Of a stretch of 64,000 nucleotides of DNA, positions 1 through 64,000 are shown piece after piece. Position numbers and translations under genes: made by a program. How positions within the stretch are numbered: the first letter of the stretch is position 1; each line of letters begins with the position of its first letter. The DNA is from Hyphomicrobiales bacterium (GTDB lineage: Bacteria; Pseudomonadota; Alphaproteobacteria; Rhizobiales; Rhizobiaceae), in the NCBI GenBank assembly GCA_900470805.1, contig UCCA01000003.1:324110-388109 (forward strand), in the 5' to 3' direction. A model generated the notes under the pieces. That model saw only the letters and a list, made by a program, of their open reading frames with translations. It had not been told where the DNA came from and made no database searches.

Positions 1-532
1 GGATCGGCAGGTCGCCCTGCTCATGCATGTATTTCATGCCGCCAAGGCTGGCGCCGGCAACGGTCGAGCCGTGGTAGCCGTTCTTGCGCGAGATGACGAT
101 CTTCTTGGAAGGCTGGCCGATGGCGCTCCAGTAGACGCGCGCCATGCGGAACCACGTATCATTCGCCTCAGAGCCTGAACCGGTGAAGAAGACGTGGTTG
201 AAACGCGGCCCGGCGTGCGACGTGACCTTTTCGGCAAGGAGCGTCGCCGGTGTCGTCGTGGTGCCGAAGAAGGTGTTGTAATAGGGCAGCTCGTTCATCT
301 GCCGCGTGACGGCGTCGGTGATCTCCTTGCGGCCATAGCCGACATTGACGCACCAAAGACCGGCAAAGCCGTCGAGGTATTTGCGGCCGTGATTGTCCCA
401 GATGTGCACCCCCTCGCCGCGCTGGATGATGCGGGTGCCATCGGCATTCAGCTTCTTCATGTCCGAGAACGGATGCAGATGATGAGCGGCATCGATGGCT
501 GCGAGATTGGAGCGCGGGTAAGTATCGGACAT
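1..532 (-). CDS. Class III (PLP-dependent) aminotransferase, N-terminal part
   Basis: The reading frame starts at an ATG at 532 and runs open off the left edge, so only about 177 N-terminal residues are visible. The motifs GEGVHIWDNHGRKYLDG, LWCVNVGYGR, NELPYYNTFFGTTT and FTGSGSEANDTWFRMAR are typical of class III omega-amino acid or diamine:pyruvate aminotransferases; the last is the cofactor phosphate-binding region. The PLP lysine lies outside the window. It is divergent, across 83 bases, from a glutamine-synthetase-like gene that probably gamma-glutamylates polyamines, so a role in putrescine or related amine breakdown is likely (inference). The exact substrate cannot be told. Confidence 0.88.
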   Translation of the reverse strand, partial: MSDTYPRSNLAAIDAAHHLHPFSDMKKLNADGTRIIQRGEGVHIWDNHGRKYLDGFAGLWCVNVGYGRKEITDAVTRQMNELPYYNTFFGTTTTPATLLAEKVTSHAGPRFNHVFFTGSGSEANDTWFRMARVYWSAIGQPSKKIVISRKNGYHGSTVAGASLGGMKYMHEQGDLPI

Positions 533-615
533 GATTTGCTAAACACCCTCGGATATTGAAAGCCTCTTCCCAATGAGCTACGACCTTGGGCCTGTCCGCG
601 GGGATTTTCAAGATC

Positions 616-1968
616 ATGACGACTGACAAACTGCATGGCAAAGCTGCGGGCGGCGACCCGCGCATCGAAATCCTGCTCGTCGGCATGAACGGCGACCTGC
701 GCGGCAAACAGATTCCGCTGGAGGCTGAGAAAAAGGTCTGGGCCAGAGAAGTCCGCCTCCCCTCTTCCACGCAGTCTCTCGACATCTGGGGAGACGACAA
801 CGACGACATCACGGGGCTGTCGCTTTCTGTCGGCGATCCCGACGGACAGTGCATTCCCGACAGGCGCAGCTTGACGCCAATTCCCTGGGCGCCCGAGGGC
901 TCGGTGCAGGTGCTGGCGACGATGCACGAGTTCGACGGCACGCCCAGCTTCATGGATCCACGCGCGATCCTGTCATCGGTGCTGAAGCGCTACGCGGATC
1001 GCGGCCTGACGCCTGTTGTGGCGACCGAGCTTGAGTTTTATGTGGTTGCGCCGGAATGGCGGGAGACCGGGCGACCGACGCCACCGGCCTGCCTGACTTA
1101 CCAGGGCGAGCCCAACGGCTTCCAGCTTTACGACATGGGCGCTGTCGATGCGCTCGACAACTATTTGCAAACCGTACGCGCCTATGCGAGGGCGCAAGGA
1201 TTGCCTGCAGACGCAACGACGGCGGAATTCGGGCCCGGCCAGTTCGAGATCAACCTGCTGCACCGCCCGGACGCCTTGGCAGCGGCCGACGACTGCATCT
1301 ACCTGAAGCGGATCGTCGAACGCGCGGCACAGAAACACGGTCTGAAGTCGACCTGCATGGCCAAGCCCTATTCGGATCATGCCGGCTCCGGCCTGCATGT
1401 CCACGCCAGCATCCTTGACAGTCAAGGTCGCAATATCCTCGATGCCAATGGCGGCGAGCCGACGAAACTTAAATCGGTCTGCGCCGGCATGCTGCAGAGC
1501 ATGCGCGACGCGCAACTGGTGTTTGCGCCCTTCGCCAACTCCTACCGGCGCTTCCAGCCCGGCTCATTCGCGCCCGTCGACCTCACCTGGGGCTACGGTC
1601 ACCGCGGCACAGCGATCCGCATTCCAGACAGCAACGGACCTGCGGCCCGCATCGAGCACCGCGTCGCCGGAGCGGACGCCAACCCGTATCTGCTGCTGGC
1701 CGCCATTCTTGGCGGAATGCTGCTCGGACTGGACAAGGAGCTCGACCCCGGCGAGGAAACGACCCCTTCGCACATGCCTGAAAACACCACGAAGCTGACG
1801 CACGATTTCCTGACGGCGGTCGAGACCTTTCGGTCGTCGCCGTTCATCGCCGACGTCTTCGGCGAGGCCTATCAGAAGCTTTACGGCGATACCAAGCGCA
1901 AGGAAGCGATCACCTATCTCCGAACGGTTTCGGACTTCGACTACCGCACATACCTGCCGCGCCTCTGA
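616..1968 (+). CDS. Glutamine synthetase family protein (gamma-glutamylpolyamine synthetase-like)
   Basis: About 450 residues, the usual length for GlnA/PuuA-type ligases. The catalytic half carries YSDHAGSGLHVHASI near residues 250-265 (metal-binding histidine loop) and GYGHRGTAIRIP followed by ARIEHRVAGADANPYL near 326-360 (ATP and glutamate site). It lacks the adenylylated-tyrosine context of true GlnA and sits divergent from an omega-aminotransferase, so ligation of glutamate to an amine such as putrescine is more likely than ammonia assimilation. An in-frame TTG at 586 would add ten residues; the ATG at 616 gives the better N-terminus. Substrate is inferred from context only. Confidence 0.88.
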   Translation: MTTDKLHGKAAGGDPRIEILLVGMNGDLRGKQIPLEAEKKVWAREVRLPSSTQSLDIWGDDNDDITGLSLSVGDPDGQCIPDRRSLTPIPWAPEGSVQVLATMHEFDGTPSFMDPRAILSSVLKRYADRGLTPVVATELEFYVVAPEWRETGRPTPPACLTYQGEPNGFQLYDMGAVDALDNYLQTVRAYARAQGLPADATTAEFGPGQFEINLLHRPDALAAADDCIYLKRIVERAAQKHGLKSTCMAKPYSDHAGSGLHVHASILDSQGRNILDANGGEPTKLKSVCAGMLQSMRDAQLVFAPFANSYRRFQPGSFAPVDLTWGYGHRGTAIRIPDSNGPAARIEHRVAGADANPYLLLAAILGGMLLGLDKELDPGEETTPSHMPENTTKLTHDFLTAVETFRSSPFIADVFGEAYQKLYGDTKRKEAITYLRTVSDFDYRTYLPRL

Positions 1969-1972
1969 GGCA

Positions 1973-2917
1973 TCAGACAGATGGTTCGCGTCGCTCGGTC
2001 TCATCGACCTGTGCGGCAAGGCCCTGCCGGACCAGCACCTTCAGCTCGCCAGGATGCAGTTTCAGCGAGATGTCACGGGCAAGCGGCAAAAGCTCGCCGT
2101 CCATCACGCAATTTGCCTTGGCACTAAGTTTTGGAAAATGCAGCTGTACTTCCGCCGGATGCATGATCATCACATCGGCATTCTCACGCACCTTGCCGCG
2201 CAGGAGATCGAACGCGAGACGCGCGACGCCCAGAGGCTTGAGCGGATTTGCAGTGTAGAAGCCGAGCTCGCCTGAGGTCAGTGTGTCGGCATAGAGCAGC
2301 GCATTTTCGCCGAACGGGTTGTTCGAGACTGACACCGCCGAGACCTTGCGGCGTTCACGGACGCCGAGCGCTTCGAACTCGACTTCGAATTCCGGCGGAT
2401 TCAGCACAACGCCGAACGCGGCGCGGGTGCTGGCCCGCATCTTTCCAAGGCGAGAGCGATAGGTATAGGAGTTGCGGTAGCGAACCATGCGCGCATGCAG
2501 TCCTGCCGAGAACTGGTGGATGAAGGGGCGATCGTTGGCGCTGGCGATATCGACATCATCGACTTCACCGGCTGCCAGCACATCCAGCGCTTGCCAGATA
2601 TCAAGAGGAATGCGCAGCGACCTTGCGAATAGGTTCATCGTGCCTGCCGGTATCACGCCAAGCGCGACGCCGTTCTTCCAGGCGATGGATGACGCAGCCG
2701 AGATGGTGCCGTCGCCGCCGCCGGCGACGATGCCATCGATATCGTCGCGCCGCGCCGCACGCTCCATGGCGGGAACGATCTCCTTGCCCGAGAACACAAC
2801 CGCTTCAAAATCGTGACCGGCATCCTTGAACACCTTCTCGGCATGCTTTTCGTAAGCATCCATGTCAGTGGTGCGGAACGTGCCGCCATCGCGATTGAAA
2901 AACCCTATAAGCTTCAT
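1973..2917 (-). CDS. Diacylglycerol kinase-family lipid kinase
   Basis: This 314-residue protein begins with a short hydrophobic strand MKLIGFFNRDGG, then carries the nucleotide-binding loop IVAGGGDGTISAAS near residue 66 and GVIPAGTMNLFARS near residue 95. These are the hallmarks of the DAGK catalytic domain in YegS/DgkB-type lipid kinases, which phosphorylate diacylglycerol or related lipids at the inner membrane. No membrane segment is evident, so it is probably peripheral. It converges on the glutamine-synthetase-like gene with only four bases between the stop codons, leaving no room for a separate terminator. Confidence 0.87.
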   Translation of the reverse strand: MKLIGFFNRDGGTFRTTDMDAYEKHAEKVFKDAGHDFEAVVFSGKEIVPAMERAARRDDIDGIVAGGGDGTISAASSIAWKNGVALGVIPAGTMNLFARSLRIPLDIWQALDVLAAGEVDDVDIASANDRPFIHQFSAGLHARMVRYRNSYTYRSRLGKMRASTRAAFGVVLNPPEFEVEFEALGVRERRKVSAVSVSNNPFGENALLYADTLTSGELGFYTANPLKPLGVARLAFDLLRGKVRENADVMIMHPAEVQLHFPKLSAKANCVMDGELLPLARDISLKLHPGELKVLVRQGLAAQVDETERREPSV

Positions 2918-3234
2918 GCGGTTCCCGTCGTTTCCCGGCTGACGCGCTGGCAGCTGCCGCGCTTCCTAGACATGGTTGCTAAGCTTGTTATTTCAAGCAT
3001 ATGGCCGCCAAATGCGCGGTTCCCGCGGCAAAAACACGCGGCAACACCCAACATATGCATCAGGCGGGATGCTGCACTGCGTAAAACGCACGCGACGCTT
3101 TGCAGCAAATCGTAAATTAATGATTTGTTGGAGCAAACGCTCCACCTCCCTCATTTTTTCCGCTTGTCCGGCCAAGGCAATCAGATGTCATTGCCCAGCC
3201 TGTACAAGCCATTGCATGCCGAAGGAGCTCTCGC
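2918..3234. promoter_or_regulatory. Divergent intergenic region between lipid kinase and MFS exporter
   Basis: This 317-base stretch separates two divergent genes and has no convincing coding frame. It contains a perfect inverted repeat with six-base arms (TGGAGC and GCTCCA) around a four-base spacer at 3129-3144, placed about 90 bases before the MFS start. It could be a repressor operator or a short hairpin in the MFS leader. A strong ribosome binding site, AAGGAG at 3222-3227, lies seven bases before the TTG start of the MFS gene. No regulator gene is adjacent. Confidence 0.45.
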
Positions 3235-4452
3235 TTGAGCCAAGTCGCCGTAAACGATTCCATCGCCGAGATCCCGGCCTCCGAGGCTCCTTCCCCAATG
3301 GCCGTTGCGCTCGTTCAGCTTGCGCTGGCTTGTGGTGGTTTCGGTATCGGCACCGGTGAGTTTGCGATCATGGGCCTACTGCCAGATGTCGCTGGCACCT
3401 TTTCAGTGACGACACCGCAAGCTGGTTACGTGATCAGCGCGTACGCGCTCGGCGTTGTCATCGGCGCACCCGTCATCGCGGTTCTGGCGGCAAAGATGAC
3501 GCGACGCTCGCTGCTGTTGTTGCTGATGGGAATCTTTGCCGTTGGCAATATTTCCAGCGCCATGGCGCCCACCTTCGAAAGCTTTGCATTCCTGCGCTTC
3601 GTCACCGGCCTGCCGCACGGCGCCTACTTCGGCGTGGCGGCGATCGTTGCCGCGTCGATGGTGCCGGTCCACAAGCGGGCGCGGGCCGTCGGCCGCGTGA
3701 TGTTCGGCTTGACGATCGCCACGCTGCTCGGCACGCCCGTCGCAACTTTCTTCGGCCAATCGCTCGACTGGCGCGTGGCCTTCGGCGCCGTCGGGCTGAT
3801 CGGACTCGTGACCATGGCGCTGATCTGGTACTACGTGCCGCGCGACGAGGTGTCCGAAGGCGCCAGTTTCATGCGCGAGCTTGGCGCTTTCAAGCGCCCG
3901 CAGGTTCTGCTGACGCTGGCCATCGCGGCCGTGGGTTACGGCGGGATGTTCGCCATGTTTAGCTATATCGCAGATACGACGATCAACGTGGCAATGCTGC
4001 AGCCCGGCATGGTCGCGGTGATGATGGTGTTGTTCGGCGTCGGTATGAATGCTGGCAACCTTGTCGGCTCGTGGTTTGCCGACAAGTCAGTAATGGGCAC
4101 CGTCGGCGGCTCGCTGATCTTCAACATCGTGGTGCTGACGCTGTTTTCACTTACAGCCTCGAACCCGTTCATGCTGGGTCTCTGTGTTTTCCTGATCGGT
4201 TGCGGATTTGCGGCCGGTCCCGCACTGCAGACGCGCCTGATGGACGTGGCGGCAGACGCGCAGACCCTGGCGGCCGCTTCCAACCATTCCGCCTTCAACA
4301 TCGCCAACGCACTTGGTGCATGGCTTGGCGGCTTGGTCATCGCCTGGGGCTACGGCTCGGCGGCAACCGGCTATGTCGGCGCCTTCCTGTCCGGCCTCGG
4401 TATCCTGGTGTTTGCCGCGTCGCTACGCCTGGATCGCCGCAGCCGCGCCTGA
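3235..4452 (+). CDS. MFS transporter, DHA1/AraJ-YdhP-like exporter
   Basis: 405 residues with about twelve hydrophobic segments. The segment GTGEFAIMGLLPDVAG near residue 41 and RFVTGLPHGAYFGVAAIV near residue 123 match the AraJ/YdhP/PbuE group of drug or sugar efflux permeases in the inner membrane. The start is TTG, supported by AAGGAG seven bases upstream; no nearby ATG would keep the first hydrophilic residues. Its 3' end overlaps the convergent HxlR regulator gene by 30 bases. The substrate is unknown; the HxlR neighbour suggests a toxic small molecule but this is inference. Confidence 0.9.
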   Translation: MSQVAVNDSIAEIPASEAPSPMAVALVQLALACGGFGIGTGEFAIMGLLPDVAGTFSVTTPQAGYVISAYALGVVIGAPVIAVLAAKMTRRSLLLLLMGIFAVGNISSAMAPTFESFAFLRFVTGLPHGAYFGVAAIVAASMVPVHKRARAVGRVMFGLTIATLLGTPVATFFGQSLDWRVAFGAVGLIGLVTMALIWYYVPRDEVSEGASFMRELGAFKRPQVLLTLAIAAVGYGGMFAMFSYIADTTINVAMLQPGMVAVMMVLFGVGMNAGNLVGSWFADKSVMGTVGGSLIFNIVVLTLFSLTASNPFMLGLCVFLIGCGFAAGPALQTRLMDVAADAQTLAAASNHSAFNIANALGAWLGGLVIAWGYGSAATGYVGAFLSGLGILVFAASLRLDRRSRA

Positions 4453-4830
4453 AGCCTCAACGGCCGTCACGTCACGCAGGTGGCGGCCATCCTGTCGGCA
4501 GAAGACATTCTCTTCGCCCCATACGGCCAGTGCATTGATAACGGGCTTCATCGTCTGACCGAGCGGCGTCAGCGCATATTCCACGCGTGGCGGCACGACA
4601 GGAAACACCGTCCGCGACACCAGACCCGACTCCTCCAGTTCACGAAGCTGTTTGGTCAGCATGCGCTGGGTGACGGATGGCAGCTTGCGCCGCAATTCGT
4701 TGAAGCGATGCGTGCCTGTCACGAGATGGAAGAGGATCACGCCCTTCCACTTGCCGTCCAGAAAACTCAATGTCGCCTCCACGGGGCAACCGGGGAAGCT
4801 CTTCGTCAGCTTGTCTCTCGGCAACGACAT
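4423..4830 (-). CDS. HxlR family transcriptional regulator
   Basis: 135 residues with the MarR-like winged helix of the HxlR family. CPVEATLSFLDGKWKGVILF near residue 15 carries the N-terminal cysteine and the conserved GKWK motif; RFNELRRKLPSVTQRMLTKQ is the recognition helix region and RVEYALTPLG the wing. The lone conserved cysteine (Cys15) is a typical redox or quinone sensing residue in HxlR proteins. It is divergent from a zinc-type quinone-reductase-like gene, the common arrangement for an electrophile-responsive repressor and its target. Its 3' end overlaps the MFS gene by 30 bases. Confidence 0.92.
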   Translation of the reverse strand: MSLPRDKLTKSFPGCPVEATLSFLDGKWKGVILFHLVTGTHRFNELRRKLPSVTQRMLTKQLRELEESGLVSRTVFPVVPPRVEYALTPLGQTMKPVINALAVWGEENVFCRQDGRHLRDVTAVEASGAAAAIQA

Positions 4831-4933
4831 TTGACGGTATCCTTTTTGGTACTACGTACAGAATTTGTGCATTCTTGCGCTTCTGAAGCATAAGACGCAT
4901 CTAGCACCCGTGCAACAGATACAGGAGTTCTCC
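4831..4933. promoter_or_regulatory. Divergent promoter with candidate HxlR operator
   Basis: The 103-base gap between the hxlR-type regulator and the dehydrogenase contains GTAC-TAC-GTAC at 4849-4859, two GTAC half sites three bases apart. HxlR regulators usually bind short symmetric sites in such divergent gaps. A ribosome binding site (CAGGAG, 4922-4927) precedes the dehydrogenase ATG. The operator assignment is inferred from position and symmetry alone. Confidence 0.35.
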
Positions 4934-5947
4934 ATGCGCGCCGTCGCCTACACCGTCCCACAGCCCATTTCCGCCGATACGTCGCTGATCGATGTCGATC
5001 TGCCCATCCCCACAGCCGAGGGCCACGATTTGCTGGTCGAGATCAAGGCCGTTTCGGTCAACCCTGTTGATACGAAGGTGCGGGCCGGCGTTGCGCCCGG
5101 CGCCGATGAGTTCAAGGTGCTCGGCTGGGATGCCGCCGGTGTCGTGAAGGCAATCGGCCCCGATGTCACGCTTTTCAAGGTTGGAGACGAGGTCTTCTAC
5201 GCCGGCGTGATCAATCGCCCCGGCTCGAACGCCGAGTTTCAGCTCGTCGATGAGCGCATCGTTGGGCGCAAGCCTGCAAGCCTCGACTTCCCGGCTGCTG
5301 CTGCCCTGCCTCTGACCTCGATCACTGCCTACGAGGCTTTGTTCGATCGCCTGAAGGTCCGCGATGCCGTGCCCGGTGCCGCGAATGCGATCCTGATCAT
5401 CGGTGGTGCCGGCGGCGTCGGCTCGATCGCCATCCAGATTGCACGTGCCCTGACGGACCTCACGGTCATCGCCACCGCCTCGCGCCCGGAGACGACGGCT
5501 TGGGTCAAGGAACTGGGCGCCCACCACGTCATCGATCATGGACAACCCCTCGCGCCTCAGATCGCCGCGCTCGGGATCGGCGCACCGGGTTTCGTCTTCT
5601 CGACCACCAACACGACCGATCACCTGCAGGATATCGTGGAAGCGATCGCACCGCAGGGGCGCTTTGCGCTGATCGACGATCCCAAGACGTTGGACGTCGT
5701 GCCGTTCAAGCGAAAGGCTGTGTCCACCCATTGGGAGTTCATGTTTACCCGACCGCTGTTCGGCACACCGGACACGATCGAGCAGCACAAGCTGCTCAGC
5801 AAGATCGCCGAACTTGTCGACTCCGGAAAGATCAAGACGACGCTCAGCGCGACTGTCGGCACGATCAACGCAGCCAACCTGAAGCAGGCGCATGCGATGA
5901 TCGAAAGCGGCAAGACAAAGGGAAAGCTGGTGCTGTCAGGCTTCTGA
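4934..5947 (+). CDS. Zinc-type alcohol dehydrogenase family / NADPH:quinone reductase-like protein
   Basis: 337 residues of the medium-chain dehydrogenase superfamily. The N-terminal GroES-like fold shows EIKAVSVNPVDTKVR near residues 35-50, and the nucleotide-binding fold shows LIIGGAGGVGSIAIQIARAL near 155. The zinc-ligand cysteines of alcohol dehydrogenases are absent, as in zinc-independent quinone oxidoreductases; the family name is historical. It probably reduces quinones or other electrophiles with NADPH in the cytoplasm and is probably controlled by the divergent HxlR regulator. The start at 4934 has CAGGAG seven bases upstream; a longer frame from 4865 has no such signal. Confidence 0.9.
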   Translation: MRAVAYTVPQPISADTSLIDVDLPIPTAEGHDLLVEIKAVSVNPVDTKVRAGVAPGADEFKVLGWDAAGVVKAIGPDVTLFKVGDEVFYAGVINRPGSNAEFQLVDERIVGRKPASLDFPAAAALPLTSITAYEALFDRLKVRDAVPGAANAILIIGGAGGVGSIAIQIARALTDLTVIATASRPETTAWVKELGAHHVIDHGQPLAPQIAALGIGAPGFVFSTTNTTDHLQDIVEAIAPQGRFALIDDPKTLDVVPFKRKAVSTHWEFMFTRPLFGTPDTIEQHKLLSKIAELVDSGKIKTTLSATVGTINAANLKQAHAMIESGKTKGKLVLSGF

Positions 5948-6017
5948 AAGCCACCGCTTCCCCCTGACGCATGAGCCCTTCAGCCTAAAGAAAGAGCTTA
6001 TCAAGCATAGCGAAGAA

Positions 6018-6044
6018 GAATGCCGCGCCCAGCGTGCGGCATTC
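6018..6044 (+). terminator. Hairpin after the quinone-reductase-like gene
   Basis: A perfect nine-base-pair stem (GAATGCCGC with GCGGCATTC) around a nine-base loop lies 71 bases past the dehydrogenase stop. No T tract follows, so it may act as a weak or Rho-assisted terminator, or protect the 3' end of the mRNA. Confidence 0.5.
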
Positions 6045-6267
6045 CTGCCGCAACCGCCTATGGCGCTTGACTTTTCCGACGTTTGGGACCACCTACTTTC
6101 TCACGCGCAGGACGACCGTTTTTCGCGGATATCAACGGAGCCATCTCACGATGCCAAGCGACAGTAGCAGTCGATTGCCTTTGCCGTACGCGGCCCTCGT
6201 GCGCTGACCGATATCGATCGGGCTCGCCCGTTGGACGCTACGGCGGATCGACGGAAAGGCGAGCTAT
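6045..6267 (+). promoter_or_regulatory. mgtE promoter and long untranslated leader
   Basis: The remainder of the 320-base gap before mgtE. A TTGACT hexamer near 6068 could be the -35 element, which would give a leader of roughly 170 bases. The leader is GC-rich with several self-complementary segments, for example around 6195-6240. A frame at 6083-6271 could encode 62 residues but has no ribosome binding site and an arginine- and cysteine-rich composition typical of chance frames. Mg2+ transporter genes often have RNA-based control, so a structured leader is possible; I do not recognise a known riboswitch class. Confidence 0.35.
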
Positions 6268-7644
6268 ATGAACATCAATCGCTTCCCCCTGCGGGCAGGC
6301 CATGCCGCCCGTTTCTTCACCAGCGACAGCCTCGGTGCCATCACCACGGCTGAACGCGTCGAGCGCCTGAACGCACTCGACATCCACGAGGCAGCGGCCA
6401 TCCTAGCCACTCTGCCGCAGCAGAAGGCCGTCCGCATCCTGGGACGTCCGGAGCTGCACCATGCCGCCGCCATACTGACCGAAATGCCGGTCGAGCAGGC
6501 AGCGCGGCTTTTGAACGGCACGGCCAACGACCGCGTCGCCGACCTCTTCCAGGAAATGGACGAGGACGGACGGGCACATCTGTTTTCCAAGCTGGACCGT
6601 GCGACCGCGCTCGCCGTCCAGCACCTGATGGGCTATCCGCCACGCACCGCCGGCAGCATCATGACGACGGAATTCGTCAGCGTGCCCGCCAGCTGGACGG
6701 TCGAGCAGACGCTGGAACACGTCCGCAAGGTCGAGCGCTCGCGTGAAACCGTTTATGCGATCTACGTGCTCGACACCGAGACGCAGGCGCTGAGCAGCGT
6801 CGTAACGCTGCGGCGGCTGATCACCGGAGAACCTGAAGCATCGGTGCTGAGTGTCGCGCAGCAAGGCGGCATCGTCCGAGCCGATCCGCTGATGACGCAG
6901 GAGGATGTCGCGCGACTGATCCGCAAGCACAATCTGCTGGCGCTGCCTGTCATCGGCGAGGACGGCCATATTCTCGGTATCGTCACCGTCGACGACGTGA
7001 TCGACACGATGATCGCCGACCAGACGGAAGACGCGCAGAAGTTTGGCGGCATGGAGGCGCTTGGAAAGCCCTATATGACGATCAGCTTCGCCGGCATGCT
7101 GAAGAAGCGCGCCGGCTGGCTATGCGCCCTCTTTCTCGGCGAAATGCTGACGGCAAGCGCCATGCAGCACTTCGAAGGCGAACTGGAAAAAGCGATCGTG
7201 CTGACGCTGTTCGTGCCGCTGATCATGAGCTCCGGCGGCAACTCCGGCTCGCAGGCAACGTCGCTGATCATCCGGGCGCTGGCGCTTGGCGAGTTGAAGC
7301 TGTCGGACTGGTGGCGGGTGCTGTTGCGCGAGTTGCCGACGGGTATCGTGCTTGGAGCGATCCTTGGCGCGGTCGGCTTTGCCCGCATCATCCTGTGGCA
7401 GAGCATCGGGCTCTACGATTACGGCGAGCACTGGATCCTGGTCGGCTGGACGATCTTCGCGGCACTGATCGGCATCGTCACCTTCGGCTCGATCGCCGGC
7501 TCGATGCTGCCGTTCCTGCTGCAGAAACTGCGGCTCGATCCAGCCAGCGCCTCGGCACCCTTCGTCGCCACGCTGGTCGATGTTACCGGGCTGGTGATCT
7601 ACTTCTCGGTGGCGCTGATGATCCTCAGCGGCACACTGCTCTAA
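6268..7644 (+). CDS. mgtE: Magnesium transporter MgtE
   Basis: 458 residues, the normal MgtE length. The order is an N-terminal helical domain (about 1-125), a CBS pair (about 130-255, including SIMTTEFVSVP and LPVIGEDGHILGIVTVDD) and a C-terminal channel domain of five membrane segments (about 285-458). The pore signature LIMSSGGNSGSQATSLIIRA is present, as is the aspartate in the last membrane region (FVATLVDVTG) that corresponds to the selectivity residue. The protein is a gated Mg2+ channel in the inner membrane; the CBS and N domains sense intracellular Mg2+. It is followed by a strong bidirectional terminator. Confidence 0.95.
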   Translation: MNINRFPLRAGHAARFFTSDSLGAITTAERVERLNALDIHEAAAILATLPQQKAVRILGRPELHHAAAILTEMPVEQAARLLNGTANDRVADLFQEMDEDGRAHLFSKLDRATALAVQHLMGYPPRTAGSIMTTEFVSVPASWTVEQTLEHVRKVERSRETVYAIYVLDTETQALSSVVTLRRLITGEPEASVLSVAQQGGIVRADPLMTQEDVARLIRKHNLLALPVIGEDGHILGIVTVDDVIDTMIADQTEDAQKFGGMEALGKPYMTISFAGMLKKRAGWLCALFLGEMLTASAMQHFEGELEKAIVLTLFVPLIMSSGGNSGSQATSLIIRALALGELKLSDWWRVLLRELPTGIVLGAILGAVGFARIILWQSIGLYDYGEHWILVGWTIFAALIGIVTFGSIAGSMLPFLLQKLRLDPASASAPFVATLVDVTGLVIYFSVALMILSGTLL

Positions 7645-7649
7645 ACATG

Positions 7650-7674
7650 AAACGGGGCCAGAACGGCCCCGTTT
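7650..7674. terminator. Bidirectional terminator between mgtE and the L,D-transpeptidase gene
   Basis: A perfect ten-base-pair stem (AAACGGGGCC with GGCCCCGTTT) with a five-base loop lies between two convergent genes. On the plus strand it is followed by a pyrimidine-rich CTCTTT; on the minus strand the stem ends in TTT. It can serve both genes. Confidence 0.85.
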
Positions 7675-7684
7675 CTCTTTCCGT

Positions 7685-8305
7685 TCAGGCTGTTGCCTGG
7701 ATGACGACGACCTGTGCGCCCGGCGCGACCCGCTCGTAGAGATCGATGACGTCATGGTTCAGCATGCGAATGCAGCCGCTCGACATGGCAAGGCCGATCG
7801 ATTGCGGCTGGTTGGTGCCGTGGATACGAAAATGCGTGTCGTTGCCGCCGCGATAGAGATACATCGCGCGGGCGCCCAAGGGATTGTTCGGTCCGCCAGG
7901 CATGCCGCCGGCGAGCTTGCGGTAGCGCTCCTCGCGACGCTGCATGTTCTCGGTCGGCGTCCAGCTCGGCCATTCCGCCTTGCGCCCGACATAGGCCCCA
8001 CCCGCGAACGCCAACCCTTCCCGACCGACGCCGACGCCGTAACGCATCGCCTGGTTGTCGCCGAGAATGTAGTAGAGACGACGTGCGGGCGTATCGACGA
8101 CAACGGTGCCCGACGTATAGCTTGAGGCATAGGTGACCTGCTGACGGCGCAGCTCCGGATCAAGCTTATCGAGCGGCATGGCCGGTAGCGGAAACTTTTC
8201 CGCCGGGAGGGCGGCATAGTTGGCGCGATGATCGGGACCGCTTGACGCGCAACCGGCGAGAAGCGCGGAAACGCCCAGAACGAAACCACGGCGGGAAAGC
8301 GACAT
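7685..8305 (-). CDS. L,D-transpeptidase (ErfK/YbiS/YcfS/YnhG family), lipoprotein
   Basis: 206 residues. The N-terminus has a twin-arginine-like stretch SRRGF, a hydrophobic core and the lipobox LLAGC, so it is probably a lipoprotein. The YkuD domain ends with the catalytic signature HFRIHGTNQ ... SSGCIRM, supplying the histidine and the nucleophilic cysteine. Such enzymes make 3-3 cross-links in peptidoglycan or attach proteins to it in the periplasm. Rhizobiales carry many paralogues, linked to polar growth (family knowledge). It stands alone, ending at the shared terminator with mgtE. Confidence 0.92.
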   Translation of the reverse strand: MSLSRRGFVLGVSALLAGCASSGPDHRANYAALPAEKFPLPAMPLDKLDPELRRQQVTYASSYTSGTVVVDTPARRLYYILGDNQAMRYGVGVGREGLAFAGGAYVGRKAEWPSWTPTENMQRREERYRKLAGGMPGGPNNPLGARAMYLYRGGNDTHFRIHGTNQPQSIGLAMSSGCIRMLNHDVIDLYERVAPGAQVVVIQATA

Positions 8306-8491
8306 CGAAGCAGATCCTTAACGTTCGGTTGATGCACCCGACGTTAATGAGATTATGGTTAATGAAGTGATAAGTGAGGGGCGGCCGCATCGCGTTCGCA
8401 GCTCGTCTGGCGAACAGCTAGAGACCAAACTCGACATCGGCCACGACAAGGTGCATCGTCGGATGCCGAATTTGATGAGGGTCGTTGCCGG

Positions 8492-8728
8492 ATGCGGACC
8501 ACAGTTACATTGGACGACGACCTTATCGAACGTGCGCAGGCCGTGACAGGTATTAGCGAGCGCTCTGCTTTGTTGCGAGAAGCTCTTACCCGCCTCATCC
8601 AGCAGGAGGCGGGTCGCCGGCTGATCATGCTGGGCGGGAGCGCGCCCGACTTGAAAGCTTCCCCTCGCCGCCATTGGAATGAAGATGGCACATGGGATGG
8701 GAACGACAGCTCGGATCGATCGGAGTGA
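8492..8728 (+). CDS. vapB: VapB-type antitoxin
   Basis: 78 residues beginning MRTTVTLDDDLIERAQ, the ribbon-helix-helix start of VapB antitoxins found in alphaproteobacteria; SALLREALTRLIQQEAGRRL forms the second helix. The C-terminal part (from about residue 48) with a tryptophan in RHWNEDG would be the toxin-binding tail. Its TGA overlaps the GTG start of the toxin frame by four bases, implying translational coupling. The partner toxin is frameshifted here, so the antitoxin is probably an orphan in practice. Confidence 0.85.
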   Translation: MRTTVTLDDDLIERAQAVTGISERSALLREALTRLIQQEAGRRLIMLGGSAPDLKASPRRHWNEDGTWDGNDSSDRSE

Positions 8729-9088
8729 TCATAGTCGATACATCGCTGGATCGATCACCTGCGAAAAAGCGACGAGCAGCTCGAATTTCTACTCAAACGC
8801 AACGAGGTGCTCATTCACGCATGTGTTATTGGGGAAATCGCGCTTGGGTCCATGCCGCGCTACGACGCGATCATTCAAGCGCTTTCCGAGTTACCACCGG
8901 CCAAAGTGGCTACTGACGACGAAGTGTTGGAGCTCATCAGGCAGCATGCTTTGATGGGAAGCGGCATTGGTTATGTCGATGCACATCTTTTGGCGTCTGC
9001 GAAGCTTACCCCGGGAAGCATGCTTTGGACACGTGACAAGCGGCTCAACGAATGTGCTGCGCGTCTTGGTATCGCGGCGGCGATGTAG
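8725..9088 (+). pseudogene. vapC: VapC-type PIN-domain toxin, disrupted by a 2-nt deletion
   Basis: The frame starting at GTG 8725 reads VIIVDTSL, the PIN-domain start with the first acidic residue, and then at about 8746-8750 the expected WIDHLR continues only in another frame (IDHLRKSDEQLEFLLKRNEV, then IHACVIGEIALG and SGIGYVDAHLLASAKLTPG, ending at 9088). The sequence CTGGATCGAT would restore one frame if TG were inserted to give CTGTGGATCGAT (L-W-I-D), so a two-base deletion is the simplest explanation. The rest, including the acidic residues of the PIN site and the TRDKRL motif, is intact. Either a genuine inactivation or a sequencing error. Confidence 0.85.
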
Positions 9089-9115
9089 CTTGCAACGCGC
9101 TCTATTGCTGCTGGC

Positions 9116-9511
9116 CTACCGTTCCGCCTTCCACGCCACGACCATAAGGCCACCAACAATCGAGATATGCTCCATCACCGTGTAGAATTCCATCGTCTTG
9201 AACGGCTCTTCCATGCTCCAGAAGGTATGAACGATGGGGATGGTCAACAGCGTGAAGATGCCGAGCGCACCAGCGCCGAGCCACGTCCAGCGGTTGAATA
9301 TGATCAGAAGCGATCCGACGAGCTGCACGATGATCGTGGCAACCGCATAGAGAACCGGCGGCGCCAGATTGAAGTGGGACATTTCGGCGATGGCAGCGTT
9401 GAAATCGATCGCCTTCGCTAAGCCACTGGCCCAGAACATGTAGGTGAGTACGATCCGTGCGACATAGCCAAACGCCCTGGATCCGGTCAAGGATGAGATA
9501 AAGCCCGTCAT
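9116..9511 (-). CDS. DoxX family membrane protein
   Basis: 131 residues from the ATG at 9511, which follows a G-rich ribosome binding site; a longer frame from 9616 has an unlikely N-terminus. Four hydrophobic segments are seen, including YVARIVLTYMFWASGLAKAI near residues 14-33 with the FxxxGxxK pattern of the DoxX family, and the short C-terminal segment SIVGGLMVVAWKAE. DoxX-type proteins are small inner-membrane proteins linked to redox or stress responses; the specific role is unknown. It lies just upstream of the ETF-ubiquinone oxidoreductase gene on the opposite end, both on the minus strand but separated by 120 bases. Confidence 0.82.
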   Translation of the reverse strand: MTGFISSLTGSRAFGYVARIVLTYMFWASGLAKAIDFNAAIAEMSHFNLAPPVLYAVATIIVQLVGSLLIIFNRWTWLGAGALGIFTLLTIPIVHTFWSMEEPFKTMEFYTVMEHISIVGGLMVVAWKAER

Positions 9512-9631
9512 GCTACGCCCCCCAAAGAAGTGCACGCAGGATGTCAGAGCAGCTCTTTCTTGGCAAGACACACTTCCACACAGAGTTGCAATTGACGATC
9601 GGTCAATAACAGACAACGGAGGGCGGCGTCC

Positions 9632-11296
9632 TCACATATTCGGATAGACCGGCCCCTCGCCGCCCTGCGGCGGCACCCAGTTGATGTTCTGGTTGGGGTC
9701 CTTGATGTCGCAGGTCTTGCAGTGGACGCAGTTCTGGGCGTTGATGACGTAGGTCTCCTCGCCGTCCTTCTCCACCCATTCGTAGACGCCGGCCGGACAG
9801 TAGCGCGTCGAGGGGCCGGCGAAGATGTCGTGCTCCGACGACTTCTGCAGCGCCATGTCCTTAACCTTCAGATGAACGGGTTCGTCCTCCTCGTGGTTGG
9901 TGTTCGAGAGGAACACCGAAGAGAGGCGATCGAAGGTCAGCACACCGTCAGGCTTCGGGTAGTCTATCTTCTTGTGCTTCGACGCGGGCTCCAGGCTCGC
10001 GGCATCGGTCTTGCCGTGGCCGAGCGTGCCGAAGACGGAAAAGCCGAACAGCTGGTTGGTCCACATGTCGAGACCACCGAGCGCGACGCCGACCGCCGTG
10101 CCGAACTTCGACCACAGCGGCTTGACGTTGCGCACGCGCTTCAGATCCTTGCCGATGTCGCTGGCGCGCCACTCGGTCTCGATCTCGACGATCTCGTCAT
10201 TGGCACGGCCAGCCGCGATCGCAGCCGCAACGCGGTCGGCGGCCATCATGCCTGAGAGCACCGCATTGTGGCTGCCCTTGATGCGGGGAACATTGACGAA
10301 GCCGGCCGAACAGCCGATCAGCGCGCCACCGGGGAAAGACAGCTTTGGCACCGACTGGTAGCCGCCCTCGGTAATCGCGCGGGCGCCGTAGGACAGACGC
10401 TTGCCACCTTCGAAGGTGGTGCGGATGGCCGGATGCGTCTTGAAGCGCTGGAATTCCTCGAAGGGATAGAGATAGGGGTTCTTGTAGTTCAGGTGGACGA
10501 CGAAGCCGACGGCGACGAGATTATCTTCCAGATGGTAGAGGAACGAACCGCCACCGGTATTCATGCCGAGTGGCCAGCCGAAGGAATGCTGGACCAGCCC
10601 CTGCCTGTGGTTCTCCGGCTTGACCTGCCAGAGCTCCTTGATGCCGATGCCGAACTTTTGCGGCTCGCGGTCTTTTGAAAGGTCAAACTTTGATATCAAC
10701 TGCTTGGCGAGCGAGCCGCGCACGCCCTCGCCGATCAGCACGTACTTGCCTGTTAGTTCCATGCCGCGGGTGAAGTTCGGGCCGGGTTCGCCGTTTTTCT
10801 CGACGCCCATGTCGCCGGTGGCGACGCCGATGACGGCGCCCTCGTCATTGTAGAGCACTTCGGTGGCCGCAAAGCCCGGATAGATTTCGACACCCAAGGC
10901 CTCCGCGTGGCCCGCAAGCCATCGACAGACGTTGCCGAGCGAGACGATATAGTTGCCGTGATTGTTCATCAAAGGCGGCATCAGGACATTCGGCAGGCGG
11001 ATCGAGCCGGCCGGGCCGAGCAGCATGAAGTGGTCGGCCTTGACCTCGGTCTTGAACGGATGGTCGCTCTCCTGGCGCCAATCGGGCAGCAGGCGGTCAA
11101 TGCCGATCGGATCAACGACCGCGCCCGACAGGATATGCGCGCCGACTTCGGCACCTTTTTCCAGGACGACCACCGACAGATCCGGATTGACCTGCTTCAG
11201 TCGGATTGCAGCAGACAGACCAGCAGGACCACCGCCGACGATCACCACGTCGAATTCCATGCTCTCGCGTTCCGGCAGTTCGGTCGTCTCGGTCAT
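9632..11296 (-). CDS. Electron transfer flavoprotein-ubiquinone oxidoreductase
   Basis: 554 residues, standard for ETF-QO. The FAD-binding loop VVIVGGGPAGLSAAIRL is at residues 18-34. The C-terminal iron-sulfur region has four cysteines in RYCPAGVYEW and NAQNCVHCKTCDIKDP for one 4Fe-4S cluster, and the family ending PNQNINWVPPQGGEGP. The enzyme passes electrons from ETF, reduced by acyl-CoA and amino-acid dehydrogenases, to ubiquinone at the inner membrane. GGAG lies about eight bases before the ATG. A palindrome 150 bases upstream, shared with the divergent SDR gene, may control it. Confidence 0.95.
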   Translation of the reverse strand: MTETTELPERESMEFDVVIVGGGPAGLSAAIRLKQVNPDLSVVVLEKGAEVGAHILSGAVVDPIGIDRLLPDWRQESDHPFKTEVKADHFMLLGPAGSIRLPNVLMPPLMNNHGNYIVSLGNVCRWLAGHAEALGVEIYPGFAATEVLYNDEGAVIGVATGDMGVEKNGEPGPNFTRGMELTGKYVLIGEGVRGSLAKQLISKFDLSKDREPQKFGIGIKELWQVKPENHRQGLVQHSFGWPLGMNTGGGSFLYHLEDNLVAVGFVVHLNYKNPYLYPFEEFQRFKTHPAIRTTFEGGKRLSYGARAITEGGYQSVPKLSFPGGALIGCSAGFVNVPRIKGSHNAVLSGMMAADRVAAAIAAGRANDEIVEIETEWRASDIGKDLKRVRNVKPLWSKFGTAVGVALGGLDMWTNQLFGFSVFGTLGHGKTDAASLEPASKHKKIDYPKPDGVLTFDRLSSVFLSNTNHEEDEPVHLKVKDMALQKSSEHDIFAGPSTRYCPAGVYEWVEKDGEETYVINAQNCVHCKTCDIKDPNQNINWVPPQGGEGPVYPNM

Positions 11297-11447
11297 GCGT
11301 CATTCTCCGCTCGGCCGGCGTTGCGGCCACATAATCCCCGTGGAGGGTATCTCTTGGCAAAACGTGACAGTATTGTCGAGCCGGGAAACGACAGCCGCTA
11401 CCCCATTTCGCACCCTGACGCCTTTCGGTACCAACCGATGTATATTA

Positions 11448-11461
11448 CCCTTACGTAAAGG
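11448..11461. promoter_or_regulatory. Palindromic candidate operator (CCCTTACGTAAAGG)
   Basis: An imperfect 14-base palindrome centred on TTACGTAA lies in the 255-base gap between divergent ETF-QO and SDR genes. TTACG-type palindromes are bound by MerR-family regulators of branched-chain amino acid and fatty acid breakdown in some proteobacteria, which would fit ETF-QO, but no regulator is encoded nearby. The assignment rests on symmetry and position. Confidence 0.35.
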
Positions 11462-11551
11462 GCAATAAATAGGCGTGTTGCCACCCTTGCTGCTCTTTTC
11501 TTTTGCCGTCTGCGCGCCCTATAGAGCGAGTGGAAAACAGGAGAAGGCAAA

Positions 11552-12340
11552 ATGGATTTCGGCATCGAAGGAAAGCGCGCGCTCGTTCTGGCATCCTCGC
11601 GCGGACTGGGTCATGGCATCGCGGTGGCGCTGGCGCGTGAAGGCGCGAACGTGCTGTTGTGCGGGCGCAGCAGCGAAACGCTTGAGGCAAATTGCCGGGC
11701 GATCAACGCCGAGGGCAAAGGCAAGGCGGAGTGGTTCCGCGCCGATCTGTCGGAAGACAATTTCGTGGACGCTGTGACAGCGGCGACGAAGAGCAAGTTC
11801 GGCGGCGTCGATATTCTTGTCAACAACACCGGCGGCCCGACGCCCGGCACCACCGAAGAGATGACGGCAGAACGGCTGGAGACCTATTTCTTCTCGATGG
11901 TGCTGCGAGTCATCACGCTGACCAATGCGCTGCTGCCGGATATGAAGGCGCAGGGTTGGGGGCGCATCCTGACAGTGGCCTCATCGGGCGTGACCGAGCC
12001 GATCGGAAATCTGGCGCTGTCCAATACGCTGCGCCCTGCGCTGGCCGGCTGGAGCAAGACGCTGGCGACGGAAATCGCCCGCTTCGGCGTCACATCCAAC
12101 CTCCTGCTCCCCGGTAGCATTCTCACCGGACGGCTCGACGAACTCGACGGTGCGGCGGCCAAGAGAAACGGGAAAAGCATGGAAGAGGTGCGCTCCGGCA
12201 AGGAAGCGGCTATTCCGGTCGGTCGCTACGGCAAAGTCGAGGAATTCGGCTCCACCGCAGCCTTCCTCTGCAGCCAGCAGGCCAGCTATATCACAGGAAG
12301 CATCGTGCGTTGCGACGGCGGCGCTGCGCGATCCGTCTGA
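11552..12340 (+). CDS. SDR family protein lacking the canonical YxxxK motif
   Basis: 262 residues with a Rossmann fold: RALVLASSRGLGHGIAVALA near residues 9-28 (a variant of TGxxxGxG), DILVNNTGGPTPG near 88, and the C-terminal ASYITGSIVRCDGGAARS near 245. The catalytic serine region VASSGV is present near 150, but at the place of the tyrosine-lysine pair it reads LSNTLRPALAGWSK, with no YxxxK. It is therefore a divergent or catalytically altered member often annotated as a 3-oxoacyl-ACP reductase. Substrate unknown. A weak hairpin follows the gene (about 12355-12375). Divergent from ETF-QO. Confidence 0.85.
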   Translation: MDFGIEGKRALVLASSRGLGHGIAVALAREGANVLLCGRSSETLEANCRAINAEGKGKAEWFRADLSEDNFVDAVTAATKSKFGGVDILVNNTGGPTPGTTEEMTAERLETYFFSMVLRVITLTNALLPDMKAQGWGRILTVASSGVTEPIGNLALSNTLRPALAGWSKTLATEIARFGVTSNLLLPGSILTGRLDELDGAAAKRNGKSMEEVRSGKEAAIPVGRYGKVEEFGSTAAFLCSQQASYITGSIVRCDGGAARSV

Positions 12341-12543
12341 TCGGAAACGATAATCGGGCGCCAGAGGTGGGCGCTCGACCGCCGGCCAACGAAATTCATT
12401 CTTTATTAGAGAGGCGGAACATTACAGAAATTTAAGCTATTCTAACCACTTAGTGATGCCCAACAGGGAATTATGTCTTTTTCGCGCCGCAATAAACGTG
12501 GTTCAATAGAGCATGCGCAACTCGTCCCTGACCGGTATCAACC

Positions 12544-13812
12544 ATGAAGAAATTTTGGATCTCCCTGTGTCTCATCGCCGCAGCCGGTATCGGCGCCTGG
12601 CAGTATAAAGATCGTATCCCCTACCTCTCGCAGTTCGCGGCCAAGCCAACGCAGCAGGCAAGTGCCGCAGGCGCCCAACAGGCCGCCGACGACGGCGCGC
12701 GGCAGGGCGGCGACCAGAAGGGCAAGGGTCGTAAGAACGGCGGGCCGACGCTGGTCAAGACCGTCGCGGCGGTGAAGACGGTGCTGCCCCGCGATGTCAC
12801 CGCCTCCGGCTGGGCCGACGCGGAAGACAACACGACGATCGCCGCGCAGGAACAGGGACTAGTCACCGAGATCATCGCCAGCGACGGCGCCACGGTCAAA
12901 CAAGGCGACCTGATCGCAAAGCTCGACAATCGCACGGCGCAGGCGACCGTCGACAAGGACAACGCGATGATTGTCCGCGATGCCGCCACGCTTGCCGAGG
13001 CAGAAACGGCGCTTACCCGCGCCAACGACCTTCTGACCTCCAAGGCCGGAACACAGCAGACGTACGACCAGGCGAAGGCCGCGCGAGACACAGCGGCAGC
13101 GACGGTTCAGGCGGACCGCGCTTCGCTCGCCTCCGACCAGGTGCTATTGGAACACACCGAAATCCGGGCGCCATTCGATGGCAGGCTGGGCGACGTCGCC
13201 GTTAGCCCCGGAGCCTTCGTCACCGCTGGCGCCGCGATCGTGACGATCGCCAAATACGACCCGATCAACGTCAAGTTCCACCTGCAGGAGAGGGATCTCA
13301 GGCAGCTTAAGCTGGCGCTTGCCGCAGGGCCCGTCGACGTGACGACGGTGCCGCAGTCCAGCAAGGCCAAGCCGAAGACCGGGCATATCAGCTTCTACGA
13401 CAACACGGTCGATACCGCCTCCGGGACGATCCTTGCAAAGGCGAAGTTCGAGAATGCCTCCGGCGCGCTTTGGCCGGGCCAGTCGGTCAACGTCGTCGTG
13501 CATTTCAACAACAACGAGCAGCAGATTGTCGTGCCGACCGTGGCTGTCAGCCCGGGCGCCGACGGCTTTTACGCCTTTGTGGTCAACGACAACAAGGTTC
13601 GGCTGGCGCCGGTAACCGTGGCGCGTGCAAACGGCGGATACACCGCGATTTCGGCGGGCCTCTCGGACGGTGATCATGTCGTGACCGAAGGCCAGGCGCA
13701 GTTGACCGACAAGCAGGTCGTCAAGGAAGAATTCGACGCCAAGGCGATCAACGTTGCCTCGGCGGATCAGCCTGCCAAGACAGAAACGATCGTAGCGGGT
13801 ACGGAAGAATGA
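12544..13812 (+). CDS. RND efflux periplasmic adaptor (membrane fusion protein)
   Basis: 422 residues. An N-terminal signal or anchor (KFWISLCLIAAAGIGAWQY) is followed by a basic, glycine-rich linker to about residue 75, then the HlyD-like lipoyl halves (EQGLVTEIIASDGATVKQGD near 105), an alpha-helical hairpin with many alanines (about 140-195) and the beta-barrel start TEIRAPFDGRLGD near 202. This is the periplasmic link between an inner-membrane RND pump and an outer-membrane channel. Its stop overlaps the start of the pump gene (ATGA), so the two are translationally coupled. No outer-membrane component gene is adjacent. Confidence 0.93.
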   Translation: MKKFWISLCLIAAAGIGAWQYKDRIPYLSQFAAKPTQQASAAGAQQAADDGARQGGDQKGKGRKNGGPTLVKTVAAVKTVLPRDVTASGWADAEDNTTIAAQEQGLVTEIIASDGATVKQGDLIAKLDNRTAQATVDKDNAMIVRDAATLAEAETALTRANDLLTSKAGTQQTYDQAKAARDTAAATVQADRASLASDQVLLEHTEIRAPFDGRLGDVAVSPGAFVTAGAAIVTIAKYDPINVKFHLQERDLRQLKLALAAGPVDVTTVPQSSKAKPKTGHISFYDNTVDTASGTILAKAKFENASGALWPGQSVNVVVHFNNNEQQIVVPTVAVSPGADGFYAFVVNDNKVRLAPVTVARANGGYTAISAGLSDGDHVVTEGQAQLTDKQVVKEEFDAKAINVASADQPAKTETIVAGTEE

Positions 13813-16800
13813 TCCCCAATTTCTGTATCCGACGCCCCGTCGCCACGACGCTGCTCGCCATCGGCGCCGTGCTTGCCGGCATTGCCGGCTATCAACTGGT
13901 GCCCGTGGCAGCCCTGCCGCAGGTCGACTTCCCGACGATCAACGTTTCCGCCGCGCTGACCGGCGCGTCGCCGAAGACGATGGCGACGTCGGTGGCAACG
14001 CCGCTGATCAAGCAGTTCGAAACCATCCCTGGCATCAGCGAGATCAGCGCGACGAACTCGCTCGGCAACACCAGCATCGTGCTGCAGTTCGACCTCAATC
14101 GCAGCATCGACGCGGCCGCGGCCGACGTGCAGGCGGCGATCTCGCATGCGACGCGGCAATTGCCCGACAACATGACGACGCCGCCGAGCTATCGCAAGAC
14201 CAACCCTGCCGACGCGCCGGTGATGCTGCTTGCGGTACAAAGCGACACCATGCCTCGCAGCAAGCTCGACGAGATCGCAGAGAACATCATCTCGCCGACG
14301 CTGTCGACGCTTCCGGGCGTGGCCGAAGTATCGGTGTTCGGCGCACAGACCTATGCGGTGCGCGTCGAAGTCGATCCGAACAAGCTGTTGAACCGTGGCC
14401 TCGGCATCGACACGATCAACAAGGCAATCGAGGCTGCCAACAGTCAGGTTCCCGTCGGCACGCTGCAGAACAATAGCCAGAGCATGACGATCAATGCGGA
14501 CACACAGCGCACCAATGCGGAAGAGTTCCGCACGCTGGTCATCGCAAACCCGGGCGGTGCGCCGATCCATCTCGGCGACGTGGCCGACGTTGAGGACAGC
14601 GTCGAGAACCAGAACACGGGCAGCTGGTATGACGGCAAGCAGAGCATCATCCTGTCGATCCAACGCCAGCCGGATGCCAATACCGTCGAAGTGGTGGATG
14701 CGATCAACGCCAAGCTGCCGGGGCTGCATGCCGAGATACCGGGTTCGGTGACAACCCAGGTGATGAACGATTCGGCCAAGCCGATCCGCGATGCGATCTC
14801 AGACGTGAAGTTCACGCTGTTGCTGACGATCGGTCTTGTCGTTCTCGTCATCTACCTCTTCACCGGCCATCTGACGGCAACGATCATCCCGGGCCTCGCC
14901 GTACCGCTGTCGCTGATCACCACCTTCGGCATGATGTACGTGCTTGGATACAGCGTCGATAATATCTCGCTGCTGGGGCTGACGCTTGCGGTCGGCCTCG
15001 TCGTCGACGACGCGATCGTCATGCTGGAAAACATCCTGCGGCATGTCGAGGACGGCATGCCGGTTCTACAAGCGGCCATCAAGGGATCGGGTGAGGTCAG
15101 CTACACGATCATCTCCATGTCGGTGTCGCTGATCGCTGTGTTCATCCCGATCCTGCTGATGGGCGGCGTCGTCGGACGGATCTTCAACGAGTTCGGCATG
15201 GTCGTGGCGATCGCCATCGTCGCATCCGCCATCGTCTCGCTGACAGTGACGCCGATGCTGGCCTCTCGCCTCGGCAGCGGCCACAGCCAGCCGCCGTTCT
15301 TCATCCGCTGGTTCGATGCGGGCTTCGAGCGGACGTTGCGCGGCTATGACCGTGGCGTCGCCTGGTGCCTTTCGCACCGACCGGCCATCATCGGCCTGTT
15401 CTTTGCGTCGGTCGGCCTGACCATCTACCTATTCATGACGTTGCCGACGAGCTTCTTCCCGACGGAAGATATCGGCCGCCTCAACATCTCCACCCGCGCG
15501 CGGCAGGATATCTCCTACCCGGCGATGAAGGAGCTGCAGAACCAGGCCGCGGAACTCGTGAAGCAGAACCCGGCTGTCAACCATGTCATGTCGATTGTCG
15601 GTGGCAGCGCTCGCAGCCCGCTCAACAACGGCACAATGTTCGTCGAACTGAAGGACAAGAAGGACCGCCCGCCGCTGGACCAGACGCTGCGGGAACTGCG
15701 CGCCAGTATCAGCAAGATTCCGGGCATGCAGGCCTTCATCACACCGCAGCAGAGCCTGCGTTTCGGCGGACGCCAGACGGCCAGCCAGTATCAGCTGGTG
15801 GTTCAGGCGCTGAGCGCCGACCAAACCAATCTGTGGGCCAACAAGATCCAGCAGGCCATGCATGGCGATTCGCGCTTCACCGATGTGACATCGGACGCGC
15901 AGAACAATGCCCTGCAGGCCGACATTACGGTCGATACCGAGAAGGCCGCGGCCTATGGCATCACGGACGATCAACTGCGCACGACGCTGCAGGAATCCTT
16001 CGGCGGATATGCCGCGGCGCAGATCCAGTCGACTGGCGACAGCTATGACGTGATCGTCGAATACGACACAAACAAACCCTGGGACGACCAGAAGCTTCAG
16101 GATATCCGCGTGATGTCGGCCAGCGGCGCGCTGGTTCCGCTGTCGAACTTCGCGACAGTTCAGCGCACCACAGGACCCGTCACCATCAACCAGACCGGTC
16201 AGCTGGTCTCAACAACCGTGTCGTTTAACTTGCCGGCCGGCGAAGCGCTGGGCGACGCAACGGCCGCGATCGACCAGATCAAGAAGGACATCGACATGCC
16301 GGCGGACGTCTTCACGTCCTATGGTGGCACGGCGCAGATCTTCGAGCAATCGCAGGGCAATACGCCTCTGCTGATCCTGGCCGCGGTGCTGACGATCTAC
16401 GTGGTTCTCGGAGTGCTCTACGAGAGCTTCATTCATCCCCTGACCATTCTCTCAGGTCTGCCGGCGGCAGCACTCGGTGCGCTTCTGGCGCTCCGCGTAA
16501 TGGGCTTCGACCTGTCGATCATCGCCCTGATCGGCCTGCTGATGCTGATCGGCATCGTCAAGAAGAACGCGATCATGATGATCGACGTGGCGCTGGAAAA
16601 CCTCAGATCCGGCACCGGAATGACAGCGTCGGAGGCAATCCACGAGGCTTGCGTCCGGCGTTTCCGGCCGATCATGATGACCACCTTCTGCGCGCTTCTC
16701 GGCGCACTGCCGATCGCGCTCGGCTCGGGCGCCAGCTCCGAGCTTCGTCAGCCTCTTGGTATCGCGGTCGTCGGCGGCCTGATCGTCAGCCAGGCGCTGA

Positions 16801-16925
16801 CGCTATTCATCACGCCCGTCATCTTCGTGGAGATGGGCCGTCTAAGCGATTGGCTTCTAAGCTTCGGGCGCAAGAGAAAAACTGATGCTCACGAGGCGCC
16901 GCCGCAGGCCATCGCCGCCGAATGA
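13809..16925 (+). CDS. RND efflux pump permease (HAE1/MdtB-like)
   Basis: 1038 residues, full length for hydrophobe/amphiphile RND pumps. It starts FCIRRPVATTLLAIGAVLAG, the first membrane helix, and has the central motif GLTLAVGLVVDDAIVMLENI near 395-415 with the paired aspartates needed for proton relay, then FRPIMMTTFCALLGALPIAL near 955. The sequence is closer to MdtB/MdtC than to AcrB. It exports drugs, detergents or plant compounds with the upstream adaptor. A terminator follows immediately. Confidence 0.95.
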   Translation: MIPNFCIRRPVATTLLAIGAVLAGIAGYQLVPVAALPQVDFPTINVSAALTGASPKTMATSVATPLIKQFETIPGISEISATNSLGNTSIVLQFDLNRSIDAAAADVQAAISHATRQLPDNMTTPPSYRKTNPADAPVMLLAVQSDTMPRSKLDEIAENIISPTLSTLPGVAEVSVFGAQTYAVRVEVDPNKLLNRGLGIDTINKAIEAANSQVPVGTLQNNSQSMTINADTQRTNAEEFRTLVIANPGGAPIHLGDVADVEDSVENQNTGSWYDGKQSIILSIQRQPDANTVEVVDAINAKLPGLHAEIPGSVTTQVMNDSAKPIRDAISDVKFTLLLTIGLVVLVIYLFTGHLTATIIPGLAVPLSLITTFGMMYVLGYSVDNISLLGLTLAVGLVVDDAIVMLENILRHVEDGMPVLQAAIKGSGEVSYTIISMSVSLIAVFIPILLMGGVVGRIFNEFGMVVAIAIVASAIVSLTVTPMLASRLGSGHSQPPFFIRWFDAGFERTLRGYDRGVAWCLSHRPAIIGLFFASVGLTIYLFMTLPTSFFPTEDIGRLNISTRARQDISYPAMKELQNQAAELVKQNPAVNHVMSIVGGSARSPLNNGTMFVELKDKKDRPPLDQTLRELRASISKIPGMQAFITPQQSLRFGGRQTASQYQLVVQALSADQTNLWANKIQQAMHGDSRFTDVTSDAQNNALQADITVDTEKAAAYGITDDQLRTTLQESFGGYAAAQIQSTGDSYDVIVEYDTNKPWDDQKLQDIRVMSASGALVPLSNFATVQRTTGPVTINQTGQLVSTTVSFNLPAGEALGDATAAIDQIKKDIDMPADVFTSYGGTAQIFEQSQGNTPLLILAAVLTIYVVLGVLYESFIHPLTILSGLPAAALGALLALRVMGFDLSIIALIGLLMLIGIVKKNAIMMIDVALENLRSGTGMTASEAIHEACVRRFRPIMMTTFCALLGALPIALGSGASSELRQPLGIAVVGGLIVSQALTLFITPVIFVEMGRLSDWLLSFGRKRKTDAHEAPPQAIAAE

Positions 16926-16930
16926 TCCAG

Positions 16931-16957
16931 CGGGCGCCATGGGCGCCCGTTTCATTT
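16931..16957 (+). terminator. Rho-independent terminator of the RND operon
   Basis: An eight-base-pair GC stem (CGGGCGCC with GGCGCCCG) with a three-base loop begins six bases after the permease stop and is followed by TTTCATTTT. Confidence 0.85.
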
Positions 16958-17086
16958 TCCGCCCGGTCTTGAATAAGACCGACCTCTGTGGCATCACGCG
17001 CCCTCTGAATTCGGGCGTCCTCCCGCGCCCCCGACGGAGCAGATCGCTCCAGTCTCAAACAACAATCGAAATTGAGAGGTGCGAGC

Positions 17087-18379
17087 ATGGCTCAGGCGCT
17101 AGGTTTGGACTTTGGCACGACGAACACCGTTCTCGCCACCGCGGACGGCAAGACAACCCATTCGATGGGCTTTACCAGCGCTGCCGGCGAAAGCGACAGC
17201 ATGCGCACCGCCCTCTCCTTCATGAAGGACGGAAAGCTCGGCGCCTCCGCACTCAAGGTCGAGGCCGGCCATGCGGCTATCCGCCAGTTCATCGACAATC
17301 CGGGCGATTGCCGCTTCCTGCAGTCGATCAAGACGTTTGCCGCCAGCGCCCTGTTCCAGGGCACGCTGATCTACGCCAAACGCCACAGCTTCGAGGACCT
17401 GATGGAGGTCTTCATCCGCCGCCTCAGCAACTACGCAGGCGACAACTGGCCATCCGACGTGGCGCGTATCGTCACGGGCCGGCCGGTGCATTTCGCTGGC
17501 GCCAGCCCGGATCCGCTGCTGGCCACACAGCGCTACAACGAAGCGCTGTCGCGCTTTGGCTTTCCCGAGGTTCACTACGTCTACGAACCCGTCGCAGCCG
17601 CGTTCTACTTCGCGCAGAACCTGAAGGTCGATGCCACCGTGCTGGTCGCCGACTTCGGCGGCGGCACCACCGACTATTCGCTGATCCGTTTCGAGACCGT
17701 CGCCGGCCAGTTGAAGGCAACGCCAATCGGCCACTCCGGTGTCGGCATCGCCGGTGATCATTTCGATGCGCGCATCGTCGATAACGTCGTTGCGCCTGCA
17801 ATCGGCAAAGGGAGTCATTTCAAGAGCTTCGACAAGGTCCTTGAAGTCCCGACGAACTACTACTCAAGCTTCAGCCGCTGGAACCAGCTGTCGATCTTCA
17901 AGACGTCGCGAGAGTATGACGATCTGAAGAAGCTGGTGCGGACGGCCCTGGAACCGGACAAGCTGGAATTGTTCATCGATCTCGTCGATCACGATGAAGG
18001 CTATCCCCTCTATCAGGCTGTATCGGCCACCAAGATGGCGCTGTCTGGCGCGGAGGAAGCGGAATTCAACTTCTCGCCGCTCGGCCGCGCCGGCAAGCGC
18101 GCGGTGCGTCGCGCCGATTTCGAAAGCTGGATATCCGACGATCTGGCACGCATCGAAGGCGCGCTGGACGACGTCCTCGAAAAGACCAACACCGCGGCGA
18201 CTGATATCGACAAGGTTTTCCTCACCGGCGGCACCTCTTTCGTACCCGCGGTTCGCCGTATCTTCACCGAGCGCTTCGATGCCGACAAGATCGAGACGGG
18301 CGGTGAGTTGCTGTCGATCGCGCACGGCCTGGCGCTAATCGGCGAGCGTGACGATATCGCGCAATGGACGGTGCAATAG
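17087..18379 (+). CDS. Hsp70 family protein, YegD-like
   Basis: 430 residues, comparable to E. coli YegD and lacking the DnaK substrate-binding and lid domains. The ATPase fold shows LGLDFGTTNTVLATADG at the start (phosphate-1), VLVADFGGGTTDYSLIRF near 187 (phosphate-2) and DKVFLTGGTSFVPAVRRI near 375 (adenosine site). It is an actin-fold ATPase; the cellular role of YegD-like proteins is poorly known. The ATG at 17087 has GAGAGGTG upstream; an in-frame TTG at 17072 is less likely. Confidence 0.9.
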   Translation: MAQALGLDFGTTNTVLATADGKTTHSMGFTSAAGESDSMRTALSFMKDGKLGASALKVEAGHAAIRQFIDNPGDCRFLQSIKTFAASALFQGTLIYAKRHSFEDLMEVFIRRLSNYAGDNWPSDVARIVTGRPVHFAGASPDPLLATQRYNEALSRFGFPEVHYVYEPVAAAFYFAQNLKVDATVLVADFGGGTTDYSLIRFETVAGQLKATPIGHSGVGIAGDHFDARIVDNVVAPAIGKGSHFKSFDKVLEVPTNYYSSFSRWNQLSIFKTSREYDDLKKLVRTALEPDKLELFIDLVDHDEGYPLYQAVSATKMALSGAEEAEFNFSPLGRAGKRAVRRADFESWISDDLARIEGALDDVLEKTNTAATDIDKVFLTGGTSFVPAVRRIFTERFDADKIETGGELLSIAHGLALIGERDDIAQWTVQ

Positions 18380-18438
18380 CGCTGTGTGTGTCTGCTGCGC
18401 TCTTTCATTGAGACCGCGGCTTCGATAATGTCCATGGC

Positions 18439-19323
18439 ATGATCTCCGTCAACGACCTCTCTCCGGGCGAACTCGCCGCGCTGCTGCATTTCCATGCGGA
18501 CGCCGGCGTCGAATGGTTGCTTGAGGAGGAGGCAGTCGATCGGTTCGCCGAGTTCGAGACGATGAAGGCGGCGCGACGCAGTGCAGCCCCTACCCCGCAG
18601 GCCACCGAAGGCCGGGAGCAGGCGATACGGTCATCAGGAACATCGGCGCAAAGAGCCGCACCTCAGGCAGAGCGCTCGGCGCAGCGGCCGCAACCGGCAA
18701 TCCCGGATGGCGAAGCGGTGCAACAGGCGCGCTTGGCCGCGGAGAGCGCCCGCTCACTGGCCGAACTCAAGACGGCTCTTGAGGCGTTCAATGGCTGCAA
18801 TCTGAAACACAGCGCACGATCAACGATCTTCGCCGGCGGCGATGCGACAAGCGGCATCATGCTGATCGGCTCGGCCCCGGGTGCGGATGACGACCGCGAA
18901 GGACAGCCCTTTGCCGGCAGACCGGGACAGTTGCTCGACAAGATGCTCGCAGCTATCGGCCTCGACCGCAGCGGCATCCTAATGACACAGGTCATCCCGT
19001 GGCGCCCGCCCGGCAATCGTGCGGCGTCGCCAGCCGAGATGGATATCTGCCGCCCATTCATCGAGCGGCAGATCGCACTTGCCGATCCGAAAGTGATTCT
19101 GCTGCTCGGAAATTTCGCAGCGCGGGTGTTTTTCGGTGAAGGTGACACGATCCATGGCCTGCGCGGCCAGTGGCGGGAGATTGCCATTGGCGATCGACGC
19201 ATTCCTGCGATCGCGACGCTGCACCCCCAGGATCTTCTGACAGCCCCGGTCAATAAACGCTTGGCGTGGAACGACTTATTACAATTTCAGACAAAATTGA
19301 CGGAAGTCAATTCTGCCTCCTAA
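18439..19323 (+). CDS. Uracil-DNA glycosylase, type 4-like
   Basis: 294 residues. A long poorly conserved N-terminus (about 1-105, alanine- and glutamate-rich) precedes the catalytic domain: IMLIGSAPGADDDREGQPF near 140 (water-activating loop, normally GEAPG), QVIPWRPPGNRAASPAEM near 185 and ATLHPQDLL near 260 (histidine loop, normally HPS/AxLL). The protein removes uracil from DNA. Of the four cysteines that hold the 4Fe-4S cluster in family 4 enzymes, only those in NGCNLK and DICRPF remain; the others read F and W, so the cluster is probably lost. A hairpin follows the gene. Confidence 0.85.
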   Translation: MISVNDLSPGELAALLHFHADAGVEWLLEEEAVDRFAEFETMKAARRSAAPTPQATEGREQAIRSSGTSAQRAAPQAERSAQRPQPAIPDGEAVQQARLAAESARSLAELKTALEAFNGCNLKHSARSTIFAGGDATSGIMLIGSAPGADDDREGQPFAGRPGQLLDKMLAAIGLDRSGILMTQVIPWRPPGNRAASPAEMDICRPFIERQIALADPKVILLLGNFAARVFFGEGDTIHGLRGQWREIAIGDRRIPAIATLHPQDLLTAPVNKRLAWNDLLQFQTKLTEVNSAS

Positions 19324-19344
19324 ATAGCCACCATTGTCAGATTT

Positions 19345-19380
19345 GTGACGCCACCCATGCGCACATCGCATGGCTGTCAC
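19345..19380 (+). terminator. Hairpin after the uracil-DNA glycosylase gene
   Basis: A seven-base-pair stem (CCATGCG with CGCATGG, five-base loop) is extended outward by GTGAC and GTCAC across a small asymmetric bulge. It starts 21 bases past the stop. There is no clear T tract, so it may be a weak terminator. Confidence 0.5.
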
Positions 19381-19863
19381 GTATTCTTGGCCGTTGCGAT
19401 ATCTATTGTGCGATGCAATATTAGTGATGTGTCTTGGGAGGAATCAATAGGAACCAAGGCCATGAGCCCGAATCATCGCACCACCCACTGCAGGTTTGAA
19501 ACCCTGCGTCTCGCGAACAAGAATGTTCGTACAACGCAAAGCTACAGGCAGACTGGCTTCGCCACGAACGAGCAGATCGTTGCTCGAGGCACCGGCACCA
19601 GCAATCGGATTGCGCGCCCAGCCGTCATCTTTGCGGATTTTCAACAATACTGAGCTTAAAGCGTGGCAACTTGCCCGCACCGAAGTGCATTGGCCATCAT
19701 CATGACAACACGCATCATTTCTCTTCTGCTCAAGATCAACGCGATCGAAAACATCCGGGCTGCCGTCTGTGCCGCCGAGGCGTATGAGCACGAGGCGTCG
19801 TCCGACGCCTCCTAGAGATCGGCCGGGTTTTCCATGACGATATCGTCGGCGACTGCGCATAGT
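19381..19863. other. Gene-poor stretch between udg and the winged-helix-like gene
   Basis: About 480 bases without a convincing gene. A 63-residue frame could start at ATG 19462, 15-20 bases after a GGGAGG sequence at 19437-19442, and end at 19653, but its composition looks random. A second candidate is the 37-residue frame at 19702-19815, listed separately. The segment has lower GC than its neighbours near 19400-19430, which could hold a promoter. No repeat, tRNA or known RNA is recognised. Confidence 0.4.
19702..19815 (+). CDS. Possible small protein (37 aa)
   Basis: An ATG-initiated frame of 37 residues: the first half, TRIISLLLKINAIENIRAA, would form an amphipathic or membrane-associated helix; the rest, AEAYEHEASSDAS, is acidic. 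No strong ribosome binding site is seen. It ends about 50 bases before the stop of the convergent gene. It may be a real small protein, part of an RNA, or chance. Confidence 0.22.
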   Translation: MTTRIISLLLKINAIENIRAAVCAAEAYEHEASSDAS

Positions 19864-20742
19864 TCAGATGTCGCAGGATTGCGCGTTCGAACGGGACCTG
19901 CCCCAGTGGAACGCCTCGTCGACGTAAGCGAACTTGATCGCCTGCCACTCGCAGTAGTTTTGCACGAAGGCCCGCGAGATCCATAGCGCGGGCTTCCTAG
20001 TGTCGGCCTGCCATCCCATGAAACCTCGGAGAGTGGCCTTGCCGACAAGCCTCTGCAGATGGGTACGCGACATCATGAAATCCGCAGCGAGACCGCGACT
20101 ATCGAACTCTCCCAGAAAGAACCTCGTTTCATCCTGTTCGTCGAGATCGATCATCGAGATCAGATAATCGACGATCAAGCCGCCTGCATCATTCCACAGA
20201 AAGAGCCCTATCTCCTCCGGAGGCTCGCGCCAGATCTTATCCTGCATGCAATGTCGGGCAAGGCGCGGCTGGATCTGGCGCATCCAATGCGGATTGGCAT
20301 CGAACGCGGCCGCGCGATCCTTGCCGTCCAGCACGTCGAGTGCGTGGAGGTTTGACGACAGCCAACTCACCATAGCCTGATGACTGATTTCAGCCGCCTC
20401 GTAGTGCCGCGGTCGCTTGCGCTCGGCACCCGGCTCGCAGATGATGAATCGATAAGTGAAAAGCTCGTCGATAAAACTGAGCACGGTGTTGCGGCTTGCC
20501 ACCTTGAACGCTGTAATCTCGCTAATCAGCCGCGTTGCCGTCAGGCCCGAGGATGAATCCAGCCTGTCACGCTCCATGCTGAGCGCATAAGCCATTTGCG
20601 TCAGGAGCCAGCGTTGATGAGAGGCGAGCAAACGGGCGAGCCGTGGTTTGGCGTCGAACATCAGACGCATGCGGCCAGCGTGAAATCGAATACCCCGTAT
20701 GAAATTAGGATCGGCAATCAGGTCTTCGGCATGTAAATGCAT
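19864..20742 (-). CDS. Protein of unknown function with a winged-helix-like region
   Basis: 292 residues, soluble, no signal peptide. Residues about 60-105 (RLISEITAFKVASRNTVLSF then LFTYRFIICEP) resemble a MarR-type helix-turn-helix and wing, and FMMSRTHLQRLVGKATLRGF near 225 looks like a second helix-turn-helix. The pattern suggests a DNA-binding regulator, but I do not recognise the family. The 196-base region upstream is AT-rich (around 20800-20850), consistent with its own promoter. Neighbours give no functional link. Confidence 0.6.
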   Translation of the reverse strand: MHLHAEDLIADPNFIRGIRFHAGRMRLMFDAKPRLARLLASHQRWLLTQMAYALSMERDRLDSSSGLTATRLISEITAFKVASRNTVLSFIDELFTYRFIICEPGAERKRPRHYEAAEISHQAMVSWLSSNLHALDVLDGKDRAAAFDANPHWMRQIQPRLARHCMQDKIWREPPEEIGLFLWNDAGGLIVDYLISMIDLDEQDETRFFLGEFDSRGLAADFMMSRTHLQRLVGKATLRGFMGWQADTRKPALWISRAFVQNYCEWQAIKFAYVDEAFHWGRSRSNAQSCDI

Positions 20743-20938
20743 TTTAATCCCGCAACGTGCGCCGGATTACACCTGAGCGCGAACCAAGACACGGCATCGT
20801 TTATTTTCAACAAAAGATTGTATAAATAAATGAATAATGTTCACATTTACAGAACACGCCGAGCGGGAAGTTTCCAGCCCTAGATTTGTATGGGTTTGAT
20901 GTTCGCCGCTGCCGTTAACCTGCCTGGTAATGCAGCGC

Positions 20939-21871
20939 CTATCGCAATTCCGCATTGCGCGAAGCCACGCGCTCCGCCCCGAGCCGGTGCTCCCGATAGA
21001 TGATGAAGACGCCTGCCGCAACGATGATGGCGGTGCCGATCACCATGCTTGTGGTCGGCGTATCATCAAAGACAAAATAGGCAAGAATACTTCCCAGGAC
21101 GATCGACGTGTATTCGAATGGCGCGACCGTCGAGACTTCCGCGTGACGGTAACTCTCCGTCAGCAGGATTTGCGCGATACCGCCGCAAAAGCCGGCGGCG
21201 ATCAGAAACAGCTGTGGTGCCAGATCGAGAAAATCCCAGCCGAACGGCACGGTCAGAAGCGAGAATGCGCTCGCCGTCAGCGAAAAATAGAGAACGATCG
21301 TCGAGGTCTTTTCTTCCTCGACCAGTCGGCGCACCTGGATCATCGCCATGCCGCCCAACACCGATGCTAGCAGCACGGTGATCGCGCCGATTGCCTGCTC
21401 CGACTCCACGCCGCCCTCACGAAACAATGTCAGTTTCGGCCATGAGACGATCGCGACGCCGATAAGGCCTACGAAGACGGCACTCCAGCGATAGATCCGG
21501 ACGGTTTCACCGAGGAACACGGCGGCGAAGATGACCGCCACCAGCGGCAATGCGTACCCGAGCGCGATCGCCTCCGGCAGTGGCAGATGCAGCAAGCCAT
21601 AGAAGCCGAGGCCCATGGATATGATCCCGAGCGTGCCGCGCTTCAGATGACCGATCGGGTTCGCGGTGTAGAACGAAGACTTCAACTGGCCGCGATAGGC
21701 GAGGAACGCGATGATCGGGAACAGCGCGAAGAACGATCTATAGAAAGTGATCTGGCCCGGTTGGATGCCGCTGCCCGCAAGCTTGATGAAGGTCTGCATG
21801 GCAAGGAAACAGATGACCGAGGCAACTTTGAACGCAATACCTCTCATCGGGTTTTCGAAAACCGACCGCAT
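20939..21871 (-). CDS. DMT family transporter (EamA domains)
   Basis: About 310 residues with ten hydrophobic segments in two EamA repeats, each roughly five helices. Typical features are the N-terminal NPMRGIAFKVASVICF, GHLKRGTLGIISMGLGFYGL and the C-terminal half FEYTSIVLGSILAYFVFDD. It is an inner-membrane exporter of metabolites or amino acids; the substrate is not evident. The frame extends to 22030 but the added residues are unlike a membrane protein N-terminus; starts at 21871 or 21895 are both possible and neither has a strong ribosome binding site. Confidence 0.88.
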   Translation of the reverse strand: MRSVFENPMRGIAFKVASVICFLAMQTFIKLAGSGIQPGQITFYRSFFALFPIIAFLAYRGQLKSSFYTANPIGHLKRGTLGIISMGLGFYGLLHLPLPEAIALGYALPLVAVIFAAVFLGETVRIYRWSAVFVGLIGVAIVSWPKLTLFREGGVESEQAIGAITVLLASVLGGMAMIQVRRLVEEEKTSTIVLYFSLTASAFSLLTVPFGWDFLDLAPQLFLIAAGFCGGIAQILLTESYRHAEVSTVAPFEYTSIVLGSILAYFVFDDTPTTSMVIGTAIIVAAGVFIIYREHRLGAERVASRNAELR

Positions 21872-22179
21872 GTCAGACACTCGTGCATTGCGCATAAGAG
21901 GACGGGAAATCGCACCGGATTCGATGCAAAGCCACTCTGGCAGCGGTTTCAACCAAAGAACAGCGAAAACGCATGGCAGTGACGTGGTCACAGGCATTTT
22001 GCGCAAAAGCATGTCACACGACTGCATCAAATGACGGCAATGCGTAAAAACGCCTGAAAATCGTCAATGCGAGGCGTTGCCCGTTAACGGTTTGAAAACC
22101 ATGCGCTCGCATTGATTCAAATATAGCACAATTACAATTTCTATTTTTTAAGTTCGGCACCAATTTCAGGAGGCATACC

Positions 22180-23283
22180 ATGATGCCATCTACGGCTTTC
22201 GAAGATCAACAATATACGGCAACACCGCGTTCGATGCGGGTTGTTACGGAAGGGATCGGTTTCGATCTCGAACGGTTCAGCGCCGCCAACACGCACGTGG
22301 TGAAGCAGATCAAGCTTCTGGCCATCAATGCGTTGATCGAAGCGGCCCGTGCCGGAGAAGCCGGCAAGGGTTTCGCGGTTGTCGCCAACGAAGTCCAGCG
22401 GCTGGCGCAGATCGCCAGTGAGATCGCTGGCACTTTCGAGAGCAACGTTCTCGACCGCATCGGTCTGTCGCGGCGGATGGCGGATTCGCTGGTGGAAGAA
22501 CTCGAAGGTGTGCGGTTGACCGATCTGGCGCAAACGCTGGTGCAGCTGATCGTGCGCAATCTTTTCGAGCGGACCGCTGATGTGCGCTGGTGGGCGACCG
22601 ATGCCGCCTTGTGGCGGGCGCTGGAGGCACCGACAAAAGAGACCGCAAGCTTTGCGGCGGAACGCCTCGGCGTGATCAACCGCTTCTACACGGTCTACCT
22701 CGACCTTGTGCTGACGGATGCGAGCGGCCGCGTTATTGCGTCGGCGAACCCGGAATTCCAGCGCCGGATCGCCAACACGTCGCTGACGGGCGAGTCCTGG
22801 CACGCGGCGGCGGCACGCTGCCGATCCGGAGATGACTATGTGGTCGACGAGGTGCGCCCAAGCCCGCTTCACGGTGGACGAAACGCCCTTGTCTACGCAA
22901 CAGCCGTCAGGCAGGGCGGCAAGAGAGATGGCCAACTGGTCGGAACGCTCGGCGTCTACTTCGACTGGCAGAACCAGGGGCAAGCCATCGTCGAGAAAGA
23001 GGCAAATCTTCCGCCGCAAGTTGCGGATCGGACGACGGTGATGTTGCTGGACGGCGCCAACAAGATTATCGCCTGCAGTAATACGTCGCTGCTATTCACC
23101 CACTTCGCTTTGCAGAAGCAGACAGGCCAAGCGCGTGGCAGCTATTACGACAATAACGGCTCGATCGTCGCCTATGCGAAGACACTCGGCTACGAGGATT
23201 ATGACGGCCTCGGATGGCATGGCGTCGTCGTGCAGAAAACCGAGGACGAGGCAGCGATCCGGCAGGCCTTGGATCTCAGATAG
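22180..23283 (+). CDS. Soluble chemoreceptor-like protein: MCP signalling tip followed by Cache-like sensor
   Basis: 367 residues. Residues about 35-85 contain the chemoreceptor hairpin tip ([20 protein letters not shown] then [11 protein letters not shown]), the region that binds CheA and CheW. After a linker, residues about 125-360 resemble a Cache-type sensor ([55 protein letters not shown]). There is no membrane segment, HAMP domain or methylation helices. This is the reverse of the usual sensor-then-signal order and predicts a cytoplasmic receptor. AGGAGG lies six bases before the ATG. No other che genes are nearby. Downstream it is followed by pepN after 166 bases. Confidence 0.75.
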
Positions 23284-23449
23284 GCAGAAGTCTGAAGTAT
23301 CTCCACTCTCGCTACTATAAGATTTTGCCGTTCAGAGCTTTCCTTTGGCTTTAGCATTAGTTCAGACTTTAATGTAATTATACCGATCGAATTGGTTGCG
23401 GAGCGCCCCCTCTGCGGCGAAGCTTTGTCTAAAGGTCCCAGGGAACATC

Positions 23450-26098
23450 ATGCGCACAGATACCGGCCAGGTTATTAATCTGGCAGACTACCGTCCAACC
23501 GATTTCGTTCTCGAGCGCGTGGACCTGACATTCGAACTCGATCCGACAGCCACCAAAGTCGATGCGCGCCTGATCTTCCATCGCCGCAAGGGCGCCGACC
23601 CGAAGGCGCCACTGGTTTTGGACGGGGATGAACTGGCGCTTTCCGGCCTGCTTTTTGATCAGAAAGAGATGAAGGCGAGCCAGTATACAGCAACGCCGGA
23701 AAGCCTGACCGTCCGCAATCTGCCGAAAGCCAAGCCCTTCGAGTTGACGATCACCACGATCATCAATCCCGAAGCGAATACCCAGCTGATGGGCCTTTAC
23801 CGCACCAACGGCGTCTATTGCACACAGTGCGAGGCGGAAGGCTTCCGCCGCATCACCTACTTCCCCGACCGTCCCGATGTCCTGGCGCCCTATACGATCA
23901 CCATCGTCGGCGACAAGGCGGCCAACCCGGTGATGCTGTCGAACGGCAATTTCCTCGGCGGCGCCGGATACGACGAAGGCCGCTCGTTTGCTGCATGGTT
24001 CGACCCGCATCCGAAGCCAAGCTATCTCTTTGCGCTCGTCGCCGGCGACCTCGGTGTCATCGAAGACACGTTCGTCACCATGTCCGAGCGCGAAGTCACG
24101 CTGAAGATCTATGTCGAGCATGGCAAGGAGGCCCGCGCCGCCTATGCCATGGACGCGCTGAAGCGCTCGATGAAGTGGGACGAAGAACGTTTCGGGCGTG
24201 AGTACGATCTCGACATCTTCATGATCGTCGCCGTCTCCGACTTCAACATGGGCGCCATGGAGAACAAGGGGCTCAACGTCTTCAACGACAAGTACGTGCT
24301 TGCCGACCCGGAGACCGCCACCGATGCCGACTACGCCAACATCGAGGCGATCATCGCCCACGAGTATTTCCACAACTGGACCGGAAATCGCATCACCTGC
24401 CGCGACTGGTTCCAGCTGTGCCTGAAGGAAGGCCTGACGGTCTACCGCGATCACGAGTTTTCCGCCGACATGCGCTCGCGCCCGGTCAAGCGTATCGCTG
24501 AAGTCCGCCACCTGAAATCAGAGCAGTTCCCCGAGGATGGCGGCCCGCTGGCTCATCCGGTGCGGCCGACGGCTTACCGCGAAATCAACAACTTCTACAC
24601 GACGACCGTCTACGAGAAGGGCAGCGAAGTCACGCGGATGATCGCGACGCTGCTCGGCAAGGACACGTTCAAGAAGGGCATGGACCTCTATTTCGACCGG
24701 CACGACGGCCAGGCCGTGACGATCGAGGATTTCGTCAAATGCTTCGAAGAGGCAAGCGGGCGAGACCTTACACAATTCTCGCTCTGGTATCATCAGGCCG
24801 GCACACCGCTCGTCACCGCATCCGGTAGCTACGACGCGACGGCAAAGACGTTCAGCCTCTCGCTCGAGCAGATCATCCCGGCCACACCCGGGCAGACCGA
24901 CAAGCAGCCGATGCACATCCCGCTGAGTATCGCTCTGTTTTCGGAAGATGGCGCTGCCCTAGAACCGTCTTCGGTCGAGGGTGCGGAATATGCCGACAAT
25001 GTGCTGCATCTGACGGAGCGAGCCCAGACCGCCGTGTTCAAGGGTATCGGCTCGCGGCCGATCATCTCGCTGAACCGCAGCTTCTCCGCGCCGATCAACC
25101 TGCATTTCGATCAGTCGCCCGCCGACCTCGCTTTGCTGGCGCGGCATGAGACCGACCACTTCGCCCGCTGGCAGGCGCTGACGGATCTGGCACTGCCTAC
25201 GCTGCTCGGCGCCGCGCGTGATGCCCGCGACGGCAAGGCCACGGTCGCTGCCAAACAATTCGTCGATGCCCTGCTTGCCGCCGCGGCAGACGACAGCCTC
25301 GAGCCGGCCTTCCGCGCCCAGGTTCTCGCACTTCCGAGCGAATCCGACATCGCCCGCGAACTCGGCAACAACAACGATCCTGACGCCATTCACGCAGGCC
25401 GCCAGGCCGTGATGCGCCAGGTGGCGGAAGCCGGAAGAGCTGTATTTTCGGCCCTCTACGACAGCATGACCACGCCCGGCGACTTCAGCCCGGATGCAGC
25501 CAGCGCCGGACGCCGCGCGCTTCGCAACACTGCGCTCACCTATCTGTCCTACGCCGAGAACACGCCGGCGCGGGCCAAGGCTGCCTTCGACGCGGCCAAC
25601 AACATGACCGACCTGATGCAGGCGCTGACCATCCTCGCACATCGTTTCCCGGATAGCGACGAGGCCAGCAAGGCGCTGTCGACGTTCCAGGAGCGTTTCG
25701 CCGACAATGCGCTCGTCATCGACAAGTGGTTCTCGGTGCAGGCCACCATCCCCGGTGCGGCAACGCTTGATCGCGTCGTCAAGCTCACGGAAAATCCGCT
25801 CTTTAAGTGGACCAACCCGAACCGCGTCCGTTCGCTGGTCGGCACATTTGCTTTCGGAAACCCGACCGGCTTCGGACGGGCGGATGGCGAAGGCTATCGG
25901 TTCCTCGCGCGGCAGATCCTCGACATCGACGGTCGCAACCCACAGTTGGCGGCCCGGATCCTCACATCGATGCGCTCCTGGCGCTCTCTGGAGCCCGTTC
26001 GGGCGGAACATGCGCGCAAGGCGCTGGCCGATATCGCTGCTGCGGAAAGCCTGTCGACTGATGTTCACGACATCGTCGAACGCACCCTCAACGGATGA
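23450..26098 (+). CDS. pepN: Aminopeptidase N (M1 family)
   Basis: 882 residues, the length of gammaproteobacterial-type PepN. The exopeptidase motif NMGAMENKGLNVFNDKYV is near residue 268, and the zinc site HEYFHNWTGNR near 303 (HExxH) with the distal glutamate in CLKEGLTVYRDHEF about 18 residues later. It is a cytoplasmic zinc aminopeptidase that trims N-terminal residues from peptides. The start at 23450 follows AGGGA; an upstream in-frame start at 23396 would add 18 residues without homology. A GC hairpin follows the stop. Confidence 0.95.
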   Translation: MRTDTGQVINLADYRPTDFVLERVDLTFELDPTATKVDARLIFHRRKGADPKAPLVLDGDELALSGLLFDQKEMKASQYTATPESLTVRNLPKAKPFELTITTIINPEANTQLMGLYRTNGVYCTQCEAEGFRRITYFPDRPDVLAPYTITIVGDKAANPVMLSNGNFLGGAGYDEGRSFAAWFDPHPKPSYLFALVAGDLGVIEDTFVTMSEREVTLKIYVEHGKEARAAYAMDALKRSMKWDEERFGREYDLDIFMIVAVSDFNMGAMENKGLNVFNDKYVLADPETATDADYANIEAIIAHEYFHNWTGNRITCRDWFQLCLKEGLTVYRDHEFSADMRSRPVKRIAEVRHLKSEQFPEDGGPLAHPVRPTAYREINNFYTTTVYEKGSEVTRMIATLLGKDTFKKGMDLYFDRHDGQAVTIEDFVKCFEEASGRDLTQFSLWYHQAGTPLVTASGSYDATAKTFSLSLEQIIPATPGQTDKQPMHIPLSIALFSEDGAALEPSSVEGAEYADNVLHLTERAQTAVFKGIGSRPIISLNRSFSAPINLHFDQSPADLALLARHETDHFARWQALTDLALPTLLGAARDARDGKATVAAKQFVDALLAAAADDSLEPAFRAQVLALPSESDIARELGNNNDPDAIHAGRQAVMRQVAEAGRAVFSALYDSMTTPGDFSPDAASAGRRALRNTALTYLSYAENTPARAKAAFDAANNMTDLMQALTILAHRFPDSDEASKALSTFQERFADNALVIDKWFSVQATIPGAATLDRVVKLTENPLFKWTNPNRVRSLVGTFAFGNPTGFGRADGEGYRFLARQILDIDGRNPQLAARILTSMRSWRSLEPVRAEHARKALADIAAAESLSTDVHDIVERTLNG

Positions 26099-26108
26099 TT
26101 GGTGACAA

Positions 26109-26140
26109 GAGGCGGCCGAGCGAATCGCGGCCGCCTTCTC
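26109..26140 (+). terminator. Terminator after pepN
   Basis: An eight-base-pair GC stem (GGCGGCCG with CGGCCGCC) with a nine-base loop, followed by TTCTC, begins about 12 bases after the pepN stop. Confidence 0.7.
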
Positions 26141-26172
26141 AAGCCACAATAAAAATCAGCACTTAGAATCGG

Positions 26173-26187
26173 TTAACAGATTTTTAC
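26173..26187 (+). promoter_or_regulatory. Candidate CtrA box upstream of the PleC-like kinase
   Basis: TTAA-N7-TTAC at 26173-26187 matches seven of the eight fixed bases of the alphaproteobacterial CtrA site TTAA-N7-TTAA. It is about 95 bases upstream of a kinase related to PleC, which works in the CtrA pathway. Single near-matches are common in AT-rich spacers, so this is only a candidate. Confidence 0.3.
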
Positions 26188-26213
26188 CTTTTCCTCTGGA
26201 CAAGGCGAATCAC

Positions 26214-26226
26214 CAATGATTCATTG
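26214..26226. promoter_or_regulatory. Perfect 13-base palindrome upstream of the PleC-like kinase
   Basis: CAATGA-T-TCATTG is a perfect palindrome 54 bases before the kinase start and 27 bases after the candidate CtrA box. It could be a regulator site near the transcription start; no known consensus is recognised. Confidence 0.3.
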
Positions 26227-26279
26227 ATGCAGGTTCGGGCGAGCGGCGCAGCGAATCACACGAGGGATCAGGGCTAAAG

Positions 26280-28594
<2,315 letters not shown>

Positions 28595-28598
<4 letters not shown>

Positions 28599-31552
28599 GG
28601 CTTGACGACCGACACGAACAGTTTTCGAACTGCCTTCGACAACTGTTTGATCTCCCCCTCGAGTGTCCGGATATCAGGGCAGTCTCCGGCGCGGCAGACG
28701 AGATCGGTGAGACCCGCCGGCGCCTCCTTCGGATCGAACGGAGCGTCGATGCAGAGGCGGATCAGCTGCGATAGCTCGGTGTAAAGCGAGAAGGCGCGCA
28801 GGCAGGTATCGAGGTCGTCCTTGGCCATCAACGATGCGCCCAACTCCTTCAGCGCTTCGCCGGTCGACAGACCGTTGACCTTGATGGCAACGTCGTTTGC
28901 GGGCGCGATCAATGCCAGATATTGGGCGATGAATTCGATATCGACAACACCGCCTGCGATGAGCTTCAGGTCCCACGGATTGGCAGGCGGCTTTTCCTGC
29001 TCGATCAACGCGCGCATCTCAGCAACGTCGCGCGCAACCTTCCCCACGTCGCGGCGTGTCGAAAGTACCTCCTCCACGACGCGTTCGGCATCGGCGATCA
29101 GGCTGGCGTCGCCGCAGATCAACCGGGCGCGACTGAGCGCCATGTGTTCCCAGGTCCAGGCTTCCTCGCGCTGATACTTGGCGAACGAGGTGATGCGGGT
29201 TGCGATCGGCCCCTTGTTGCCAGATGGGCGCAGACGCATGTCGACCTCGTAGAGCACGCCCTCGGCTGTCGGCGCCGACAGGGCGGCGATCAGGCGCTGC
29301 GTCACGCGAGTGAAATAGCGAACGGCATCGAGCGGCTTGTCGCCGTCGGATTCGTCGGCCGCGTCGTCATAGTCGTAAAACAGGATGAGATCGATGTCAG
29401 AGCCGGCCGTCAGCTCGAAGCTGCCGAGCTTGCCCATGCCAGCGACGGCGACACGACCGCCGGGAAACTTCCCATGCGTCGCCTCGATTTCCAGCAGAAC
29501 CGCATTCAGAGCCGCCTCAACGATGAGATCGGCCAGATGAGTGAAGGCGCGGCCGGCCATGGCGCCGTTGATGGCGCCAGTGAGCAGCCGGATGCCGATC
29601 AGGAACCGTTGCTCGGCGGCAAAAATCCGCAGCCGGTCCAGCACCTCTTCATAGTAGCGCGCCTGCTGCAGCGAGCCGCGAAGGCGACCAGCCAGATAGT
29701 CTCGCGTCGGCAGCTCCGCCATCAGGCCGGGATCGAGCATGCCGTCGAACACGTGCGGCCGGGCAGCGATCACCTCGGCAAGCTTCGGCGCCGCCGACAT
29801 GATGTAGACGATCAATGAAAGAAGCGCGGGATTGCTGCCGAGCAGCGCGAACAGCTGGATGCCGGCCGGCAGACCCGAGATGAAACTGTCGAACCTCAAG
29901 ATCGCCTCGTCGGCGCGCTTGCTTTCGCCGAAGACCCGCAGCAGCTCCGGCGTCAGCTCCGTCAGCCGCTCGCGTGCCTCGACCGATTGCGTCGCCCTGT
30001 AGCGACCGTAATGCCAGGTGCGGATGACCCGCGATATGTCGGAGGGGCGCTCGAAGCCAAGTTTCCTCAGCGTTACCAGCGTATCGGGATCGTCGTTCTG
30101 GCCGGTGAAGACGAGGTTTCCTGTTTCCGTCGAAAGCTTGGTCTCCTGTTCGAACAGGCGGGCATACCGCCGTTCCACGGTCCTGAACACTTCGACCAGA
30201 CGTTCGGAGAAGCTGGGCGTATCGCTATAACCCATCATGTAGGCGATGCGCTTGAGATCGGCTTCGGTCTCCGGCAGCAGATGCGTCTGCTCGTCGCGCA
30301 CCATCTGGATGCGGTGCTCGACATCGCGCAGGAACCAGTAGGCCACCGTCAGCTCGTCGCGCGTTTGCTCGTCGATCCATTTGGCCCTGGTCAGCTCGGC
30401 AAGCGTCTCTTCCGTGCCGCGCGAACGCAGCACCGGCATGCGACCGCCGGCGATCAGCTGCTGGGTCTGCGCGAAGAACTCGATCTCGCGGATGCCACCG
30501 CGCCCGAGCTTGACGTTGTGGCCCTTGACCGCAATAGCGCCGTGGCCCTTGTGCGCGTGGATCTGACGCTTGATCGAGTGGATGTCGGAGATCGCCGCGT
30601 AATCCAGATATTTGCGAAAGACAAAGGGCGTGAGATCGCGCAGGAACCGTTCCCCGGCAGCGACGTCGCCGGCGACCGCACGGGCCTTGATGAAAGCCGC
30701 ACGCTCCCAGTTCTGGCCTCTGCCTTCGTAATAGACCATCGCGGCATCGACGGAGATGGCGAGCGGGGTGGCGCCGGGATCAGGCCGCAAACGCAGATCT
30801 GTGCGGAACACGTACCCGTCGCCGGTGCGCTCCTGCATGATCCGGACGAGACGGCGCATCAGACGCGGAAAAATCTCGATCGCATCATCCGGGTCAGGGA
30901 GGATACCGGCCTGTTCGTCGAAGAACACGACGATATCGATATCGGAGGAGTAATTGAGCTCCGAAGCGCCGAGCTTGCCCATGCCGAGCACGACCAGCCC
31001 CGAGCCCTCGCTGGGCCTCGCGACATTTTTCAGCTGCAGCTTGCGGCTCTCATGCGACGATAGCAGGAGGTGGTCGATCGCCGCTGATACCGAGGCTTCG
31101 GCGAGCCGGCTCAGCCATAGCGTCGTAACGCGGCCGTCAAAGACGCGGGCGAGATCGGCCAGCGCGACAAGAAAGGCGACGCGACGCTTGATGATGCGCA
31201 GACGGCTCATCACGTCGGTTTCGCTTGGCGACGTGCCGCCACCCGACGGCAGCCAGGCATCACGGGCCTCAGTGATCAGCGCCTCAATCTGCGGCTCGAG
31301 CGGCATGGTGATCGCGGTGGCGAGAATGGCGGAATCGACGTTGGCGACATCGCGGAGATAGGGAGACAGCGTCAAGGCAGCGGAGACAAACTCGCCGAGC
31401 GCGCCTTCGGCCTTCAGCATCTCGGCCACGGCCGGTTCATCGGTGCCGATCTGCTGGAGGCCGCTGAGCACGAGCTTAAGCTCTGCTTTGCTCAACGGTT
31501 TGAGAAGCCCTGCCCCTACATCCTTGAGGCTGTGCGTCGAGTTCGTCAGCAT
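28595..31552 (-). CDS. glnE: Bifunctional glutamine synthetase adenylyltransferase / adenylyl-removing enzyme
   Basis: 985 residues, full length. Two nucleotidyltransferase domains are seen: the N-terminal one with LGASELNYSSDIDIVVFFDE near residue 215 and the C-terminal one with LGSFELTAGSDIDLILFYDY near 715, each followed by a helical GlnD-binding region. The enzyme adds AMP to, and removes it from, glutamine synthetase in response to PII and glutamine, controlling ammonia assimilation. GGAGGG lies a few bases before the ATG. The 3' end overlaps the convergent PleC-like gene by four bases. Confidence 0.96.
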
Positions 31553-31688
31553 GCGCCCTCCCCGGCCATCCGCGGCTAAATCCGAGCAGAATCAAAGCCG
31601 CTTCGGTCACCACTGGCTAAGTTAGGGTCTGCCGCTGCAATGGCCAACAATCAATTGACGCAAGGCGCCGCACATTGAGACCAAGCGT

Positions 31689-33092
31689 CTATTTCACCGG
31701 AAAGATCAGGGCGACGGCAAGGCCGCGATTGGTCGTCGAGGCTGGATCGGTATCGGAAAGCTCCAGCTTGCCGCCGTGCAATTCCATGACCGCCTCGACC
31801 AGCGAAAGGCCCAGACCGGTGCCCGGTTTCGAGCGGCTTTCGTCCAGTCTGACGAAGCGTTTCAGCACATCCTCCCGCTTGTCGGCCGGGATTCCCGGCC
31901 CGCGGTCGGCAACCTGCAGGCAGATCGCATCGGGCCTCCTGATCAGGCTGAGCGAAATTTCGCCGGCAGCCTGTCCGCCACCGGTATATTTGATGGCATT
32001 GTCGATCAGGTTGAAGATCGCCTGACCGATCAGCTCGCGGTTTCCCTGCACCTCGACGCCGGGCTCGATCGAGAATGTCAATGCAAGCCCGGCTTCATCG
32101 GCCACCGGCTCATAAAGCTCGGCGCTATCGGCGACGATAGCGGAGAGATCGACGTTCGACATTTCGGCAGCGACCGATCCGGCCTCGACCCGCGAAATCA
32201 TCAGCAAGGCGTTGAACGTGCGGATCAGCTGATCGGATTCGGAGATGATGCCTTCGAGCGCCACCCGGCGCGTGTCGGCGTCGGACATATCGATCGCGTC
32301 GGCAGCCTTGTTGCGCAGCCGCGTCAACGGCGTCTTCAGGTCGTGGGCGATGTTGTCGGAGACCTGCCGCAGCCCCTCGTTCAGCTTTTCGATGCGGCCG
32401 AGCATGGCGTTGAGCGACACCGACAAACGATCGAACTCGTCGCCGGAACCGCCGACCGGTAGCCGCTGCGAGAGATCGCCAGCCATGATCTTCTTGCTGG
32501 CGGCGGACATGCGGTCGATGCGCTTCAACGCATTGCGGCCGATGGCGAACCAGATGATGACGGCTCCGAGGCCCATGATCGCCAGCGCGACCATCAGGGC
32601 CTGGCGGACGAGCACACGAAATGCCTCCGGCTCGCCAAGATCGCGGCCGATCAGGATGCGCAAGCCGTTGTCGAGCACGTTGATATTGGCAACCGCCATA
32701 TGCGGCTTGCCCTGGCTGCCCTCGGCATAGCGCTGGTAGCGGAACGGAATCGAAGTCCAGCCCTCTTCATCGAGGACGCCAAGCTGAACGGATGCGACGT
32801 TGCCGGCGAGGATGTCGCCCGACGGGCCGGCTATGATGTAGAGATTGGCGCCCGGCTGTCGCGCGCGACGCTCCATTGTCCGCAAGAGGAGGTTCATGCC
32901 GCCATTGTCATAGGCGCGCTGCACCTGATCGACTTCCTGCTGCACCGCCTCGCGGATCTGGCTGGTCAGCAGTCGTTCCGACATGGCCGTAACATAGAAG
33001 ACCAGCGTCGCGGCGCAGATGGCGAAAAGCAGGATGTAGAGAGCCGAAAGGCGGACCGCCGTGGACTTGTAGAGAACCCAGAAGCGGTTCAT
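31689..33092 (-). CDS. Sensor histidine kinase of a two-component pair downstream of degP
   Basis: 467 residues. A membrane helix (about 13-36), a periplasmic domain of about 130 residues, a second helix (about 165-185), HAMP (about 187-240), HisKA with DNIAHDLKTPLTRLRNKAAD near 245, and the ATPase with NLIDNAIKYTGGG, DRGPGIP and GTGLGLSLVEAVMELHGG. The start overlaps the response regulator stop (ATGA). The pair lies behind degP, so an envelope-stress signal is plausible but unproven. It is a separate pair from the feuPQ genes further right. Confidence 0.9.
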   Translation of the reverse strand: MNRFWVLYKSTAVRLSALYILLFAICAATLVFYVTAMSERLLTSQIREAVQQEVDQVQRAYDNGGMNLLLRTMERRARQPGANLYIIAGPSGDILAGNVASVQLGVLDEEGWTSIPFRYQRYAEGSQGKPHMAVANINVLDNGLRILIGRDLGEPEAFRVLVRQALMVALAIMGLGAVIIWFAIGRNALKRIDRMSAASKKIMAGDLSQRLPVGGSGDEFDRLSVSLNAMLGRIEKLNEGLRQVSDNIAHDLKTPLTRLRNKAADAIDMSDADTRRVALEGIISESDQLIRTFNALLMISRVEAGSVAAEMSNVDLSAIVADSAELYEPVADEAGLALTFSIEPGVEVQGNRELIGQAIFNLIDNAIKYTGGGQAAGEISLSLIRRPDAICLQVADRGPGIPADKREDVLKRFVRLDESRSKPGTGLGLSLVEAVMELHGGKLELSDTDPASTTNRGLAVALIFPVK

Positions 33093-33766
33093 CCGTCATC
33101 CTTGATCATGTATCCGGCGCCGCGAATGGTCTTCAGCAGCGGCAGGCTGAAATCCTTCTCGATCTTCGAGCGCAGCCGCGACACATGCACGTCGATGACG
33201 TTGGTCTGCGGGTCGAAGTGATAATCCCAGACGTTTTCGAGCAGCATCGTACGCGTGACGACTTGGCCGGCATTCTTCATCAGATATTCGAGCAGGCGGA
33301 ATTCGCGTGGCTGCAGCGGAATTTCCTTGCCGCCACGGCGCACTTCGTGCGCCAGCCGGTCGAGCTCGAGATCGCCGACTCGATAGACGACGTCCTGATC
33401 GGGCGTGCCCTTGCGACGACCCAGCACCTCGACGCGGGCCAGCAGTTCACTGAAGGCGTAGGGCTTCGGCAGGTAATCGTCGCCGCCGGCGCGAAGGCCG
33501 GTCACGCGATCGTCGACCTGCCCAAGAGCGGAGAGAATGAGGACAGGGGTGTGAATGCTTTTGCGGCGCAGTTCTGCAATGACGGACAAACCGTCGCGAC
33601 GTGGCAGCATGCGATCGATCACGAGCACGTCGTAGGTGTTTTCCGTGCCCATGAAGAGACCGCTCTCGCCGTCGCTGGCGTGATCGGCAACAATACCCGC
33701 CTCGCGAAACGCTTTCGTGAGATAGGCAGCCGCCTCCAGATCGTCTTCAATGATGAGAATCTTCAT
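33089..33766 (-). CDS. OmpR-family response regulator, partner of the kinase at 31689
   Basis: 225 residues from the ATG at 33766. The receiver domain starts MKILIIEDDLEAAAYL with the acidic pair and carries the phosphorylated aspartate in YDVLVIDRMLPRRDG near residue 51; the lysine is in YLPKPYAFSELLAR. The C-terminal winged helix has LQPREFRLLEYLMKNAGQVV and TNVIDVHVSRLRSKIEK. The frame runs up to 33844, which would add 26 residues not typical of receivers. It is coupled to the kinase by an ATGA overlap and separated from degP by a hairpin. Confidence 0.9.
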   Translation of the reverse strand: MKILIIEDDLEAAAYLTKAFREAGIVADHASDGESGLFMGTENTYDVLVIDRMLPRRDGLSVIAELRRKSIHTPVLILSALGQVDDRVTGLRAGGDDYLPKPYAFSELLARVEVLGRRKGTPDQDVVYRVGDLELDRLAHEVRRGGKEIPLQPREFRLLEYLMKNAGQVVTRTMLLENVWDYHFDPQTNVIDVHVSRLRSKIEKDFSLPLLKTIRGAGYMIKDDG

Positions 33767-33862
33767 GCGGCCGACATTACCCGCCGGCTGTGTTTCGGCA
33801 AGGCTCAAAGCGACATCGTTCGGTGTGGAGGTCATTGCCGTCATCCATGATGCATCGACGGG

Positions 33863-33891
33863 AAGGAGCCGCGCTCAACGCGCGACTCCTT
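33863..33891 (-). terminator. Hairpin between degP and the two-component pair
   Basis: AAGGAG pairs with CTCCTT and, after one mismatch, five more GC pairs close a small loop. It lies 17 bases past the degP stop. No T tract follows on the minus strand, so it is more likely an attenuator or mRNA-stabilising stem than a full terminator. Confidence 0.5.
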
Positions 33892-33907
33892 GCTTTCATT
33901 GGCTAGA

Positions 33908-35470
33908 TCAGCCCTGGTTTTCGACTGGAAGGGCCACGAAGCGGCTGCCTTCCTTCGACTGGATCTGGAACAGCGCGCGGGTGCGGCCATCCTTCTTCGC
34001 CTGGTTCAGTACCTTGACCACCTCGTCGGCGGAGGTGACCTCCTGGTTGTTCACCGAGGTGATCTTCTCGCCTTCCTTGATACCCTTGTCGGCAGCATCG
34101 GAGTTCGGGTCGATACCGGTGATCTGCAGGCCCTTGCCGTCGTCAGCCGGACCAACCGTTAGGCCGAGATCGGCGAGCGCCTTCTCGGAGGCCGGCGTCT
34201 GTGCTTCGGGTGCCTGGTCGCCGTCGTCTGCGGAGGCTTGCTGCTGCTCGAGCGGCAGGGTGCCAAGCTCGACGGTCACAGGCGTCGCCTTGCCGGAGCG
34301 CCACACCGACAGTTCGACCTTCTTGCCCGGGGTCATCGCGCCGATGCGACGGCTGAGATCGCGGGCGTCCTTGACTGTTTCGCCATTGACGGCGGTGACG
34401 ACGTCACCCGCCTTGAGGCCAGCCTTCTCGCCAGGGGTTCCAGCCTGAGCGGAGACGACAAGTGCGCCGCTTGCCTCGGACAGGCCGAGTGAGTCAGCGA
34501 TGTCCTTGTTCACAGGCTGGATCTGCACGCCGAGATAACCGCGCGATACCTGGCCGTCCTTCATCAGGTCGGCAACGACATCCTTTGCGGTCGAGGCGGG
34601 AATCGCGAAGGCGATGCCCACGCTGCCGCCGGATGGCGAGAAGATCGCGGTGTTGATGCCGACGACTTCGCCGCTAAGGTTGAAGGTCGGGCCACCCGAG
34701 TTGCCGCGGTTCACGGCGGCGTCGACCTGGAGATAGTCGTCATATGGACCAGAACCGATATCGCGGCCACGCGCCGAAACGATACCCGCCGTGACGGTGC
34801 CGCCGAGACCGAACGGGTTGCCGACCGCGACTACCCAGTCACCGACGCGAACGTTGTTGTCGTCGGCCCAGTTGACGTAGGTGAACTTCTTGCCCTTGCC
34901 ATCGACCTTCAGAACAGCGAGGTCGGTGCGCGGATCCTTGCCGATCAGCTTGGCATCGAGCTCGGTCCCGTCCTTCATGACGGCAACGAAAGCCGCGCCA
35001 TCGGATACGACGTGGTTGTTGGTGACGATGTAGCCATCCTCGGAGATAAAGAAGCCGGAACCCTGGGCAACGGGGCGCAAACGGCCCTTGCCATCGTGCG
35101 GGCCACCTGGATGAGCGCCGGGAGGACCACGGCGGCCCTGCTGCTCACCGAACTGCCTGAAGAACGGCTTCAGCGCGTCGGGCAGATCATCGAGACCGCG
35201 ACCGTTGAAATCGAAGGAGAAGCCATTGCCCTCGTCATCGGAGACCGGCTTGACACGGCTCTCGACGCGAACAGAAACGACGGCCGGAGACACGGCATCG
35301 ACGACATTGGCGAAGCTCGGAACGGATGGGGCTTCGACCTTGACGGCTTCAGCGTAGGAACGGGTGATTTCGAGGGGGATGCCGGTCGCCAGAACGGCTG
35401 CGGCAAGACCGGCGACGGTCGAGGCCTTCAACACGGTATTCAGCGACGGAGCTTTGATATTCTTCAGCAT
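33908..35470 (-). CDS. degP: Do-family periplasmic serine protease DegP
   Basis: 520 residues from the ATG at 35470, with AAGGTG about seven bases upstream; the frame up to 35611 is non-homologous. A signal peptide (AGLAAAVLATGIPLEITRSYA) is followed by the trypsin-like domain with the triad in VTNNHVVSDG (His), DPRTDLAVLKVDG (Asp) and AAVNRGNSGGPTFNLSG (Ser), then two PDZ domains (about 300-395 and 430-515). It degrades or refolds damaged envelope proteins. It lies between the cytochrome c maturation operon and a two-component pair. The histidine/glycine-rich insert near residue 115 (GPPGAHPGGPHDGKG) is a linker. Confidence 0.95.
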   Translation of the reverse strand: MLKNIKAPSLNTVLKASTVAGLAAAVLATGIPLEITRSYAEAVKVEAPSVPSFANVVDAVSPAVVSVRVESRVKPVSDDEGNGFSFDFNGRGLDDLPDALKPFFRQFGEQQGRRGPPGAHPGGPHDGKGRLRPVAQGSGFFISEDGYIVTNNHVVSDGAAFVAVMKDGTELDAKLIGKDPRTDLAVLKVDGKGKKFTYVNWADDNNVRVGDWVVAVGNPFGLGGTVTAGIVSARGRDIGSGPYDDYLQVDAAVNRGNSGGPTFNLSGEVVGINTAIFSPSGGSVGIAFAIPASTAKDVVADLMKDGQVSRGYLGVQIQPVNKDIADSLGLSEASGALVVSAQAGTPGEKAGLKAGDVVTAVNGETVKDARDLSRRIGAMTPGKKVELSVWRSGKATPVTVELGTLPLEQQQASADDGDQAPEAQTPASEKALADLGLTVGPADDGKGLQITGIDPNSDAADKGIKEGEKITSVNNQEVTSADEVVKVLNQAKKDGRTRALFQIQSKEGSRFVALPVENQG

Positions 35471-35640
35471 ATTGCGCACCTTTTTCACTTCAAATCCACG
35501 GGACCGGTTCTTGCCGGATCGGTCGATGAATGAAGATATAGGGTGCCAGACCTTACTACGAACTGTCCGCAGCATGAAAAATTCGTAATGTCGAAAATTG
35601 TAGGTACGCAACCGTCAAAAGCCGATGCTGGCGGCGGCGA

Positions 35641-36096
35641 CTACTTGTCGAGCAGTTCGCTCAATTTCGCCTGTTCGTCCGGCGTCAGGGCCGAGCCTCT
35701 CGGCTGGCTGGCATAGCGTCTTGCAAAGACCAGCAAGGAAAGGCCACCCAACAGCACGAGAAGAACCGGCGCGCCCCAAAGCAGCAGGGTCTTGGTTTCG
35801 AAGCGTGGCTTCAGCAACACGAACTCGCCGTAACGGGAGACGATATAGCTCACCACCTGCTCGTCGCTATCGCCGCTGGTGATCCGTTTGCGGACCAGCA
35901 AGCGTAGATCCTTCGCGAGTTCAGCATTGGAGTCATCGATCGACTGGTTCTGGCAGACCATGCAGCGAAGTTCGGCGGAAATGGCGCGCGCCCGGCTTTC
36001 GAGAACGGGGTCGGCCAGCATCTCATCCGGATTGACGGCGAATGCCGGCGCCGCCGAAACCAGCAACGCCAGAAGGAGGATGAGACGGCGTATCAT
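35641..36096 (-). CDS. cycL: Cytochrome c-type biogenesis protein CycL/CcmH
   Basis: 151 residues from the ATG at 36096. A signal peptide ([17 protein letters not shown]) precedes the thiol motif [20 protein letters not shown] near residue 48 (LRCxxCQ), and a C-terminal membrane helix ([20 protein letters not shown]) anchors it. CcmH reduces or holds the CXXCH cysteines of apocytochrome c for haem attachment in the periplasm. The start overlaps the cycK stop by four bases. It is the last gene of the cycHJKL operon. Confidence 0.95.
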
Positions 36097-38090
36097 TCGG
36101 CCGGCTCCATCGCCGGTGTCGCCGGCTTGGCCGCCTTTGCCTTGCGGCGCGGCGCGCCGACGCGCAGGCGACGGTCGCTGAGCGATACGAAGCCGCCGAA
36201 CGCCATGATCACGGCCCCACCCCAAATGCACAGGATGAATGGCTTCCACCAGATGCGCACGACGATGCCGCCATCATCCGTGGCGTCACCGAGCGAGACG
36301 TAGAGCTGGCTGGCGCCGAAGGTCAGGATGCCCGCCTCCGTGGTCGGCATCTGGCCGGCAACATAGACGCGCTTGGCGGACCACACGTCCGTGACCTCGA
36401 CGCCGCCCCTCGAAATGGTGAAATGGCCGCGTTCTTCGTTGTAGTTTGGACCTGTCGCCTTGCGCATTCCGTCGAAGCGCAGCGCGTATCCCCCGGCTTG
36501 CGTGGTCTCGCCCTGCTTCATGGTCAGAACGTGTTCCGTCTGGAACGTCGAGACCGCGACGATGCCGAGAACGGCGACGCCGAAGCCCGCATGCGCGAAC
36601 GCGGTGCCGAACGCCGAGCGCGGCAGGCCCTTCAACCGTCGCCAGGCGACGCCCAACGGCTGCTTGCCAATGCCGGCGCGATACCACAGATCGGCGATGG
36701 CACCGAAGACCAGGAACAGGCCGGCAGCGATGCCGAGGATCGACAGGACCGGTCCGCCATGCTGGATGTAGAAGAACGCGACGGCGGCGACAAAGGCCAG
36801 TGCCGCGACCGTGTAAAGCCGCTGTAGGGCACCCAGCAGATCACCGCGTTTCCACGCAAGCATCGGGCCGAAGGGGACGATCACCAGCAACGGCGCCATC
36901 AGCAGGCCGAAGGTCATGTTGAAGAAGGGCGGACCAACGGAGATCTTTTCGTCGGTCAGCGTTTCCAGCACCAGCGGATAGAGCGTGCCGGTCAAAACCG
37001 TGCCGCAGGCAACCGTCAGGATGAGATTGTTGACGACAAGCGCGCCCTCACGCGAGATCGGCGCGAACAGGCCGCCGCTTGTCAGACGCGGCGCGCGGAA
37101 GGCGAAGAGCGACAGCGCGCCGCCGATGAACAGCAGCAGGATGCAGAGGATGAAGACGCCGCGGCTCGGATCGGTGGCGAAGGCGTGCACCGATGTCAGC
37201 ACGCCGGAACGCACGAGGAAGGTGCCCATCAGCGACAGCGAGAAGGTGAGGATCGCCAGCAGCACCGTCCAGATCTTCAGCGCCTCGCGCTTTTCCATGA
37301 CAAGCGCGGAATGCAGCAGCGCCGTGCCGGCCAGCCACGGCATGAAGGAGGCGTTTTCGACAGGATCCCAGAACCACCAGCCGCCCCAGCCGAGTTCGTA
37401 GTAAGCCCAGTAGGAGCCCATGGCGATGCCCAGCGTCAGGAAGGTCCACGCGGCCAGCGTCCATGGCCGGACCCAGCGTGCCCAGGCGGCGTCGATGCGC
37501 CCCTCGATCAGCGCGGCGACCGCGAAGGAGAAGCAGACGGAGAAGCCGACATAGCCGAGATAAAGAAGCGGCGGATGAATGGCGAGGCCGACGTCCTGCA
37601 GGATCGGGTTCAGGTCCTTGCCTTCGGCCGGGGCCGGGTCGAGGCGGGCGAAAGGATTGGAGGTCAACAGGATGAAGAAAATGAACGCGACCGAGATCCA
37701 GGCCTGCACCGCCAGAACATTGGCCCGCAGCGTGTCAGGCAGGTTGCGGCCAAAGGCGGCGACCAGCGCGCTGAACAGCGCAAGGATCAGCAGCCAGAGC
37801 ATCATCGATCCCTCGTGATTGCCCCAGACACCGGAGTATTTATAGATCAGCGGCATCAGCGAATGGGAGTTTTCCCAGACGTTCTTCACCGAGAAGTCCG
37901 AGACGACATGGGCGTAGGTCAGCACGCCGAAGGAGAAGGCGACGAGCGCGAACAGGACAAGCGAACCGATCGGCGCCACATCCATCATCGCCTGATCGCG
38001 GCGTCGCGCGCCGACCAAGGGGACCAGCGAGACGATGATCGCCGTCGCCAATGCCAGGATGAGTGCGTAGTGCCCGATCTCGATGATCAT
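36093..38090 (-). CDS. cycK: Haem lyase CycK/CcmF
   Basis: 665 residues with about fourteen membrane segments. The tryptophan-rich signature [20 protein letters not shown] near residue 230 and flanking conserved histidines mark the CcmF/CcmC haem-handling family. The protein joins haem from holo-CcmE to apocytochrome c together with CcmH and CcmI. It overlaps both its neighbours by four bases (ATGA), indicating coupled translation. Confidence 0.96.
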
Positions 38091-38539
38091 TTCTTTGCCT
38101 CGTCCTGCTGCCAGAGCCCCTGCTTCTTCAAGCGGTCGGCGACGTCCTTGGGCATGTATTTCTCGTCGTGCTTGGCCAGCACCGTATCGGCGCTGAAGAG
38201 ATTGCTGCCGGCCTCGAACGTGCCTTCGGTCACCACGCCCTGCCCTTCGCGGAAGAGATCGGGCAGGATGCCGGTGAAGCGGACGTGGACGAGATCGCCG
38301 GATACGTCGGTCACGGCGAACTGCACCGTCGAGCCGGCGCCGCGGATGACGCTGCCCTCGCCGACGAGGCCGCCGAGGCGAATGCGGGTTCCCGGCGGCA
38401 CCGGGTTGGTAGCGAGGTCGGCCGGCATGTAGAAGTAGGCGACCGAGTTGCTGAACGCGAACATGACGAGCAGAACGGCCGTGATGATGAAACTCATCCC
38501 GCCGCCGATCACCGCAAGGCGTTTCTGCTTGCGCGTCAT
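38087..38539 (-). CDS. cycJ: Cytochrome c maturation haem chaperone CycJ/CcmE
   Basis: 150 residues from the ATG at 38539. It begins [20 protein letters not shown], the conserved cytoplasmic tail and membrane helix, and has the OB-fold with [13 protein letters not shown] and [18 protein letters not shown]. The haem-binding histidine-tyrosine motif is [13 protein letters not shown] near residue 123. It carries haem covalently to CcmF. It overlaps cycK and cycH by four bases each. Confidence 0.96.
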
Positions 38540-39687
38540 TGCGTCATTCCTTCCGTCGATAGGCCGACTTCCCGGGCAAGCGCAAGCAACTGAATGCCCT
38601 TCTCGCCATCGGCGGGAAACGCAACCAGTCCGCGTTTCAGCGCCGCGGTGGCGCGGTCCTTGTCGTTCAAGACCATATAGGAACGGATCAGCCGCAGCCA
38701 TCCGTCGAGATCGTCGGGGTTCTCGGTGAGCTTGGCGTCGAGGCTATCGACCATGCCCTTGATCATCTGCTGCCGATCGCCGCTCGTCATGTTCTCGGCG
38801 GCGGCAACGTCGGCCTGCGTCGGGCCACCGAGCGGCGCTGCAGCCGGCGCACCTGCGGCAGTCGCGGGCGTTCCACCATTCTTGGCGATGTGCTCGTTGA
38901 CCATGGGCATCCACGGCGCGTCGGCGGGCGACTGCCGGGCGATATCCTCGAAGCCGGAGCGCGCCTCCGGCCTCTTGCCCGCCTGTTCCAGGCCAAGCGC
39001 CAGGTAGAAACGGGCGCGCGGATTTTGCGGCTCGAGCTTCAGCGACTGCGCCAGAATCTTCTGCGCATCGTCGGTGATGATGCCGCTTGCCGCAGCGATC
39101 AGGGTCTCGGCCAGACCATCGAGACGCGCCGGCGTTTCGCCGAGCAGCCGGATGGCATTGCGATAGGCCGTCTCCGCATCGGAAAGGCGCATCGTGTTGA
39201 AATAGATCGGCGCCAGGATGTCCCAGCCCTTGCCGTCATCAGGGCTCTCGGCGAGATGGCGCTCGGCCTTGGCGACGAGGATCGCCATGTCGTTGCCCGG
39301 ATTCTCCAGACGCGCCTCGAGAGGCTGGGCGGGCAGGTCCGGCCTGCCCATCATGACGTAGAGACAGAGCCCCGTGACGGGCAGCAGCAGCACGACGAAC
39401 ATCTCGGCGGCGCGACGGTAGCCCAGCCGTTGCCTGCGCTCGGCTGGAGCGGCGGCACTCGATGCTGCAATCAAACGACGACCGATTTCGGCGCGGGCAT
39501 ATTCGGCCTCTTCGGCTGAAATGAGCCCGCCGAGACAGTCTCGGTCGAGTTCGGCAAGCTGGTCGCGGTAAACGGCGACCTCGCCTTCACGACTGTCGGC
39601 AGCTGCCTTCGCGCCACGCAGAAGCGGATAAAGCAGAAGGGCGGCCACGACCGCCGTCATAACGGCCAAGAGAATCCAGAAAACCAT
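38536..39687 (-). CDS. cycH: Cytochrome c biogenesis protein CycH/CcmI
   Basis: 383 residues from the ATG at 39687. Two membrane helices (about 4-21 and 95-115) flank a leucine-zipper-like cytoplasmic segment; the periplasmic part (from about 130) has TPR-like repeats such as [19 protein letters not shown] and [18 protein letters not shown]. An alanine/proline-rich linker at about 280-300 joins the two TPR blocks. CcmI presents apocytochrome c to the CcmF-CcmH lyase. It is the first gene of the operon. A TTG at 39696 is an alternative start. Confidence 0.93.
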
Positions 39688-39782
39688 AGTGGCCAAATAC
39701 TAGATGTGCCGAGCCATTCCAACATGCAAAGCGGCAATAACGATTATTTGAGACGATTGGCCGCGTCGCATGGCGAACGCAT

Positions 39783-40211
39783 CTATCCGAGAGGAGACCA
39801 GCTGCCGTCCTCGTTGCGACAGGCCGAACCACGCGCCATCGAGTCCTTGCCATCGACGGTCAGCGTGTGGGTGTATTGACGGCAGTTCTGTGAACCGACC
39901 TGATAGGGCGCGGCCGCGATCACCTTGCCGCTGACGTTGCGGCCGCTCCAGACGACCGGCTGCCCGACGGCTGCACCTTCCAGTGCCCGGTATTCGGCCT
40001 CAAGCGCCCGCTGACGGTCGCTGTCGCTCAGCGTCACGCCCGTACGGCCGACGATGCCGCCCTGCAGGGATTCGATGAAAGCAGCGGATGCGGAAGGCTT
40101 TTTGCCGCCGAACAGACCGCTCGAAGCACTGCTCTTCGTTGTCTGGCAACCCGATAATGCCACACATGCCAGAAGAGAAAGAGCAATCATGCCTTTAGAA
40201 CGAAGTATCAT
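39783..40211 (-). CDS. RT0821/Lpp0805-type surface lipoprotein
   Basis: 142 residues. The N-terminus MIALSLLACVALSGCQTT has a lipobox (LSGC). The mature part has ALEAEYRALEGAAVGQPVVW and the C-terminal CRQYTHTLTVDGK with a second cysteine in GSACRNEDGSW, matching the small 17-kDa-antigen-like surface protein family of alphaproteobacteria. Function is unknown; such proteins are outer-membrane lipoproteins. It lies between feuQ and cycH, on the same strand. Confidence 0.82.
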   Translation of the reverse strand: MILRSKGMIALSLLACVALSGCQTTKSSASSGLFGGKKPSASAAFIESLQGGIVGRTGVTLSDSDRQRALEAEYRALEGAAVGQPVVWSGRNVSGKVIAAAPYQVGSQNCRQYTHTLTVDGKDSMARGSACRNEDGSWSPLG

Positions 40212-40320
40212 TCAGCCGAACCCGAACCAGGTGTCAAACACGCCACACATGCCGGCCGGACCGAGCCGACAGCAAGGTAAAGCACGCTATGTAAATATCT
40301 TTCTGGCATCAAGCCGCCGT

Positions 40321-41724
40321 TCACGCAACATCCTTTGTCACGCCCGGAAGAATAAGGCGAGCCTTGAGGCCGTTCCACTCGCCGCGCGACAACTCCAGCC
40401 TGCCTTGGTATTCGTTGGCGATCTCGGTGACGATCGACAGGCCGAGACCGGTGCCCGGCTTGCTCTCGTCGAGCCGACGGCCACGTTTCAGCGCCTCGCG
40501 GATCTGGTCGGGCTCGAGGCCCGGGCCGTCATCCTCGACGACGACTTCGACCCAATGGCGGCGGATGCTCGCCTCGGTGCCCTTGACGTCTTCTGGCGCC
40601 TCCGAGACGACCAGGCGGACCTTGGTTTCGGCGAAGCGTGAGGCGTTTTCCAGCAGGTTGCCGACGACCTCCTCGAGGTCCTGCTGCTCCAGCGCGACCG
40701 CCAGATGCGGCGGCGTCACCACCAGCTCGAATTCCTTGTCGACGTTGAGGCGACGCATGACGCGAACCAGCCGCTCCAGCGCCGGTTCCGCATCGGTACG
40801 CGCCAGGATCGATTCGCGCTGTGCGGCGATGCGGGCACGGTTGAGGTAGGATTGCACCTGCCCTTGCATGGCTTCCGCCTGGCTCTTCACCAGCTCGCCA
40901 TGCGAGCGTTCCAGCACGCGCGCCTCGTTGAGCAGCACGGCGATCGGCGTCTTCAGCGAATGGGCGAGATTGCCGACCTGCATGCGGGCGCGCTCGACGA
41001 TGCGACGATTGCTGTCGATCAGCGCGTTGACCTCGTTGGCGAGCGGCAGGATCTCGCGCGGGAAATCGCCCTTCAGCACCTCGCTCTCGCCGGCACGGAT
41101 GCGCTCGAGTGCCGCGCGCGCCTTGTCGAGCGGCTTTAGGCCGAACAGAATGGCCAGCGCGTTGACGATCAGGCTACCGACACCGAAGCCGGCCAGCGCC
41201 AGATAGAGACTGTGGGAGAAATTGCGGACATCGTCCTCGACGACATCGACATTGCCGGTGACGCGGAAGCGCGCGGCGCGGCCGTCGGTATCGAGCACCA
41301 CCTCGGTCTCGGCGACCTGGATGCGGTTCTGCGAGGTGTCGGTGACCTGATAATAGCGCTCGTAGTTCTTGTCGAACGGCGCTTCGAGAACGGAGGGGAC
41401 GGGAATGGTGGTCGACCCGAGCGACGGCGAGACCAGCGGCGGCGCTGTGTAGGTGCCGAGCGGCTCGACCATCCAGTACCAGCCGGTCTTCGGCTGGGCA
41501 AAACGAAGATCGCCAAGCTGCGGGCTGCCGTTCAGCGAACCCTGATCGCCGATCGCCACCGAGTTGATGACGTTGTAGAGCTGGGCTCTCAAAAGATCCT
41601 GAAAGCCGCGCTCGGCGCTCTTGCGATAGAGCGTCGAGATCAACAAGCCGATCACCACCAGCGCCACGGTCGACCAGATCGTGGTCAGCAGCAGAACGCG
41701 AGCGGTAAGAGACTTAATTCGCAT
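40321..41724 (-). CDS. feuQ: Sensor histidine kinase FeuQ
   Basis: 467 residues. Membrane helices at about 9-32 and 182-205 flank a periplasmic domain of about 150 residues; then HAMP-like, HisKA with VGNLAHSLKTPIAVLLNEAR near 265 and the ATPase with NLLENASRFAETKV, VEDDGPGLEPDQI and GTGLGLSIVTEIA. The kinase is PhoQ-like. The name rests on position: in rhizobia feuPQ lie directly upstream of cycHJKL and are preceded by a small exported protein. FeuPQ control export of cyclic glucans and related envelope functions in Ensifer (family knowledge). It overlaps feuP by 11 bases. Confidence 0.85.
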   Translation of the reverse strand: MRIKSLTARVLLLTTIWSTVALVVIGLLISTLYRKSAERGFQDLLRAQLYNVINSVAIGDQGSLNGSPQLGDLRFAQPKTGWYWMVEPLGTYTAPPLVSPSLGSTTIPVPSVLEAPFDKNYERYYQVTDTSQNRIQVAETEVVLDTDGRAARFRVTGNVDVVEDDVRNFSHSLYLALAGFGVGSLIVNALAILFGLKPLDKARAALERIRAGESEVLKGDFPREILPLANEVNALIDSNRRIVERARMQVGNLAHSLKTPIAVLLNEARVLERSHGELVKSQAEAMQGQVQSYLNRARIAAQRESILARTDAEPALERLVRVMRRLNVDKEFELVVTPPHLAVALEQQDLEEVVGNLLENASRFAETKVRLVVSEAPEDVKGTEASIRRHWVEVVVEDDGPGLEPDQIREALKRGRRLDESKPGTGLGLSIVTEIANEYQGRLELSRGEWNGLKARLILPGVTKDVA

Positions 41725-42385
41725 TGGTCGGCGCTTGGATGCGGTAGCCTAGACCGCGCACCGTTTCGATCAGATCCACGCCCATCTTTTTGCGCAAGCG
41801 GCCGACGAAGACTTCGATCGTGTTGGAATCTCGGTCGAAATCCTGATCGTACATATGTTCGACCAGCTCTGTGCGCGACACGACCTCGCCCATGTGATGC
41901 ATGAGATAGGCCAGCAGACGGTACTCGTGCGAGGTCAGCTTCAGCGTCACGCCGTTGACGACCGCCTTGGATGTCTTGGTGTCGAGCCGCACCGGACCGC
42001 AGATGATCTCGGACGAGGAATGGCCGGCCGCGCGGCGGATCAGCGCGCGGATGCGGGCGAGCACCTCTTCGACATGGAAAGGCTTGGTGACGTAGTCGTC
42101 GGCGCCGGCGTCGATGCCGGCGACCTTGTCGCTCCAGCGATCGCGTGCCGTCAGGATCAGCACCGGCATGCCGCGACCGGCGCCGCGCCATTTCTCGAGG
42201 ACGCTGACGCCGTCGAGTTCCGGCAGGCCGATGTCGAGGATGATCGCGTCGTAGGGTTCGGTGTCGCCAAGGAAGTGCCCCTCCTCGCCGTCGAACGCCT
42301 GATCGACGACATAGCCTGCCTCTTTCAGCGTGTCGCTCAGCTGACGGTTCAGATTGACGTCGTCTTCGACTACCAGGATGCGCAT
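41714..42385 (-). CDS. feuP: OmpR-family response regulator FeuP
   Basis: 223 residues. The receiver starts MRILVVEDDVNLNRQLSDTL, has the phospho-acceptor aspartate in YDAIILDIGLPELDG near residue 51, and YVTKPFHVEEVLARI. The DNA-binding domain shows LTSHEYRLLAYLMHHMGEVV and SNTIEVFVGRLRKKMG. It is translated with feuQ (11-base overlap) and follows the small exported protein gene by 54 bases, giving a feuN-P-Q order. Confidence 0.88.
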   Translation of the reverse strand: MRILVVEDDVNLNRQLSDTLKEAGYVVDQAFDGEEGHFLGDTEPYDAIILDIGLPELDGVSVLEKWRGAGRGMPVLILTARDRWSDKVAGIDAGADDYVTKPFHVEEVLARIRALIRRAAGHSSSEIICGPVRLDTKTSKAVVNGVTLKLTSHEYRLLAYLMHHMGEVVSRTELVEHMYDQDFDRDSNTIEVFVGRLRKKMGVDLIETVRGLGYRIQAPTNAN

Positions 42386-42439
42386 TGGTCCGCTTTACTC
42401 CGCTTGATCTCTTCGATGTCTCTCATAGGGCGATTCTGC

Positions 42440-42688
42440 CTACATCGGAACCTTGACGGTGACCTTGCGCGGGCGCTGGCCATTGCCCTGAACCAGCACG
42501 GTGATGATGCAGCTGTCGCCGGATGGTTGGACGGAGAGCAGTTGCCCCCCGGTCTTCTCGACGACCTCTTGGGCGGCATCACTGCAATCGCCTGCAATTC
42601 GCACCAAAAGGTTGTGCGAATTGTCCGGTGAGGGCGACGGTACCGCCAGCCAAACGGCCAACGCTGCGACGCTCAGAGGAGAGGCCAT
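42440..42688 (-). CDS. feuN: Small exported protein, probable FeuN
   Basis: 82 residues with a hydrophobic N-terminus (SVAALAVWLAVPSPSP) that looks like a signal peptide, and two cysteines (GDCSDAA and GDSCIITV) that could form a disulfide in the periplasm. Size, export signal and position directly upstream of the regulator gene match FeuN, a small periplasmic protein reported to restrain FeuQ signalling in Ensifer meliloti. I infer the name from synteny and size, not from sequence identity. The N-terminus lacks basic residues, so the start could be imperfect. Confidence 0.65.
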   Translation of the reverse strand: MASPLSVAALAVWLAVPSPSPDNSHNLLVRIAGDCSDAAQEVVEKTGGQLLSVQPSGDSCIITVLVQGNGQRPRKVTVKVPM

Positions 42689-42819
42689 GTGCTATGCTTT
42701 CGATGGATACCAACTTGGCCCGACTATGTACTCACGTGACCTGAATGGCAAATGAATGCGTTGTAATGCAGCGCATCCGAGGCTGCGTTCCGCATGTATG
42801 GATGCAATATGTCGCGGCG

Positions 42820-42839
42820 AAAAGCGCGGAGGACCGCGC
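42820..42839 (-). terminator. Terminator at the end of the GTA operon
   Basis: On the minus strand GCGCGG, a four-base loop and CCGCGC are followed directly by TTTT, 28 bases beyond the stop of the last gene of the cluster. It would end transcription before feuN. Confidence 0.75.
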
Positions 42840-42866
42840 CTTGCACCGCCCACTCAACCGTCCGCC

Positions 42867-43082
42867 TCAAGAGCCTGACTTGATTGCGGATTTGGCGGTT
42901 ACCCGGCCGTATACCGCCAGCAATCCGCCGAGGGCACCTACTATGTTGACGATCGCATCGACGATCAAGCTGCGATCGCCTGCCGCGATATCCACACCCG
43001 TAAAGTGCATTGCCGAGGCGACGATTGCCACCACTGCTCCCCATATGGTTTTCGAGCTGTACCAATTCTTCAGATCACCCAT
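42867..43082 (-). CDS. Small holin-like membrane protein
   Basis: 71 residues. The ATG at 43082 follows AAAGGAG by six bases, the best start; another ATG at 43109 overlaps the gp15 stop. The sequence has YSSKTIWGAVVAIVASAMHF and a second hydrophobic stretch (VDAIVNIVGALGGLLAVYGR), so two membrane helices with a basic tail. Phage-derived clusters in rhizobia often carry such SKTIW proteins; a holin role is suggested by size and topology and by the GH19-like lysin in the same cluster, but is unproven. Last gene before the terminator. Confidence 0.6.
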   Translation of the reverse strand: MGDLKNWYSSKTIWGAVVAIVASAMHFTGVDIAAGDRSLIVDAIVNIVGALGGLLAVYGRVTAKSAIKSGS

Positions 43083-43105
43083 GATCATCTCCTTTGGTTG
43101 ACGTT

Positions 43106-46100
43106 TCATAGCGACAGGACGGCCTCCGCCGGGAGCCCCAGCGGAACGCGTTCGCCGATTTGTCGGATGCGGATTGCAAGACTGCTCTGCCGGACGCCGA
43201 AATCCCCGATCTCGTCGGCTACCGCATAGCGCCATTGCGGCTCCTCGACCTCCACCGTCCTGACGACGCCGGCACCATCCAGCACTTCGACGCGGTAGCG
43301 CTCGAACGGCTCATCGAGCGGGATATCTGCGCCGATCCAGCTGTCGGCATTGTCGCGCCCGCGCCGGAGCCAGGAAACGATTGTGTCGCCGTCCGCCGTT
43401 CGCCGCCCGCGCAGGCGAACGGGCGAAAGCGGCGTTTCCGCGCGCATCCCGCCCTCGAACACGAAGGGACCTGCCTTTTCAAGCGAACCCGCCGTCTCGG
43501 CGATCCAGTTCAGCGACAGACCCATCTCGTCGCGCCCAAGCGACAGCGGCCGAACGGCCTCGTCGAGGATAACGGCGGCGCCGCCGGCGGGAGCGCCGGC
43601 GCGCATCGCATCATCGGTGCCGGCGAGTGCCCGAAGCAAGCCGCCCAGTCGCCAGCGGCCGCTTTCGATCTCCTCCGCCTCGCGGAAGGCCAGCACCTCC
43701 CAGACGCCGTTTGCCGCCCGGATCGCCATGCGGTTCTCGCCGTTCAGCACGGCGATGCCGGCAGCGGACGCCAGTTCGCCACAGGGCAAATCGACGATAA
43801 GCGGTTGCGAGCGGTCGAAACGCCCCGTCACGCCAGGCCCGAGCGCTGCCGCAAGCGTGCCGATCCTCGCCGGCCGGTCGATCAACACCCTGCCCCGATA
43901 TCCCTCGGTTGTCGCCGAGGACGACAGACCGACGCTGCGCCACGGCCTGGCATAGACGGCGGCGCGGGCGAAGCTCGTCGCCTCACCGCCGTCGAAGCGC
44001 GGCAGATCCAGGAAATGGACGACGGGCGCGAACAGGTTCGAGGCCGTGCCGCCGTTCTCGCGCCCATCCGTCGGCGCCCGCAGTGTGCCGCCCGACGATG
44101 GTGCGAATTCGCGGGCCTCGATGCGGCGGGCGTCGTCATCCTCGATGCGGGAGACGAGGAAGCGACCGGCCGGTCCATCGGCCAACGCAACGACATCGCC
44201 CGGCTGCACGCCGATCTGTGTCGGCGGCAGTGACAGGCGCAGCGAGCGGCGGGCGATTCTGACATCGCGCAGCAGCGCCTCGGCCGCCGCCAGCGCCGCC
44301 TCTTCCGGGATCACGCCTGCCAGATCCTGGCTGATCACACGGTTGGTCGTCTGCGCGACGCGGTGCGAACGGGCGCTTGCCTGCTCGTAGTCCAGCGCCG
44401 GATTGGAGAAGGTCAGCACCGCTTCGGCGGCGAAGTCGCTGTCGTGGCCGCGGATCTCCTGCCACAGTGGCTCGTCCTCGCGATCGACAAACGTGTCGAC
44501 CAGCAGCACCGGCAGGCTCGCCCGTCCCCGCGAACGAAAGCGCAGCAGCCCGGCATCCTCGAGGACATCGATCTGAAAGGCCTGCAGCAACGGCTCGATC
44601 AGGCTGCGGGCGGAGGTGAGATCGCCCTTGACGTAACCGCTCAACTCGCCGCTCACCTCCGATACGTCGAACTCGGCAAAGCCGTCGTCGCGCAGGATGG
44701 CGGCGATGATATCGGCCAGCGTGCCGCCGCCAAGCCTGCCGTTCAGCCAGTGTCCCGTGCGCCAGTTCGCGCCATCGGACCAGAGACCGGTGTTGTCAGG
44801 GAAGGCCGGATAGGGCCGCGCGTCCCATGACCAGACGAAGAGATGCGCGGGATCGACCATGTCGTCGGGTGCGTCGTCTCGCGCCCACCACCGGTGATGG
44901 GCTTCGAGAAACCGGCGCTGCATGCTGTCGGAGCGCATACCGCTGGAAAAGTACGGGGCACCGTTCTCCACCGATTTCGGATCGGCGAAGACGTTTGGCT
45001 GGTTGGCACCCTTGTCGACCGCGCCGCAGCCGAGCTCGGTGAACCAGACGGGCTTGCCCGACGGCACCCACGCCGTCGGCACCTCGCGCTCGACGCCGCC
45101 GACGCGCTCGTAATGCGGATTGGCCCACCATGCGACAATGTCCTTGTATCGGAAGACCCAGGGCTTGCCGGCAAGGCCATCGGTGATCGGGCTGCGCTGG
45201 CGGGCATGACGGGTGAGGTCGTCGGCGTAGTACCAGTCGAACCCCTCGCCGGCGGTGATCATCCCAGTCATACCGGCGCGATCGTCGGCGGTCCTGAAAC
45301 CATCCGGGCTGGCGCTGGCCAGATCCTCGTCGCGCCAGTCGGAGAGCGGCATGTAGTTGTCGATACCGACGGCGGCGATAGTGGGCGACGACCAGAGCGG
45401 GTCGAGGTGGAAATAGACGTCGCCGCTGCCATCGGCAGGATGATAGCCGAAATACTCGCTCCAGTCGGCGCCATAGGTGATCTTCGCCTGCGGCAGCAGC
45501 GCCTTGACGTCGGCGGCCAGCGACAAAAGCGCTTCGACGAAGGGAAACTGATCGGCCGCGTCGCGCAGCTGTGTCAGGCCGCGCAGCTCCGAGCCGATCA
45601 GGAAGCCATCGACCCCACCAGCAAGCCGGGCGAGCTGCGCATAGTGCAGGATGAAGCGGCGATAACTCTGCTCGCCGCCAGTATAGGCGACCCGTCCGGC
45701 CGAAACCGCAAACTGGCTGGCCGCAGCGTTGCCGACGAAAGCCTGCAGCTGGTTGCGCGCCGTAACCGTGCGGTCGGCGGTACCCGCCTGCCCCGCCGCC
45801 GGATGGCAGGTGACGCGGCCGCGCCAGGGGTAGGACGGCTGTTCCGTCGCGCCATAGGGGTCGGCAAGACTGTTGCCCGAGGGAATGTCCATCTTCAGGA
45901 AGGGATAGAAATAGACCTCAAGCCCGCGTGCCTTGAGATCGGCGATCGCCGCCAGCACGCTGGCATCGTCCGGCGTGCCGCCATAGGCCGGGCCGCCATT
46001 GCTGCGGCTGACCAGACGGGCGGCACTGCGTTCGATGCCGGAGACCGACCACGGCCGGCTCTCGTCACTGCGGCTCGTCACCTCGACGGCAGGCACCACG

Positions 46101-46948
46101 CGGCACTCGCCGGCGCGCAGATCGGTGCCGAACCACGAAACGACAAGCGCGACCCGCTCGAGATTGGGGCAGAGCGCCGTCAGCTCGTCGAGTGAGACGT
46201 CCCAGTCCGTGCTGCCAAGCAGGCTATTGCGGTTGAGAATGCGGGCGCTGCCGGCGCCGGTGCTCTCCGACACCTGCGCCACCTGGTAGCCGTGCTCGGT
46301 GGCGCCCGGAATGATGCAGACGGCCCTGATGCCGGCTTCCAGATCTCCAACCGGCCTGACCACCTCGAACTGCAGCAGCGGAATGCGGTTGCCGTAGACA
46401 TCGAGCGGCAGGCGCTCGAAGACGACATAGGCGAGGCCGCGATAGGCCGGCGCGTTGCCGGCGCCTTGTTTCGCCTCGATCAGCGGATCGGGCTGTTGCT
46501 CATCATCGCCCCTGTAGACCCGCATCTCGATGCCGGTGAGATCGATCTCCTTGCCGTCGGCCCAGACGCGCCTGACATGACCGATCGGGCCTTCGCACAA
46601 CCCGACCGCCAGATTGGCGAAATAGCGAAAGCTTTCGACCCGCGTGCCGCCGGAAGCCTTGCCACCCGAGCGCTCCGTGGTCACTTCCTCCTCGAAGCGC
46701 GTCGCCCAGATCAGCGTGCCGCCGATGCGCACGCTGCCATAGGCGCGGCTGATCGCCGTGCCCTCGTCGGCGCCGGGAATGCGCGCCGTCGAGAGGTGAG
46801 CGCCGCGCACCGTCGTGCTGCCGTTGATCAGCGCATGATCGATGACGCTGCCGGCCAGCGCGCCAGCCGCCCGGCCGATGACGGCGCCGACCGGACCGAA
46901 GACGCCGCCGAGTGCCGCGCCGGCGGCCTGCAGGAGAAGCGTTGCCAT
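43106..46948 (-). CDS. GTA gp15: baseplate multidomain protein (megatron)
   Basis: 1280 residues, the largest gene of the cluster. It starts LLLQAAGAALGGVFGPVGAV and GRAAGALAGSVIDHALINGS. A glycoside-hydrolase-like TIM domain spans about 400-740 (ITYGADWSEYFGYHPADGSG, VWFTELGCGAVDKG), followed by the phage tail 3 domain and C-terminal beta-rich parts. In the Rhodobacter capsulatus GTA this protein forms the distal hub and contacts the recipient cell. It ends next to the holin-like gene and starts four bases after gp14's stop side. Confidence 0.93.
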   Translation of the reverse strand: MATLLLQAAGAALGGVFGPVGAVIGRAAGALAGSVIDHALINGSTTVRGAHLSTARIPGADEGTAISRAYGSVRIGGTLIWATRFEEEVTTERSGGKASGGTRVESFRYFANLAVGLCEGPIGHVRRVWADGKEIDLTGIEMRVYRGDDEQQPDPLIEAKQGAGNAPAYRGLAYVVFERLPLDVYGNRIPLLQFEVVRPVGDLEAGIRAVCIIPGATEHGYQVAQVSESTGAGSARILNRNSLLGSTDWDVSLDELTALCPNLERVALVVSWFGTDLRAGECRVVPAVEVTSRSDESRPWSVSGIERSAARLVSRSNGGPAYGGTPDDASVLAAIADLKARGLEVYFYPFLKMDIPSGNSLADPYGATEQPSYPWRGRVTCHPAAGQAGTADRTVTARNQLQAFVGNAAASQFAVSAGRVAYTGGEQSYRRFILHYAQLARLAGGVDGFLIGSELRGLTQLRDAADQFPFVEALLSLAADVKALLPQAKITYGADWSEYFGYHPADGSGDVYFHLDPLWSSPTIAAVGIDNYMPLSDWRDEDLASASPDGFRTADDRAGMTGMITAGEGFDWYYADDLTRHARQRSPITDGLAGKPWVFRYKDIVAWWANPHYERVGGVEREVPTAWVPSGKPVWFTELGCGAVDKGANQPNVFADPKSVENGAPYFSSGMRSDSMQRRFLEAHHRWWARDDAPDDMVDPAHLFVWSWDARPYPAFPDNTGLWSDGANWRTGHWLNGRLGGGTLADIIAAILRDDGFAEFDVSEVSGELSGYVKGDLTSARSLIEPLLQAFQIDVLEDAGLLRFRSRGRASLPVLLVDTFVDREDEPLWQEIRGHDSDFAAEAVLTFSNPALDYEQASARSHRVAQTTNRVISQDLAGVIPEEAALAAAEALLRDVRIARRSLRLSLPPTQIGVQPGDVVALADGPAGRFLVSRIEDDDARRIEAREFAPSSGGTLRAPTDGRENGGTASNLFAPVVHFLDLPRFDGGEATSFARAAVYARPWRSVGLSSSATTEGYRGRVLIDRPARIGTLAAALGPGVTGRFDRSQPLIVDLPCGELASAAGIAVLNGENRMAIRAANGVWEVLAFREAEEIESGRWRLGGLLRALAGTDDAMRAGAPAGGAAVILDEAVRPLSLGRDEMGLSLNWIAETAGSLEKAGPFVFEGGMRAETPLSPVRLRGRRTADGDTIVSWLRRGRDNADSWIGADIPLDEPFERYRVEVLDGAGVVRTVEVEEPQWRYAVADEIGDFGVRQSSLAIRIRQIGERVPLGLPAEAVLSL

Positions 46949-46952
46949 CGGT

Positions 46953-47387
46953 CTATCTCTCCGGAAAACGGAAGGCGGCCGCGACGCGGCGGCGCCAGCT
47001 GGGCACCAGCGGCGATGCGATCACCGCCGCCTGCTCGTAGGCATGGATGAACTGTCGCTCACCGCTGAGAATGCCGGCATGCTTGGCGGCCATTTGCGGG
47101 CGCCAGCGAAACAGCAGGAGATCGCCTGCTCGCGCTTGCATCAACGTTAGGGGCAGGCCGAAGTGCCGCGCGGCAGCATCCGTCAGCCGGTCCTCGCCGC
47201 TGCGCTCGGCCCAATCCGGCGCGTAGGGAGGCGGCAGTTCGGGCTCGCGGCCGTAGAGTTCGCGCCAGATGCCCCTGATAAGGCCGAGGCAATCGCAGCC
47301 GACGCCTTCAAGTGAAGCCTGGTGGCGATAGGGCGTGCCGATCCAGCGCCCGGCGATCCGCAGGACGTCGTCTGCAATGTCCGTCAT
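46953..47387 (-). CDS. GTA gp14: NlpC/P60-type cell wall peptidase
   Basis: 144 residues from ATG 47387, which overlaps the gp13 stop (ATGA). The catalytic cysteine is in LEGVGCDCLGLIRGIW near residue 31 and the histidine in MAAKHAGILSGERQFIHAY near 100. It probably cuts peptide cross-links of the recipient wall during DNA delivery, as proposed for its RcGTA homologue. The ORF could extend upstream to 47585 but that part overlaps gp13 fully. Confidence 0.92.
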   Translation of the reverse strand: MTDIADDVLRIAGRWIGTPYRHQASLEGVGCDCLGLIRGIWRELYGREPELPPPYAPDWAERSGEDRLTDAAARHFGLPLTLMQARAGDLLLFRWRPQMAAKHAGILSGERQFIHAYEQAAVIASPLVPSWRRRVAAAFRFPER

Positions 47388-48274
47388 CTGAACAGCACGC
47401 TCCCGTCGTGAACGCTCTCGCCATCGGCATAGGTGTAGGCGAAGTCGGTGCCCGGCATGTGCGGGAAGCCGCGGAAATTCAGGTGGTTGGCGAATTTCGC
47501 CTTGCAGGTGGAAAAGGCCTTGTCGCAGCCGACGGTGAGAACAACACGATCGCCTGCCTGCGGCGCCCGGTCGAGCGGCAGCCACAGGGCGACCTCCATG
47601 AGATCGTCCACCACCGTATGCGCCTCGATATCCAGCCGCTGCCCGCTATTGTCGCCATCGACGAAGGTCAGTACGCCGAAGCGGAAGAAGCCGTCCGCGA
47701 CCTCACGAACGCCCGAAAGCCGCAGCCGGCTCATATCCGACACGGAGACGACCACGCCCTCGGCGCGCATTACCGGCTGCGTCAGGTCGATGCCGCATCT
47801 GGTATCGCCAAGCGTGGCGTCGCAGCGCCTGCCGTAGACGCGGCCCTGCGGCTCGCCCAGCCGGCTGGCAAAGCTGCGCAGCTCGGCCTGGAAGCGGCCG
47901 GCATCGCGGCTGACCTCGCCGATCTCCTGCACCTTCAGCAGCATGTACTGCTCCGGCGCCTGCCAGTTGACCAGGAACACCTCGACCCGGGCGCCGTCAT
48001 AGCGACCGCGTGCAAGATCGTCCTCGGTGATCGCCGCGCTGGAAAAGCCGCCCGCCACCTCGCTCGTCGCGGCCGGCAAGCCAGCCTCCTCCTCGGCCTG
48101 GCTGGCGGAAAAGCCGCTGGCCGCCAGAAAGATCGTGCCGGCGAACTCAAGATCGTGATCATGCTCCGTGAAGCCCAATACCACGCCATCGCGCCGCGTC
48201 ACCCGCCAGGCATGGCACACGGTGGTCGCGTCGCCGTCGAGATGCGCTTTGAGCGCTTGCGGAACCGACCTCAT
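47384..48274 (-). CDS. GTA gp13: DUF2163/BR0599 tail protein
   Basis: 296 residues. The N-terminal DUF2163 part has CHAWRVTRRDGVVLGFTEHD near residue 20, and the C-terminal part has the cysteine pairs GRRCDATLGDTRCGIDL near 155 and VGCDKAFSTCKAKFANHL near 255 with GFPHMPG. In RcGTA this is a hub protein that binds an iron-sulfur cluster or metal through cysteines. It overlaps both gp12 and gp14 by four bases. Confidence 0.93.
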   Translation of the reverse strand: MRSVPQALKAHLDGDATTVCHAWRVTRRDGVVLGFTEHDHDLEFAGTIFLAASGFSASQAEEEAGLPAATSEVAGGFSSAAITEDDLARGRYDGARVEVFLVNWQAPEQYMLLKVQEIGEVSRDAGRFQAELRSFASRLGEPQGRVYGRRCDATLGDTRCGIDLTQPVMRAEGVVVSVSDMSRLRLSGVREVADGFFRFGVLTFVDGDNSGQRLDIEAHTVVDDLMEVALWLPLDRAPQAGDRVVLTVGCDKAFSTCKAKFANHLNFRGFPHMPGTDFAYTYADGESVHDGSVLFR

Positions 48275-48912
48275 GGGATGATCTCCGTCAATGGAATGGT
48301 GGGAATGCGGCCGGCGTTGAAGGCCTGCAGGTTGATGTCGATCCGCCCGGTGGCGAAGCGGACGGGCACGTCGAACGCAAAGCCCGCCGTCACCGAGGCG
48401 CCGTCTGGCGGAATGGTATCGATCGCGAAGCTGACGATGCCGGTCGCGGCATCGCAGGCAAAGGCCGACGGCGGCTGCGCGAGCCCATCGACGGCCACGA
48501 TCACCGAGCCGGCCACCGGCTTGGCGATCCGCCTTGTGCTGCCTGCGGCCGTATCGCCATAGGTTTTCAGCAGCGGAAACGACGCCTTCACGCCATCACC
48601 GATGCCGATCGGCTGGTCGCCCGGCGTGATGACGGCACCCGGCCGGGTGGAGGTCCAGTCGATTGGATCGCGGAAGCGGAAGCCGTAAAGTTCTCCGCTG
48701 CGGGCCTCGAAGAACTCCAGAACCTCGTAGAGATCGGCCACCGAGCGCAGGCCGGAGCCGGCATCGTAGCTGCGCCGCGCATCGCGCCAGCGGCTGTTGC
48801 GGTTCTCGCGGCCGTTGGAAAGGTTGACGATATCGGTGCGCCTCACCGGGCCGCCGCTGGTCGACAGCGACAGGCGCAGCGGGAAGCGCACGTCGTGGAA
48901 GCCATTGCCCAT
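48271..48912 (-). CDS. GTA gp12: DUF2460 distal tail protein
   Basis: 213 residues from ATG 48912. FHDVRFPLRLSLSTSGGPVR is the N-terminal signature of the DUF2460/TIGR02217 family, with RNSRWRDARRSYDAGSGLRS and LEFFEARSGELYGFRFRDP following. It is the distal tail adaptor between the tube and baseplate. Its stop overlaps the gp13 start by four bases; the frame extending to 49002 lacks homology and overlaps the tape measure gene. Confidence 0.93.
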   Translation of the reverse strand: MGNGFHDVRFPLRLSLSTSGGPVRRTDIVNLSNGRENRNSRWRDARRSYDAGSGLRSVADLYEVLEFFEARSGELYGFRFRDPIDWTSTRPGAVITPGDQPIGIGDGVKASFPLLKTYGDTAAGSTRRIAKPVAGSVIVAVDGLAQPPSAFACDAATGIVSFAIDTIPPDGASVTAGFAFDVPVRFATGRIDINLQAFNAGRIPTIPLTEIIP

Positions 48913-48919
48913 CTCGACC

Positions 48920-49465
48920 TCACAGGTTGCGCTGGCCGCGCATTGCGGTGCGGGCGAGCATGGATGAAATCTGCGCCTCGCTCTTTTCGAAGCTGCGCGC
49001 ATCGGTGGCGGTTACGTTGAAGACGATCTGCGGCGCGCCGTTACCGCCCGAGGCGGAAACGCCGAGCGAGCCGTCGGCGCCGCGCTTCAGCGGCAGGATC
49101 GCCTCGCTGCCCGCCTCGCCCATCAGCCCCATATCGCCGCCCATCGGAAAATAGGTGGGCTGCGAGACGACGCCGCCATCGGCGAAGGGCAACAGCTTGC
49201 CGGCGCTTCCAAGCAGGCTGGAGGCCGCGCCCGAAAGCATGGTTTCCAGCGGCTTCAGCCCGGCGGAAAGGGCGATATCGGTCAGCCGGTTGGCGAGGCC
49301 GCGCAAGACGTCGTCCAGTCCCCTGCCGCCGTCGGCGGCACTGCGCAGCGCGCCAGACAGCGCCGAGCCGAAGGAGCGCGAGCGGCTTTCGAGATCGTCG
49401 AGGGCACGCCGCAGCGTCTCCGCCTGGCCGTTCACCGCCGCGAGGTCCGTGTCTTCGTCTGCCAT
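48920..49465 (-). CDS. GTA gp11: tape measure protein
   Basis: 181 residues. A helical N-terminus (VNGQAETLRRALDDLESRSR) is followed by a glycine-rich hydrophobic segment (LANRLTDIALSAGLKPLETM, SGAASSLLGSAGKLLPFADG) and the phage C-terminal motif GEAGSEAILPLKRGADG. The short length fits the short tail of a GTA particle. It lies seven bases upstream of gp12. Confidence 0.9.
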   Translation of the reverse strand: MADEDTDLAAVNGQAETLRRALDDLESRSRSFGSALSGALRSAADGGRGLDDVLRGLANRLTDIALSAGLKPLETMLSGAASSLLGSAGKLLPFADGGVVSQPTYFPMGGDMGLMGEAGSEAILPLKRGADGSLGVSASGGNGAPQIVFNVTATDARSFEKSEAQISSMLARTAMRGQRNL

Positions 49466-49493
49466 GTCGTTTGCCTTTCGTCAGGTCGCGTCC

Positions 49494-49721
49494 TTAAGCC
49501 CTTGGCGCATCCGGAAAGCGGGCCATCAGCCCGTCCAGATCGGCGCGGGAGACCGCGGCGGCGCGCGGCACGAGGCCGCCTGCGGCCGCGTGGAATTCGA
49601 CGGGCGTCATCGCCCAGAAGCTTTGGGGAGGAAGCCGCAGCAGGCAGAGGCCGATGTGCAGAACGCGCGCCCAGGGGAAAGGCGCCTGCCCGCGATCGGC
49701 GTCACCGCCCGCTGCGGCTAG
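49494..49721 (-). CDS. GTA gp10.1 (rcc01693-like) second tail assembly chaperone, start unclear
   Basis: The frame ends PFPWARVLHIGLCLLRLPPQ, then SFWAMTPVEFHAAAGG and DLDGLMARFPDAP, which match the small rcc01693-like protein found between gp10 and gp11. No ATG, GTG or TTG lies in this frame in the expected N-terminal region: upstream it stays open through the whole of gp10's 3' half but with no start codon nearby. The first ATG (49610) would leave only 38 residues; a CTG occurs near 49656. The frame is -1 relative to gp10, so a ribosomal frameshift fusion is possible. Left boundary is firm, right boundary is inferred. Confidence 0.6.
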   Translation of the reverse strand, partial: LAAAGGDADRGQAPFPWARVLHIGLCLLRLPPQSFWAMTPVEFHAAAGGLVPRAAAVSRADLDGLMARFPDAPRA

Positions 49722-50086
49722 AGGGGGCGGGCGGAGGCGTCCGCACCGGCCCCGAGAAAGGTGGCGGTCAGGAGATCGCCGACGACGGTGGCATAGCCGC
49801 CCAGACCGCCCTCGACATCGGCCGCCGCCACATCCTCGTCCGAATAGAGATTGCCGCCGCCGCGCAGGCCGGCGCCGATGATGCGGATCATGTCGGCCGC
49901 CTTCAGGCGACCGCTGGAGAAGCGTTCCGCCAGACCGTTGAGACTGTCGACGGCAAAGGCCGTCTCGAGCTCTGCCAGCGCGCCGAGCGTCAGGCACAGC
50001 ACTCGCCGCTCACCGTCGATCACCGCCTCGATCTCGCCGCGCCGGCGGTTGGCCCGCGCTCCCGTCGCCCTCGCCGCCGGCATCAC
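49718..50086 (-). CDS. GTA gp10: tail assembly chaperone (GTA TAC family)
   Basis: 122 residues starting with GTG at 50086 (ATG at 50083 is the next codon), overlapping the gp9 stop. GEIEAVIDGERRVLCLTLGA near residue 17 and LAELETAFAVDSLNGLAERF with MIRIIGAGLRGGGN are the conserved GTA tail-chaperone motifs. Tail chaperones hold the tape measure during tail assembly. Its last codons (CGC CCC CTC TAG) overlap the next frame, which is read at -1. Confidence 0.9.
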   Translation of the reverse strand: MMPAARATGARANRRRGEIEAVIDGERRVLCLTLGALAELETAFAVDSLNGLAERFSSGRLKAADMIRIIGAGLRGGGNLYSDEDVAAADVEGGLGGYATVVGDLLTATFLGAGADASARPL

Positions 50087-50490
50087 GGCGCCTCGAAGGT
50101 GAGGGCGCCGGCCGATTCCAGCGCCAGCTCGAACATCACCTCCCCATTGTGCTGGCCGGAATATTCGAGCGCGCTCGCCTGGAACGGACCGCTGACGGTG
50201 CCGAAGCCGGGAATAACGAGCTGCCAGTTGAGAATGGCGCCGCCGAAAAACGCATTGCGCACCAGCTGGTCGGAGGCCGCGTCCTTGAAGATACCGGCGC
50301 CCGAGACCGCCGCCCGCTGCACGCCCGCGCCGCCCAGCAACTCGCGCCAGCGTCCGACGCTTTCGGCATCGGTCACATCCACCGTCTCGGCATTGAAGGC
50401 CAGTCGCTTCGATCGCAACCCCGCCACCGTCTCGTAGTCCGTACCGTTGAATATCTTCAGCAGCAGGTCCTTGCCCTTCTGCGCCACCAT
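50083..50490 (-). CDS. GTA gp9: major tail protein (TP901-1 family)
   Basis: 135 residues. KGKDLLLKIFNGTDYETVAG at the start, AFNAETVDVTDAESVGRWRE near residue 32 and FEASALEYSGQHNGE-like C-terminal sequence (ALEYSGQHNGEVMFELALES) identify the TP901-1/GTA tail tube protein. It polymerises into the short tail tube. Between it and gp8 lie a TacAT-like pair and an MFS gene not found in the canonical order, so its transcription may need read-through or its own promoter. Confidence 0.92.
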   Translation of the reverse strand: MVAQKGKDLLLKIFNGTDYETVAGLRSKRLAFNAETVDVTDAESVGRWRELLGGAGVQRAAVSGAGIFKDAASDQLVRNAFFGGAILNWQLVIPGFGTVSGPFQASALEYSGQHNGEVMFELALESAGALTFEAP

Positions 50491-50511
50491 GGCCTCATCC
50501 TTCCACGAAAA

Positions 50512-50531
50512 GGGCGCCCCATGGGACGCCC
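50512..50531. terminator. Imperfect hairpin between gp9 and the MFS gene
   Basis: GGGCG and CGCCC flank a partly paired centre, giving about eight pairs with one mismatch. It lies 22 bases before the gp9 start on the minus strand and 88 bases before the divergent MFS start. Position at a cargo-GTA junction is suggestive; there is no T tract. Confidence 0.3.
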
Positions 50532-50618
50532 GCTGATGTCATCGACCTGTCACTTTCAACCCTTAAGTGAAGATTTTGCGATCACGCCGATCGAACCCTC
50601 ACCATCCGACACCACGCC

Positions 50619-51833
50619 ATGCCTGCATCCGCTTCCCTGCGCTCGACCCAACTGATCGCCGTCCTGGCGGTAACGCAGCTGATCGGCTGGGGCACGACGT
50701 TCGACATGGTCGGTGCGCTCGGGCGCGTCATCGCACCTGATCTCGGGCTCGCCAACGAGATCGTTTTCGGCGGCCTGACCATCATGATGATCGTCAGCGC
50801 GCTGTGCGGCCCGACTGCAGGACGCTGGCTGGCGCGCTACGGCGCCGCACGCGTTCTTGCTGCCTCGTCGGTGATCCTCGCCGGCGGCCTGCTGTTGCTG
50901 TCGATGGCGCAGGGGATCGTCGTCTACGCGATCGCCTGGATCCTGTTCGGCATTGGCGGCGCACTCGGCCTGACGGCGCCGGCCTATACCGCCGTGGTCG
51001 AACGCGAGGGCGACAACAGCAAGCGGGTGATTGCTATCCTGATGCTGTTCACCGGCCTGTCCGGCGCGATCTTCTGGCCGATCCTCAGCCTGTTGAACGC
51101 GCATCTCGGCTGGCGCTCGACTTTCGTGCTTTGCGCGGCGCTGCACCTCTGCATCTGCCTGCCGCTGCATCTCTTCTGTTTGCCGCATCCGATCGGCGTT
51201 CGTCACGACGAAGCGGAAAAACCCGCAGCGCCCGCACCGCTGCCTCTCGCCGATCGACGCAAGGCGTTCATCCTGATCGCCACGGCGACCACGATCTCGA
51301 CCTTCGTCACCTTCGGTCTGCCGCCGTCATTGCTTGAGATTTTCCGCCAATACGGCGCATCGCCGGCGCTTGCACTGCAGATCGCGTCGGCGCGCGGCGT
51401 TGTCGGCATGTCGGCGCGGCTGCTGGACATGGTGCTGGGCAAGCGCGGCAATCCCGTCATCAGCGCCATCGTCGGCGTCGGACTGATGGTGCTGAGCTTC
51501 GGCCTGATGATCGTCCTGCCGCCATCGACATCGCTGCTGGTGAGCTTCATTCTGCTCTACGGCTTCGGCTCCGGCGTCATGGCGGTGGCCCGCGCTCTGC
51601 TGCCGCTGGCACTGTTCTCACCACAGGAATACGGTCTGCAATCGTCGCGCCTGCTACTGCCGCAAAACCTCGCCAACGCCGTCGCCCCCGTCGTCTTTAC
51701 CGCCATCCTCGACCGCACAAACGCGGTCTCCGCACTGGCCGTCGCAGCCGTGCTTGTCACCCTGTCGCTCGGATCGGTGATCATGCTGGCGGTGCTGGTG
51801 CGGGGTGCAAAGCCGGATGTTCAGGTCGCCTGA
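50619..51833 (+). CDS. MFS transporter inserted in the GTA cluster
   Basis: 404 residues with about twelve hydrophobic segments. It begins STQLIAVLAVTQLIGWGTTF, and has AGRWLARYGAARVLAASSVI near residue 67 (the loop 2-3 motif) and FILLYGFGSGVMAVARALLP near 310. It resembles the MFS group often annotated as CynX/NimT or monocarboxylate-like permeases; substrate unknown. It is the only plus-strand gene inside the minus-strand GTA cluster and overlaps the convergent GNAT gene by 13 bases. It is plainly not a particle gene. Confidence 0.88.
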   Translation: MPASASLRSTQLIAVLAVTQLIGWGTTFDMVGALGRVIAPDLGLANEIVFGGLTIMMIVSALCGPTAGRWLARYGAARVLAASSVILAGGLLLLSMAQGIVVYAIAWILFGIGGALGLTAPAYTAVVEREGDNSKRVIAILMLFTGLSGAIFWPILSLLNAHLGWRSTFVLCAALHLCICLPLHLFCLPHPIGVRHDEAEKPAAPAPLPLADRRKAFILIATATTISTFVTFGLPPSLLEIFRQYGASPALALQIASARGVVGMSARLLDMVLGKRGNPVISAIVGVGLMVLSFGLMIVLPPSTSLLVSFILLYGFGSGVMAVARALLPLALFSPQEYGLQSSRLLLPQNLANAVAPVVFTAILDRTNAVSALAVAAVLVTLSLGSVIMLAVLVRGAKPDVQVA

Positions 51834-52327
51834 GACAGCGAGGCGACGATGTCCCTGGTCGGCAGCAGTAGAGTTCGTTCCAGCCCCTTTGCTGTGCGGA
51901 AGCCGAACTTGAGGTAAAACGCCTCCGCCTCGTCGTCCAGGGCATGCACCATCACCGCGCGAAAGGCGACGAACTGCGACGAGGAGACGACGGCGAGAAG
52001 CGCGTTTTTCAGCAGCGCCTTTCCGAGCCCCATCCCCTGGCTTCGACGATCGACCGCCAATCTTGCCAGCAGCGCAACCGGGATTTCGCCCGGTGCGTTG
52101 TGGCCCTTGACCTGTCGCGGCGCGCTGTTGCGGCTGATCATGCCGGCGCACAGCGAGTGATAGCCCACGACGCGATCATCTTCCGTTGCGATCACGAAGG
52201 TCCGGCTATAGCCCTGCTGCTGATTGTGAAACGCCATATCCTTGAGGAACACGTCCAAAGCCGGCTTTCCGCTGTCGAAGTCATCGACCCGATGATGTTC
52301 GGCGAGAGGCGCGGGCTTTCGGAACAT
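51821..52327 (-). CDS. GNAT acetyltransferase toxin, TacT-like
   Basis: 168 residues from ATG 52327, giving the usual N-terminus MFRKPAPLAEHHRVDDFDSG. The GNAT fold shows RTFVIATEDDRVVGYHSLCA, the acetyl-CoA loop LAVDRRSQGMGLGKALLKNA near residue 95 and the C-terminal FYLKFGFRTA. TacT toxins acetylate the amino group of charged tRNAs to stop translation. It follows the DUF1778-like antitoxin gene by four bases, the standard TacAT order. An upstream start at 52348 would overlap the antitoxin gene. Confidence 0.9.
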   Translation of the reverse strand: MFRKPAPLAEHHRVDDFDSGKPALDVFLKDMAFHNQQQGYSRTFVIATEDDRVVGYHSLCAGMISRNSAPRQVKGHNAPGEIPVALLARLAVDRRSQGMGLGKALLKNALLAVVSSSQFVAFRAVMVHALDDEAEAFYLKFGFRTAKGLERTLLLPTRDIVASLSQAT

Positions 52328-52331
52328 CCGC

Positions 52332-52607
52332 TCAATCGATCCATTCATTGGTCGACCGGAAGAGCTCTACCAGCCTGTCGTTGGCCTGGGCCGGCTCCGA
52401 CAACAAGCTCTCGACGGCATCGAATACCGCGGCATCGACGCCAACAAAGCGCTGGTCCAGCAACTCACGCTGCGCCGACTGGTAGGCCGCGTCGGTCATG
52501 AACGCCGTCAGCGACTTTCCGGAGACGTCGGCGGCGCGCGCGATGATCTGGCGCCGGTGCGCGTCGATGCGGATATTGATGGTTTCGTCTTTTCTGGCGA
52601 CCGGCAT
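52332..52607 (-). CDS. DUF1778/TacA-like ribbon-helix-helix antitoxin
   Basis: 91 residues. ARKDETINIRIDAHRRQIIA then RAADVSGKSLTAFMTDAAY is the DUF1778 ribbon-helix-helix; the C-terminus (DRLVELFRSTNEWID) would wrap the toxin. It is directly upstream of the GNAT toxin gene. A perfect inverted repeat 22 bases upstream of the start is a plausible autoregulatory site. Confidence 0.9.
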   Translation of the reverse strand: MPVARKDETINIRIDAHRRQIIARAADVSGKSLTAFMTDAAYQSAQRELLDQRFVGVDAAVFDAVESLLSEPAQANDRLVELFRSTNEWID

Positions 52608-52628
52608 GGTTCGGAACTCCTATCGGCC

Positions 52629-52647
52629 TGCACGCCGCAAGCGTGCA
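52629..52647. promoter_or_regulatory. Inverted repeat upstream of the TacAT-like operon
   Basis: TGCACGC and GCGTGCA, seven-base perfect arms with a five-base spacer, lie 22 bases upstream of the antitoxin ATG. Ribbon-helix-helix antitoxins bind such repeats over their own promoter. An 8-base palindrome TGTATACA lies further upstream, near 52663. Confidence 0.45.
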
Positions 52648-52714
52648 ATAACCCTGCTCTATGTATACACGTTGTCAGCACAAAATGAAACCGCCTCGTC
52701 GCAATCGAGACGTC

Positions 52715-53113
52715 TCATTCCGTCACCGCCCTGAACCTGACCTCGGCCACATGCAGCCGCGTCTTCGGCTCGCGCCGCGTGCGTGTCGTCTGATGCAGCA
52801 GGCTGACCAGATCGTGGCCGTCGAGATCGAGCGGCGCGTCGTGCAGCAGTGTGTGCAGGCGGGCGGCGATGGTCGCGGTCTGTTTGCGGCCGGCGGCATC
52901 GGTCCAGATCTCCAAAGTCAGCAGATGTTCCTCGCCGGCTTCCGTCGCCGTCGAATAATCCCGGGTCTCGAGATCGCCGATGACGATCGACGGCAGGTCG
53001 CGCCCCGAGGTCAGCCGGTCGCGGATGCCGCCCGGACCAATCAGGGCGATCAGTTCGGCGTCGGCGATCAGCCGCGCATGGATGGCGGCCAGGAGGTCGT
53101 TGGCGGCGCTCAT
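52715..53113 (-). CDS. GTA gp8: DUF3168 tail completion protein
   Basis: 132 residues from ATG 53113, overlapping the gp7 stop by four bases. AANDLLAAIHARLIADAELI at the start and IGDLETRDYSTATEAGEEHL with LTLEIWTDAAGRKQ identify the DUF3168 family of tail terminator or neck proteins. The adjacent left neighbour is the TacAT-like promoter region, so this is the last particle gene before the second cargo block. Confidence 0.92.
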   Translation of the reverse strand: MSAANDLLAAIHARLIADAELIALIGPGGIRDRLTSGRDLPSIVIGDLETRDYSTATEAGEEHLLTLEIWTDAAGRKQTATIAARLHTLLHDAPLDLDGHDLVSLLHQTTRTRREPKTRLHVAEVRFRAVTE

Positions 53114-53445
53114 CGGCTCTCCTCCTCGCACAGGCAGACAAGATAGTTGCCGCGCTCGTCCGGGTCGCGCCAAGCGCCTATCGTGAAGAGCCGCGTGCCC
53201 TTGCGCAGCCGCATGCCGGCCCGGATATCATCGCGAAAGCGTAGCCAGATACGGTGCGTCAGCATGAACACCTCGGCGCCGGCCTGTTCCTCGCGGACTT
53301 CGCCGACCGGCTCAAGGCGTGCCCAGAGCGAGGCGACGGAGACGAACGAGACCGTGGCGCCGCCCTGCCCGTCCGGCAGCGCCTCGGGGACCTCCAGCTC
53401 CAGCCGCGCGGTCATCTGGCCGGCATCGAACAGCACCGAGCGCAT
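53110..53445 (-). CDS. GTA gp7: head closure protein
   Basis: 111 residues. Typical features are LEVPEALPDGQGGATVSFVS near residue 16, LWARLEPVGEVREEQAGAEV and MRLRKGTRLFTIGAWRDPDE, as in phage head-tail joining proteins (SPP1 gp16-like). It starts at the ATG within TGATG, overlapping the gp6 stop by one base, and overlaps gp8 by four. Confidence 0.92.
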   Translation of the reverse strand: MRSVLFDAGQMTARLELEVPEALPDGQGGATVSFVSVASLWARLEPVGEVREEQAGAEVFMLTHRIWLRFRDDIRAGMRLRKGTRLFTIGAWRDPDERGNYLVCLCEEESR

Positions 53446-54014
53446 CAGAGCCTCCGCATCAGGAAGGGGGCGATGAGGCGGTCGTAGCCCACGGGACTAT
53501 CGGCAGGCTGATCTTCCGCCGCCACCGCGCCACGGAAGGCGAACATCTCAGCCACATGCATCAGCATCGCCCGCTTCAAAGTGTCCGGCACCTCGGCGCC
53601 GCTCTCGCCGAAGCCGGCGATAAAGTCGATCTCGATGCCGTTGATGCCGCGCGTTCCGGCGAGACGACGGTTGAGCATCAGCCGTGCCGGACGGGCAGTG
53701 CCATCCAGCACGTGGCCGGTCAGCGGCTGGGCGATCTCCTCGCCGGATGCATCGTAAAGCATCAGACTTTCAATCGCTTGTACCGGACCTCTGGCAATCT
53801 GAATCACGCCATCTTCAGGTGTTGAATCAAGATAGAGGCGCCAGGTTTGCGTGATCAGGCAGAGGCCGGTGGTGCGCTCCAGATGCTCGCGGGCGGTACG
53901 GAGCAGCGATGAGAGAAGCGTGTCCTCGTGGCCGTCATCGAGGCGCAGATGCGCCTTGGCGTCGGCGAGCGTCAGGGGTTCCGCGATTGGCGGAGCGATG
54001 AGGGCATAGGTCAT
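53445..54014 (-). CDS. GTA gp6: head-tail connector
   Basis: 189 residues from ATG 54014. The conserved N-terminal motif PPIAEPLTLADAKAHLRLDD and LLRTAREHLERTTGLCLITQ identify the phage gp6-like connector (HK97 gp6/TIGR02215 type); GYDRLIAPFLMRRL is the C-terminus. It forms the adaptor ring below the portal. The frame continues upstream into the RIME-like repeat, but that part is not protein-like. A 226-base gap with that repeat separates it from the capsid gene. Confidence 0.92.
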   Translation of the reverse strand: MTYALIAPPIAEPLTLADAKAHLRLDDGHEDTLLSSLLRTAREHLERTTGLCLITQTWRLYLDSTPEDGVIQIARGPVQAIESLMLYDASGEEIAQPLTGHVLDGTARPARLMLNRRLAGTRGINGIEIDFIAGFGESGAEVPDTLKRAMLMHVAEMFAFRGAVAAEDQPADSPVGYDRLIAPFLMRRL

Positions 54015-54058
54015 GTTTGGGAGTTTCCTGGATGTATGATGGTGAGGTGGTGCAAATG

Positions 54059-54204
54059 GCCCCTCATCCGACCCTTCGGGCCACCTTCTCCCCGCAGGGG
54101 AGAAGGGAAGATTGAGCGAGCCGCCCGCCGGGAATCCCTTCTCCCCTGCGGGAAAAGGTGCCGGTAGGTCAGGCGCAACTCGTTGCGCCGGTGATGAGGG
54201 GGCC
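54059..54204. repeat. RIME-type intergenic palindromic element
   Basis: About 146 bases bounded by inverted ends GGCCCCTCATC and GATGAGGGGGCC, with internal palindromes CCTTCTCCCC-GCAGGGGAGAAGG and CCCTTCTCCCCTGCGGG. The CCTTCTCCCC(G)C and CCCCTCATCCG phrases are characteristic of Rhizobium intergenic mosaic elements (RIME1). It lies between the capsid and connector genes and would form strong hairpins in the polycistronic transcript, which may lower or separate expression of the downstream genes. Confidence 0.8.
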
Positions 54205-54240
54205 ACAGGCGCCGACGCTTGCGAGGCCGCCCCGACCCAC

Positions 54241-55488
54241 TCAACTCGCCGCAAACTTCACCAGCTTGATCGCCTCGAAGTTCTGCACCCCGCCGCCGAC
54301 CCGCTTGGTCGTGTAGAACAACACGTAGGGCTTGGCCGAATAGGGATCACGCAGCACGCGCACGCCGGTGCGATCGACGACAAGATAACCGGCGCGGAAG
54401 TCGCCGAAGGCGATGGCCGGCGCGTTGGCGGCGATGTCGGGCATGTCCTCGGCTTCGACCACGGGGAAGCCGACCAGCGAGGCGGCCTCGCCTGCGGTTG
54501 CCGGCGGCTGCCAAAGGTAGCGGCCCTCGGCGTCCTTCAGCTTGCGCACCTCGGCCTGCGTCTTGCGGTTCATCACGAAGTCGGCGTTCTGGCGATGCCC
54601 CGCCTTCAGCGAGTAGATCGTGTCGATCAGCGTGTCGGAGGCGCCGGAGGCCTTGAAGCCGCCGGCCGCGCCGGTGGCGATATAGCCGAGATTGCCCCAG
54701 CTCCAGGCGCTGTCGGCCACAATGGTATAGGCGAGAAAGCCCTTCGGCTTGTTGATGCCGTCGCCGCTGACAAAGGCGGTGCCTTCCTGCTCGGCAAAGA
54801 CGGTGTCGACCTCGCCCGAAATCCAGGCCTCGATATCGACGGCGGCATCGTCGAGCAGCGCCTGGGTGGCGGCCGGCATGGCGTAGAGTTCCATGGTCGG
54901 GAAGGAGAGCTCGGCCAGCTGGGCGCTCGAGGTCTGCGGCCGCGCCGCTGTCTCCGCTACCCAGCCGGACGCCATGCCCGATATCGAGAACGGCTTCTTC
55001 AGCACCGCGCCGGAGACCTGGCGGACGGTGGCGATGGCGCGGATCGGCGAGACCACCGCGAGGCGGCGGCCGATTTCCGTGTCGGTCTCATCAGGCACGA
55101 GATAGCCGCCATCCGCACCCGAGCCCGCCGACATCGCCTTGGCCTCGATGTCGCGCAGGCCGGCCTCGTCGCCGCGGCGGATATACTGCGCGAAGGCGGC
55201 CTTGTGCTCGGTCACCTCGGCTCCGGTTGACGCGCCGCGGCCGAGCGGCGGACGGGCCTTCTTCAGCGCCAGCTGGTCGAGCACCTTCTTCTGCTCGTCC
55301 ATGGCGCGGCTGATGCGGTCCATCTTGTCGCGGGTCACGACATCGGAGGTCAGTTTCTGCTCGATCTCGCCGAGCCTCAAGTCGTTGGTTTCCTTGAACG
55401 CCTCGAAGGCCTCCATGAACTCGTCGAAGGCGGCGGCCATCTCGGGGGCGGCCTTGATCTCCGGCGCGGTCTTCTGCGTGTCGGTCAT
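54241..55488 (-). CDS. GTA gp5: HK97-fold major capsid protein
   Basis: 415 residues. A coiled-coil N-terminal scaffold region (about 15-110, AAFDEFMEAFEAFKETNDLR) precedes the capsid domain with AGSGADGGYLVPDETDTEIG near 122, SAQLAELSFPTMELYAMPAA near 190 and the C-terminal FRAGYLVVDRTGVRVLRDPY. It is cut by the prohead protease, as in HK97-type phages and RcGTA. The start is ATG 55488. Confidence 0.95.
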   Translation of the reverse strand: MTDTQKTAPEIKAAPEMAAAFDEFMEAFEAFKETNDLRLGEIEQKLTSDVVTRDKMDRISRAMDEQKKVLDQLALKKARPPLGRGASTGAEVTEHKAAFAQYIRRGDEAGLRDIEAKAMSAGSGADGGYLVPDETDTEIGRRLAVVSPIRAIATVRQVSGAVLKKPFSISGMASGWVAETAARPQTSSAQLAELSFPTMELYAMPAATQALLDDAAVDIEAWISGEVDTVFAEQEGTAFVSGDGINKPKGFLAYTIVADSAWSWGNLGYIATGAAGGFKASGASDTLIDTIYSLKAGHRQNADFVMNRKTQAEVRKLKDAEGRYLWQPPATAGEAASLVGFPVVEAEDMPDIAANAPAIAFGDFRAGYLVVDRTGVRVLRDPYSAKPYVLFYTTKRVGGGVQNFEAIKLVKFAAS

Positions 55489-55513
55489 GTCTCGATCATC
55501 CTCTCTGAAGGGT

Positions 55514-56110
55514 CTACTTGAACTGATCTTGCAGCATCATCCGGGCGGCCCGGCGCATGGCGCGGACGAGCTCGGTCTCCTTGTCGCGGAACCACCGCGC
55601 ATTCTTGATGTTCTGCACCCTGGCCGAGGGCAGCATCGGGAAGGTCACCACCGAGATCTCCCAGAGGTCGGCCTCGAGGATGCGGCGCACGCCCGACTTG
55701 GCGTCGGTCTTGGCGCGCACGGTGCGAAAGCCGATCGACAACCCATCGAGAGCGCCGTTCTTCAACAGCTGGTGCACCTCGCGGGCGCGGCTGACGCCAT
55801 CGGCCAGCACGCCCTCGACATAGAGGCCGCGACTGTCCTCGCGGATCGTCTTCCAGGCGCCGATCGGCTCTGCCGGATCATGCTGGAAGAGCATGCGCAC
55901 GCCGGACGCGCCGCGCTCGCCGAGCGACTTGCGGAACGCGCCGCGTTCGATCGCATCCTTGCCGAGATCGACCTCGCCGAAGACGCTGGCATAGCCCGAA
56001 AACGTGCCGTCGCGGCTGAGACCGCGCAGCTCCAGATTGGCGAACTTGCGGGTGTCGACACCGATTAAAGATCGCGTTGTGGATCGCGCCAGCGCGCGGC
56101 TTGCGTTCAT
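55514..56110 (-). CDS. GTA gp4: HK97-family prohead protease
   Basis: 198 residues from ATG 56110, with AAGGAG seven bases upstream; ATG 56116 is too close to that site. The fold shows LELRGLSRDGTFSGYASVFG near residue 28, RMLFQHDPAEPIGAWKTIRE near 72 (catalytic His) and LLKNGALDGLSIGFRTVRAK near 112 (catalytic Ser in LSIGF). It processes the capsid protein during head assembly and lies 25 bases upstream of the capsid gene. Confidence 0.93.
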   Translation of the reverse strand: MNASRALARSTTRSLIGVDTRKFANLELRGLSRDGTFSGYASVFGEVDLGKDAIERGAFRKSLGERGASGVRMLFQHDPAEPIGAWKTIREDSRGLYVEGVLADGVSRAREVHQLLKNGALDGLSIGFRTVRAKTDAKSGVRRILEADLWEISVVTFPMLPSARVQNIKNARWFRDKETELVRAMRRAARMMLQDQFK

Positions 56111-56152
56111 CGTCATGCTCCTTGGCTGATGAATGTGTTGGCGACTACGCCG

Positions 56153-56470
56153 TCAGCGGCCGCGGCCGCCGTAGCGCCCGGCAATGCGCGAGAGGATGCC
56201 GAGCGCCCACCAGGCGCAGAGGCTCGACGCCGCCGAGCCCGACAGCATCACTTCGGACACGGACAGTCGATCGACGAGATCCAGCCGCTCGGCGATCCAT
56301 ATGCCGCAGGGACCGCCGAAGATGACGCCGCAGGCAACACCGGTGAAAAACCGGCTGGCCGCCTCGCGCCGGTTCTTGGGCAGGAGATAGACCAGCGACA
56401 CGGCGGCACCCGCCGACGCGCCCAGCGCCCTGGTCGCCCAGAGAGAGGTATCGTTGGAGAAGTCGGCCAC
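56153..56470 (-). CDS. Small membrane protein of the GTA cluster (DUF6107-like, tentative)
   Basis: 105 residues from a GTG at 56470. Three hydrophobic segments are seen: ALGASAGAAVSLVYLL, FFTGVACGVIFGGPCGIWIA and MLSGSAASSLCAWWALGILS, with a basic tail RIAGRYGGRGR. Rhizobial GTA clusters commonly carry a small membrane protein at this place between portal and protease; I recall the DUF6107 label but am not certain. It may be a holin-like or anchor protein. No ATG is available in frame at the expected position. Confidence 0.6.
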   Translation of the reverse strand: MADFSNDTSLWATRALGASAGAAVSLVYLLPKNRREAASRFFTGVACGVIFGGPCGIWIAERLDLVDRLSVSEVMLSGSAASSLCAWWALGILSRIAGRYGGRGR

Positions 56471-56606
56471 GGGGTGTCTCGATGTGGTGGGAGAAAGTTG
56501 GTGAGTCTTTTGAATCGGTTGGGCGCGGAGGCTCGCACGGCGAGTCCGCGGATTCATGAGATACGTGAAAACAGACCTTGCCTTGTTTTGCAGGAAAGCA
56601 GCGGTG

Positions 56607-56915
56607 TCAGTCGCTCTCGTCCATCCCGTCGTCCCGGTCCAATTCCGTCAGCTGCCGGCCATGCCTTATGTCGGACACGAGGACGGCATCGCGCCCAATG
56701 CGGTAGGTGATGAAGTAGGGACCGACGACAAGCTGGCGACGGCCCGGCAAATGCGGCGCCGGCGCGCCGATCTCGGGATGGATGGAAAGTCTGCGCATAC
56801 CGGCCTGGATCCTCACCATGGCAGCGTCGGCAGCGCGGGAGTTGAATTCGTCGAGATAGCCATATTCGTGGCTGAGATAATTGGCGGCATTCCTGGACAG
56901 AATGACCTTCATCAT
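56607..56915 (-). CDS. RelE/ParE-family toxin
   Basis: 102 residues. KVILSRNAANYLSHEYGYLD at the start, AMVRIQAGMRRLSIHPEIGA near residue 32 and YFITYRIGRDAVLVSDIRHG near 68 are the ParE/RelE fold landmarks. The toxin would block gyrase (ParE) or cut mRNA (RelE); sequence alone does not decide. It overlaps its antitoxin gene by four bases (ATGA). It sits between the portal and protease genes of the GTA cluster. Confidence 0.9.
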   Translation of the reverse strand: MMKVILSRNAANYLSHEYGYLDEFNSRAADAAMVRIQAGMRRLSIHPEIGAPAPHLPGRRQLVVGPYFITYRIGRDAVLVSDIRHGRQLTELDRDDGMDESD

Positions 56916-57172
56916 GCCGCGTCATCTCTGGGCGGCGATGTCAGTTCGGCCATGAACGCCTCGAAATCGACGCTCTCGCCGTTGCGGATCTGCTCCTCGC
57001 CCTTCAGCGTCTGCAGGATATCATTGCCCTCTTCCATCAGGTAATATTTCAGCGCCCGGACGATCACCCAGCTGCGGCTGCGCTCGGTGGCCTTGGCGAT
57101 GGTCTCGATGTCCTTCAGCATGTCTTCGGGAATGCGCAACGCGATCGGGTCGGAGAGAACGGGCTTGGTCAT
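56912..57172 (-). CDS. Ribbon-helix-helix antitoxin of the ParE-like toxin
   Basis: 86 residues. SDPIALRIPEDMLKDIETIA then KATERSRSWVIVRALKYYL form the ribbon-helix-helix; the acidic C-terminal half (SVDFEAFMAELTSPP) is the toxin-binding part. GAGGAG lies eight bases before the ATG. A near-perfect 23-base palindrome overlaps the likely promoter and is a good candidate for autoregulation. Confidence 0.9.
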   Translation of the reverse strand: MTKPVLSDPIALRIPEDMLKDIETIAKATERSRSWVIVRALKYYLMEEGNDILQTLKGEEQIRNGESVDFEAFMAELTSPPRDDAA

Positions 57173-57187
57173 CGGCTTGCTCCTCGA

Positions 57188-57210
57188 TTTGTAATACAGC
57201 GTATAACAAA
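57188..57210. promoter_or_regulatory. Palindromic operator of the ParDE-like operon
   Basis: TTTGTAATAC and GTATAACAAA match as inverted arms at nine of ten positions around a three-base spacer, starting 16 bases upstream of the antitoxin ATG. The arms contain TATAAC-like -10 sequences, so binding would block the promoter. Confidence 0.6.
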
Positions 57211-57236
57211 TTTCAGGAGTGGCCTCAATGTCTGCG

Positions 57237-57809
57237 TTAGCTGGTCGTCCTCATGACATTGCGGAACGTCAGCGAAATCCGCCGACCGCGAAGCCGCTTT
57301 TCTCCATCCACCATGTCGAACAGCCGTGCCGGAATTTCATGCGTCCACTGATAGCGCGCCGGCCCGTCCATCGTCAGCAGCGAGCGTGGCTGCAGCGTCA
57401 GCGCTCGCATTTCGCCAGTCGCCGGGTGACGGAAGATCATCTCGCATGACGAAAGCAGGCTGAGAGACACAATGCGATCGCCAAAACAGGGTACACAATC
57501 GACATGGGCGCTGATCCCCTGTCCCGGCTCATACTCATTTGCAATCACCTGATCGGGCGGCTGAAGAAAGTGCCCTAGTGACGCCAAGCGCTCTGCCACG
57601 GCGGCCAGCCATTCTGGCAAAACCCCGAGATAGGCATCCTCGGTTACGGCGCGGGCGCGATAGTCGTATCGATAACCGAAATGCTGAACGCGGCGCTTCA
57701 GGGTCGCGTCCCAAGGCAAAGCGTCCAGCGCTGCGACAAGCGCATGCTCCATCTGCTCGGAGAGAAAAGCCGCCTGACATGTCAAGCCATCGGGAAGCGC
57801 TCGGTCCAT
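57237..57809 (-). CDS. alkB: AlkB-family 2-oxoglutarate/Fe(II) dioxygenase
   Basis: 190 residues. The iron site is seen as ISAHVDCVPCFGDRIVSLSL (His-x-Asp near residue 101) and the distal histidine in YQWTHEIPAR near 155, and the 2-oxoglutarate arginines in RGRRISLTFRNV near 177. FGYRYDYRARA and QVIANEYEPGQG are also conserved. It resembles the ALKBH8/AlkB-like branch and probably removes alkyl groups from nucleic acids by oxidation. It stands in the GTA cluster between an unknown gene and the ParDE-like pair, which is unusual. Confidence 0.9.
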   Translation of the reverse strand: MDRALPDGLTCQAAFLSEQMEHALVAALDALPWDATLKRRVQHFGYRYDYRARAVTEDAYLGVLPEWLAAVAERLASLGHFLQPPDQVIANEYEPGQGISAHVDCVPCFGDRIVSLSLLSSCEMIFRHPATGEMRALTLQPRSLLTMDGPARYQWTHEIPARLFDMVDGEKRLRGRRISLTFRNVMRTTS

Positions 57810-57933
57810 TATTATCGCTTACCTTTATCAGTCGATATGTCGCCGACACGTTCCCTTCTAGTACCCGCGCTTGACGCCAAGGCCAGCGACCGTGTCGAGG
57901 CTGGCCGGACGATCTTTAAGTGCGATAGGACCG

Positions 57934-58467
57934 CTAATCGTCTACCTGTACTTGGCCGCCTTCGACAACAACATGACGCCCTTGAAGTTCGATAAAGCGC
58001 CAATCCTCGGCGAGCGAGCCGTCGGGGAAAATCTGGAGGCGATAATCGCCGGATAGGAGCAGTTCAGCCCCACCGAATTGATCCGTATCTACCGCCAGAA
58101 CGATGAGTTCGTCGGTTATGTTCACGAAGGACTTTGTCGCCTCGTCGTATCCTTTCAGCAAAGATGCAATCCTGATGAACTGCAGACTTCCTGATTTGGG
58201 ATCGTCCTCATTGACCTCCACCCCGTCAGCAGGGCCAACAAAGCGATCCGACGTTCCCGTGACTATCCTGTCGTTGGCAATGATACGCCATGGGCACTGA
58301 ACATGCAGCGCGTAGGCACCGACCGTTCCTCTGCCTGAAGGATGTTCTCGAATTTCTCCGAAATGGAAGACCTTCATGTCCGCAGCGTTTCGGACAATGC
58401 TCAGGGGCAATCCAACGAGTGAGTTGAGGCAGCTTTGCAGCTGGGTTCGATTGTCGTTGTCAGGCAT
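57934..58467 (-). CDS. Hypothetical protein in the GTA cluster
   Basis: 177 residues from ATG 58467 (TTG 58470 just before it). Soluble, acidic, no signal peptide. Features are SCLNSLVGLPLSIVRNAADM near the start, YALHVQCPWRIIANDRIVTG near residue 52 and GDYRLQIFPDGSLAEDWRFI near 140. The family is not recognised; similar mixed alpha-beta proteins occur as immunity-like proteins, but there is no toxin partner here. It lies between the portal gene and AlkB. Confidence 0.6.
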   Translation of the reverse strand: MPDNDNRTQLQSCLNSLVGLPLSIVRNAADMKVFHFGEIREHPSGRGTVGAYALHVQCPWRIIANDRIVTGTSDRFVGPADGVEVNEDDPKSGSLQFIRIASLLKGYDEATKSFVNITDELIVLAVDTDQFGGAELLLSGDYRLQIFPDGSLAEDWRFIELQGRHVVVEGGQVQVDD

Positions 58468-58615
58468 CAAGACGGCTCTGCCAAATCACCGATCGATAGG
58501 GTTGGCCAAACCATTGCACAGGATAAAGTTGAAATCCACACGCATTCACAATGCAGGAATGCATAAATTCGTCGATTGGAGCAAGGTAAACTGGAAGGCT
58601 GCAATCCTTTCCTCC

Positions 58616-59773
58616 TCAATACCCCACCGCCTGCCGCTTCTCCTCATCCGTCAGAAACGCCGCCGCTCCCACCCGCGCCCACAATTCCCCGCGCTCGGCG
58701 CTCAGTCCCGCGACCTTGTCGAGATCCGGCTCCAGCCGCAGCCCATCGCCGTAGCGCCCCGCCGCCCAGGCCGAGAGGGAGGCCAGGGTGCGGGTCATCA
58801 GCGGCAATACCGTCAGGCGGTAGAAGGCGCGGTTGGCTTCCTGGTAGTTGGCGTAGGTGTTGTCGCCGGGGATGCCGAGCAGCATGGGCGGCACGCCGAA
58901 GGCGAGCGCGATGTCGCGGGCGGCTCCATTGCGTGCTTCGACGAAATCCATGTCCTTGGGCGAGAGACCCATCGATTTCCAGTCGAGCCCGCCTTCCAAG
59001 AGCAGCGGCCGGCCGGCGCGCATCGGGCCGGAATAGCCGTCGTCGAGCTCCTGCTTCAGTCGCTCGTATTGATCGGGCGAGAGATTGCCGCCCTCCTTGG
59101 GCTGATAGACCAGGGCGCCAGACGGACGGGCGGAATTGTCGAGCAGCGCCTTGTTCCAGGTGGCGGCGGCATTTGAGAGATCGAGCGCCACCTGAGCGGC
59201 GGCCAGCGGCGGGAAGCCAAGATGATCGTCGAGCGGGTGAAACAGCTTCAGGTGCAGCAGGCCCGGCCCCTCCGCGTCGATGGCGAACCGCCGGACGCTG
59301 CCGCCGGCGCGGTAATCGTATGCCTCCGGCCAGCCGTCGCGGCCCTCGACAATGCTGATCCGGTCCGGCCGCAGCAGATGCAGTTCGCGCAACTGACCGC
59401 CGACATCGAGCGGCTCGACATAAGCGTTTCCCGACAGCAGCAGGTGGCCGTAAAGCGCCTCGAAGAAGTCCGGGCCGCCCATGTTGCCGTTCGGCTGCCG
59501 CAGCAGCGACAGCAGCGAGTGATCTGGCCGCTCGCGATCACCGTCGTAGAGCAGCAGCGGCACCGAGGCGGTCGCCTCCGATACCAGCCTGACGCAGCGA
59601 TGCGCGACCGGATTGCGCATGAAACCTTCGCGCGACAGGGCGGCATAGGAGCGGCCGGTCCAGTTCGCCCTGCCCTCCGATGTCAGCGAGAGGAAGCCGG
59701 ATGCCGCCTTGCGTTCACGCACAGCATTACGGCCGGCCGTGGCGCGCCACGGCAGCAGGGAGCGGAGTTTCAT
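58616..59773 (-). CDS. GTA gp3: portal protein (HK97 family)
   Basis: 385 residues. SREGFMRNPVAHRCVRLVSE near residue 48 and LLSGNAYVEPLDVGGQLREL near 112, with HLKLFHPLDDHLGFPPLAAA near 180 and FGVPPMLLGIPGDNTYANYQ near 295, identify the HK97-type portal. GAGGT lies seven to eight bases before the ATG. The portal forms the DNA entry ring of the head; in the canonical order it follows the terminase, but here five genes intervene. Confidence 0.94.
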   Translation of the reverse strand: MKLRSLLPWRATAGRNAVRERKAASGFLSLTSEGRANWTGRSYAALSREGFMRNPVAHRCVRLVSEATASVPLLLYDGDRERPDHSLLSLLRQPNGNMGGPDFFEALYGHLLLSGNAYVEPLDVGGQLRELHLLRPDRISIVEGRDGWPEAYDYRAGGSVRRFAIDAEGPGLLHLKLFHPLDDHLGFPPLAAAQVALDLSNAAATWNKALLDNSARPSGALVYQPKEGGNLSPDQYERLKQELDDGYSGPMRAGRPLLLEGGLDWKSMGLSPKDMDFVEARNGAARDIALAFGVPPMLLGIPGDNTYANYQEANRAFYRLTVLPLMTRTLASLSAWAAGRYGDGLRLEPDLDKVAGLSAERGELWARVGAAAFLTDEEKRQAVGY

Positions 59774-59880
59774 GGTGATTACCTCGTGTTACCCGGCGCG
59801 TCGAAGCGCCCGTCGCTTTACGATCCCAATGATATCGCACCGGGTCGCTCGCCTGCCATTCATCCGATCGGATGTGTGAA

Positions 59881-59940
59881 TTGCGGGCCTTTGCCCGCAA
59901 TCGCTTCGTGTCCATAAATCAACACGGGCAGATCCGTGTT
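59881..59940. terminator. Two tandem hairpins between portal and a secreted-protein gene
   Basis: The first has a perfect eight-base-pair stem (TTGCGGGC with GCCCGCAA, 59881-59900, four-base loop); the second has seven pairs (AACACGG with CCGTGTT, 59921-59940). They lie right after the stop of the secreted-protein gene on the minus strand and before the portal gene, so they may end or attenuate the upstream cargo transcript. Confidence 0.6.
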
Positions 59941-59943
59941 GGC

Positions 59944-60354
59944 TCAGAGCGCCGAGCCGACGATGTTGCAAAGGCCGGTGCGCACCACTTCCTTGGTGGT
60001 CAGCTGCCCCGCCTGGATGTCGAACACGGCATCGACCCGGACGCCTGATCCCTTCTGGCGGGCGACGACGCGCAGTGTCTGGATACGGCCGCTTCCCGAG
60101 GTTTCCTGGAAAGCGTCGACCGACGACAGTTCCTTGTTGACCTTGATGCCGGAGAAGCCTTCGGCGGAGACCGCCTGCGCCAGATTTTTCAGCACCGTCG
60201 CCGCCTTTGCCTTCGGAAACTCCTGGAAGGTCCTGTAGCTCAGCGCCGTGACCATCGGCACGCCCGACACCTTGAAATTGGCCTCGCAGGACGCGGCCTC
60301 AGCCAACGTCGCCCCACCCAGCAGCAACGCCGCCGTCATTGCAATGATTTTCAA
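59944..60354 (-). CDS. Small secreted protein of unknown function
   Basis: 136 residues from a TTG at 60354, chosen because AGGAG lies six bases upstream and the result is a clean signal peptide (KIIAMTAALLLGGATLAEA). The mature part has cysteines near its start (ASCEANFKVSG) and end (RTGLCNIVGSAL), likely a disulfide. No family is recognised. It lies among cargo genes of the GTA cluster, between HicB and the portal gene. Confidence 0.6.
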   Translation of the reverse strand: MKIIAMTAALLLGGATLAEAASCEANFKVSGVPMVTALSYRTFQEFPKAKAATVLKNLAQAVSAEGFSGIKVNKELSSVDAFQETSGSGRIQTLRVVARQKGSGVRVDAVFDIQAGQLTTKEVVRTGLCNIVGSAL

Positions 60355-60506
60355 TTTTCTCTCCTGAAACGTGTTTCTTCCCGTCAAAACGGAAATATAC
60401 GACTTCAGGTTGGATGAAAACACAAAATATCCGGGTGGCGACAACTGTGGCGTTTCAGGAACTCGAAATCTCCCGCCACAGCGACAGGCTGCCACTCGCT
60501 CGGAGT

Positions 60507-60830
60507 TCAATCGACTTTTTCCGAGATCGCCTCGCAAATCCACGCATTCAGCGATTTGTCTTCATCGGCGGCGGCCATCGCCGCGCGACGGTGCAGCGAA
60601 GGGTCCATGCGGATGTTCAGCGACCCCTTGAACGGCTTCTCCGGATCGCGGCCCTCATCGATGCAGGTTTGAATATAGTCGTCGATCAGGCTCCGCATTG
60701 TCGCGTCGACCAGCTTGGAATCCTCACATTCCGCCAGCAGGAGATCGTCGATGTGCAGGACCTTTATGAACAGCGCGCCATCCCGATATTCCACCGACGC
60801 TTGGTAGCCCTTGTAGGTGATCGGCTTCAT
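60507..60830 (-). CDS. hicB: HicB-family antitoxin
   Basis: 107 residues. The HicB fold begins KPITYKGYQASVEYRDGALF and the C-terminal ribbon-helix-helix is SLNIRMDPSLHRRAAMAAAD with KSLNAWICEAISEKV, the DNA-binding part. It follows the toxin gene with an ATGA overlap, the usual hicA-hicB order. Confidence 0.93.
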   Translation of the reverse strand: MKPITYKGYQASVEYRDGALFIKVLHIDDLLLAECEDSKLVDATMRSLIDDYIQTCIDEGRDPEKPFKGSLNIRMDPSLHRRAAMAAADEDKSLNAWICEAISEKVD

Positions 60831-61075
60831 AACTCTTTCCTGTCGATCAGATAATTGCGTATCTGGTTGACCATATAGGGTTTGACCTCGTTGCCGGGAT
60901 GCGGCTCGTGAACGATGATGACCTTCTTCGTCACCGCGTGCACGAACTTCCGGCCCGAGCCGTTCCCAGTCTTCACGTCATAGCCCAGACCCGTGAGCAG
61001 CTTCACCAGCTTGCTGTAGGGAAATGGCCCCTTGCAGGCGCGAAACTCGTCCTTCAGCGTTTCAAGACGCGTCAT
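60827..61075 (-). CDS. hicA: HicA-family mRNA interferase toxin
   Basis: 82 residues from ATG 61075 (CGGAG seven bases upstream; the frame to 61117 is unlikely). SKLVKLLTGLGYDVKTGNGS near residue 20 and the histidine motif GRKFVHA followed by VIIVHEPHPGNEVKPYM are typical of the double-stranded RNA-binding fold of HicA. It cleaves mRNA when not held by HicB. Confidence 0.92.
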   Translation of the reverse strand: MTRLETLKDEFRACKGPFPYSKLVKLLTGLGYDVKTGNGSGRKFVHAVTKKVIIVHEPHPGNEVKPYMVNQIRNYLIDRKEL

Positions 61076-61113
61076 CCAACGCTCCGGGCGCTGAAACACA
61101 CGGCGATCTCTCC

Positions 61114-61132
61114 GCAACTATTTTTCAGTTGC
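61114..61132. promoter_or_regulatory. Inverted repeat upstream of hicAB
   Basis: GCAACT and AGTTGC are perfect six-base arms around a seven-base T-rich spacer, about 39 bases before the hicA ATG. HicB-type repressors bind such repeats at their own promoter, so this is a likely operator. Confidence 0.45.
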
Positions 61133-61264
61133 ATACATCTTTCTACAGATAGTCTTTGCGCGCGGCAAGTCAATTGGCGGCAACCTTTGCGTTAAACCGC
61201 TCACAACCTATCAATGCAACCCGGCGGTGCAAACGCCGCCATTAGAGGGAGTAGGCCGGCGCAA

Positions 61265-61573
61265 TCAACCCAGCGGCTGCGTCACCGCCAGTTCGCTGTC
61301 GTAATCCGCCGCCATGCGCATCTCGCGGATCGGGCGGACGAGGCTGGTGGAGAGCTGATAGTTCGGGTGCGCCTTGTAGGCGGCGAGTGCCGCCTCGTCG
61401 TCGAACTCGCCGTAGACGATCAAGTCGACCTCAGTGCCGAACTGGTCCGTCTTCACGTTGGTGCCGATTTCAAGCAACCGGGAGTGCGGGATGGCCGTCA
61501 GGATCGACAGGCCCTCGCGCACCTTGTCCAGATTTTCAACGGGCGCCGTGAAGAAGACGATGTGACGGATCAC
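61265..61573 (-). CDS. Dabb (stress responsive A/B barrel) family protein
   Basis: 102 residues from a GTG at 61573 with CAGGAG seven bases upstream. IRHIVFFTAPVENLDKVREG at the start, EIGTNVKTDQFGTEVDLIVY near residue 35 and EFDDEAALAAYKAHPNYQ near 57 are the dimeric alpha-beta barrel landmarks. Function of such small proteins is varied (stress, catabolism, cyclases). It is a cargo gene between the lysin and hicAB. Confidence 0.85.
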   Translation of the reverse strand: MIRHIVFFTAPVENLDKVREGLSILTAIPHSRLLEIGTNVKTDQFGTEVDLIVYGEFDDEAALAAYKAHPNYQLSTSLVRPIREMRMAADYDSELAVTQPLG

Positions 61574-61604
61574 GCGGAACTCCTGTAATTCTCTGATGGA
61601 ACGC

Positions 61605-62303
61605 TTAACCGATAGGCCGGGCGATACCACGGCGCAGCCATCCCTTCAACCGGGCCATCAACCGAGCGAACCAGCCCAGCGGCTGCTGCGGACGAATGGC
61701 CGCAAGGAATGCCTTGCCATAGCCCGCCAGCTTCTCGGCCCGGTCGGTGCCGTTGACGATGCGTCGGGCATTGACCCAGTCGTCCGTCGTGGCGTTCAGG
61801 TGGTCGGCGAGCTTGTGTTTCGAAAAACTCCCCTCGATCATGCCCTCGATCAGGATCGACACGGCAGGTCCCATGTCCATGGCGCGATCCGGCTCGGCCA
61901 CCAGATCGATGCCGGTGAGCGCGCTCATCGCCTCGTAGTTCCGCTTGTGGGTGAGCTGCACCAAACCCCGGCCGAGCCAGCTCTTGCCGTCCTCGTCCGG
62001 TCGCCAATAGGGGGTCTTCACCCAGGTGAGCTTACCGTCGGCGAACGCCTTTTCGAGGATTTCGACAGCGCGGGCATCCGTGGTTGCCAGCGTCTCGCGG
62101 ACGGGCTGCATGGTAAAGGCCGTCTCGTGGAAGGCGGTGGCGAGCATATAGGCCAACCAGCGCGGATCGGCGTCCGGCATCCGCTCTTCCCAGAAATCGA
62201 GAATCGCCGTCATGCCCTCGACCTGGCCAGCACCGAGCGTGCCCTTGAACAGCGCATCGCGCACCGTGTCGAAGAAAAACCGCCTGTCGATGTGGATAAC
62301 CAT
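61605..62303 (-). CDS. GH19-type chitinase/lysozyme-like endolysin
   Basis: 232 residues. YMLATAFHETAFTMQPVRET near residue 52 and the substrate-binding stretch YWRPDEDGKSWLGRGLVQLT near 98, with THKRNYEAMSALTGIDLV following, are typical of glycoside hydrolase family 19 and the lysozyme-like phage endolysins. The glutamate in AFHETAF would be the catalytic acid. The C-terminus (WFARLMARLKGWLRRGIARP) is strongly basic and amphipathic, a feature of lysins that approach membranes or lipid A. It probably cuts peptidoglycan to release particles, but cellular function is inferred. It is next to the terminase gene. Confidence 0.8.
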   Translation of the reverse strand: MVIHIDRRFFFDTVRDALFKGTLGAGQVEGMTAILDFWEERMPDADPRWLAYMLATAFHETAFTMQPVRETLATTDARAVEILEKAFADGKLTWVKTPYWRPDEDGKSWLGRGLVQLTHKRNYEAMSALTGIDLVAEPDRAMDMGPAVSILIEGMIEGSFSKHKLADHLNATTDDWVNARRIVNGTDRAEKLAGYGKAFLAAIRPQQPLGWFARLMARLKGWLRRGIARPIG

Positions 62304-62452
62304 AGCGTGTAATCCTAAAAGCTAGTGAGGACGTTGTGGTCTTAATCGATTAAATTAAATTCAATCGTTTAAAGTGTTTAACCACCTGATTTACAGCCGA
62401 TTTGGCCCGTGCCACAGATGAGACAGCATCAAATCAAACCTTGGAGGGACGA
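62304..62452. promoter_or_regulatory. AT-rich spacer between the lysin and the terminase end
   Basis: The gap between the lysin gene (start 62303) and the terminase stop (62695) is about 390 bases. Its left half is AT-rich (for example around 62340-62385) and likely holds promoters for the lysin on the minus strand and for the small plus-strand frame at 62453. No repeat or RNA is recognised. The remaining part, 62585-62694, shows no gene. Confidence 0.4.
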
Positions 62453-62584
62453 ATGCAGCAGCCTGCGAACAGCAATCACCAGACCATTCCCCAGCACGTC
62501 ACCGACCAACTCGAGAGCGAGTGGCGCCAGGTTCGCCCCGAGCCACAGGCGCCGCGTCCGGCCACGCAGCAACAGCAGCGTTAA
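62453..62584 (+). CDS. Possible small polar protein (43 aa) in the GTA cluster
   Basis: 43 residues starting at ATG 62453, preceded by a strong GGAGGG at 62443-62448. The sequence is hydrophilic and rich in glutamine and proline (QQPANSNHQTIPQHVTDQLE, EPQAPRPATQQQQR). It is the opposite strand to the cluster. The ribosome binding site makes it credible; no family is recognised and conservation is untested. Confidence 0.5.
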   Translation: MQQPANSNHQTIPQHVTDQLESEWRQVRPEPQAPRPATQQQQR

Positions 62585-62694
62585 TCGCCTCCACACCCGG
62601 CTGTCAAACAGTGCGACGGTGCTGCATCCACGGGGTGCTGGCACGGCGCAGGTGTCGACACAGCCGGGTGTCTTTATCGCCGACGCGCCGACAG

Positions 62695-64000
62695 TCAAAT
62701 GCCACGCACCCGCGGTTCGGAGCTTGCCTCCAGCATCAGCGCCGTCAGCGCCCAGACCAGCGCATCCAGCCGGTCGGGCGAACGGCCCGACGACAGGCCA
62801 TCCGGCCCGAAATCACACATCTGATCCTCCAGCGCCACGAAGCGCCCCGCATGGGCCACCCGCCCCTGTTCGTATAGCGCCGCCACCGGTTCGGCCCGCA
62901 GGAATTTTCCGCGCGTCGCCCGCACCGTCGTCACCGGCAATGTCTCGTCGATGCTTTTCAGCATCGCTGTCACCATGTCGCCGCCCTGGTTGATCTCGGC
63001 AACGACGCGGTCGGCGGAAAACCGCCGATGGGCCCTGGCGACCGCATTGGCCCAGCCGGCCGGGCTAGCGCCCTCGACAGAGCAATCGGCCAGCACCACC
63101 GCCCTGCCCGAGGCTTCCAGCCCGGCAACGACGATGCCGCAGCAGGAATGGACGCCAGCAGACGCCGGCGGATCGACCGCGACGACGATGCGCCGGATAT
63201 CGCCCGAGAGGCGGATCGTGGCCGCCTCCAGCATGTCGCGCCGCCACAGCGCGTCCTCGCGATCCTCGATCAGCTCGCCATCCAGCTCCTGCCGCCCCAA
63301 CCGCGTGCCGCCATAGCGGCGCGCCAGCGCCTCGACGAAGCCCGGCGCCAGATTGCCGCTGTTGTCGCGGGTGCTGATCCGCGTTGTCACCGTCGAAGGA
63401 TCCGCCATCAGCGCCTTCAGAAGCGGCACCGGGCGCGGTGTCGTCGTCACCAGCTGTCGCGGCGCGGTGCCGAGCCTGAGGCCGAACTGCAGCATGTCCC
63501 AGGTGTCCTGGCCATGCTTCCACTTGGCGAGCTCGTCGCACCAGGCGAAATGGAACTGCGGGCCGCGCAGGCTTTCGGGATCCTCCGAGGAGAAGATCTG
63601 CGCCACCGCGCCGTTCGGCCAGACCAGCCGGCGGCGGGAAATCTCGAAGTCGGGGCGACGGCGGCGGGCAATCCTCGAAATGCCCGACATGCCGTCGATC
63701 ATCACCTCGCGGGCATCGCCCAGCGTTTCCGCCACCAGCGCAATGCGCAGATCCGACGTCTGGCCTGCACTGGCGATGGCATGCACCCATTCGGCGCCCG
63801 CCCGCGTCTTGCCGGAGCCGCGTCCGCCCAGAATCAGCCAGCTGCGCCAGTCGCCCGAAGGCGGCTGCTGCTCGCGGCGGCCGGCGAAAGCCCAGAGATC
63901 GCTCATCGAGCGCCAGAAACCGGGTGTCTCGCCAAGCGCCGGCGGCAGCCAATCGGCTTCATCTGCTATGGTGCCGGGTGTCAACAGGTCCGGCTGCACC
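62695..64000 (-). CDS. GTA gp2: terminase large subunit (DNA packaging ATPase/nuclease)
   Basis: At least 434 residues; the frame is open to the window edge, and the GTG at 63999 may be internal. Walker A is WLILGGRGSGKTRAGAEWVH near residue 55, Walker B HFAWCDELAKW near 150, and VTTTPRPVPLLKAL the coupling motif. The RNase H-like nuclease shows RIVVAVDPPASAG, VVAEINQGGDMV and DRLDALVWALTAL acidic residues. In a GTA it packages random genomic DNA by a headful mechanism. The start of the cluster (gp1 and its promoter) lies beyond the window. Confidence 0.94.
   Translation of the reverse strand, partial: VQPDLLTPGTIADEADWLPPALGETPGFWRSMSDLWAFAGRREQQPPSGDWRSWLILGGRGSGKTRAGAEWVHAIASAGQTSDLRIALVAETLGDAREVMIDGMSGISRIARRRRPDFEISRRRLVWPNGAVAQIFSSEDPESLRGPQFHFAWCDELAKWKHGQDTWDMLQFGLRLGTAPRQLVTTTPRPVPLLKALMADPSTVTTRISTRDNSGNLAPGFVEALARRYGGTRLGRQELDGELIEDREDALWRRDMLEAATIRLSGDIRRIVVAVDPPASAGVHSCCGIVVAGLEASGRAVVLADCSVEGASPAGWANAVARAHRRFSADRVVAEINQGGDMVTAMLKSIDETLPVTTVRATRGKFLRAEPVAALYEQGRVAHAGRFVALEDQMCDFGPDGLSSGRSPDRLDALVWALTALMLEASSEPRVRGI

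Follow-up and report, generated by a model that had tools for sequence, protein, structure and literature searches.

A widespread family of soluble mini chemoreceptors with an N-terminal signalling tip and a C-terminal double Cache domain, in several lineages encoded next to an ammonium transporter

The window, i.e., the whole stretch of 64,000 nucleotides that was analysed, contains a gene whose product starts with the signalling tip of a chemoreceptor and ends with a Cache-like sensor domain. A protein of this order raises the question of whether it is an intact chemoreceptor at all and, if so, what it might sense inside the cell and to which partner it might report. The features of the window that bear on this question are the following:

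20939..22030, minus strand: neighbouring gene for an EamA-type transporter, divergent (Pfam EamA, E = 1e-24)
22168..22173, plus strand: ribosome-binding site AGGAGG, 6 bases 5' of the ATG, seen in the sequence
22180..23283, plus strand: mini chemoreceptor gene; soluble product of 367 aa with the tip at its N-terminus and dCache at its C-terminus
22216..22482, plus strand: putative shortened signalling hairpin, residues ~13-101, tip at 58-59 (Pfam MCPsignal and covariation)
22477..23259, plus strand: predicted dCache sensor domain, residues ~100-360 (VIA-align Z scores, Foldseek)
22537..22602, plus strand: residues 120-141, where the first Cache helix ends, nearly invariant (invariant columns of alignment A1)
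23450..26098, plus strand: neighbouring gene for an M1-family aminopeptidase, PepN-like (Pfam Peptidase_M1; in-frame ATG, upstream starts possible)
26280-28598, plus strand: gene for a sensor kinase that has two PAS domains, located between those for PepN and GlnE

The gene, its neighbours and its relatives

The open reading frame was confirmed at 22180-23283 of the plus strand, with the ATG at 22180 and a stop codon that ends at 23283. Relatives are encoded by 572 of at least 596 pattern matches, and 80 loci were kept. A search for the same domain order, which the sequence-only reading had called for, found it in 79 of these 80 loci, namely in those that were aligned; L058 was left out of the locus alignment, and L072, which is among the 79 but breaks off early, was dropped from later alignment on account of its short frame. 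Alignments A1 and A2 comprise 27 of 46 non-redundant rows, and most of the columns of residues 120-141 that are invariant in A1 are kept in 149 members from both subfamilies (see below). Comparison of the window gene with four tested loci of the 80 yielded dN/dS values of 0.04-0.10 (dS was saturated in one case). The frame is a genuine gene that purifying selection maintains. The shortness of the protein and a broken remnant in one member of the genus would fit an assembly artefact or a pseudogene left by truncation of a membrane chemoreceptor, but this explanation is contradicted by the layout shared among the aligned loci, the dN/dS of 0.04-0.10 and the good ribosome-binding site, and we regard it as practically excluded. 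The window genome (6.5 Mb) has 32 MCPsignal matches, and the Cache profile of the family matches once.

The neighbourhood of the gene is variable. Of the 80 named loci, 51 contain an EamA gene and 53 a PepN gene, whereas in 26, some of them from Rhizobium (L062, L070), all five of the tested window neighbours are missing. EamA and PepN suggest no function and are not constant around the gene, and glnE, some 5.3 kb downstream, is too far away to serve as a clue.

The family comprises hundreds of relatives, is widespread and falls into two deep subfamilies. The closest named relatives of the window protein share 73-94% identity with it and stem mostly from Rhizobium and its allies; the laboratory strain Rhizobium johnstonii 3841 encodes an ortholog (L015) at 77% identity. 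Among 385 sampled alphaproteobacterial genomes, 40 gave matches with the Cache profile; two of these (G537, G595) have long proteins only, and the remaining 38 carriers were used for the ammonium transporter test described below. A sample of the phylum comprised 36 carriers, five of them with long proteins only (G196, G225, G360, G382, G389) and one with a remnant only (G253). The receptor frame of G481 is partial. Two genomes have two mini receptor copies close to each other (G689, L155 2745-4802, minus strand; G432, L154 3794-7115, minus strand), and the N-terminal sequences of the paired copies are clearly different. Divergent members with the same short tip occur in L153 (2500-3561, minus strand) and L156 (2405-3400, plus strand; Cache profile E = 3e-39 and 3e-34, respectively) and may constitute a third subfamily. 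Loss is seen as well: a genome of the same genus as the window retains only the last ~50 codons (L157, ~3219-3386) between an EamA-like transporter gene and PepN, and the gene is therefore dispensable there. The frame-broken copy in L072, 77% identical and flanked by EamA and PepN, resides on a contig of a metagenome-assembled genome labelled Arenimonas, which is probably a mis-binned Rhizobium-like contig.

Signalling tip, hairpin and sensor domain

In the window protein, Pfam places the chemoreceptor signalling domain MCPsignal at residues 38-100 only, corresponding to positions 43-108 of the 172 in the profile (E = 4e-16; 59.8 bits versus a cut-off of 34.6). The domain is matched by all 27 members of alignment A1 and by all 19 of alignment A4. 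That the tip is N-terminal and the Cache domain C-terminal, as had been proposed from the sequence alone, is borne out by Pfam, by an AlphaFold model and by structural alignment. The same holds for the proposed lack of membrane segments, HAMP and methylation helices. HAMP is absent among the Pfam matches listed for the window protein, no membrane-like segment was detected in it (maximum Kyte-Doolittle value 1.03 in 19-residue windows) and a hydropathy of at least 1.6 is reached by none of 150 family rows. The strict methylation consensus was not found in the window protein, in which a single loose match occurs at residues 103-110; together with the partial MCPsignal match this leaves no sign of an adaptation region.

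The tip itself is almost invariant. Counted over 149 of 150 distinct rows, 97 of them with AD and 52 with CD in front of a conserved RWW motif, the columns matching L378, N381, A382, V384 (as Ile), G390, G393, F396, A400 and E402 of Tsr are invariant. The trimer contacts E385 and R388 of Tsr have matching columns that are conserved in 147 and 146 rows, respectively, out of the 149. The earlier doubt that so short a signalling part could form standard trimers of dimers thus finds no support in the conservation pattern, which rather suggests that trimer contacts are retained. A Cache domain only ~44 residues away from the tip may nevertheless limit mixing with full-length receptors.

The distance between the motifs of the tip and of the Cache helix is 77 residues, i.e., 11 heptads, in 134 of 149 members, and 73, 80, 81 and 78 residues in eight, four, two and one, respectively. 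Fourteen of these 15 deviating spacings differ by -4, +3 or +4 residues. Coiled coils tolerate length changes of just this kind, and the helix between tip and sensor therefore resembles a rigid rod that keeps its register. Covariation between columns 12-105, measured as mutual information over 150 rows, peaks at the antidiagonal i+j = 116 (score 6.35, reached in 0 of 2000 permutations), and the peak recurs within each subfamily alone (1 and 7 of 2000 permutations, respectively). Strongly covarying pairs reach out to 13-99, 17-101 and 21-95. This pattern supports an antiparallel hairpin that has the tip at its centre and arms ~44 residues long. In the parallel control (j-i constant), the top score of 5.6 at a distance of 11 nearly equals that of the hairpin, as expected from the spacing within a helix, while at long range the control falls to 2.4. 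The AlphaFold monomers speak against the hairpin in that they draw it as an almost straight helix, with one non-helical residue (58) in the window protein and none in a relative, which is why covariation was used for the hairpin. We tentatively take the missing turn in these models as a limit of shallow alignments and of monomer prediction.

The AlphaFold model of the window protein (pLDDT 85.5, pTM 0.70) is informative with respect to the sensor. Its residues ~100-360 align with solved dCache domains with Z scores of 17.6-21.7 among the 50 VIA-align rows listed; the values are 21.4 for DctB (rmsd 2.3 over 221 residues), 18.9 for PctC, 18.9 for CtaA and 18.1 for McpX. A model of a protein from the second subfamily (pLDDT 89) behaves alike (Z 16.6-21.5 with dCache domains, 21.5 with DctB), and both subfamilies can be aligned across the whole Cache domain (hhalign probability 100, E = 1e-85). 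According to the models, the C-terminal part of the window protein adopts the fold of a double Cache (dCache) domain, which opens with a long helix. The sequence-only reading had assigned a Cache-like domain to residues 125-360. The fold stood up to structural comparison; the start did not, since the sensor begins near residue 100, where its first helix continues unbroken from the C-terminal arm of the receptor part (helix 59-132 in the model).

Sequence profiles see this fold less clearly. The dCache_1 match of the window protein (residues 160-313, E = 6e-4) lies under the cut-off of that Pfam family, and at E ≤ 0.01 dCache_1 is found in 26 of 27 members of A1 and 17 of 19 of A4. A sequence search of the PDB with the Cache profile of the family returned no usable match (best E = 0.7), such that only fold comparison works, and among NCBIfam models no equivalog came close to its cut-off for the window protein. 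When the HAMP receptor L149, which has a related Cache domain, was used as a bridge to PctA-type receptors, solved structures were matched through its HAMP and signalling part only. In the amino-acid sensors of the dCache_1AA type, a key arginine (R126 of PctA) precedes the conserved W128 by two residues. With the invariant W207 of the window protein paired by eye with W128, the residue at the corresponding position is acidic (E or D) in 73 of the 97 members of one type and a glutamate in 27 of the 52 members of the other. The extracytoplasmic placement between two membrane helices that is usual for dCache domains does not apply to this family, as judged by hydropathy.

Co-occurrence with CheA and proximity to amt genes

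The CheA dimerisation domain is present in 40 of 40 carriers within the class, as compared to 169 of all 385 genomes (P = 3e-16, relatedness ignored), and in 38 of 38 when the two genomes with long proteins only are removed (P = 2e-15, relatedness ignored). Counted by genus, the figures are 32 of 32 for carriers versus 133 of 277. CheA is likewise present in each of the 29 additional carriers that the phylum sample contributed, five of them long-only and one remnant-only. The proposal that the protein is a cytoplasmic sensor that plugs into CheA arrays without adaptation is consistent with this strict co-occurrence and with the conservation of the tip. In G167 (L158, 2637-7822), the mini receptor gene is divergent from a gene for CheA with a C-terminal receiver, with one small called frame in between, and small CheW-like and receiver-like genes, both assigned by eye, follow cheA. 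The comparison of neighbouring proteins took in 67 of 72 proteins, and 25 of 122 families were listed.

Related Cache domains are not confined to the mini receptors. They occur twice in each of several proteins of 850-940 aa (L145, L146, L147, L148, L151; G382, from the order of the window, is among the genomes), four of which, L145 being the exception, end with a CheW domain (L146 1083-3671, L147 909-3467, L148 392-3199 and L151 1829-4468, all on the minus strand). These CheW-ending proteins come from genomes outside the taxonomic family of the window organism. The hydropathy peaks of the long proteins (1.5-2.0) are below those of two HAMP receptors (2.7-2.9), and the long proteins are therefore probably, though not certainly, soluble. 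A related Cache domain is also present in these two HAMP receptors, L149 (Pfam and profile) and L152 (profile only).

A second association, which the sequence-only reading gave no indication of, concerns genes for ammonium transporters (Amt). It was spotted post hoc in 20 regions (with the target in 19) and then tested on the 38 class carriers, which include most of these. An amt gene lies within 2 kb of the receptor gene in four of the 38, compared to 0.11 expected (P = 5e-6, relatedness ignored), and within 6 kb in five; the other 33 have none at that distance. In the order of G743, where 8 of 33 genomes encode the receptor, Amt adjoins it in all eight, seven of which have no further amt gene. 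Of the 88 genomes from the order of G355, 13 encode the receptor; it adjoins Amt in eight of them, the eighth recognized by a motif at a contig edge, while the other five are without it. Both orders were chosen because one member had the link, so these numbers show that it is widespread there and do not give its overall frequency. Among the 80 named loci, tblastn detects Amt next to the receptor in L073, L079, L083 and L088; the contig of L079 equals in length that of G857, one of the genomes counted in the two orders. Of the 19 pairs that were mapped, ten have Amt upstream on the receptor strand, four have it downstream, five are divergent and none is convergent, and the gaps between the tblastn matches of the two genes are 25-345 bases long. 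No gene for a PII protein was found beside the linked amt genes when their flanking DNA was searched with one PII query by tblastn; the only PII match belongs to a PII-Amt pair in L168, in which Amt is 4.8 kb away from the receptor gene. Other receptors do not share this proximity: none of 62 MCPsignal matches over the cut-off in 15 genomes, which were chosen for their Amt link, is located near Amt in a comparison by eye that left uncounted a below-cut-off match, G753:C17, at 1.5 kb from Amt. Given how these genomes were chosen, the 0 of 62 counts as evidence and the accompanying Fisher value does not. The genomes G673 and G750 (L129, L182; ~2.1-2.2 Mb) have two MCPsignal matches each, one of them the mini receptor beside the only amt gene.

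In a tree of 73 rows, 20 bear the Amt label. They are spread over both deep subfamilies, and the label requires seven changes, at least six of them forced by well-supported branches, as compared to a mean of 17.8 after shuffling. The linkage thus clusters on the tree, and the genomes are not independent. The Amt-linked pair L073/L083 is sister (support 100/98) to the clade of 15 rows that holds the window. By tblastn of flanking DNA, no amt gene was found beside the receptor gene in carriers of the family to which the window organism belongs or of the families f2 and f3 of its order, nor within the 4-kb flanks of the Rhizobium loci, and the one amt gene of the window genome is on another contig. 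A nitrogen-related reading for Rhizobium is therefore one by descent and not by context. In G525 and G615, the genomes carrying the L156 type, no Amt match was found.

Proposed function, alternatives and known systems

Taken together, we favour, with a probability of roughly 60%, the interpretation that the window protein is a cytosolic, adaptation-free mini chemoreceptor that passes on to CheA arrays a signal from inside the cell, perhaps one related to nitrogen. The ligand of the cytosolic dCache domain would be a small molecule within the cell. The first helix of this domain continues, according to the model, unbroken into one arm of the shortened hairpin, the tip of which would dock on CheW and CheA, as suggested by its conservation. 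Ligand binding could alter the packing of the first helices in the dimer, and this change would travel to the tip along the helix, whose heptad register is fixed, and bias CheA. Since the chain ends freely after the Cache domain, the first helix of which is itself a receptor arm, the architecture suggests that output leaves through the N-terminal helix. In several lineages, the neighbouring amt genes hint at a connection between the quantity that is sensed and the uptake of ammonium. For the family, we infer a nitrogen-related ligand such as ammonium, glutamine or a related metabolite, less surely so for Rhizobium; the docking on CheA and CheW, the ligand, the direction of the signal and any role in nitrogen sensing in the window organism are likewise deductions from the data presented above. 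One may go further and tentatively envisage a new class of nitrogen chemoreceptors, although we put its chances below even. Here, the dCache domain would read the ammonium entering via Amt, or glutamine derived from it, such that uptake steers swimming; the mini receptor would sit beside Amt at the usual place of GlnK, and the same type of Cache domain would have been joined to CheA arrays twice, once by a receptor tip and once by fusion to CheW.

Three alternatives need to be weighed. A rather unlikely one, still the strongest of the three, retains an array-docking chemoreceptor and assumes that its ligand in Rhizobium has nothing to do with nitrogen, the link to Amt being a later use in some lineages. 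The Rhizobium loci without an Amt match in their 4-kb flanks, their neighbours, which are mostly EamA and PepN, and the seven changes of the Amt label on the tree agree with this idea. It has to accommodate, on the other hand, that the linkage occurs in both deep subfamilies, including the sister pair of the window clade (L073/L083, 100/98), and that the core of the sensor is conserved throughout the family. Less probable in our view is a soluble modulator or decoy, a dimer that binds CheW or the P5 domain of CheA, is excluded from trimers and titrates or caps arrays depending on the metabolite bound. Arms of ~44 residues place the Cache domain where longer receptors still have their bundle, and the adaptation region is absent, both of which would fit this view; yet the trimer-contact columns are kept in 146-147 of 149 members, and G673 and G750 each have just one other receptor match, the mini receptor being the second.

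The most remote of the three regards the receptor tip as a relic and the protein as an independent metabolite sensor with a different partner, e.g., Amt, a view to which we assign very little weight. An Amt neighbour without an adjoining PII match would suit such a sensor, and Amt domains can themselves serve as ammonium sensors, as described for KsAmt5 in PMC8534201. Against a relic stands the tip as one of the most conserved parts of the protein in both subfamilies, as does the presence of CheA in all 69 carriers examined. If the interpretation as a mini chemoreceptor reporting to CheA is right, minimal chemoreceptors whose sensing takes place in the cytosol, by means of a domain regarded as extracellular, form a large family and are wired through the first and not the last helix of the sensor. 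The family would offer a compact, soluble and methylation-free system for finding the minimal receptor needed to control CheA and a candidate receptor for ammonium or nitrogen taxis.

In kind, soluble chemoreceptors are known; the present family is a widespread and conserved but unusually built representative, for which the lead to nitrogen is new and testable. A C-terminal dCache domain joined to a receptor tip, or a receptor-Amt pair, was not described in the literature searched, which covered few subscription papers. The membrane chemoreceptors PctC, CtaA and McpX (dCache_1) have the sensor fold in common with the window protein (Z about 18-19). In receptors of this type, the Cache domain is periplasmic and N-terminal; a membrane helix, a HAMP domain and a hairpin of full length with methylation sites come after it. 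According to Upadhyay et al. (PMC4822843), membrane Cache receptors signal through the C-terminal Cache helix, whereas an N-terminal output helix is proposed for the window protein. Intracellular dCache domains are on record as exceptions in PMC4822843 and PMC10104139. Among them, the dCache_1AM proteins of Actinobacteria are described as stand-alone and encoded in an operon with a transcription factor (PMC10104139); in contrast, the window dCache is fused to a receptor tip and has an EamA transporter and PepN as neighbours. KsAmt5 (PMC8534201) is a covalent fusion of Amt and kinase, while here a separate soluble receptor has an adjoining amt gene in some lineages.

TlpD from Helicobacter pylori is soluble, with a C-terminal sensor and without canonical methylation sites (PMC12871147). 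Receptors of this CZB type resemble the window protein in these respects and in their shortened coiled coil. They differ in that their sensor is the zinc-binding CZB helix bundle and not dCache, that TlpD has an N-terminal PAS domain in addition and that the coiled coil has about half the length of that of Tsr, as compared to arms of ~44 residues in the window protein. CZB (three His, one Cys) is absent among the Pfam matches listed at E ≤ 10 for the window protein. Cytoplasmic arrays of other systems consist of trimers of dimers between two baseplates ~27-35 nm apart (PMC3964821); mini receptors would probably be too short to bridge two such baseplates in the customary manner. Six cytosolic receptors are reported for Agrobacterium fabrum in PMC12654446, and the sensor type is given as unknown for eight of its twenty receptors. 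If our interpretation holds, the family may identify some cytosolic chemoreceptors that are listed without a recognisable sensor domain. Also comparable is MtpA (maq22A_c14925) from Methylobacterium aquaticum, a cytosolic receptor for formaldehyde taxis in which, according to PMC10613068, only an MCP signalling domain was detected: likened by description alone, it matches the proposed mini receptor in being cytosolic and in reading a metabolic product.
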